DNA from: an uncultured Pirellulaceae bacterium
GTDB taxonomy: Bacteria; Planctomycetota; Planctomycetia; Pirellulales; Pirellulaceae
Length of the DNA stretch: 32,280 nucleotides
Reading direction: 5' to 3'
Assembly: GCA_938091115.1 (NCBI GenBank)
Contig: CALKNI010000019.1
Location: forward strand, 1 to 32,280
Below, in pieces: positions 1 to 32,280 of this stretch; position 1 is the first letter of the stretch, and each line of letters starts with the position of its first letter. A program made the position numbers and the translations under genes. The notes under the pieces are model-generated. The model was given only the letters and a program-made list of their open reading frames with translations. It ran no database searches and was not told the origin of the DNA.

Positions 1-155
1 CATTTTGATATTTGATTCTCTTTTTGAGACGCTCTAATCACAAATTAGCCACTCGAGACTTCAAATTACTGGTCTTACTAAGTTTTTTTTATTTGGCATG
101 CTCTTTGCTTATTTAGCAGGGTGTCACAATGAAACGCTAGAATTTGGAGAACAGA

Positions 156-734
156 ATGAAATTTAATTTCTTGATTGGATTATGCACTTTAGCCTTAGTT
201 GCTTCTGCTAATTCGTTTGCCTCGGCTCAAATCGCTTATGGAACCGACGGCTTTGACCAGCGATTATCGGCCCCAACATTGGGCGGCATCGCCGTAGGTA
301 CCCCCGGCGATACAGTTGTGCAACCGTTGGATAATTCTAAGTGTGCAAGTGCCTTCCGAAGCAGTGTGCCTGTCTACAGTTGCGATCTTCCCATTAACTC
401 TGCAACAGCTATTGAATATGGGCTAATTGCGAACATGCTCCCTTGGATGTCAAATAATGGCAATAACAGTGAACGCAGTTCTGCGACAGCAATTGAGGAC
501 GGATTGATTGCGGCGATGCTCCCATGGCTGCCAAATAATGGTAATGCTTTAATCGCGGTAGTTATTATTACAGCATCGGACAGCGAACCGAGTTCTCATG
601 ATGATGCAGCTCACGGGAAAACTGGAAACACAATCCTTTTTGTAACCTCAAACAATGGCGAGTTGGGATACATCAAGATAGGTGATATCAAGGGAGAGCT
701 GAAAAGTTCGGTTTCGGATGATCGCAATCTTTAA
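156..734 (+). CDS. Small secreted protein of unknown function with an internal tandem duplication
   Basis: Not recognised as a known family. The ATG at 156 is preferred over an in-frame TTG at 144 because GGAG at 146-149 sits six bases before it, giving 192 residues. The N-terminus (MKFNFLIGLCTLALVASANSF) is a typical Sec signal peptide, so the protein is probably exported. Residues about 82-135 are two near-identical 27-residue units, each containing SATAIE-GLIA-MLPW--NNGN. A hydrophobic stretch ALIAVVIITA follows, then a polar tail. There is no close upstream gene, and a strong terminator lies about 130 bases downstream. Expression is plausible from the ribosome-binding site and signal peptide; function is unknown. 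Confidence 0.6.
   Translation: MKFNFLIGLCTLALVASANSFASAQIAYGTDGFDQRLSAPTLGGIAVGTPGDTVVQPLDNSKCASAFRSSVPVYSCDLPINSATAIEYGLIANMLPWMSNNGNNSERSSATAIEDGLIAAMLPWLPNNGNALIAVVIITASDSEPSSHDDAAHGKTGNTILFVTSNNGELGYIKIGDIKGELKSSVSDDRNL
399..560 (+). repeat. Two-copy 81-bp tandem duplication inside the secreted-protein gene
   Basis: Copies at 399-479 and 480-560 both begin TCTGC(A/G)ACAGC. They encode parallel 27-residue units that differ at a few residues and at several synonymous positions. The duplication is in frame and has diverged, so it is not very recent. Confidence 0.75.
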
Positions 735-770
735 TGATTGAAGATTACACCGAAATTACTAACGCATTCA

Positions 771-1118
771 TCAAACATATCCAAGATGGTGTCCTTTTGG
801 AGTACGTTGTGTTTTGACGGGGTATCTGTAGGGGAGTTGTAGGCCAATATCGCCCACTGAAATGCACGGTAGAGAGTTACTATTCTCTACCGTGCTTTTT
901 TTTTGCTCGGTCGTGCTTGCCGATTCAGCGTCGGATTTGGCGTCAGCTTTTTTAGCCATTCCAACGTCTTCAAAGTCGCATTTTTTAACCAATGCGTAAG
1001 TCTTCATGGCAGTGCTGGTGCTGTGGCCCGACCACTGGCTCTGATGGAATGCATTGTTCTCCTGTTTAATAGCGTCCATTGTGACATCGTTGAAGCCATA
1101 AGCCCCTGCGGTCGGACG
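771..1118 (-). pseudogene. Decayed C-terminal fragment of a tyrosine recombinase (integrase)
   Basis: The minus-strand open frame contains HQSQWSGHSTSTAMKTYALV followed by KKCDFEDV and a charged Ala/Lys/Ser tail. This resembles the end of planctomycete site-specific integrases: a W-GHS box carrying the second catalytic His, then the nucleophile Tyr about ten residues later, then a D-F segment. The frame is closed upstream by TGA at 1119-1121, and no R-box or earlier HxxR box is present in it. The catalytic core is therefore missing and the piece cannot be functional. It lies just beyond the end of the repeat-protein gene. The match is by motif memory only, so the call is moderate. Confidence 0.42.
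864..904 (+). terminator. Strong intrinsic terminator
   Basis: A perfect 12-bp stem (GCACGGTAGAGA at 864-875 with its complement at 884-895), an 8-base loop and nine consecutive T at 896-904. The T run places it on the plus strand, where it probably ends transcripts from the secreted-protein gene ending at 734. It overlaps the tail of the integrase remnant. Confidence 0.8.
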
Positions 1119-1155
1119 TCATATTTCGTGACAGCCCACGTAAACGGCGAGCGAG

Positions 1156-2535
1156 TTATCGCGTTATTTTCTTAGGCAACTTAATCGCTGGATTTGACTG
1201 AAGGATATCGAGAATGTCTTTGTCAATCGATATCAGGCCAGTAAGGTACATACAGTGACTTTCAAACTTTACCAATTCCTGAGCCGTCTCTTTATCAATA
1301 GACTCTAGGCCTTGGAGGTTCAAGTACTTACCTTTCCACTTTGCCAATTCCCGAGCTACTTCTTTATTTATGGATTTGAGGGAATAGCCAAACCCCATCT
1401 CTCCATCACGCCTTGCCAATTCCTTGGCCACTTCTCTGTCGATGGACTTCAGGCCTCCAAGCCCCAGACGGCCTTTGAGACTCGCCAATTCCCGGGCCAC
1501 GTCTTTATCTATGGATTCTAGGCCGTCGAGGTCAAGAAGCTTCCCTTCGAACTTTGCTAATTCCTGAGCAATATCCTTGTCGATGGACTTCAGGCCTTGA
1601 AGATCAACATGTCCTTGAAAGCTCACCAATTCCGAGGCCACAATTTTATCGATGAACTTAAGACCGTTGAGGGCCAGATAGTGACCCTCGAATTTTGCCA
1701 ATTCCCGGGCGACGTCTTTATCAAGCGCCGCCAACCCCTCCAGTCTCAGCCATCCATCCTTTGAAAGCTTGTCCCACGAATCTCCTTTAAAGCTCGCCAA
1801 TCCTTGGGCAACTTCTTTATCAATGGACTTCAGACCTTGGAGGTACAGGATCTGGCCTTCGAACTCTGCCAATTCCGTGGCCGCGTCTTTATCAATGCAT
1901 TCTAAGCCATTGAGGCCCAGACGCTCACCTTCGAACTTTGCCAATTCCCGAGCCACGTCTTTATCAATGGACTCTAGGCGTGTGAGGAACAGAGACCCAT
2001 CCTTCGGAGATTTGTCTAGCAATTCAGGGATTTGCCTAGGATTCAGTAATGTGATTTCTCCGGGGTTCTGCAGCAAGTACTCTTCTAACCTAAAGGGGAT
2101 AAACGACTCGATAAACTGTCGAGCTTTATAACGAACTTCGGCATTCGGGCTATCCAAAGCAGCGGTCACTTCTGCCCGTGCTGATAAACCAATATCAAGC
2201 AATTTTGCGTACGCCTGTTGGCGAACCGTATAGGAGGGATCACCAAGTTGCAGCACTACCTTTTCGTATTCAGGATTTAGTGGTTTGTCCCGCTCTTGTG
2301 AATCACTACCGAATAAAGCGGCAGTTATTTCTAAACGTGCGGACCAATCAAGTTGGCTCAATTTTAACATGGCCCTATTGCGAACCTTAGAGGAAGGATC
2401 ACAAAGCTGTTCCACTAAATTTTCGCATTGAGGATCTAGTGCTTTGTCCTGCTCTTGTCCATCACTCCCGGCAACCGTCAAAACGGACAGTGCCATAATC
2501 AATACTCGTATTAATTGTTGAGTGATGATTTTCAT
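1156..2535 (-). CDS. Secreted HEAT-repeat plus leucine-rich-like solenoid protein
   Basis: 459 residues, starting at ATG. An N-terminal signal-like hydrophobic segment (residues 5-22) suggests export. Residues about 28-130 are two related HEAT-like units, each with an LGDPS/LCDPS turn and a VR--A helix, of the kind common in planctomycete secreted proteins. From residue 188 to 434 there are ten units of usually 24 residues with the pattern SIDKDVARELAKFEG-L-L-GL. Each is a short amphipathic helix plus a short strand, as in leucine-rich solenoids, and a divergent cap ends the protein. One unit carries a nine-residue insertion. No catalytic motif is visible; a protein-binding scaffold is the natural inference. 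The gene stands alone between the integrase remnant and a membrane-protein gene. Confidence 0.75.
   Translation of the reverse strand: MKIITQQLIRVLIMALSVLTVAGSDGQEQDKALDPQCENLVEQLCDPSSKVRNRAMLKLSQLDWSARLEITAALFGSDSQERDKPLNPEYEKVVLQLGDPSYTVRQQAYAKLLDIGLSARAEVTAALDSPNAEVRYKARQFIESFIPFRLEEYLLQNPGEITLLNPRQIPELLDKSPKDGSLFLTRLESIDKDVARELAKFEGERLGLNGLECIDKDAATELAEFEGQILYLQGLKSIDKEVAQGLASFKGDSWDKLSKDGWLRLEGLAALDKDVARELAKFEGHYLALNGLKFIDKIVASELVSFQGHVDLQGLKSIDKDIAQELAKFEGKLLDLDGLESIDKDVARELASLKGRLGLGGLKSIDREVAKELARRDGEMGFGYSLKSINKEVARELAKWKGKYLNLQGLESIDKETAQELVKFESHCMYLTGLISIDKDILDILQSNPAIKLPKKITR
1234..1974 (-). repeat. Ten tandem ~72-bp units encoding a 24-residue LRR-like motif
   Basis: Units run from residue 188 to 434 of the encoded protein. 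Lengths are 24,24,33,24,23,24,23,24,24,24 residues. The invariant core is (S/C/A)(I/L)(D/N)(K/R) followed by A--L, then G, then an L-L-GL strand. Strong DNA similarity between units suggests growth by in-frame duplication. Confidence 0.75.
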
Positions 2536-2762
2536 ATAATGTTCTCTAACTGAAGTCTCTTGAATGAAGAGAATATCGAAGTCATTTCAGACTTGATCGG
2601 TTGTGAACTCGAGGGCGAGCGTATTGAGGAGTTTCGCAATTTGTAAAAGTCAGACTGTCATAAATGAAGTCGGATAACAATAATTCTAAGACTAAGGTCA
2701 TATTAAAGGGGCAATTAGGGGCTTGCAAATGCGTTTGCATCACATTATTTCGAAGGAGCAGC

Positions 2763-3197
2763 TTACGGGTCTCGTTTTTGCCCTGAAGCTTGTTTCAAGT
2801 AAAAAGACAGTGACAGGAAAATTGTCGTGCAAAATAACGCTGACGCCCATTCTGCGATTCCAATCAGAAAGGGCACTACCCTTTGCCCCCTCACGAGATT
2901 TTCTCGGTTTAGCCATGCTTCGTTTTCAATGTAAAGGCCGATCACAGCTGATATCGATACCACCAAAATGATCGCGAACAAAGCGAGCGACAGGATGCGA
3001 TGTTTTCGCAAGGTAAACGCAAGCAATCCAAATGCGATGTATGGACCAATCATCATGCAGAAGACCACTGTGCAAACTAACGCGGCCGCAAGGAATGAAG
3101 GACCGGCTGCCACTCCAGAGTTCCCTGGCCCTGCGTAAATAAAGAGAGTCGCCACTGCTGCAACTGACAAAGTGATTATAGATAACTTCCAAATCAT
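2763..3197 (-). CDS. Small integral membrane protein, function unknown
   Basis: 144 residues from the ATG at 3197, where the hydrophobic sequence MIWKLSIITLSVAAVATLFI begins. The open frame extends 35 codons further upstream, but those residues are polar and Arg-rich and probably not coding. Four membrane segments are visible at about residues 3-20, 28-55, 62-85 and 108-130. A conserved-looking loop reads NEAWLNRENLVRG. The arrangement resembles the small four-helix membrane proteins frequent in planctomycetes, but I do not recognise a named family. No good Shine-Dalgarno is seen before the chosen start, so the N-terminus is uncertain. Confidence 0.5.
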   Translation of the reverse strand: MIWKLSIITLSVAAVATLFIYAGPGNSGVAAGPSFLAAALVCTVVFCMMIGPYIAFGLLAFTLRKHRILSLALFAIILVVSISAVIGLYIENEAWLNRENLVRGQRVVPFLIGIAEWASALFCTTIFLSLSFYLKQASGQKRDP

Positions 3198-3377
3198 TTT
3201 ACTGAGTCTATGAGAACGTAGGCGATCATCGGGCCGCAACCTAGTGGCTAAAACGTAGGATTGTAGCGGGTATATTTGGCGAGGCCACCTGAGAAAATCC
3301 AAGAGAACCAGTGTTGAGGCGGCTTCGAGTTCATCGCCTTGCTATCCGACGTAACTTATAAAGGTCGTTTGTCCCGA

Positions 3378-3632
3378 TCATCTATTTTTTGCATTTGCAA
3401 TTAACCTATCAATTTCCAGAACGTGACCATGGGGTACGCGACTTCTTTGATATTTATTCCAAATAACCTCACGAAGAGATTCGAGATCTTCGAGTGAGAT
3501 TTTTGGGAACTTCGTCCATTCTGTTTCCGTTTTAAGTCGGGATTGCAGTTGCCATTTCCCAGCGTGCCGCGAGACAGTGACTAAACGGACTTCTCCATCT
3601 TCTGTTTTTTCACGCCATTCGTGTTTCTTCAT
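3378..3632 (-). CDS. Short hypothetical protein of a PVC-group type
   Basis: 84 residues from the ATG at 3632 (MKKHEWREKTEDGEVRLVTV); an alternative in-frame start eight codons upstream is possible. The sequence reads as one small folded domain: a beta-rich half (RLVTVSRHAGKWQLQSRLK) and an alpha-helical half ending NKYQRSRVPHGHVLEIDRLI. From memory, similar short proteins with EWRE and NKYQR-R-P--H segments occur in Verrucomicrobia and Planctomycetes with no assigned function. No signal peptide or membrane segment. Probably a real cytosolic protein; role unknown. Confidence 0.6.
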   Translation of the reverse strand: MKKHEWREKTEDGEVRLVTVSRHAGKWQLQSRLKTETEWTKFPKISLEDLESLREVIWNKYQRSRVPHGHVLEIDRLIANAKNR

Positions 3633-4109
3633 GATTGTTTGAACTGCAACTCGCAAGTCGCGGTGTATTAAGATTGGTGAAATTTATTTAGCATCAGCAA
3701 CACAATAATGCTCGCAGGTTTCGAAAGCGAGGTAATTGATTTGATAGCTGGAGATAGTTGTGATTCGGTGTTCCTTTATTAAGGTTGGGGTTCGCCGAGT
3801 ATACACTTTCTAGAGCTGTAGAGATCGCAGAATTTTAAGCTTTTGATCTCCGGGGCAAAATGCTCCCCCCAATTTTTCCAGTAACCCCGCCATTTTCGTC
3901 GACTTCTGTTGTCAAGTGTTGGTTGCAGTCAAACCTTTCAGACTTGTTAATGACTTTGGCGATTCCATGCCCGCGCTCATTGAAATCATCTTCAGAAAAA
4001 ATTCTGTTCTATGCTGCGGGAGTGTTTGTTTTGGAATTGGTTCTTACTAGAGGAGTGTCCAGTCAATCAGAATTGCAAATAACAGAATCGGTATCAGGTT
4101 TTTCATGGT
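3633..4109. other. Non-coding interval
   Basis: No convincing gene on either strand. A plus-strand open frame starting at 3860 has a biased, unfamiliar composition and overlaps the DUF2293 gene antisense. No clear terminator or promoter was found. Confidence 0.5.
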
Positions 4110-4799
4110 TCAATTGTTCCGGGGTTCATTGGTTTTTGTCAAAGCAATTTGAAGCGGGCAATCTAATGAAACAGACTCCCCTTCTCGGTATTGACTCAAA
4201 AGTTTTTTAGATCGTTTCGCCAGTTTTCGTCTGATTTCACGGCGTTTACCCTTAACTCGCTGAATCACCATGTTGTCATAGCCTGTGGTTTGGTGGCGCA
4301 TCCAGGCGATCACTGCGGCTTCAGCCCTGTGTTCGATAGGAATTTTTTTGGTGCGAGCAACGGTTCCACTGCCAATGGGGGTTGCGTGGCCGGTTACGGC
4401 GGTGGCCATCCGTTTTGCCAAATGCGAGTGAGTGGGATGGAAATTGAGAAATGAGACAACGGCGCCATGAAAATCGTCTACATAATCAGCCTGGATTTTG
4501 ATACGGCGTTTTGCGGCTGCTTTTTTCCGGCTCGCAAAGGCTTCGGTCGAGCGTTCGACAGCTAGGTCTTTGCGGATTTGTTCGATCGTAGTTTTGGGCG
4601 CCCAAACGCCTTTCGAGTAATTCCTTCTCCCTCTTTTTTCTTTGACAATCCAGTGTTCGCCAGCGGCCTTTGTCCGTCGGGTTAACGCCGCGTCGCCTGG
4701 CGGAAGGAAGATCCAGCTGCGAGGTACTTTGTGGATCTTCTTATTGGCATCCATCACCGTGTTTTTGGAGGGACCGGGAGAGAATGTATTTTCACGCAT
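4110..4799 (-). CDS. DUF2293 domain protein
   Basis: 229 residues, rich in Lys and Arg. The C-terminal third contains HRAEAAVIAWMRHQTTGYDN followed by a basic helical segment (KGKRREIRRKLAKRSKKLLSQYR). This matches the DUF2293 pattern of an AVVA-IRH--T-YD core with an Arg-rich helix before the end. The N-terminal part (KVPRSWIFLPPGDAALTRR) also fits longer members. The function of the family is not established; the basic character hints at nucleic-acid contact, which is inference. The start could be the ATG at 4799 or the internal ATG at 4754 (MDANKK); neither has a strong ribosome-binding site. Confidence 0.7.
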   Translation of the reverse strand: MRENTFSPGPSKNTVMDANKKIHKVPRSWIFLPPGDAALTRRTKAAGEHWIVKEKRGRRNYSKGVWAPKTTIEQIRKDLAVERSTEAFASRKKAAAKRRIKIQADYVDDFHGAVVSFLNFHPTHSHLAKRMATAVTGHATPIGSGTVARTKKIPIEHRAEAAVIAWMRHQTTGYDNMVIQRVKGKRREIRRKLAKRSKKLLSQYREGESVSLDCPLQIALTKTNEPRNN

Positions 4800-5009
4800 A
4801 TTTCAGCTGTCTTGCACTGATTTCGATCTTTGATGTGAAAGCCGACTAGATAGTTCTTAGTCAATTCAGCAGTTATTTTGGTGATTGAATCTTTGAGGTA
4901 TCCCAAGATCAAATTAAATCGATTAACAACTTAATTCGCCGGCTGACTTTTCATTGCGCGATCTGGTTAGCAAGGATTTACAATCTGGAGCCGCGAATTT
5001 AAATCGACA

Positions 5010-5513
5010 TCATTCGGCTGGAGTGGCGTCGCGCGTTGCCAATTCGCGGTCAATTAAAAATAAGCCGTTGGCGTTATCGCCGACGAGACGCAATTGATCA
5101 ATTACGTTTTGGGCATTGGATTCTTCTTCGACTTGCTCCCGGACGAACCACTCCAGAAAAACATCTGTCGCATGATCCGATTCGCTGCGGGCGAGGTCTT
5201 TCAATCGCGAAACACATGCGGTGATATGTTTTTCGTGCTCAAGCGATTTCTCGAATAGGCTCAGTGGTGTTTCACCCGATAATTCTGGTTTCCCAATAGG
5301 CAGCAAATCAACCGAACCGTTTCTCTCCAAAATATAATTAAAGAAACGATCTGCGTGTCCGAGTTCTTCCTGGTATTGCATTTTGAACCAGTTACTGAAA
5401 CCTGGCAGTCCGATCCTATCGGCTTCGGCCGACATGCCAAGGTAAATAAAAGCTGAACAAAACTCTTCATTGATTTGTTGGTTGAGTGCCTGTTGCATTT
5501 TGTCGCTGAGCAT
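5010..5513 (-). CDS. ftnA: Bacterial ferritin (FtnA type)
   Basis: 167 residues. The ATG at 5513 is chosen because GGAG sits six bases upstream and the sequence then begins like family members (MLSDKMQQALNQQINEEF). It forms the 24-subunit iron-storage shell that oxidises ferrous iron. The di-iron centre is complete and in standard numbering: E17, E50 and H53 (in QEELGHA), E94, Q127 and E130, with Y24 also present. No haem-ligand Met in the bacterioferritin position is evident. Length is normal. The gene follows the membrane hydroxylase by about 160 bases on the same strand, so it may have its own promoter in that gap. A role in cytosolic iron storage and limiting Fenton chemistry is a confident family inference. 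Confidence 0.93.
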   Translation of the reverse strand: MLSDKMQQALNQQINEEFCSAFIYLGMSAEADRIGLPGFSNWFKMQYQEELGHADRFFNYILERNGSVDLLPIGKPELSGETPLSLFEKSLEHEKHITACVSRLKDLARSESDHATDVFLEWFVREQVEEESNAQNVIDQLRLVGDNANGLFLIDRELATRDATPAE

Positions 5514-5676
5514 GCGGTTCTCCAGAGTTGATGCACAAAGCATCCGTTGATAAAGCTTTGGTTAGAATCGGTGCTTCTGATTATTACCAATTGTCTTTTG
5601 AATTCAACACGAGGCGTGGTCGACTTAATTTGCCTGCAATTGGAACAAAGGACAATTGCCGTCACAGAATTCAAGT

Positions 5677-6888
5677 TTAGTCATTTGGGGTGGGTGGCTT
5701 ATTGGGGACAGCAGCTTCGTTTAATCGTTCTGACAGATTGGGAGTCGGGGTTTTATTCTCCATGCGGTTTTTAAAGAAGGGATACAAAAATTGATTCCAA
5801 TAATATTTGGGGACTGGGTTGCCTTCGATTCCATAGCCTTGTGGCCAGTTGTCTTTGGGGAAGTAGTAGGTGCCAAAAATCAAATCGAGAACAGGAAAGT
5901 GAACCGCATAGTTCTTATTGATTGCTTCTTTTTCAATGCCGTGGTGCCAGTGATGAAAACGAGGCGTTGCAATAATGTATTCAAGCCAATAAAAACGGAT
6001 GCCGATGTTGGAGTGGATAAATACCGATGAGAGGTAGACAAGCAGAATGTATCCATAAAGTGCCGGTTCAGCATATCCGATCAAATACATCGGTAGGGTT
6101 GTAAAGCTACGTAGGAGAATGACTTCGACGATGTGCATTCTCGAGCCAGCCATCCAGTCCATTGCCTGAGCTGAATGATGCACCGCGTGAAAATTCCAAA
6201 GTATTGGAAATCGATGAAAACAGCGATGGAACCAGTATTGAGCTAAGTCTGTAAAGAACATGATCTCCAAAATTTGGAGTCCGATATTTTGGCTTGCGAT
6301 TGCTTCCCGGAGGCCATTGGCCCAAGGTGTATTGGCAAGTAATGTGAGAGCGGGTGCGAGTGAAAGAAGAGTCAAGAACTGAATGAACAGTTTACTGATA
6401 AAGAAATATAATAGATCTTCACGCCACTCGTATCGTAATATCCGCTGATCGACTTTTTTGAAAATTCGTTCGAGCGGGATAAACAGTGCGCCGAGCATTA
6501 TTAAGTTTAGGAAAAAGAAATCGAGCCCAAGCGAAACGTCTCCCCTGATATTTTTTGCGGATTCGGCTGAAGCTCCTCCGAGGATGCTTGCGGTTAGTGC
6601 GAGGCCGAGGGTGGTGAACCCTAGTGTCTTGTTTTTTCGGAGGGCCAAATTGGTTATCCCGAGCAGATAAGCCACGGTCAAAATGGCAAATAAAAGTGGT
6701 CTAATCCAGAACAGATTCTCTCTGTAAAATCCGTACCGAATTTCCTGGAGAGTGAGGAACTCTGGGTATAGAAAGCAGATGACTGCGGCTAAGCCCATGA
6801 CTGAAAGCAGGAGCCCTAGGGTGCCACTGATCCACCCTGATCCAAATTTTCGATCAGCGGAATCAAGTTCGTTGAATAAGGATTTCAC
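5677..6888 (-). CDS. Sterol desaturase / fatty-acid hydroxylase superfamily membrane protein
   Basis: 403 residues from a GTG start. Several membrane segments are visible (about 20-42, 62-82, 90-106, 122-140, 160-186, 262-292). The three histidine clusters that bind the non-haem di-iron site are intact: H221xxxH225 (HRCFH), H234xxHH238 (HAVHH) and H312xxH315H316 (HHWHH). This superfamily hydroxylates or desaturates hydrophobic substrates such as sterols, fatty acids or alkylglycerols using O2; the actual substrate cannot be read from sequence. The N-terminal 140 residues form an extra membrane module. The gene lies 83 bases downstream of the aminotransferase on the same strand and upstream of ferritin. 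The C-terminal 30 residues are Pro/Asn-rich and look disordered. Confidence 0.88.
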   Translation of the reverse strand: MKSLFNELDSADRKFGSGWISGTLGLLLSVMGLAAVICFLYPEFLTLQEIRYGFYRENLFWIRPLLFAILTVAYLLGITNLALRKNKTLGFTTLGLALTASILGGASAESAKNIRGDVSLGLDFFFLNLIMLGALFIPLERIFKKVDQRILRYEWREDLLYFFISKLFIQFLTLLSLAPALTLLANTPWANGLREAIASQNIGLQILEIMFFTDLAQYWFHRCFHRFPILWNFHAVHHSAQAMDWMAGSRMHIVEVILLRSFTTLPMYLIGYAEPALYGYILLVYLSSVFIHSNIGIRFYWLEYIIATPRFHHWHHGIEKEAINKNYAVHFPVLDLIFGTYYFPKDNWPQGYGIEGNPVPKYYWNQFLYPFFKNRMENKTPTPNLSERLNEAAVPNKPPTPND

Positions 6889-6971
6889 AATTAATACTCT
6901 TATTAGGTAAAGTCGCTTTAGCTATCTTGAATGAAGACGTGGAAGTGTCTCTGAGGAAAGTTGGCAAATCG

Positions 6972-8123
6972 TCAAACATTATAGTGTTTGGTTTCAATGA
7001 TCGTTGGATTGTCGGTTAGCCAATTGTCAAATTTGCCGAGTGCTGTCCCGAATGTTGCCCGCCCCAGGCCGATACGCATGTGTTGATCATCGCTGCCAAG
7101 AAGCTTACCAGATTGAATTAACACACCGGCTTCTGCCGCGAGTTGTTCGGTAATGCGGTTTACCGAGTTGACGTGGAATCGCACCAATGCGGTAGATCCA
7201 GCCAGAGGTCGACGCCAGGTAAAATGCTCTGGCCATCGATCAAAGAACTGGTCTGCAATTTGTAGATTCGACTTGATTTGGGTTAGGCTGCGGTGTCGTA
7301 ATTCGTTCCAGACTTTGAGGGCTGCTGTGGCGAGGAATTCAGAGGGCCCCGGTGAACAAATGCTGGTGTAAAATTTCCAGTTAATGTACTTATCAATGAG
7401 TTGAGTGTTGGGGACCACAAGCCAGCCGGTTCGCAAGCCAGGAAGACCATAGGTTTTGGAAAGCCCCGAAAGTACGATTGCTTTTGATGAAAGATCGGCC
7501 ATGGATGGAATTTCGCTGGTTCCCTCATGAGTGAGGCCGAAATACATTTCATCTGAGAAAAGCCAGATATTATTTTGCTCCGCGACGGCGATTATTTCCT
7601 GCTGCATCTTCGGACTTGGAACGTAACCGGTTGGATTGTGCGGGAAATTGACGACGATCATTTTAGTCTTGGGGGACAAAAGTTGAGCAAGCTCTTCAAT
7701 TTCCAGTTCCCATCCGTCATCGGTTGAGCGGAAGTTCCATTTTTTAACATTTTCGATGCCAACGACATGTTCGAACATGTTGATCAAGGCATCGTAAGCT
7801 GGCGAGAGCACGATTACTTCGTCTCCGGAATCTAGCAGTGCACGAGCAGTAAGATAGATCCCTTCGACTGGAGTGGCCAAAACGATGACGTTTTCCGGTG
7901 AACAAGTCTGGTAAGTGTTGGCAATGTTTTTCCTGAGTTCCGGATTCCCTTGCGATTCGGTATAGCCAAGGGTTTGCTGAGTGAAATTAGAGATCGGAAC
8001 ATCGGCCAGTTTTAGCAAGGTTTCGATCGACATTGTCTCGCAATCAGAATTGCAAAGTTGATAAGGGGTGTTGAATTCATATTGAGCAAAAAAATGTTCG
8101 GTCTCAAAGCGGGCGATCTTCAT
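6972..8123 (-). CDS. PLP-dependent class I/II aminotransferase
   Basis: 383 residues, fold-type I. Hallmarks are N163 in NFPHNPTG, D191 in FSDEMY (pairs with the pyridine nitrogen), the Schiff-base lysine K223 in SGLSKTYGLPGLRTGW, and a C-terminal RIGLGR whose first Arg should bind the substrate carboxylate. The start MKIARFETEHFFAQYEF resembles a subgroup of class I/II aminotransferases that includes capreomycidine-synthase-like enzymes, but this is a memory-based resemblance and no substrate is claimed. The enzyme is cytosolic. It is probably first in a minus-strand series with the membrane hydroxylase 83 bases downstream. No strong Shine-Dalgarno is seen before the ATG. Confidence 0.85.
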   Translation of the reverse strand: MKIARFETEHFFAQYEFNTPYQLCNSDCETMSIETLLKLADVPISNFTQQTLGYTESQGNPELRKNIANTYQTCSPENVIVLATPVEGIYLTARALLDSGDEVIVLSPAYDALINMFEHVVGIENVKKWNFRSTDDGWELEIEELAQLLSPKTKMIVVNFPHNPTGYVPSPKMQQEIIAVAEQNNIWLFSDEMYFGLTHEGTSEIPSMADLSSKAIVLSGLSKTYGLPGLRTGWLVVPNTQLIDKYINWKFYTSICSPGPSEFLATAALKVWNELRHRSLTQIKSNLQIADQFFDRWPEHFTWRRPLAGSTALVRFHVNSVNRITEQLAAEAGVLIQSGKLLGSDDQHMRIGLGRATFGTALGKFDNWLTDNPTIIETKHYNV

Positions 8124-8641
8124 GCAGCTAGTCTTTTTGATTTGGTAATTTGGAGTTAGTCAGATTGGGGTGGAACCTTCTGGGCAAGTTCAAGGTTACT
8201 GGATTTCAGTCCCTTAAGCCAAGGAAAATATGAAGCTGATCTATAACTGTTGTCGACATTGCATTTGTTTTTTATTTTTCCAGAGTGCCGCCAAACGTAT
8301 GAAATGTCGTGGTGGGCATTTAAGTTGCGTTTCGATAATACCCGCGGCCGATGGTTGCCCTACCGCCTGGGGAAGTATTGATATGTTCTATGGGTTACGG
8401 TGACTTGAATGTGCCCGGTGGGGAAGAAAGGTGTAATTTTTAGGAAAACTGGGGCAGAATGCGAATTTGGATCGCGATCAGGTGTAAGACTACAATGGTG
8501 ACATGTTTGAACGGAAGCGGAGTTTGTGCGTACTTCCATGTTAGCTACCGAGGAATCTGCCAATGATCTCTGGTGTTTGAGGAGTGTTTCCGCAACGCTG
8601 GACTTGTCGAATTCAAAAAGAGTCTTGGCCTGAGATTGAGA
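8124..8641. other. Intergenic region between divergent genes
   Basis: About 0.5 kb between the minus-strand aminotransferase and the plus-strand histidine kinase. It should hold both promoters, but no confident -35/-10 pair or hairpin was identified. The open frame of the kinase extends back to a GTG at 8573 without recognisable domain sequence. Confidence 0.5.
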
Positions 8642-10348
8642 ATGAGCAAATCGGAAGATTTAAATTCTGAAGATTATTTAAGGTTGCTTCGCACGTTTGC
8701 GCTTGATCTCCTTCAAAAGTCGTCCCTCGATGAGATTTTTTGGCTCATTGCCGATCGCGCTATCGCGGGGATTGGATTCGATGACTGTGTGATCTATTTG
8801 ATTGACCGAACGACCGGCGAGTTAGTTCAAGCGGCGGCCTATGGCCCCAAGAGCCCCGAGGGGCGCGTAATTGTTGACCCGATTACGATTCCAATCGGAG
8901 AAGGAATTGTTGGTTCGGTAGCTGCAAATTTGCAACCTGAGCGAATTAAAGACACCCGGCTTGATTCACGTTACATTCTGGATGATGAATTTCGACTTTC
9001 CGAACTTGCAGTTCCGATCGTGCTTCATGGCGAGTGTATCGGTGTCATAGATTCCGAAAATGCGATTGTCGATTTCTATACTGAAAAGCATGAAGAGATA
9101 CTTGTGACGATTGCCTCAATGGCCGCCACAAAAATCTCCGATGCGATGCGTGAAGAAGAACTGCAGTCGACTGTACGGCAATTGAAAATAGTTCAAGATA
9201 TGCTGGCAGCTCAGGCAGACGAATTAATTAACGCCAAAGAAATGGCGGACTCTTCGAATCGCGCTAAGAGCGCATTTTTGGCAACGATGAGCCACGAGAT
9301 TCGAACGCCGCTCAATGCGATCATCGGCATGTCGGATTTGCTGCGCGACACAAAATTGAATCCAGAACAATTAGATTTCGCAAATATTATCTGGGACACG
9401 AGTAACCACTTGCTTAATTTGATTACAGATATTCTTGATTTTTCCAAAATCGAAGCCAATGAACTTAGGATTTCAGAGAAATCAATCGATCTGAGGAAAC
9501 TAGTCGAAGCTTCTGTTCGAGTTTGCACATCAGCAAACCCAGAGCAGGAAGTGCCGGTTTTTATCAAATTTGATTCGTCTGTGCCGGAGTGTGTTCTTGG
9601 AGATGAAGCAAGGGTGAGACAGATTTTGGTGAACTTGATCGGGAACGCCCTCAAGTTTACGTCGGAAGGTCAGATTGTGGTCAGCGTGAAGACCCAGCTT
9701 GAAAATTTATTATTCACAATTTCCGATACGGGAGTTGGAATTCCATCCTCGGATATTGAAAAAATCTTTAGTCCGTTTCAGCAGGTGGATTCCTCGCACT
9801 CCCGAGAGTACGAAGGAACCGGGCTTGGTCTGAGTATTGCGAGTCGTTTGAGCCGTTTGATGGCGGGTGATTTGACGGTTAGCAGCGTCGTTGGAAAGGG
9901 GACTGAGTTTGTCTTATCACTTCCACTGAGAGTTGTCTCGCGACAGCGCTCCGAACCGAGTGACCTATTAGAAGTCGAGACTAACAAAAATCTTCGAATC
10001 TTGATTGTGGAAGACAATCCGGTGAACCGTTTGCTGGCCGTCAAGATATTAGACCAGATTGGGTTTACAGCCGACGTAGCTGTGGATGGTTCTGAGGCTG
10101 TCGAGTTCGTAAATAAATCGTCTTACGATCTGATTTTCATGGATCTTCAAATGCCTGTGATGGATGGTTATGAGGCGATGCGAAAGATTCGTTCCAACGC
10201 GGCGATAAGTCAGCCGCGAATCATCGTTATATCCGCCAATGTCCAGCCTCAAGACGTTAGTAATTCATACAATGCGGGTGCAGATGGTTTCCTGCCCAAG
10301 CCAATCGACCGGAAAGCACTGGTAGATATCATCAATACGATATCGTAG
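8642..10348 (+). CDS. Soluble hybrid sensor histidine kinase (GAF-HisKA-HATPase-REC)
   Basis: 568 residues from the ATG at 8642; an upstream GTG at 8573 would add 23 residues of no recognisable type. Domains in order: GAF sensor (about 24-167), a coiled-coil linker (170-207), HisKA with phospho-acceptor H218 in ATMSHEIRTPLNAIIGMS, HATPase_c with NLIGNALKF, DTGVGIP and GTGLGLSI boxes (about 322-432), and a C-terminal receiver with D501 in FMDLQMPVMDGYEA. All catalytic residues appear intact. There is no membrane segment, so it senses a cytosolic ligand or redox state through GAF. No partner response regulator or Hpt gene lies nearby, so the phosphorelay output is elsewhere. Threonine synthase follows after 170 bases, probably unrelated. 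Confidence 0.92.
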   Translation: MSKSEDLNSEDYLRLLRTFALDLLQKSSLDEIFWLIADRAIAGIGFDDCVIYLIDRTTGELVQAAAYGPKSPEGRVIVDPITIPIGEGIVGSVAANLQPERIKDTRLDSRYILDDEFRLSELAVPIVLHGECIGVIDSENAIVDFYTEKHEEILVTIASMAATKISDAMREEELQSTVRQLKIVQDMLAAQADELINAKEMADSSNRAKSAFLATMSHEIRTPLNAIIGMSDLLRDTKLNPEQLDFANIIWDTSNHLLNLITDILDFSKIEANELRISEKSIDLRKLVEASVRVCTSANPEQEVPVFIKFDSSVPECVLGDEARVRQILVNLIGNALKFTSEGQIVVSVKTQLENLLFTISDTGVGIPSSDIEKIFSPFQQVDSSHSREYEGTGLGLSIASRLSRLMAGDLTVSSVVGKGTEFVLSLPLRVVSRQRSEPSDLLEVETNKNLRILIVEDNPVNRLLAVKILDQIGFTADVAVDGSEAVEFVNKSSYDLIFMDLQMPVMDGYEAMRKIRSNAAISQPRIIVISANVQPQDVSNSYNAGADGFLPKPIDRKALVDIINTIS

Positions 10349-10518
10349 CTGGAGAACGAGTTTTCACGGTTTTCGACTGCAATTTTAACGTTATCCCAAT
10401 CTGCTGTTGGCCAGGATTCTTAATGGAGTGCATCTCTTTTTAGATTGCGTTTGCCGTACAGGTCTCGATTACTCTATCATCTGGACAACGCTAATTTGAA
10501 ATTGATCCTGGAATATCT

Positions 10519-11889
10519 ATGTTCTCTGCTGCAATGTCTTCTTCTGAACCTGCCGATCAAAAAGTCTATTTTCGCTGCTTTGCAGGTTGTGAGGGGAACC
10601 ATTCGATATACGACGTTCTTTATCGGTGCCCTAAGTGCAATTCGCTACTTGAGGTCTATCACGACCGAGCACCGTTGCGGGATCGCAACGCTTACAAGTG
10701 GCAGCAACTATTTGATTCTCGAGCGAGCACGACGAATTGGCCATTTGGCAGTGGTGTCTGGGGAATGAGAGAATGGGTGATCCCAGATTTGCGAGATGAG
10801 AACGTTGTCAGCATGTGCGAAGGGAATACCAATCTCTTTTGGGCTGATCGTTTAGGCAAACAATTCGGTTTGTCGGAGCTTTGGATCAAACTTTGCGGGA
10901 ACAGTCATACCGGCAGTTTTAAAGACTTGGGGATGACTGTCTTAGTCAGTGTTGTGAAACAGATGATGACGATGCCCAGCAATCCTGTGCAGGCGGTTGC
11001 GTGTGCGAGCACCGGAGACACGAGTGCGGCTCTAGCTGCCTATGCCGCCTATGCTGGAATTCCGGCAATCATATTTTTGCCGGCTGGTAAAGTCAGTACC
11101 GCGCAACTGATACAGCCGGTAGCTAACGGGGCTCACGTATTGGCTCTCGACACCGATTTTGATGGATGCATGAAGATTGTTCAGGAGGTCACTGAGGATC
11201 ACAGTATTTACCTTGCGAACTCAATGAATAGCCTACGGATCGAAGGCCAGAAAACCGTGGGTATCGAGATTTGCCGTCAGTTCGATTGGGAAGTTCCTGA
11301 TTGGATTATTATTCCGGTCGGAAATCTTGGAAATATCAGTGCCCTTCACAAAGGTTTTCGTTTGATGATGGATCTCGGTTTAATCAATCGGATGCCACGA
11401 TTAGTTGCCGCTCAGGCTGAAAGAGCCGATCCATTTTACCAATCCTTCAAAACTGGTTTTTCGGACAAGACCTCGGTTACCGCAGGAGAGACACTAGCCA
11501 ACGCGATTCGAATCGGTGATCCAGTTAGCTATGAGAAAGCAGTCAAAGCGGTACAGGAAACGGACGGTATTGTCGAGCAAGCCACAGAGCAGGAACTTGC
11601 CGCAGCATCAGCCCGGGCAGATTTGACGGGGATGTTTACATGTCCTCATACTGGCGTAGCGCTTGCGGTTCTGGAAAAACTGGTGAATCGCGGGGTGATT
11701 AAACCCAATGATCGCACCGTCGTCATCAGTACAGCTCATGGGCTAAAGTTTACTGATTTTAAAGTGGGCTATCACGAGTCGACGCTTGAGGGAATCACCA
11801 GCGAGTGCGCCAATCCTCCGGTATACCTAAAAGCCAACACTCAAGTCGTGAAGGACGAAATTGAGAAACGTTTGAGCGCTAAAGCTTAA
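10519..11889 (+). CDS. thrC: Threonine synthase
   Basis: 456 residues. PLP fold-type II enzyme converting O-phosphohomoserine to threonine in the cytosol. The PLP lysine is K135 in [12 protein letters not shown], and the phosphate-binding loop is [16 protein letters not shown]. The N-terminus carries a four-cysteine zinc-ribbon-like knuckle (C20, C24, C37, C40), seen in many bacterial and archaeal threonine synthases with a short N-terminus. The ATG at 10519 has a weak GGA seven bases upstream; a second ATG at 10534 is an alternative. It converges with the RidA-family gene only 18 bases downstream. RidA proteins detoxify enamine intermediates of PLP enzymes, so the neighbourhood may be meaningful, though they are on opposite strands. 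Confidence 0.9.
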
Positions 11890-11907
11890 CTAGTTTCTCT
11901 GGCCGAT

Positions 11908-12294
11908 TTAGGTTTTCGATTTCAAGGCCGTCACTTCAATTTCGATGAGCATTTCAGGGCGAATTAATCCACAGATAGTCATTGTGGCGGCAGGACGAAT
12001 GGACGCAAATGCCCTTCCGAGGATAGGAAACGCAAGTTCGGCGTCGGACTGATTCACTACGTAATAATTGGCTCTCACGATATCCGAGAATGAAAAACCA
12101 GCAGTCTCAAGTGTTTTTCGAATCGTCTGGAGGCAGTTTTGTATTTGCGTCTGAATGTCAGGAGGCATGAACATGGTTGTATAATCGTAGCCAGTGGTTC
12201 CCGAGACAAAGCACCAATTGTCCTGCACGACAGCTCGAGAGTATCCGGCTTTTTTTTCGAAATCAGAATTCGTTGAAAATGTTTTTCGAGTCAT
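11908..12294 (-). CDS. RidA / YjgF-YER057c-UK114 family protein
   Basis: 128 residues, the normal length for one RidA subunit (trimeric, cytosolic). The C-terminal signature is RPAATMTICGLIRPEMLIEIEVTA, with the Arg and Glu at the positions used for substrate carboxylate binding and hydrolysis in archetypal RidA. Archetypal members hydrolyse reactive enamine/imine intermediates such as 2-aminoacrylate. The N-terminus (MTRKTFSTNSDFEKKAGYSRAV) and the GTTGYDYTT segment point to a Rid subfamily other than classical RidA, so exact activity is uncertain. It is divergent from the AhpD-like selenoprotein gene (about 130 bases apart) and convergent with threonine synthase. Confidence 0.88.
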   Translation of the reverse strand: MTRKTFSTNSDFEKKAGYSRAVVQDNWCFVSGTTGYDYTTMFMPPDIQTQIQNCLQTIRKTLETAGFSFSDIVRANYYVVNQSDAELAFPILGRAFASIRPAATMTICGLIRPEMLIEIEVTALKSKT

Positions 12295-12425
12295 CTTGTC
12301 TGCCGATTTAAGTTAGATTGGAAATGATTGCCACTGGCTTCGGAGTTTCCAATGGATTTAAATGTAATTGTAATCAATCGTTTTTGAAATCTATGTATTT
12401 TGAGTTGCAGAAATAAGAGTGACCA

Positions 12426-13013
12426 ATGGCCTATATCGAACAAGTTTCAATTGAGAACGCGACTGGAAAAACTGCACGGCTATACCAATCGGCGGTTGAG
12501 CGAGCAGGCGACGTTGCCAATATTATTCGGGTGATGAGCCAGGATGCCGCAACTGCGAACGCTTCGATGAATCTCTACGTCTCCATCATGAAGACCGACA
12601 ATCACCTTTCTGGAGCGCAACGTGAGATGTTGGCAACTGTTGTCAGTAACGCTAATGATTGTTTTTACTGAACACTGTTTCATGCCAGAGATTTCGGTCT
12701 GGAGTCTGGAAATAAAGAGTTGGCGGAGTTGTTGGTTTTTGATTATCGCAATTGTGGTTTCGACGAGTTGGATGCAGCGCTTTGCGAGTATGCAGTTGAG
12801 CTGACCTGCCGGCCAGCGGAGATGTCGCAGGCTAACATTGACCGATTGCGAGACGTGGGTTTTGCTGACGATCAAATTACGATCGCGACTCAGGTGATTT
12901 CGTACTTTAATTACATCAACCGGATCGCGGATGGTCTCGGGGTGGATTTGGAAGACTGGATGACGATCTCGGAGGAGTCGTGGAAATTGGAGAAGCCGAA
13001 ATGGCGGTCGTGA
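12426..13013 (+). CDS. AhpD-like peroxidase-related selenoprotein (in-frame TGA = Sec82)
   Basis: 195 residues if TGA 12669-12671 is read as selenocysteine. Codons 1-81 and 83-195 are in the same frame and together make one complete peroxidase-related protein of the AhpD/carboxymuconolactone-decarboxylase superfamily. The active site reads E67...C79-F-Y-U82-T-L-F-H86. Spacing equals the Glu-Cys-x-x-Cys-xxx-His site of AhpD (Glu to first Cys 12 residues), so TGA replaces the second CXXC cysteine. The downstream half (LTCRPAEMSQANIDRLRDVG, FNYINRIADGLGV) is typical of the peroxidase-related subfamily and shows no decay. A hairpin at 12685-12709 fits a bacterial SECIS. The ATG has an AAGAG box upstream, and the gene ends at a bidirectional terminator. 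A simple nonsense mutation is the alternative; the exact catalytic position and hairpin argue against it. Confidence 0.8.
12685..12709 (+). promoter_or_regulatory. Candidate bacterial SECIS element for the AhpD-like gene
   Basis: Two alternative folds lie just after the TGA (12669-12671). Fold A: CCAGA (12685-12689) pairs with TCTGG (12698-12702), with an 8-base loop starting with G, 18 bases after the TGA. Fold B: GATTTC (12690-12695) pairs with GGAGTC (12701-12706) including two G-U pairs, extended by CCA/TGG outside a GA bulge. Fold B presents a GGUCU loop 24 bases after the TGA. Both distances fit bacterial SECIS elements. Stem stability is modest. Confidence 0.6.
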
Positions 13014-13041
13014 TTCTGTAGCGTGTGAGGCGCATCAAAAA

Positions 13042-13077
13042 ATGCGGCCCGAGTAGACTCAGGCCGCATGATTTTTT
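13042..13077. terminator. Bidirectional intrinsic terminator between the two selenoprotein genes
   Basis: An 8-bp stem ATGCGGCC (13042-13049) with GGCCGCAT (13062-13069), preceded by six A and followed by six T. It can end the plus-strand AhpD-like gene (stop at 13013) and the minus-strand thioredoxin-fold gene (stop at 13133). The loop itself contains a small GAGT/ACTC inverted repeat. Confidence 0.75.
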
Positions 13078-13132
13078 GTTCGTCAGGATTCTGCCGACGC
13101 ACAACCCTGAGAGATGAACTTAAGAATTTCAA

Positions 13133-14500
13133 TTACGGATTAGGGTTAACGTCATCCTCTGGCGCTTCGCCGGGATCTTCGTGATTCGTAAGATCCACTT
13201 CGTGGCCCATTTCTGCTAACAATTCAGTAAGTGCTTCGTCCATTTTTGGGCCTCGCGCGTTTTTGTACCGAATTTTTCCTTCCGCGTCGATGATGTAGAT
13301 GGTTGGCCATCCGGTAACCCCCCAGCGAGTCGAAATGGGACCGCCGGTTCCTTGAGGACCGTTCCAGAAACTACGCCATGAGATATTTTTCTTCTTGGTT
13401 GTTTCCCGGATTTTTTCCAGGTCACGATCACTGTTGACACCAATAATTGCGAATGGTTTGTCAGCAAGTGTTTTTACGAGCGACCGCTCGTGTGGGTACA
13501 TTGCCCGGCACGGTGGTCACCAATCGCCCCAAAAGTCGAGCACGACAACTTTGCCGCGGTAGTCACTCAGCTTAAAGGCGACTCCATCAAGGTCTTCGCC
13601 TTCGATATCGGGAGCAATTTTGCCAATGCTTAGATACTTCATTTGGAAGAGAGCATTGTCGGCAGCTTCTTTAAACGTCTTGCCGCGAGTCATCGGACTC
13701 GTCAAATCTCCGTAGTTGGCTATCAGGGATTCGTATAGTTTTTCTGCTCGTGTTTCGTCTTTTACGGTCTTGGCCAGAGCCATCGTTGCCGAAGCCCTGA
13801 CAGCCTCGTGCGGCGACTCTTCGATCAATTGCTCAAGCTTTGCATCTGCATTTTTAACGGGCATTCGGCCTTGTGCGAGAATTCCGCAAAGGTTGGCCAT
13901 TTTTTCGTTGTCGATGTACTTTTCAAACAACGTATCCATTGCTTTGGTCCCGGCATCCGAGCCCGCCATGTTCATGGTGATCCACATGATGGCGTCGAAG
14001 TTAGCAGGGTCATTTTCATTGGCAGAGACAACTGCGTCTAGATCAGCTCCACATTGTTTCTGCAGCTTGGGAAGGTTCGCGTAATAATAATCGCGTCCTT
14101 CGTTACCGGGCATTTTTCTCGCTTCAGTCATCAGGCTTCTGCTGGCCTTTGTGTAATCGGCGATGATTGTTTTAATTTGTTCAGCCGGAGTAGCATCGGT
14201 AACTTCAGGTTCAGTTTCTTCCTGCTTTGGTTCAGGCTTAGCTTCTTCCTGTTTTGGTTCAGGCTTAGTTTCTTCCTGTTTGGGTTCAGGCTTAGCTTCT
14301 TCCTGTTTGGGTTCAGGCTTAGCTTCTTCCTTGGGTGCTTCCGGTTTCTTCTCTTCCGGAGCAGGTGTTGCTTCCGGGGATTCTACTTTCGACGCGACCT
14401 GAGCCGGCGTGGAATTCGGGGTTTGGGATGTCTCGTCGCCCGGATTACTGCAAGCAGTGATCAGGAGGCAGCCGAGAACTAATAGCCATCTCATTTGCAT
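13133..14500 (-). CDS. TlpA-like thioredoxin-fold selenolipoprotein (in-frame TGA = Sec328)
   Basis: 455 residues if the TGA at 13519-13517 (minus strand) is read as selenocysteine. AGAGGA lies six bases before the ATG at 14500. The N-terminus is a lipoprotein signal with lipobox LITAC (Cys17), so it is probably membrane-anchored and faces the periplasm. Residues 61-96 are four KPEPKQEE(A/T) repeats, a flexible spacer. Residues about 105-290 are an alpha-helical module. Residues about 290-435 are a redoxin/TlpA domain: KVVVLDFWGDW, then U328-P-P-C331, RAMYPHERSLV, GVNSD and the cis-proline loop GWPT (P399). The TGA takes the place of the nucleophilic first Cys of WCxxC, and homology continues undamaged in frame. 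A SECIS-like hairpin with a GGUC tetraloop follows. The role is probably thiol-disulfide or peroxide chemistry at the envelope. Confidence 0.82.
13465..13503 (-). promoter_or_regulatory. Candidate bacterial SECIS element for the thioredoxin-fold gene
   Basis: On the minus strand the upper stem ACGAGC (13491-13486) pairs perfectly with GCTCGT (13481-13476) around the tetraloop GGTC (13485-13482). The loop begins 31 bases after the TGA. A lower helix, CAATGT (13503-13498) with ACA/TTG (13471-13465, one bulged C), lies below an internal loop. GGUC is, from memory, the tetraloop bound by SelB in E. coli fdhF. No bulged U is present in the upper stem, unlike fdhF. Confidence 0.68.
14216..14323 (-). 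repeat. Four tandem 27-bp repeats encoding KPEPKQEE(A/T)
   Basis: Units at 14216-14242, 14243-14269, 14270-14296 and 14297-14323 are near identical, with a few substitutions. They are in frame within the selenolipoprotein gene and form a charged, Pro-rich spacer between the lipid anchor and the folded domains. Copy number is likely variable between strains. Confidence 0.85.
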
Positions 14501-14909
14501 GTTATTCCTCTGGGTAAATTATCTAAGCATTGTTTTCAACGCCATCACATTCTACCGCGACTTACGGCAATGTGAAGGGAAACTGCTGTTTATCTCTCGT
14601 CAAGTTTTCGAATGTTAGTATCACCACCACCGATGATTCTATCGGAGGTGGGGTAGACCTCGATATAACTAGGTTTAATGACGATTTTTTGCCGAGCTGG
14701 TTGTGCTTGCCGAGATATTCTGGCAACAGCGGGCAAGAGGATAAAAGGCTGACTAACCAGGTCTGAGCCCTGTTTCCCGTTGAATTAACGGTGAAACGGA
14801 ACCGATGTTTCGGTGAAGTCTAAGACTATCTATACTTCCCCAATCGCCAAGGACCGCGATTTGTGAACGCGGGGGGCAAGAATTTTGTTTTGAGTAGCAC
14901 GCAAGAAAA
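14501..14909 (+). other. Intergenic and thrS leader region with several hairpins
   Basis: No gene is evident in this divergent gap. Hairpins: 14641-14664 (eight pairs with one bulged G, 7-base loop); 14773-14796 (TTTC-CCGTT pairing with AACGG-t-GAAA, one bulge, loop GAATT); 14801-14814 (ACCGA/TCGGT, 4-base loop). The last two lie about 100 bases before the thrS start and could belong to a leader RNA. No T-box sequence (the AGGGTGG-ACCGCG type) was found. Confidence 0.35.
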
Positions 14910-16931
14910 ATGACAACTGTAAAATTACCCGACGGAAGTTTAAAAGAATTTGATTCCAAAGTCTCTGTAAAGGATGTTGCCAAAAGCATCGGATCTCGTT
15001 TGGCCAAGGACGCCCTGTGGGGCGAGATCGACCTGCAGCCGGTTGAGTTGGACTACGAAATTCCACAGGGTGAGCCTGTTAATTTAAAAATCATTACCAA
15101 AAAAGATCCGAATGCATTGGCAACTATGCGTCATAGCTGTGCCCATGTGATGGCGCGGGCAGTGATGCGGATCAAGCCAGGGGTTCAGTTGGCATTTGGC
15201 CCAACAATTGATGGTGGGTTTTACTACGACGTTGAATGCGACGAGCCCTTAACCGAAGAAGATTTTCCGGCGATCGAAAAGGAGATGGCAAAGATCATTG
15301 CCCTCGATGAGCCATTTGAGCGGCTGGATCGTCCGCGAGCCGACGCAATTCAAGTTTGTAAAGATTTGAAACAGGATTTCAAAGTAGAGCATATCGAAAC
15401 TGGTTTGGCGGACGATGACTCTCTTTCGTTTTATCAACAGGGGGAGTTTCTCGATTTGTGCCGCGGGCCTCACATCCCCTCCCCTCGTCGGATTGGCGCA
15501 TTCAAGTTACTGTCGATTGCCGGTGCCTACTGGAAAGGGGATCAGTCACGAGAGCAACTCCAGCGACTGTATGCGACTGCGTTTTTTACTCAAGCGGAGC
15601 TGGACGCTCATTTGGAATTACTTGAAGAAGCGAAAAAACGAGATCACCGAGTATTAGGTAAGCGTCTTGGGCTGTTTCATATCGATGAAATGGTCGGCCA
15701 GGGGTTAGTGCTATGGACCCCCAAGGGGAGTTTCGTCCGGCAGAAACTTCAGGACTTTATTTCGGAACATTTGCAGCGTCAGGGGTATGATCAAGTTTTT
15801 ACACCGCACATCGGTAAACTCGATCTTTATAAAACATCAGGTCACTTCCCTTATTACCAAGATAGCCAGTACACGCCTCTAGTTGATCGAGAGTATCTAA
15901 GTCAATTAGCGGAGGAAGGCTGCACCTGCGGCGAGTTGTCGAATTTGATGAATGAGGGAGAAATCGAAGGCTACTTGTTGAAGCCGATGAACTGCCCACA
16001 TCACATTCGGTTGTTTGCCTCTGAGCAGCGAAGCTATCGTGACCTTCCCATTCGATTGTCTGAATTTGGAACAGTTTATCGCTGGGAACAATCGGGCGAG
16101 ATTGGCGGTTTAACACGTGTGCGTGGGTTCACCCAAGACGATGCGCATTTGTTCGTGACTCAAGAACAGCTTGGTGAGGAGTTAATTGGGTGTATCGAAT
16201 TGGTAAAGATAATCTTTGGTGCGATGGGCATGGAAGATTACACAGTTCGAGTCGGTTTGCGAGATCCTGACAGCTCAAAGTACGTTGGTGATCCCGAGAA
16301 CTGGGATTTAGCGGAACAAGCCTGCCGCGAGGCCGCTCAGACGCTCGGCAAGGACTTCAGTGAAGATCCTGGCGAGGCAGCGTTCTACGGCCCCAAGATT
16401 GATTTCGTGGTCAAAGATTGCATCGGGCGGAAATGGCAGCTTGGAACGGTTCAGGTGGACTATAACCTGCCGGAACGATTTGGACTGGAATACATTGGCT
16501 CCGATAACAAACCCCACCGTCCGATCATGATTCATCGAGCGCCCTTTGGCAGCATGGAGCGATTTATTGGCGTGTTGATTGAGCACTTTGCCGGTAGTTT
16601 TCCATTGTGGCTCGCCCCCGAGCAGGGGCGGATATTGACAGTTAGCGATAAATCAGAGGAATATGGAAAACGTGTGGAGTCTCAAATGCGAGATGCTGGA
16701 ATACGTGTCAAAGGTGATTATCGAAGCGAAAAGCTTGGCGCCAAGATTCGTGATGGGCAGCTAGAGATGATCCCGTATATGATGATCGTTGGGCCTAGGG
16801 ACGCGGAGAACGGAACCGTATCGATCCGAGACCGAATAGACGGCGATTTAGGTGCAATTCCGGTGGAAGAGGCGATCGCTAAATTTCAGTCCGAGGTGGC
16901 TGACAAAACCGTCCGCAGCAAGAGCTCCTAA
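14910..16931 (+). CDS. thrS: Threonyl-tRNA synthetase
   Basis: 673 residues, full length. Charges tRNA-Thr with threonine. Domains: TGS (1-65); editing domain with H75xxxH79 (HSCAHVMA) and C184/H188 (LCRGPHI), which removes mischarged serine; class II catalytic core (about 245-560) with motif 2 around RLSEFGTVYRWEQSG; and zinc ligands C362 (KPMNCPHH), H413 (TQDDAHLF) and H542 (MIHRAPFGSMERF). The anticodon-binding domain is about 570-673 and contains GDYRSEKLGAKIRDGQ. An insertion with CTCGELSNLMNEGEIEGY at 338-355 precedes the zinc motif and appears in many planctomycete-type enzymes. The ribosome-binding site is weak (AAGAA). infC follows after 252 bases, the classic thrS-infC order. Confidence 0.97.
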   Translation: MTTVKLPDGSLKEFDSKVSVKDVAKSIGSRLAKDALWGEIDLQPVELDYEIPQGEPVNLKIITKKDPNALATMRHSCAHVMARAVMRIKPGVQLAFGPTIDGGFYYDVECDEPLTEEDFPAIEKEMAKIIALDEPFERLDRPRADAIQVCKDLKQDFKVEHIETGLADDDSLSFYQQGEFLDLCRGPHIPSPRRIGAFKLLSIAGAYWKGDQSREQLQRLYATAFFTQAELDAHLELLEEAKKRDHRVLGKRLGLFHIDEMVGQGLVLWTPKGSFVRQKLQDFISEHLQRQGYDQVFTPHIGKLDLYKTSGHFPYYQDSQYTPLVDREYLSQLAEEGCTCGELSNLMNEGEIEGYLLKPMNCPHHIRLFASEQRSYRDLPIRLSEFGTVYRWEQSGEIGGLTRVRGFTQDDAHLFVTQEQLGEELIGCIELVKIIFGAMGMEDYTVRVGLRDPDSSKYVGDPENWDLAEQACREAAQTLGKDFSEDPGEAAFYGPKIDFVVKDCIGRKWQLGTVQVDYNLPERFGLEYIGSDNKPHRPIMIHRAPFGSMERFIGVLIEHFAGSFPLWLAPEQGRILTVSDKSEEYGKRVESQMRDAGIRVKGDYRSEKLGAKIRDGQLEMIPYMMIVGPRDAENGTVSIRDRIDGDLGAIPVEEAIAKFQSEVADKTVRSKSS

Positions 16932-17183
16932 TTAAATTCAGCGAAGCCGCCTGATTGTTGAGGAACGCGGTCCGGACGTTGAATCCGATTTATGGTATCC
17001 TTAAAGGCAAAATTCGCCTTGAAAGCCCCCAGTGGGTACAATAAAACGAAGATAACCGTTGAAGATCGCAATTGATCTTCAGCAATTTGCCGACTGTAAG
17101 TAGGTCATTTTTGGTGTTTAAAACCGAATCTGGCACCATCGTCAGTCAGCGTAAGCCATTGATTTTTTTAGAAAGGGAAAACA
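16932..17183 (+). other. thrS-infC spacer with possible infC leader hairpins
   Basis: No gene. Two inverted repeats are visible: AAGGC/GCCTT near 17004-17020, and a perfect 7-bp stem GAAGATC (17061-17067) / GATCTTC (17074-17080) with a 6-base loop. No T run follows either, so they are not simple terminators; an internal promoter and leader for infC is possible. Just before the infC start is AAAGGG at 17172-17177. Confidence 0.4.
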
Positions 17184-17186
17184 ATT
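17172..17186 (+). promoter_or_regulatory. infC ribosome-binding site and ATT initiation codon
   Basis: AAAGGG (17172-17177) lies six bases before ATT (17184-17186). An in-frame TAG at 17169-17171 excludes any start further upstream, and IF3-like sequence begins at once after the ATT ([15 protein letters not shown]). There is no ATG or GTG early enough. Initiation at AUU is the known basis of IF3 autoregulation. Confidence 0.82.
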
Positions 17187-17699
17187 CCTCCGAGCGACAA
17201 AAAACAGACCCGCATCAACGAACAAATCAGAATCTCACCTATTCGTGTTATCGATCAAGACGGTAATCAACTTGGAGTGATACCGACTGAGGAAGCACTC
17301 AGTAAAGCAAAAGACGCGGGCTTTGATCTAGTAGAAGTTGCAGGCGATGCAAAGCCGCCTGTTTGCCGAATCATGGACTTCGGGAAATTCAACTACGACA
17401 AAAAGAAACGGCAGACGAAAAACAAGTCTCATCAGACAAAGCTCAAAGAGATCCGTGTCCGCCCAAAAACTGGCGAACACGATATCGGGTTTAAGGTCAA
17501 ACAGGCAATTGGCTTTTTAGAGCATAATGACAAAGTTCAGGTCACAGTACTTTTCCGCGGTCGAGAGAATGCGCATATCGACGAAGGCCGAAAAGTGATG
17601 GATCATATCATTGCGCTGTTATCTGAGCACGGCAAGGTCGAGAGCAACCCGTCTCAGCAACCGCGAAGAATGGTTTGTACAATCGCGCCGAATAAGTGA
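17184..17699 (+). CDS. infC: Translation initiation factor IF-3
   Basis: 171 residues from the ATT at 17184. IF-3 binds the 30S subunit, discriminates against non-canonical start codons and prevents premature 50S joining. N-domain ([20 protein letters not shown] ... [20 protein letters not shown]), a Lys-rich linker ([11 protein letters not shown]) and C-domain ([20 protein letters not shown] ... VTVLFRGRE) are all present and of normal length. The rare start should make its own translation IF3-sensitive. rpmI and rplT, which often follow infC, are absent; a convergent outer-membrane protein gene comes next. Calling only ATG/GTG/TTG starts would truncate the protein by 31 residues. Confidence 0.95.
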
Positions 17700-17748
17700 T
17701 CGCGATGGGCTGTTGAAGTTCAGCGATTTACAACTCGATAATTCATAG

Positions 17749-17784
17749 AACACGCCGATTCCCTCTGGTTTACGGCGTGTTTGT
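17749..17784. terminator. Intrinsic terminator after infC
   Basis: A 9-bp stem AACACGCCG (17749-17757) with CGGCGTGTT (17773-17781), a 15-base loop and a short T-rich run. It lies between infC and the convergent BBP7 gene and may serve both. Confidence 0.65.
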
Positions 17785-17798
17785 TCTTAAAGGCAGGT

Positions 17799-19202
17799 TT
17801 AAAAACAGAGCTCACCTCCGTAGTACATGCCGTGAAGTAGCAAGCTGCCATTCACATCGCTGTTTTCAAGATCGTAGGTGTGGCCAAAATTGTAAGGGAC
17901 TTGGTCGCCCGCGAGGCTTGCCCCGGAAATACCAAGGAGTCGGTAGCCAACTTGAGCGCGGAGACGGCGACTGATTTGCATTGATAGTCCTGCATCAAAT
18001 TGACCAAGCAGTGAGATTTGATTCTCAGAGGACGAACGATCCATTGCAACATAGTCATTGGCATCTGAGATCATCTGCTGAGTCTCGATGAAGTTGTTGA
18101 ATCCGCCACTGCTGCCGGTGAGGACCAGTCGAAGTCGATTGGTTACCGAGATTTCATTGCGACAGCCAATCTGAAATCCAGTAAGCAAATTGTTGGCTTC
18201 GATTTCATAGACGGTCCAATCCGGATAATTAATGGGGCCCCCGGTTTGGCTTCCGTAACGAATGCTCTCATCAAAACTAAAGAGACGGAAACCACCGTAA
18301 AACTCAAAGCTTGCCTCGCGACATCCTCGCAATTCGTAAACCCCTCCGTTGCGAAGCAGATTGAATTCAAAGTTCAGGATTTCAGTGTCACGGTAGATTT
18401 CCGAGCAACAGCCAGCATTGTAGATATCTTCGATCGAGTCACCGCTAGGACCGTGGGTGATGGAATCGAGGCCAGTGAGGTGCGTGAAAGTGGTCCCTTC
18501 GAGGGTCGCGGTTACCTCGTCGTCAAGGTACCAAAAAATCGACTCCCAACCTTTGCCACATTCATTTCGCCGAGCTAGTGAGGCTCCAAAGCCATTCATT
18601 AATCCGAAATCGGCATCTGTCGAGTCGATCGTGTCTCCGTTTAGGTTGAAGCCAAAACGAAGATCGTCTTCATAGTTGCGGCGAAGGGCAAGTCCAAAGA
18701 CTCTTCCGACCAGCGTTGCATTTTGCCATTGGTTTTTTATTTGCTCAAGCGGTTTGCAAGCTCCGGTATCACAGCCTGTTGAGGGAACAAAGTCGTTTCG
18801 TGGGTCGGAACGGGGTAATTGAATTGGACTACTTCCGAGGCGGTTGGGAAGTTGCGTGTTGCCCCAAGTTGGCGAACTGTAAGAGCCGCCGTAATCAACG
18901 ATTGGTTCCTCAGTGTCGAGAATGGTCTCGTTATTACGGTATCGACGAGGGCGATTTTTAACTAGCTTGGTCGGTGTTTTCGTAGAGTCGATAACGAAAT
19001 CTTCATTCGATTTTTTGCGAGCCAGTTTGGGCTGGATACCCGCCGCTTCCAGTTCTTCATTGCCATTGCCATTGCCATAACCCGCACGCGAAAGGATCGA
19101 TTGATAAGAACCAATCACACCATCTTCGTTCAATTGTGCGTTGGTCTGACTCGTAAACAAGAGCAAAGCCAATGTAAAACAGAGTTGCAAAAAATATCTC
19201 AC
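17799..19202 (-). CDS. BBP7 family outer-membrane beta-barrel protein
   Basis: 467 residues from the GTG at 19202. This start has GGAGG four bases upstream and opens directly on a signal peptide (MRYFLQLCFTLALLLFTSQTNA); an upstream in-frame GTG at 19229 lies before that Shine-Dalgarno and is less likely. After a disordered Asn/Arg/Pro-rich region (about 25-140), the rest is a series of amphipathic strands: GLALRRNYEDDLRFGFNLNG, FEFNLLRNGGVYELRGCREA, GFQIGCRNEISVTNRLRLVL and a terminal YRLLGISGASLAG. This fits the planctomycete BBP7 (PF07585, formerly DUF1551) barrels. These proteins are presumed outer-membrane; transport or structural role is unknown. The last residue is Phe, as is common for barrel assembly signals. 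Confidence 0.82.
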   Translation of the reverse strand: MRYFLQLCFTLALLLFTSQTNAQLNEDGVIGSYQSILSRAGYGNGNGNEELEAAGIQPKLARKKSNEDFVIDSTKTPTKLVKNRPRRYRNNETILDTEEPIVDYGGSYSSPTWGNTQLPNRLGSSPIQLPRSDPRNDFVPSTGCDTGACKPLEQIKNQWQNATLVGRVFGLALRRNYEDDLRFGFNLNGDTIDSTDADFGLMNGFGASLARRNECGKGWESIFWYLDDEVTATLEGTTFTHLTGLDSITHGPSGDSIEDIYNAGCCSEIYRDTEILNFEFNLLRNGGVYELRGCREASFEFYGGFRLFSFDESIRYGSQTGGPINYPDWTVYEIEANNLLTGFQIGCRNEISVTNRLRLVLTGSSGGFNNFIETQQMISDANDYVAMDRSSSENQISLLGQFDAGLSMQISRRLRAQVGYRLLGISGASLAGDQVPYNFGHTYDLENSDVNGSLLLHGMYYGGELCF

Positions 19203-19631
19203 CGATCCTCCAAGTAGTTTTCTACGCACTAGAATCTATGCCTGAGTGACTTGGACTGAGCGGAGTCACTAACGAATTTAATTCGAAGATATCCAAGCCG
19301 AATTCCAGAGAGCAGGCTCACTGTTGTCACATCGTCTAATCGTTGGAAGTATGCCAACCCGACTTATCGGTAAATTTGCAAAAATCGGAAAACTAAGCAG
19401 GGCAATCCTGATCTTCGGAGACCCTTGCCAGATCCAAAATTCCTGCGGCACCGTTGAGGTCAAGGCAGTTGCAAAAGTCTAGTTAACCCGCAAAGTTTGA
19501 CATCGGTGGCAGGTTCTCATAAGACATCCATACAATTCTAGGGTTTAATCCATCGATTGCAGTTTTCGAACTACAAGCGGCGCACCTCAAGAGGCGGTCC
19601 CGACTTGGCTCGCGATCGGATTAAAGGAGCG
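19203..19631. other. Non-coding interval upstream of the BBP7 gene
   Basis: About 430 bases between the BBP7 start and the pyrE end. No credible gene, tRNA or strong hairpin was seen. It should carry the BBP7 promoter on the minus strand and the pyrE 3' end. Confidence 0.5.
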
Positions 19632-20171
19632 TTAAACCCCTAGATCATTGACGTGCAATAGCGAAGTAAACTTGACACCCACGTCATCAAAAATTTCTGC
19701 TGAGTTTTCACCGCGGTCGACAATCGCAATGATTCGATCGACTTTTAAACCAAAGGCTCTGGCGTATTCGATCGCTTTCAGAGAGCTTCCCCCGGTCGTG
19801 ACCACATCTTCCATCATGACCGCGGTCTGTCCCGATTCGATTGGGCCTTCGACTTGTTGCCCCGTACCATGTGTTTTTGCTTCTTTTCGGACAATAAATC
19901 CCTTCAGCGGTTTTCCTGACTGCCACCCACAGGTGATGACTGCCGCGGTAATTGGATCGGCACCGATAGCCATGCCACCAACGGCGTCGGGAAGGTTGTC
20001 TCCCATCGTCTCAAGAATGCCTTGGGCAATCACGTTGGCCCCTTCGCTATCGAGGGTCAGTTTACGGCAGTCCAGATAATAACTGGCTTTCTTCCCTGAA
20101 GCTAAAGTGAAATCGCCAAAACGCAGCGCGTGCTGTTTTACTAATTCAATAAGTCGTTGTTGATCGTACAC
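19632..20171 (-). CDS. pyrE: Orotate phosphoribosyltransferase
   Basis: 179 residues from a GTG start, with GGTGA upstream. Transfers phosphoribosyl from PRPP to orotate to make OMP, in cytosolic de novo pyrimidine synthesis. The PRPP-binding motif is VMMEDVVTTGGSS (118-130). The catalytic-loop lysines sit in VRKEAKTHGTGQQVEG (94-109). The substrate-facing FTLASGKKASYYLDCRKLTL (21-40) is also conserved. Length is normal for the short bacterial form. The gene is alone on its strand, divergent from the sulfatase-fold gene; no other pyr gene is nearby. Confidence 0.95.
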   Translation of the reverse strand: MYDQQRLIELVKQHALRFGDFTLASGKKASYYLDCRKLTLDSEGANVIAQGILETMGDNLPDAVGGMAIGADPITAAVITCGWQSGKPLKGFIVRKEAKTHGTGQQVEGPIESGQTAVMMEDVVTTGGSSLKAIEYARAFGLKVDRIIAIVDRGENSAEIFDDVGVKFTSLLHVNDLGV

Positions 20172-20342
20172 AGTATTTTCACCGGATGTCTTGCTGTTTG
20201 ATTAAAACCCTGTTGACAATATGATGGTTTTACCAAATTCGTCAATGAGCAGGCCTTTTTATTGTCAGTGATTTCTCGGACTGGATTTATTTTTATCCTA
20301 AGCTGTTTTTCTTGCGGTCACCTTAAGAACCCAAAATTGCCA

Positions 20343-21557
20343 ATGAGCGGAACTGAAATTCGAAATGCTGTCGTTCTGGTGATTGACCAGTTGGGAGCTA
20401 ATTTATTGGGTGCTTACGGAAGCACTTTGTTCGAGACTCCCAATTTTAATCGCCTCGCCGCTGAAAGTTTGTTGTTTGATCAGGCTATCTCTGCATCGCC
20501 TAGCCTGCTTAATGCCTACGATCAATTCTGGGGTAGCTCGGAAGAGAAAAACTGGCTGGAAATTATTGGTGAGGCAGGATATTCCCCCGTAATGTTGAGT
20601 GATGCGTCAGAGTTATTAACCCATGCATCGTCAAAACATTTTGACAGAATTTTGCCGTTTGAAAAATTAAACAACGAACAGCCTGTTCATGGTATGGAAC
20701 AGACTGAACTTGCTCATTTTTTTGCGCAGGCAGCTCAAGCGGTTTCCTCCCTTGAAAATGGTTCTTGTTTGTGGCTCCACTCGCGCGGGCTCTCGGGAGC
20801 TTGGGACGCGCCCATTGAGTTGCGAAATCGATTAGCGAATTCGGAAGATCCAGTGCCGCCTCCATGGTGTGAACCACCTTCGGGTTGGTTTGATCGAGAT
20901 AATGATGACCCCGACCAGTTGCTAAGCTACCAACAGGTCTGCGCTGCGCAGGTAACGCTAATCGATGATTTTCTGGGAGTTCTCCTCGACTTGATGGAAA
21001 CGGGTCTGGGCGAATCAACATTACTGTGCCTATTGTCCCCACGAGGCTACCCGCTGGGTGAACACGGAATCGTTGGGAGTGGTTCGTCTCATGATTTTGA
21101 AAAGTGTCACGGAGAATCACTTCATGTTCCCTTGATGGTCCGGCCGCCTGATCGTGAAGGCTATGGCAGTTTTCGAAGTCTTCGCTCAGGTGCGCTCGTG
21201 CAGCCGGCCTTGGTTACGCATTTGTTACAAGATTGGTTTTCCGGAGATGAACCAATGCAACAGTCGCTCCGAGATTTCGCGTTTCGATTCCCAGAGAAGA
21301 CAAAAGAAATCACGTGGACACAATCTGGAAAAGTAAACACCTTGCAAACACACGCATGGAAATTAATTACCGATGGCGACCGGACGTCTCTTTATGTGAA
21401 GCCGGATGACCGGTGGGAAATAAATGACGTCAGCCGTCGCTGCCCCAGAATTGTTGAGGCGATGGAAAACGTGATGACTGAGCTAACGGCGACGGGAGCG
21501 GTGTGCTGGCCAGAGGGATACGAGCTTGGCTCAGAGCTCGCTGATCGTCAGGAATAG
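20343..21557 (+). CDS. Degenerate sulfatase-fold protein (probable pseudoenzyme)
   Basis: 404 residues from the ATG at 20343, where homology begins (RNAVVLVIDQLGANLLGAYG); upstream in-frame starts TTG 20262 and GTG 20268 exist. The alkaline-phosphatase/sulfatase fold is recognisable: N-terminal metal strand VLVID (D15), ETPNFNRLAAESLLFD, and a late LLSPRGYPLGEHG block. Key residues are lost. The formylglycine motif C-x-P-S-R is replaced by A-S-P-S-L (51-55), and the metal-binding S-D-H-G is replaced by S-P-R-G (232-235). From memory, planctomycetes carry a set of such proteins with SRGFPLGEHG, so the losses look like a family trait rather than local decay. Sulfatase activity is unlikely; a binding or regulatory role is possible. 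No Sec signal after the chosen start. Confidence 0.75.
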   Translation: MSGTEIRNAVVLVIDQLGANLLGAYGSTLFETPNFNRLAAESLLFDQAISASPSLLNAYDQFWGSSEEKNWLEIIGEAGYSPVMLSDASELLTHASSKHFDRILPFEKLNNEQPVHGMEQTELAHFFAQAAQAVSSLENGSCLWLHSRGLSGAWDAPIELRNRLANSEDPVPPPWCEPPSGWFDRDNDDPDQLLSYQQVCAAQVTLIDDFLGVLLDLMETGLGESTLLCLLSPRGYPLGEHGIVGSGSSHDFEKCHGESLHVPLMVRPPDREGYGSFRSLRSGALVQPALVTHLLQDWFSGDEPMQQSLRDFAFRFPEKTKEITWTQSGKVNTLQTHAWKLITDGDRTSLYVKPDDRWEINDVSRRCPRIVEAMENVMTELTATGAVCWPEGYELGSELADRQE

Positions 21558-21822
21558 GCTCGATACCTGCTCGCGTCTATTGGGCGTGAGCAGGGTGTGA
21601 GCACTGGCCAAGTCTGTTCATTGGGATGGGTTGGGTGTTTTAAGGGATCGGACGATGGCTGGCCGAGTAAAATAATTGATTTCGAAGGCTTGCTAGCACG
21701 AACGGACTCGGTTGGGCTGGATAGCATGCAGGTGGATTGGTAAAGTTCGCGGGCATGGAGAAGATGGAAAAGCCGGTAGCTTTTTGAAACGAACTCAGTT
21801 GTTTTTAGCTTAGGTTAATCGA

Positions 21823-24800
21823 ATGACCGGACAAGGAAGTCCGAAATTCGTTTTTTCGATACTCACGGCAAACTACTTGTCAGTGATGGTGTGGCTTCCT
21901 GCGCTATTCTGGACATTATCGCCAACGGTTTCCTTTGGTGTTCTACAAAATCGTGATTCGGTTCAACCGTCAACTTTGGCGTTAAAATCTCCCACCAAGC
22001 TTCTGCCGACTGCCAGTGTTTTTCGGTTTGATTCTGAGGTTGAGTCCCGAGTGGATGAGAATCAAAACTTGCGTTTTAGAATCTCGTGGGGTGGAGGTTT
22101 GCCGCAAACTTGGGCCGGAACGGTAACGGTCGTTAATGGAGAGCTTTCCAATCCATCGCCATTGGGTCTTGAAGCCGAGGCAAACGCAACGATAAAAAAG
22201 TCTGGCAACGTCTTGAATGTCCAGCAGTGGTCCAAGACAACCTATGGAGGCTTTGATTTCACGTTGGCGGGAAATAGCGATACCCGAGTCGTTTTGGACT
22301 TGAGTTCGATTGAGCAGCCGGCATCCCGTTACGAGCAAACGCTCTCGTTAAAGCAGCTTTTGAGTGGAGTGATTGCCGGAGAGATTGACTCGATTGGCAA
22401 CCGCTGTTCGATTTCGAGAATTCCAGGAGACGAGCTTAATCTATTTTTTCCCCGTCAGCATTTAGTGTTTGCTTCGGGTGAGGAGTTTGAGTTTTCAATT
22501 GCTCTGAATCGGACGCCGTTCTTGGGGCGGGCGGTGGTCTGCAGAATTAAAATGGTGTCAGCCAATCCAGCTGGGATTGTTGGTAGTCGATCGTTAATTT
22601 CGAAATCAATTTCGTTTCAAACAGACTCCCTTGGTTCAGCTCCCCCTCAACCGGTAAAGTTAAGGATGCCTCTCAAAGAGGGGGTCTACAATATTGAACT
22701 GGAGCTAGAGCAGCAGCGTTATCAGGCGTCGTTTAGCTCGAGAAAGCCTCCGGTGAGTCGCTCGATGCAGGTTTTAGTTCTGTCGAACCAGTCTGCAAAA
22801 TCGAATGGAAAAGATTGGGGAGTGATTTACTCGACGAACCTGTCCGGGGAAGCAGAGGGAAGTTCGCCCTGGGGTCAGCTTGCGCAGCTCGCAAATTTAA
22901 AGTCTCCCAAAATCTATGGAAACAACCGGTATACGCCGGCGCGAGTGGGAGATCGAGAGATGGGCGAACTTGCTCCCGGTGGCTGGCAGGCGATTCCGAT
23001 AAATGTGGGTGAGCTTGGACAGCCTCATGTCGTCGAGATTGAGTATTTAGCGGCTGAAGCAACTGCTATTGGTGTTAGTTTATTACAGCCTGATGCCAAC
23101 GGACAAGTTCCAAACTATGGGTTTGATTCCGGAGTGCAGATTGAGAAATCGTTGACCCCTCGTTCAAAAAATGGAATTCAAACGCGACGTTTGCGTTTGA
23201 CCGTGTGGCCTGAAACGAGTTCACCCTATCTTTTGATTGCGAATCGCCATCAAACGGGTAAAGCGACTATCGGCTCGGTAGAGATTAAGGCAGGTCCCGA
23301 TCGCTTGCCGGCGAAAGACCTAGCAGCCCGGCATCCGACGAAGATACATCCGGCAAATTATTTTGCCAGCAGTAACATTCAACGCGGGCCCGACAGCCAA
23401 GACAACCGCAAGGTCATGGCCTTTTATGAGATGCCTTTGTTTTCTGAAAATTTTGGAGTGTTGGAAAAGATCGACCCGCTCGTCAGTGAGCCGCTTGATG
23501 ATTGGCAGTTTTTCTATCAGGGCGCCACGAGGTTTGTCGAGTATTTAACATCTAATGGCTATGGTGGTGCGTTTGTTGCGGTCGCTTCTGACGGAAGTTC
23601 GATTTATCCGAGTCAGCTATTACTGCCTTCCCCTAAACACGATACGGGTGTTTTCTTTACCAATGGCCAGGACCCTATTCGTAAAGATGTTCTGGAAATG
23701 TTGTTCCGGATGTTCGAACGCGAGGGTTTAGTTCTGGTGCCAACTTTGGCGTTATCGGGGCCGTTGCCAGAAGTAGAGGCTGAGCGTCGCCGAGATGGTA
23801 CAAGTTCTAATTTTGATATGTACGATCTAAATGGCCAAAGGCGAGAGTTTACAAAAGCTAGTAATCGCCTTCCGATTTACAATCCGCTTAATCCGTTGGT
23901 GCAACGTTCGGTTCGTCGCATTGTTTCAGAGCTTTCGAATCGCTATGCGTCATTCCAAGCATTCGACGGAGTCAGTGTGATTTGCCGACCTGACACTTAT
24001 ACTTTGTTGCCCGGCCGCCATTGGGGATACGATGCCTTGACAATTCAGAGGTTCATTCAGTCGCAGTCTGATTTGAATGGCATTCCGGAAGAATGGGCTG
24101 AAATTCAAGAGATTTTACTTGGTACACATTCAGACCAGTGGGTTCAATGGCGGGCAGCCCAAATGCGACTCTGGTATCAAGACCTGGCGAATGAAGTCGG
24201 CCGGGCGAAGCCAGCGGGCAAGTTGTATCTAGCGCCGGTGGACTTATATCGAAATGATGAAACAGCTTCAGCGTTTTCTCCAAGCTTGCATGCCAACCCA
24301 GATTTCAAAAAAATAATGTTGTACATGGGCTTTGATGATCAGTTGAGCAGGGAAGTTGACGTACGGGAAAATCAAGGAGAATTAATTTTACTCCAGCCGC
24401 ACCGCATTGCTCCGGGGCAATCTCTGGCATCTCGGCGAGTGGATTCTCATGTTAAAAATTCAGATCAGGCGAAGCAGTTTTTTTCGAATTTGAATTATCC
24501 CGGTGATATTTTCTCGCATCGTGCGACGTGGGCTCACTTCGCACAACTTGAGGAACAGGTTCCTTTTGGAGAGCAGCAGTCGCCGTTAATGCGGCTGCAG
24601 CCCATGCTTCAGGGGAATGGGTTGAGCCGTCAACGGTTTCTTCAGAGTATCAAGAATCGTGATTCTCGCATGCTCATCGATGGCGGCGTAACGTTGTCGT
24701 TTGGCCAGGCGTCCGAGTTGGAAGAACTGATGGAAGTGTTCGCGCGATTGCCGGATGTGCCGTTCAACGACGTCTTGTCAGAACGATTTCCAAAACCAGA

Positions 24801-26016
24801 ATTGGGGCATTTAGCCGTAAGGCAATTAGAATTTGAAAACGAAACCTACTTCTATGTTGCGAATGCGTCCCCGTGGCCTAATCGTGTCCGACTGTCGTTG
24901 AGCGGTAAAAATTCGCCAGTCGAGACGATTGAGTCATTTTCCAATTCTCGCTTCGAGGTCATTAGGTCGCCGCAAGCCATGCCTGATAAATCGGTCGAGT
25001 CTACGCTTGAGGGCTTCGATAGTCAGGTTACTTTTGAGATTCCAGCTTACGGTTTGCTAGGCGGAAAGATGGAATCGGGAGCTGTGATAAATGATTTTGA
25101 CTTTGCTCTCCCGGAGGCAGCAGATAATGCTCTACAGCGACATGTATTTACTCTTAAGTCAAAATTAACAAGATCGGCCAGTCCCCAACCGCTCGATGTC
25201 CTTGAAAATAGTGGTTTTGAGTTCGACGGGCAATCAAATTTTATTGGCTGGAGCACCATTCCACAGCCACAGGGATATGTGGAGCTTATTGATCACCCGG
25301 AAACTCCTGAGCCCAGCGTGATTCAGGGAGCCGCTTCGCTGCGGCTTACAGGTGATGAAAATGGGGTAGTCTGGGTTCGAAGTAATCAATTCGAAGTCAC
25401 CGAAACTGGCAGGGTGTCTATTTCGGTTTGGCTTAAAACGGAAAAACCCGATCAACAACCACCCTTGCGTTTAGCACTTGAAGGGCAAGCCGAGGGAGTC
25501 AGTTACTACCGATTTGGCTCTGTTGGCAGCCTTTCACCTGATTTAGAAGCGAATCAAATTGAAGCGCGATGGAAGCGGTTTGCTGTTCACTTTGGAGATC
25601 TTCCCTCAGAGGGACTGACAGATGTTCGTATTGGATTTGATCTGATGGGCCCCGGGCAAGTGAGTATCGATAAGGTTGAGGTGTTTGATCGGTGGTTTGA
25701 CGAGAATGACGTTAAAGCGATGACTCAAATGCTGGCGAGCACAGCCCCCTTACTCTCTGATCCAATTGGTTACGAGCGATGTCGGCAGTTGCTGACCAGC
25801 TACTGGCCTAGTTTTCTTGATGAGTTCATTGAGTTGAAAGATGTTCCTGCCGGATCAGGAGCGGGCAAACCGGTTGAGCTCGAGGCTCCAAATCAATCAA
25901 GCACAAGCGTTACGGATGAGGAGGATAACGAAATTCAAGAAATTGAGGAACCGAAAGTTCCGATGTTCCGTCGAATAAGAAATCTGGTTCCTCAACGGAA
26001 ATCACCTGGTAAGTGA
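21823..26016 (+). CDS. Large exported TIM-barrel-like protein, glycoside-hydrolase-10-like context
   Basis: 1397 residues, function unknown. Residues about 10-40 form a hydrophobic export signal. Regions by position: beta-rich domains at about 65-330; a beta-sandwich about 380-510 (HVVEIEYLAAEATAIGVSLL, YLLIANRHQTGKATIGSVEI); a probable TIM barrel about 530-980, with FVEYLTSNGYGGAFVAVASD, EGLVLVPTLALSG and ASFQAFDGVSVICRP reading like the strands and helices of family-10-like glycosidase barrels; a further beta domain to about 1110; a CBM-like jelly roll about 1123-1293 (LENSGFEFDG ... RVSISVWLKTE ... VSIDKVEVFD); and an acidic tail. I cannot assign catalytic residues. The gene is convergent with lpxK, with only 14 bases between stops. 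Carbohydrate binding is inference from fold appearance. Confidence 0.7.
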   Translation: MTGQGSPKFVFSILTANYLSVMVWLPALFWTLSPTVSFGVLQNRDSVQPSTLALKSPTKLLPTASVFRFDSEVESRVDENQNLRFRISWGGGLPQTWAGTVTVVNGELSNPSPLGLEAEANATIKKSGNVLNVQQWSKTTYGGFDFTLAGNSDTRVVLDLSSIEQPASRYEQTLSLKQLLSGVIAGEIDSIGNRCSISRIPGDELNLFFPRQHLVFASGEEFEFSIALNRTPFLGRAVVCRIKMVSANPAGIVGSRSLISKSISFQTDSLGSAPPQPVKLRMPLKEGVYNIELELEQQRYQASFSSRKPPVSRSMQVLVLSNQSAKSNGKDWGVIYSTNLSGEAEGSSPWGQLAQLANLKSPKIYGNNRYTPARVGDREMGELAPGGWQAIPINVGELGQPHVVEIEYLAAEATAIGVSLLQPDANGQVPNYGFDSGVQIEKSLTPRSKNGIQTRRLRLTVWPETSSPYLLIANRHQTGKATIGSVEIKAGPDRLPAKDLAARHPTKIHPANYFASSNIQRGPDSQDNRKVMAFYEMPLFSENFGVLEKIDPLVSEPLDDWQFFYQGATRFVEYLTSNGYGGAFVAVASDGSSIYPSQLLLPSPKHDTGVFFTNGQDPIRKDVLEMLFRMFEREGLVLVPTLALSGPLPEVEAERRRDGTSSNFDMYDLNGQRREFTKASNRLPIYNPLNPLVQRSVRRIVSELSNRYASFQAFDGVSVICRPDTYTLLPGRHWGYDALTIQRFIQSQSDLNGIPEEWAEIQEILLGTHSDQWVQWRAAQMRLWYQDLANEVGRAKPAGKLYLAPVDLYRNDETASAFSPSLHANPDFKKIMLYMGFDDQLSREVDVRENQGELILLQPHRIAPGQSLASRRVDSHVKNSDQAKQFFSNLNYPGDIFSHRATWAHFAQLEEQVPFGEQQSPLMRLQPMLQGNGLSRQRFLQSIKNRDSRMLIDGGVTLSFGQASELEELMEVFARLPDVPFNDVLSERFPKPELGHLAVRQLEFENETYFYVANASPWPNRVRLSLSGKNSPVETIESFSNSRFEVIRSPQAMPDKSVESTLEGFDSQVTFEIPAYGLLGGKMESGAVINDFDFALPEAADNALQRHVFTLKSKLTRSASPQPLDVLENSGFEFDGQSNFIGWSTIPQPQGYVELIDHPETPEPSVIQGAASLRLTGDENGVVWVRSNQFEVTETGRVSISVWLKTEKPDQQPPLRLALEGQAEGVSYYRFGSVGSLSPDLEANQIEARWKRFAVHFGDLPSEGLTDVRIGFDLMGPGQVSIDKVEVFDRWFDENDVKAMTQMLASTAPLLSDPIGYERCRQLLTSYWPSFLDEFIELKDVPAGSGAGKPVELEAPNQSSTSVTDEEDNEIQEIEEPKVPMFRRIRNLVPQRKSPGK

Positions 26017-26030
26017 TTAGATGGATTCGG

Positions 26031-27116
26031 CTAGTCTTTTGGTTTGGCTAATTTCTTCAAGTGCTCTTTTACTTGTTGCTCACCGCTCAAGAATTCCACA
26101 TCCACGACCAACGCATAAACAGGGATCCGACCGAGTCGGTTGGTGCCGAGTTTCACTAGATCTTTATGGGTGCAGACAATCATCGATGCGCCCTTGGTTT
26201 GGGCGGAATCTCTAATTTGATCTAAATCACTCCGTTGATAATGATAGTGGTCGGCGAATCTCACAGAACCAACGATATTGCAATTGAGCCTTTCAAGAGA
26301 GAGCTTAAAGTTTTCCGGATTGCCAATTCCGCAAAAAAAGAAAACCGGCTGACCCTCTAATCTTGAAACCTGCTCTTTCTGTCCATCGAATTGCAGAAGA
26401 TGGCTGGCTCGGGTTTGTGTTTCCGCGATCGCTATTCCGGGCGCGTAACGTTTGATCTTTTGAACGATTGCGTTTCGATCGGGAATAGAGATCAAGTGAA
26501 TTCGTGTTAAGATAATGAGATCGGCTCGGGATAGCCCACTCAGCGGTTCTCGTAAAAGGCCGCGGGGCAACAAGCGATTAAATCCAAAAGGTGCGGTAGC
26601 GTCAATCAAAACAATGTCGAGATCACGAGCAAGTTGGCGGTGCTGGAATGCATCGTCGAGAACAATGATTTCAGAATCGAGTTCTTGGTACGCAATTTGT
26701 GTCATTCGGTAGCGATCAGGATCCTGAAGATGGGGTACATCAGGAAGTCGATGTTCCATTTCCAAAGCTTCGTCATTGGGGCCATCGACTCCATTTCGAG
26801 TTTCGGAGCCGTAGCCACGGCTAACGAGCGCTACGCGCCAACCACAGGAGCGAAGCTGTTTGGCTATCCAGATGACCATTGGTGTTTTCCCGGTTCCTCC
26901 GGTGGTCAAATTGCCGACAGAGATTACAGGAATGCCGGCATTCCGGATGATCTTCTCGTTGTTTTGTTTGGTTGCAAAATCAAATTTTCTATTGCGCAGA
27001 AAAATTACCGCGCGGTAGACAGGGGTGATGCATCCTAGTGCGACGCGTAACAAGGCAGCGACAATGTCTTTTCGTTGGCCACTAATGGTTTCGAGAAGTT
27101 GGGTGCGATCGAACAT
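26031..27116 (-). CDS. lpxK: Tetraacyldisaccharide 4'-kinase
   Basis: 361 residues from the ATG at 27116 (MFDRTQLLETISGQ); a TTG 12 codons upstream is less likely. Phosphorylates the 4' position of the lipid A disaccharide at the inner membrane. The P-loop is GNLTTGGTGKTP (68-79, Lys77). The family signatures VSRGYG and DDAFQHR (154-160; usually DDGFQHR) follow, as does LLPRGLLREPLSGL. An N-terminal helix about 20-40 probably anchors it to the membrane. Length is slightly above the usual 330. Its presence supports an LPS-type outer membrane. No other lpx genes are adjacent. Confidence 0.94.
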   Translation of the reverse strand: MFDRTQLLETISGQRKDIVAALLRVALGCITPVYRAVIFLRNRKFDFATKQNNEKIIRNAGIPVISVGNLTTGGTGKTPMVIWIAKQLRSCGWRVALVSRGYGSETRNGVDGPNDEALEMEHRLPDVPHLQDPDRYRMTQIAYQELDSEIIVLDDAFQHRQLARDLDIVLIDATAPFGFNRLLPRGLLREPLSGLSRADLIILTRIHLISIPDRNAIVQKIKRYAPGIAIAETQTRASHLLQFDGQKEQVSRLEGQPVFFFCGIGNPENFKLSLERLNCNIVGSVRFADHYHYQRSDLDQIRDSAQTKGASMIVCTHKDLVKLGTNRLGRIPVYALVVDVEFLSGEQQVKEHLKKLAKPKD

Positions 27117-27359
27117 GGCGTCAGTATGCCAGTGGGATGTGGTTAAAATCAAGTCGCCAACCGAAAAACTCGGCAGACCTCGCTATTTTTTGCACGTGGG
27201 TGTCTGCTATTTGTTTTCTCCGAATGATGTATTCTCTCTAAAAGAATCATCTGGTTATACTTTTATGCAACTGCATTCTGGAAATAAGTGGTGCCGCTGA
27301 AAAAGGGCTAGTCCAGCCGTTGCGGTTAAGTCAATAATTTTTCGACTGGGTCGTTTGAC

Positions 27360-28100
27360 ATGAATATTAGCGAGGATGCATCAAAAGCTCACGAGGCGGA
27401 GAAGGAAATGGCTGTCTCGGTACGGTGGTGTGCGTTGAGTTATATTCAGCGTCGCGTTGCCGGGGTTTTGGTAGAGAAATCAAAAACGACACCTGACGTT
27501 TATCCGATGACGTTAAACGGTATTAAAACCGCATCAAACCAAAAGAGTAACCGGAGCCCGCAACTTGATCTTCGGGAGGACCAGGTTGAGCAGGCACTTT
27601 ATGAATTGCGCGAACTCGGGGCCGTTGTTGAGGTGCATGCGGGCGGACGTGTGCCGAAGTTCAAGCACCAACTATACGAGTGGATGGGAGTCAATACAGC
27701 GGAACTCGCTGTGATGGCAGAGTTGTTACTCCGCGGCGAACAAACACTTGGTGAATTGCGAGGAAGAGCTTCTCGAATGACACGGATCTCTGATCTAGAG
27801 GAGCTCCGGCCAATCGTTGCGTCCCTCATTCAACTGCGTTTGGTTATTCCTTTAACGCCTTCGGGCCGTGGGCAAATTGTGACTCACGGTCTTTACAAGA
27901 CAGACGAACTCGAAGGTTTGAAATCTCGATTTTCAACTTTTGACTCTGATGACTTGGAAATGCCTCCGAAGACTTCCTCTCCAAGAGAATTGGTTGCAGA
28001 AATACCTCAGGGTGCTTGGTCCGCGATTCAGCAGGAAGTAGCCCAATTGCGATTAGAAGTGAATGAATTAAAAAAAACTGTCGCCGATTTACAGCGTTAA
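27360..28100 (+). CDS. YceH / DUF480 (UPF0502) winged-helix protein
   Basis: 246 residues. Tandem winged-helix modules. The first contains RRVAGVLVEKSKTTPDVYPM and TLNGIKTASNQKSNRSP, the family signature. The second contains ELAVMAELLLRGEQTLGELR and GRASRM. The C-terminal 30 residues (AIQQEVAQLRLEVNELKKTV) form a short coiled coil, as in other members. Cytosolic. The function is not firmly established; a DNA-binding or scaffold role is inferred from the fold. The ATG at 27360 has no strong ribosome-binding site. It is divergent from lpxK. Confidence 0.92.
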   Translation: MNISEDASKAHEAEKEMAVSVRWCALSYIQRRVAGVLVEKSKTTPDVYPMTLNGIKTASNQKSNRSPQLDLREDQVEQALYELRELGAVVEVHAGGRVPKFKHQLYEWMGVNTAELAVMAELLLRGEQTLGELRGRASRMTRISDLEELRPIVASLIQLRLVIPLTPSGRGQIVTHGLYKTDELEGLKSRFSTFDSDDLEMPPKTSSPRELVAEIPQGAWSAIQQEVAQLRLEVNELKKTVADLQR

Positions 28101-28550
28101 AGACGTTTTTTGATTCACGCGAAAGTCGAAGGCGAGTCAAAGTTTACGGATTGTTGTGGTTGTTGGGTTTTTTGCCCGCACTCCGGCATCACAATCGGAA
28201 TTGCACTCAGGGTTTTCCTCAGTTGATTAGCTTACCGAGCCCACCCGACGCGTTTCAGCCGAGTATTCGCCAAGACGCGTGTAAAGGTTGAAATCGAAAA
28301 TGCGCGCCGGGTTGATACAGGCGTCAGTGGTTTGGTTGCAAACCGGTTAATCGTCTATTTCGGGCTTGCTTGATTGAAAAGGAAAGTCGATTCGAAACTT
28401 AGCGGACTGTCCAAACCATTCGATATCACCGTGCAAATCGTTTGGCTGAGAAATTAGCAGCGTTGATCCACTTGGTGATTGATCAACTTGCTTGTGGAGG
28501 CTCGCATCTAGGAAGAGTGTTATTCGCTGTCAGCTAGAAAAGAACTTACC
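28101..28550. other. Non-coding interval
   Basis: 450 bases without a credible gene. There is no clear terminator after the DUF480 gene and no confident promoter. It presumably holds the promoter of the secreted protein at 28551. Confidence 0.5.
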
Positions 28551-29951
28551 ATGAATCTAAAAATTGTTTTCAGCTCAATTCTGACGTCCTTGATCTGTCT
28601 GCCATTAATTTCGAGTCAAGTCGTTGCACAAGATCTGAGTGCTCCAGGCCGACCCGGAGGTTTAGACCTCGGTTCAGGAGTTTCAACCAATTCGGATTTC
28701 ATGGAAGAGACGCGAAACATGGTCAACCCGCGATTTGCAGGCTGGCAGGAGGTGACGCATGTTGCCAGTGGTGACCGCGTTAGTGAGACGCTTCGCGGGA
28801 ACTGGATTATGGTGGATTCAAACGGTCGATTTGACGGTTCAGTTACCGCAGCTGCGGGAGCAGACGTGTCGAGGATGGAAATCTTTTTACTGAACCGTGG
28901 GCGCCTGGTAAAGCAAACGACTCTCAATGCAGGGGGGCGATTTGAATTCAATAACGTTACGCAGGGTGCCTATTCAATAATTGGCTGGGGCAACAATGGT
29001 TTTTTTGCATTTGGTTTAAATATTTTGCAAAACAACCCCAATAATAAAGGTGAAATTGGGAATCGAATTAGTGCAACCGCATTTCAAAATCGGACGACAA
29101 TTAACACCGACTGGATCAAGTACTATTCGCCTCAGGTTGAATTCCGTGTTTTTGGAGCTTATCCGACAGGACAGGAAGCAACCGCTCCTGCTGCTCTGTT
29201 CGGATGTGAAGGACTCGCGAAAAACCTTCCTGCGTCGGTAACTGCGACGTCACTGTCTAGCCGCCCGGTTTCGCGGCTTGCTGACGGACGATTGGTTGGC
29301 CGCATCCACCAAATGAACTCACTCAACGGCCGACCGGTCGATGTCCGGTCGACGAAGGTTATGCTCTTTCAGGGCGACATCGTTGTCGCTTCAACGACCA
29401 CGGACAACTACGGCACCTTCGCCTTTAATGATGTCCCCGATGGCTCGTACGGATTAGCTGCCGTTGGTGTTGATGGCGTTGGTTTGATTGGAATTGACGT
29501 CTCAAGCGAGCAGTCACCTGTAAATAATATAAGCCCCAAGGTAATTGATTTTGCGATGACCTCGGCGGAGACGACCGGCTGGTTGAATAATTTTGCCGGT
29601 GAATTTGCTTATCGTCGTGCTCTCTTGGCTCCCCGCCCCGAAGTCGCTAAGCAAGATCCCGCTGTTTGCCCAGATTGTAATGGCCAGCCGGGTGGTTGTA
29701 ATCAGTGTGATGCCAGTTTTGCTGAAAGTTGCAAATCGCGAAGTATTACGTTTGAGCAGTGGTCCCAAGGGGGCTGTGAGACAGAGGCTCAAAAATACGG
29801 TGATGGATCAATCCTTGCTGCTTGGGCTGCACAACAGCGGAAAAACGTAAAACGGAATGATGCAAGATTTGAGAAAGCATTTTTCCCTAACGAGAGCCTT
29901 AAGGGATTTGATCTTAATCAACCAACGCCTGCTCCTGTACCGCAAAATTAG
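28551..29951 (+). CDS. Secreted protein with two carboxypeptidase-regulatory-like beta-sandwich domains
   Basis: 466 residues. A clear signal peptide (MNLKIVFSSILTSLICLPLI, Ala-Gln cleavage near 26-27). Two similar beta-sandwich units are visible: about 85-180 (SNGRFDGSVTAAAG ... GGRFEFNNVTQGAYSIIGWG) and about 243-325 (ADGRLVGRIH ... NYGTFAFNDVPDGSYGLAAV). Each has the G-F-F--VP-G-Y hallmark of CarboxypepD_reg or Cna-B-like folds. Between 374 and 394 is a Cys-rich knuckle (CPDC, GGCNQC, SFAESC) that could bind a metal or form disulfides. No enzyme domain is present. A role as a cell-surface or envelope structural protein is inference. It is followed by a strong terminator. Confidence 0.78.
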   Translation: MNLKIVFSSILTSLICLPLISSQVVAQDLSAPGRPGGLDLGSGVSTNSDFMEETRNMVNPRFAGWQEVTHVASGDRVSETLRGNWIMVDSNGRFDGSVTAAAGADVSRMEIFLLNRGRLVKQTTLNAGGRFEFNNVTQGAYSIIGWGNNGFFAFGLNILQNNPNNKGEIGNRISATAFQNRTTINTDWIKYYSPQVEFRVFGAYPTGQEATAPAALFGCEGLAKNLPASVTATSLSSRPVSRLADGRLVGRIHQMNSLNGRPVDVRSTKVMLFQGDIVVASTTTDNYGTFAFNDVPDGSYGLAAVGVDGVGLIGIDVSSEQSPVNNISPKVIDFAMTSAETTGWLNNFAGEFAYRRALLAPRPEVAKQDPAVCPDCNGQPGGCNQCDASFAESCKSRSITFEQWSQGGCETEAQKYGDGSILAAWAAQQRKNVKRNDARFEKAFFPNESLKGFDLNQPTPAPVPQN

Positions 29952-30000
29952 CCAGATCATAAAATGGCGGTTTGATTCGCCAGTTGAGTATTTGTTTTCG

Positions 30001-30032
30001 AAGGTCGGGTCCAATTGGATCTGGCCTTTTTT
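30001..30032 (+). terminator. Intrinsic terminator of the secreted beta-sandwich gene
   Basis: A 12-pair stem (30001-30012 with 30017-30028, three G-U pairs) around an AATT loop, then six T at 30027-30032. It lies 50 bases after the stop codon at 29951. Confidence 0.8.
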
Positions 30033-30038
30033 ATTGTG

Positions 30039-30069
30039 AAAAAGGGCAGCCTCGGATGAGCCTGCCCTT
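30039..30069 (-). terminator. Intrinsic terminator of the convergent minus-strand gene
   Basis: An 8-bp stem AAGGGCAG (30042-30049) with CTGCCCTT (30062-30069). On the minus strand it is followed by a run of T (plus-strand A at 30039-30043). It lies about 55 bases past the stop of the gene at 30124-31776 and is back to back with the plus-strand terminator. Confidence 0.72.
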
Positions 30070-30123
30070 CGGGATTTCTAGTTTGAATAGCTTTAATCAC
30101 TAAGGTGACTAAATTCAAACGAA

Positions 30124-31776
30124 TTAAAAATCTTCGCTGCCGGGCATTTGGCCTTGCAGTTGGGTGCCGGCGGCTCCGAGAAGTGCAAAGATACCTTCTT
30201 GGATTTCTACTCGGAAGTTAACTCCATCGTCGATGACATAAGTCATATTAATTGCGCTGCTTTCCGATTCCTTCAGAGTGTCAATCAACGTACCCATCAT
30301 TGGGTCGTCGTTCACACGAGCAGCCATTTCGAGAATGGGAACTAAGTTAAAGCTCATCGCCATTGCCGGAGACTGGGACTTGTCTTTGCCTTTACTCTTG
30401 GCACTCGCATCCATCGCTTTTTTGATGATACTTTCTGGATTGGTTCCAACTCCCATATAAGCGGTGTCCATTCCAATGCCAACGACCATCGCAAGTGACG
30501 ACCCAATAATTTCTTGCAATTCGTCTGGTCCGTCTGAGACATCAACATTAATCGTGTGAAAAGTAACATCCTTGTGGCTGCCGGAATTCAAATTGACATC
30601 AAGCTGGCCAGGAGCCATTCCCTCTGCCATTTTGGAGAGTTCCTTCACTGCGGATTCAAGTTTTTTGGGATTGGTTAATTGCATGCCCATGGCGAAATTA
30701 ACGTCCTCTTCATCCATCATGATCACAGCACCCATGTCGACGACTCCGTTTTGAAGCGTCTCTTCGGCAACTTCGATAATTGTAGACATTGCCTTTTCAA
30801 TGGCATCAAGATTATCGTCTGACAAATCTGATTCGTAGCCTAATTCTTCCATCATTGAAGGAACGAGGTCACTTAGAACTGTGGTGTAATTTGCCGCGTC
30901 TTCACCGGAAATCGATCCTGACTGGTTTAAAGTCATGGCGGCTCCGTCCATGACGAATCCAGAAAAGTTAGAAGGCTTCTTGGGAGCAGAATCTGCAAGC
31001 TTTGCCGCAAGATCGGAGTTTGGCGCTCCTTTGAAGCCAAAGTCCATAATCATATTCTTGTTATCTTCGTTGATTCCGAGTCCGATCGTGATGCTATCAG
31101 ACTGGGTCATAAGCATATCAAGTTGTTCCATTTGAAGATCGAGACTTGTCTCGTCGCCAAGTTGGGATTGAGTCATTTCGGCGCTTGAACGAATCAAGTC
31201 CATCGCCTGGTCTTTCATCGCAGCGGGAATGTTTTCTGCAAAAATCTTTGCAGCAATATTGTATTTTCCTGATAGTTCCTTGATGACGTCTTTGGGAACG
31301 CTTGGGGTCGATTCAAGCATCTCAGCGTTCATGGCAAAGAAGGCGTAATCGCCGTCCATTTTGACTGACATTTCCTCGCCAGAATCCATGATGATGGTTG
31401 TCATGTCGTCGCCTTCATCGATTTCCGCCATCTGAGAGACTGTATCGAGAATAGCATCCATATTGGTGACCGGCAGAAAACCAACCATCTCAGGCATGGG
31501 AGAATCATCGGCGAAGAAAAGCATGAGTCCGGCGTCTTTTTTTCCGTCGATACCACTGGTGTATGGCTTAATCATGGCGTCAACAAAGAACATCATTTGC
31601 CCGAAACCGGCGGCGTCCATCAGATATTTGACATCTGAAATTTGCTCTTCAATTTGTTTGATGGAGACCACAACGGCGGGCTCCGAAGTGCTTTGGCAAA
31701 ACGCTTTGCTCATCGGGAGCAACGTCATTGCGCTGATCAGCAGGCTTAAAACGAATGGTTTAAATAAAGACTTCAC
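30124..31776 (-). CDS. Methionine-rich secreted planctomycete protein, function unknown
   Basis: 550 residues from a GTG at 31776 with GGAG seven bases upstream. A signal peptide (MKSLFKPFVLSLLISAMTLL ... AFCQS) directs export. The mature protein is acidic and unusually rich in Met (for example MMFFVDAMI, DLQMEQLDMLMTQ, GAVIMMDEEDVNFAMGMQL). It alternates amphipathic helices and strands in a repeated beta-alpha style, with a segment like VGFLPVTNMDAILDTVSQMA near residue 100. It resembles the large secreted DUF-type proteins widespread in planctomycetes but I cannot name the family. Homologous blocks in the two halves suggest an internal duplication. No catalytic motif is visible. Confidence 0.72.
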   Translation of the reverse strand: MKSLFKPFVLSLLISAMTLLPMSKAFCQSTSEPAVVVSIKQIEEQISDVKYLMDAAGFGQMMFFVDAMIKPYTSGIDGKKDAGLMLFFADDSPMPEMVGFLPVTNMDAILDTVSQMAEIDEGDDMTTIIMDSGEEMSVKMDGDYAFFAMNAEMLESTPSVPKDVIKELSGKYNIAAKIFAENIPAAMKDQAMDLIRSSAEMTQSQLGDETSLDLQMEQLDMLMTQSDSITIGLGINEDNKNMIMDFGFKGAPNSDLAAKLADSAPKKPSNFSGFVMDGAAMTLNQSGSISGEDAANYTTVLSDLVPSMMEELGYESDLSDDNLDAIEKAMSTIIEVAEETLQNGVVDMGAVIMMDEEDVNFAMGMQLTNPKKLESAVKELSKMAEGMAPGQLDVNLNSGSHKDVTFHTINVDVSDGPDELQEIIGSSLAMVVGIGMDTAYMGVGTNPESIIKKAMDASAKSKGKDKSQSPAMAMSFNLVPILEMAARVNDDPMMGTLIDTLKESESSAINMTYVIDDGVNFRVEIQEGIFALLGAAGTQLQGQMPGSEDF

Positions 31777-32280
31777 GTTTGGTCTCCAAACTCTGGTTGG
31801 TGCTTATTGTTAGATACGATTAAAAAAATCAACTTTGACCTAAGGAAATTAGATCATCGCGATCTAGGGTTCTAATTTTTTTGACTCTCAATTGCGGTTA
31901 CTGGTGTTTGCCAAAGGGTCATTTCGCCTGTTCATTGTCCATCAACCGGCTTTAGATGCAATAACCAGCAAAATAGTGTAAGAATGTTTCGCAAAAGTAG
32001 GTACCGTCAGGTTACGAAGTGATACTTAGCGAAGTAACACTCTCTTTTGACATTACCTTTGAAACGCAATAATTGTTTTAGATGTTCCAATTACTGTGCA
32101 AACGACTTAGAAATCTGGGCCGGAATTTGAACGTTTGGCCTATCGATACGAGATTTAACAGTGACTGGGTAGCCGCCGGATCTCGGTTAACCGAGTCGTA
32201 GATTCTTAATTTTACGGCAAATCAGGGCTCAAGCACCTGGAGATCCTGGGAGCTGGTGATTTTTTCGAAATGACCGAAAT
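31777..32280. other. Non-coding end of the window
   Basis: No gene recognised. It contains the upstream region of the Met-rich protein gene, a short inverted repeat TAGATC/GATCTA near 31850-31866 and a perfect 14-bp palindrome CTCGGTTAACCGAG at 32182-32195. A gene may begin beyond the window. Confidence 0.45.
32047..32074 (+). promoter_or_regulatory. Possible sigma-70-like promoter
   Basis: TTGACA (32047-32052) is followed after 16 bases by ATAATT (32069-32074). It reads toward the window end. Planctomycete promoters are poorly conserved, so this is a weak call without a gene to attach it to. Confidence 0.3.

Follow-up and report, generated by a model that had tools for sequence, protein, structure and literature searches.

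Does an in-frame UGA codon at the position of the nucleophilic cysteine of a thioredoxin-fold protein end the gene or specify selenocysteine (Sec), and, in the latter case, what would the protein do? The question is raised by a minus-strand gene in a 32,280-nucleotide stretch of DNA (the window, contig C19) from an uncultured member of the Pirellulaceae, the host assembly being a 4.19-Mb MAG which is 88% complete. The original prediction was of a UPPC selenoenzyme, lipid-anchored and carrying a spacer and an extra helical module. The best overall explanation, to which we assign a probability of about 0.85, is that the gene encodes a Sec-Pro-Pro-Cys thioredoxin-fold thiol-disulfide oxidoreductase produced by read-through at UGA 328. 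The features of the locus are collected in Table 1.

Table 1. Features of the UPPC gene and its convergent neighbour (window coordinates)
Feature	Position	Strand	Remarks
AhpD-related gene, TGA at 12669..12671 (C-F-Y-U)	12426..13013	plus	convergent neighbour of the UPPC gene
Selenoprotein gene (very probable)	13133..14500	minus	455 codons + TAA; UGA at codon 328 read as Sec
UGA codon, putative Sec328, first residue of UPPC motif	13517..13519	minus	
Resolving Cys331 codon (TGC)	13508..13510	minus	
GWPT, cis-Pro loop	13301..13312	minus	Pro399 invariant among 58 aligned
Putative SECIS hairpin ACGAGC-GGUC-GCUCGU	13476..13491	minus	31 nt from UGA to apical loop
Predicted signal peptide with lipobox, residues 1-17 (..LLITA C17)	14450..14500	minus	sequence motif; helix 2-16 in model
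Pro/Glu/Lys spacer (PKQEEAKPE units)	14204..14331	minus	tandem repeat, 27-bp period, 4.7 copies
Helical module, residues 105-289, nine helices	13634..14188	minus	AlphaFold2
TlpA/ResA-like thioredoxin domain, residues 293-434	13199..13624	minus	Pfam, Foldseek

Gene organization

From 14500 to 13133 the minus strand carries one continuous frame with a single in-frame TGA (13519..13517), which takes the place of the first residue of WCxxC and gives W-U-P-P-C. The frame reads YRGKVVVLDFWGDW-TGA-PPCRAMYPHERSLV, with DFWGDW directly before U, GWPT further on, and NPNP as its last residues. Both the TGA at the first cysteine of the motif and the normal continuation to the cis-Pro loop and C-terminus had been noted at the outset; the former is confirmed by the frame and by conservation of the TGA in orthologs, the latter by the run of the frame through to the TAA. 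ORF calling with translation table 11 yields two ORFs instead, 13517..14500 (327 aa) and 13133..13501 (122 aa). The TGA-interrupted frame is more than a chance occurrence, and the gene is very probably a selenoprotein gene.

Conservation of the UGA codon

Homologs were sought in 60 genomes, including this one, at E values up to 1e-20. Matches to the UPPC protein were found in 46 of them, and in 28 genomes a match contains an in-frame TGA, two of these (G001 and G044) being counted without locating the TGA within the locus. At this cut-off the present genome possesses four UxxC copies (contigs C19, C32, C80 and C207) and one Cys copy (G000:C158), the latter being one of the WCPPC homologs with which an alignment had been proposed. 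In eight orthologous loci (L019-L026, this genome's included; 85 to 100% identity) the frame is open and the TGA lies at the same codon. Distinct fetched homologs have TGA at the aligned site in 167 cases, TGC or TGT in 31, and another codon in 3; an in-frame UGA where homologs have Cys is a criterion for a bacterial selenoprotein. The second active-site residue (331) is Cys in 165 of the 167 TGA members and is itself encoded by TGA in the other two.

In five ortholog pairs omega is 0.08-0.13 over the 180 codons leading up to the TGA and 0.08-0.14 downstream, and by this estimate purifying selection is equally strong on the two sides. The downstream domain, the loss of which in homologs would have spoken against a selenoprotein, is kept in the orthologs.

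A TGA copy of the family is found in 17 of 31 relatives with tRNA-Sec and in 0 of 16 without (genomes ≥90% complete; Fisher p ~1e-4, shared ancestry uncorrected, and G015 entered as lacking a TGA copy). A UxxU member of the family, L210, was found in G015 afterwards. A tree was built, with the active-site columns kept, from 130 of the 198 rows; it included every one of the 31 Cys rows and all TGA rows outside L077-L193, and from L077-L193 itself 45 TGA rows were drawn at random. It requires seven Sec/Cys changes, two of them forced by starred branches, with gain and loss indistinguishable.

Selenocysteine machinery

The MAG contains selB (363.8 bits in a profile search, cut-off 242.25), selC, that is tRNA-Sec with anticodon TCA (67.4 bits), and selD in the form of a 740-aa Ndh-SelD fusion. 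The presence of selB and selC removes one of the objections named with the original prediction. No selA was found in this 88% complete MAG, where the best match scored 20.9 bits against a cut-off of 267.9. Since selA is present in 22 of 27 genus relatives, its absence here is likely a gap in the assembly; among the 60 genomes searched 41 have a match above cut-off. No tRNA-Sec was found in G004, G021, G023 and G027 (MAGs 71 to 88% complete), yet TGA copies occur there.

In the product of selD (L016 301..2523, plus strand), which has CxxC, an NADH-dehydrogenase-like domain is joined to SelD; both points agree with the marine Ndh-SelD of PMC2398784, in the available text of which this fusion form is described.

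Probable SECIS element

The bacterial SECIS model of PMC13188914 specifies a loop of 3-9 nt, a stem of 4-16 bp, a G in the first two loop positions, a distance of 16-37 nt from the UGA and a minimum free energy of at most -7.5 kcal/mol. The hairpin of the UPPC gene (13491..13476), with a 6-bp stem, a GGUC loop, 31-nt spacing and a core of -8.7 kcal/mol, lies within all these bounds and falls inside the interval where a SECIS had been foreseen (13519-13460, minus). It forms part of the minimum-energy fold of the first 48 nt past the UGA (-12.0). The 62-nt fold starting at the UGA is unexceptional (z -1.31), and the hairpin is absent from its minimum-energy structure; the putative recoding signal is the local hairpin rather than the longer fold. 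A search of the window at Rfam gathering thresholds gave no match.

Of 151 distinct sequences, 133 carry exactly this 16-mer and 143 have GGUC as the loop; among the exceptions two inner pairs are broken in L091, and L100 has a different stem. The synonymous codons at +9 to +13 are locked (CAC 144/147, GAG 148/149, CGG 146/146, TCG 143/143, CTC 148/150) although all four synonyms occur at the neighbouring codons for Ala (+5), Pro (+8) and Val (+14), so that recent common descent is no explanation. By comparison CGG, TCG and CTC make up 16, 22 and 15% of their synonymous families in twelve long ORFs of the window. Base pairing alone, the amino acids given, would force most of this locking, and CGG contributes, with its third base, a loop G of the type required by the SECIS model. 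Being frozen, the hairpin displays little covariation of its own and draws its support from the locked synonymous sites.

The constraint seems to extend to the protein. Residue +12 is Ser in 158 of 167 TGA members versus 3 of 31 Cys members, where Glu leads with 15. Judged by the Sec/Cys contrast at these residues, the hairpin fixes codons +9 to +13 in such a way that Arg-Ser-Leu appears to be dictated by the RNA and not by the protein. One copy, L253 (G026:C166, near 1242, minus), has a TGC-encoded WCRPC together with a complete hairpin CACGAGCGGTCGCTCGT and is nested among TGA copies; most simply, Sec would have been replaced by Cys here recently, the SECIS surviving as a relic.

The 12-mer GAGCGGWCGCTC occurs four times in this genome (reversed control, once), always in UxxC genes of the UPPC family. 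By itself it is a weak probe, the reversed control being equally frequent in several of 30 genomes; when 30 + 8 loci containing it were read on both strands, UGA frames were found only in UPPC-family genes, two UxxU genes included. The UxxU genes, L210 (near 1468, plus) and L223 (near 1542, minus), have two UGAs each (UGPU and ULTU) and one shared hairpin with the same 12-mer, and have lost the Trp preceding the active site.

When 294 genomes of the phylum, this one among them, were sampled, an exact 45-nt cassette was present in 46 genomes and in 32 of 210 genera, with a reversed control of 0 throughout. None of the 20 other sampled genomes from the same family, order or class has it, and its distribution in the 294-genome sample is patchy. 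A pattern scan of GTDB returned at least 117 stretches with at least 122 sites, which by their record titles only are mostly from Planctomycetota and Verrucomicrobiota, with a few from elsewhere. Since the AhpD-related neighbour and the main type of DsbD gene (both described below) have other hairpins, the sequence looks bound to the UPPC family rather than a genome-wide standard; some relatives' DsbD genes have a related GAGCGG-type stem.

Protein architecture

The C-terminal domain matches PF00578 (73.2 bits, the top Pfam family) and PF13905 (59.2 bits), and its top Foldseek matches are ResA-, CcmG- and TlpA-like, ResA-like chains giving a TM-score of ~0.85 on the target. It combines the thioredoxin fold with a cis-Pro and a WCxxC-type site in which Sec replaces the first Cys, as defines a TlpA/ResA-like oxidoreductase. 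None of the 25 NCBIfam matches listed for the read-through protein reaches its cut-off; ResA scores 67.9 (cut-off 170), DsbE 51.9 (123.15) and TlpA 50.4 (230).

AlphaFold2, supplied with 58 aligned family members, gave a mean pLDDT of 85.6, with a helix at residues 2-16 and the thioredoxin domain beginning at ~293. Residues 19 to ~100 have low pLDDT, and the Pro/Glu/Lys spacer is predicted to be disordered. The spacer, anticipated from the start, proved to be a 27-bp tandem repeat, the unit number of which is not constant even among close orthologs: the six sequences counted, with this one among them, have from four to seven units of the PKQEE type. The extra helical module was likewise recovered as a confident model: pLDDT is ≥93 in every ten-residue block but one, and 95.6 when the module is modelled alone. 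Neither Pfam nor the sequences and folds of the PDB yielded a confident relative of it (E up to 0.001); there are weak TPR/HEAT-like matches.

The motif for the lipoprotein anchor of the original prediction is present in this protein, in which the lipobox LLITAC (ITAC ending at residue 17) conforms to the lipoprotein pattern, and is not general in the family: a lipobox-like motif occurs in just 6 of 58 aligned members (5 by a stricter motif), and the putative anchor is therefore a subgroup trait. On the strength of this motif the protein is probably secreted and lipid-anchored, and we infer a periplasm-facing selenoenzyme.

A DsbD-family gene with its own UGA

There is one DsbD_TM match in the genome (L264 883..3468, minus; G000:C147). 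The ORF ends ...VDYTADW, and the frame goes on through a TGA as UPTCKVNEKRVF..., for 862 aa; the TGA lies at the nucleophile of the gamma domain (WUPTC), which we take to be the domain cd02953. The protein scores above cut-off for PF02683 (DsbD_TM, 57.6 bits), PF11412 (DsbD_N, 30.8) and PF13899 (thioredoxin, 51.2), DsbD_N being N-terminal and the thioredoxin domain C-terminal, which is the architecture of DsbD; the NCBIfam DsbD model gave 114 against a cut-off of 330.

Among 29 readable loci (this genome counted once) the site is TGA in 17 and Cys in 12, and 11 further loci, picked for a listed TGA, all have it in this position. Changes among relatives in the main hairpin, CGAAAAG-CGUGU-CUUUUCG, keep its pairing. 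All 13 sequences counted (of 17, two repeats and two of another type being excluded) have standard pairs at six of the seven positions, and 9 of the 13 also at the outermost; in the two nearest Cys orthologs three of seven are standard. The 46-nt folds past the UGA miss -7.5 kcal/mol in several loci (e.g. -5.5 in L267, L269, L270 and L281).

Of 40 genomes with tRNA-Sec, 20 have both TGA genes, 3 the DsbD gene only, 4 the UPPC family only and 13 neither (p ~7e-5, ancestry uncorrected; G015 entered as DsbD only, though with a UxxU copy). Within the genus the corresponding figures for tRNA-Sec genomes are 19, 1, 0 and 4. With a TGA at the gamma-domain nucleophile of the sole DsbD-family transporter found, a selenium-based reducing relay between DsbD and the UPPC protein is plausible.

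Proposed mechanism and alternatives

That the gene is a selenoprotein gene is close to certain: SelB with Sec-tRNA would decode UGA 328 because of the GGUC-loop hairpin 31 nt downstream, inside the coding region. In the protein the spacer and the nine-helix module probably present the thioredoxin domain to partners or substrates. Sec328 would attack a substrate disulfide or oxidised sulfur, Cys331 would resolve the selenenylsulfide, and the DsbD-family electron transporter, itself TGA-interrupted, would re-reduce the protein. Genome content, the mechanism of the family and the co-occurrence of the two genes suggest these last steps, for which the chances are about even.

The strongest alternative retains the selenoprotein and makes it a thiol-dependent peroxidase, or an oxidant/isomerase, in place of a DsbD-fed disulfide reductase. 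The AhpC-TSA family (PF00578) does head the Pfam matches, and the gene conserved next door is AhpD-related with CxxU; UxxC, however, is the thioredoxin-type arrangement, the Sec peroxiredoxins catalogued in the available text of PMC13188914 being TxxU, and the best fold matches together with the DsbD-type donor in the genome also favour the reductase. We consider a peroxidase or isomerase unlikely. Still less probable is that the UGA doubles as a selenium switch, the 327-residue lipoprotein with only the helical module being made on purpose at low selenium. The part upstream of the UGA is a complete, confidently modelled module, but there is no sign of selection for a short form, and Cys paralogs in the genus manage without a switch.

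Reading of the UGA as Trp or Cys, through a changed code or plain read-through, can be given very little credence. The frame would be open under such codes, and the four incomplete MAGs with a TGA copy and no tRNA-Sec match fit a Sec-independent reading. Against this, tRNA-Sec, SelB and SelD are present in the MAG, window ORFs end in TGA (e.g. the 383-aa 6972..8123), the 34 aligned sequences in which the site is not TGA comprise 31 with Cys and none with Trp, and no TGA copy was found in the 16 relatives (≥90% complete) without a tRNA-Sec match; it was set aside on the machinery, the TGA stops and the Cys homologs. A pseudogene, a sequencing error or an ordinary stop, which would yield either two shortened proteins or a 327-residue protein accompanied by one started internally at Met334, accords with the two ORFs of mechanical calling but was set aside as virtually without probability, being contradicted by the TGA at the same codon in orthologous loci of other assemblies and in 167 distinct aligned sequences and by purifying selection past it in five pairs, while the internal ORF would be without both active-site residues.

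A broader picture may be sketched, tentatively and at somewhat less than even odds. Many planctomycetes would possess a selenium reducing relay across the membrane, in which a Sec-DsbD hub feeds several Sec thioredoxin-fold exoproteins. The hairpin these share would have stayed nearly unchanged in sequence across many of the phylum's lineages, as well as in MAGs that bear the label Verrucomicrobiota, with the RNA signal instead of protein function fixing Arg-Ser-Leu in the helix after the active site.

Relationship to known proteins

ResA, TlpA and CcmG (DsbE), which in classical systems are reduced by DsbD/CcdA-type proteins, share the fold and the active-site position of the UPPC protein; theirs is Cys, not Sec, and we know of none with the nine-helix module.

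Several selenoproteins come close to it, as far as the available texts describe them. The catalogued UxxC/UxxU Prx-like thiol:disulfide oxidoreductases (PF00578; PMC13188914, PMC9312934) belong to the same Pfam family and share UxxC, and UxxU also occurs here (L210 and L223). In this comparison, by domain and motif only, the UPPC protein adds the helical module, repeat spacer and lipobox. A thiol-disulfide isomerase-like selenoprotein from the Sargasso Sea (cd02966/PF13905, UxxC), listed as four metagenomic sequences in a 2005 table (PMC1088965) whose available text names neither an organism nor an architecture or common hairpin, is similar in PF13905, UxxC and marine origin, and could be of the same clade as the UPPC family. 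The UGC-containing TlpA disulfide reductase family selenoprotein (cd02966; PMC13188914) also has a TlpA-like domain with active-site Sec, its motif being UGC versus UxxC here; the UPPC protein scores 30.2 with NCBIfam WAxxUGC_long (cut-off 300).

For the DsbD-family gene the counterpart is the DsbD-like 'thiol disulfide interchange protein' Trx-like 2 (cd02953, UxxC; PMC2398784), with which it shares DsbD_TM and a UxxC thioredoxin domain, again within the text available. TsoB (NF045694, UxxxxU) differs in being a rhodanese/DsbD fusion with two Sec, and our protein scores 144.9 bits against its cut-off of 805. Selenoproteins have been described in two planctomycetes (PMC4807772, available text). 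UxxC thiol oxidoreductase selenoproteins are, then, already known; the architecture, the frozen SECIS and the DsbD pairing look new, no report of them having been found in a literature in which subscription journals were thinly covered.

Because the gene is split by table-11 calling and no listed NCBIfam model matches at cut-off, databases likely conceal or truncate a group of redox exoproteins that planctomycetes possess in multiple copies. A hairpin whose sequence is frozen across a family, and in many lineages, stands out as an exception and makes SelB recognition directly testable. The natural UxxC, UxxU, CxxC and Cys-with-relic-SECIS forms among relatives provide a ready-made set of variants with which to ask why selenium is employed.

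Neighbouring genes

The convergent AhpD-related neighbour is probably a second selenoprotein gene. It shares CFYUT with the AhpD-related selenoproteins of NF041238, scoring below that cut-off (60.9 vs 175) and above that of TIGR01926 (133.6 vs 81.8), and its hairpin is different from that of the UPPC gene. An AhpD-related gene with a TGA adjoins the UPPC ortholog in nine genomes, this one included, reading CYY-TGA in G024; in G021 the neighbour locus ends before the TGA site.

Behind the Cys paralogs in L049 and L063 (FWGHWCPPC) the next gene has, in both cases, much the same HQWRGPDA..GVA(S/T) stretch, which from its resemblance we presume may be a PQQ-like beta-propeller.
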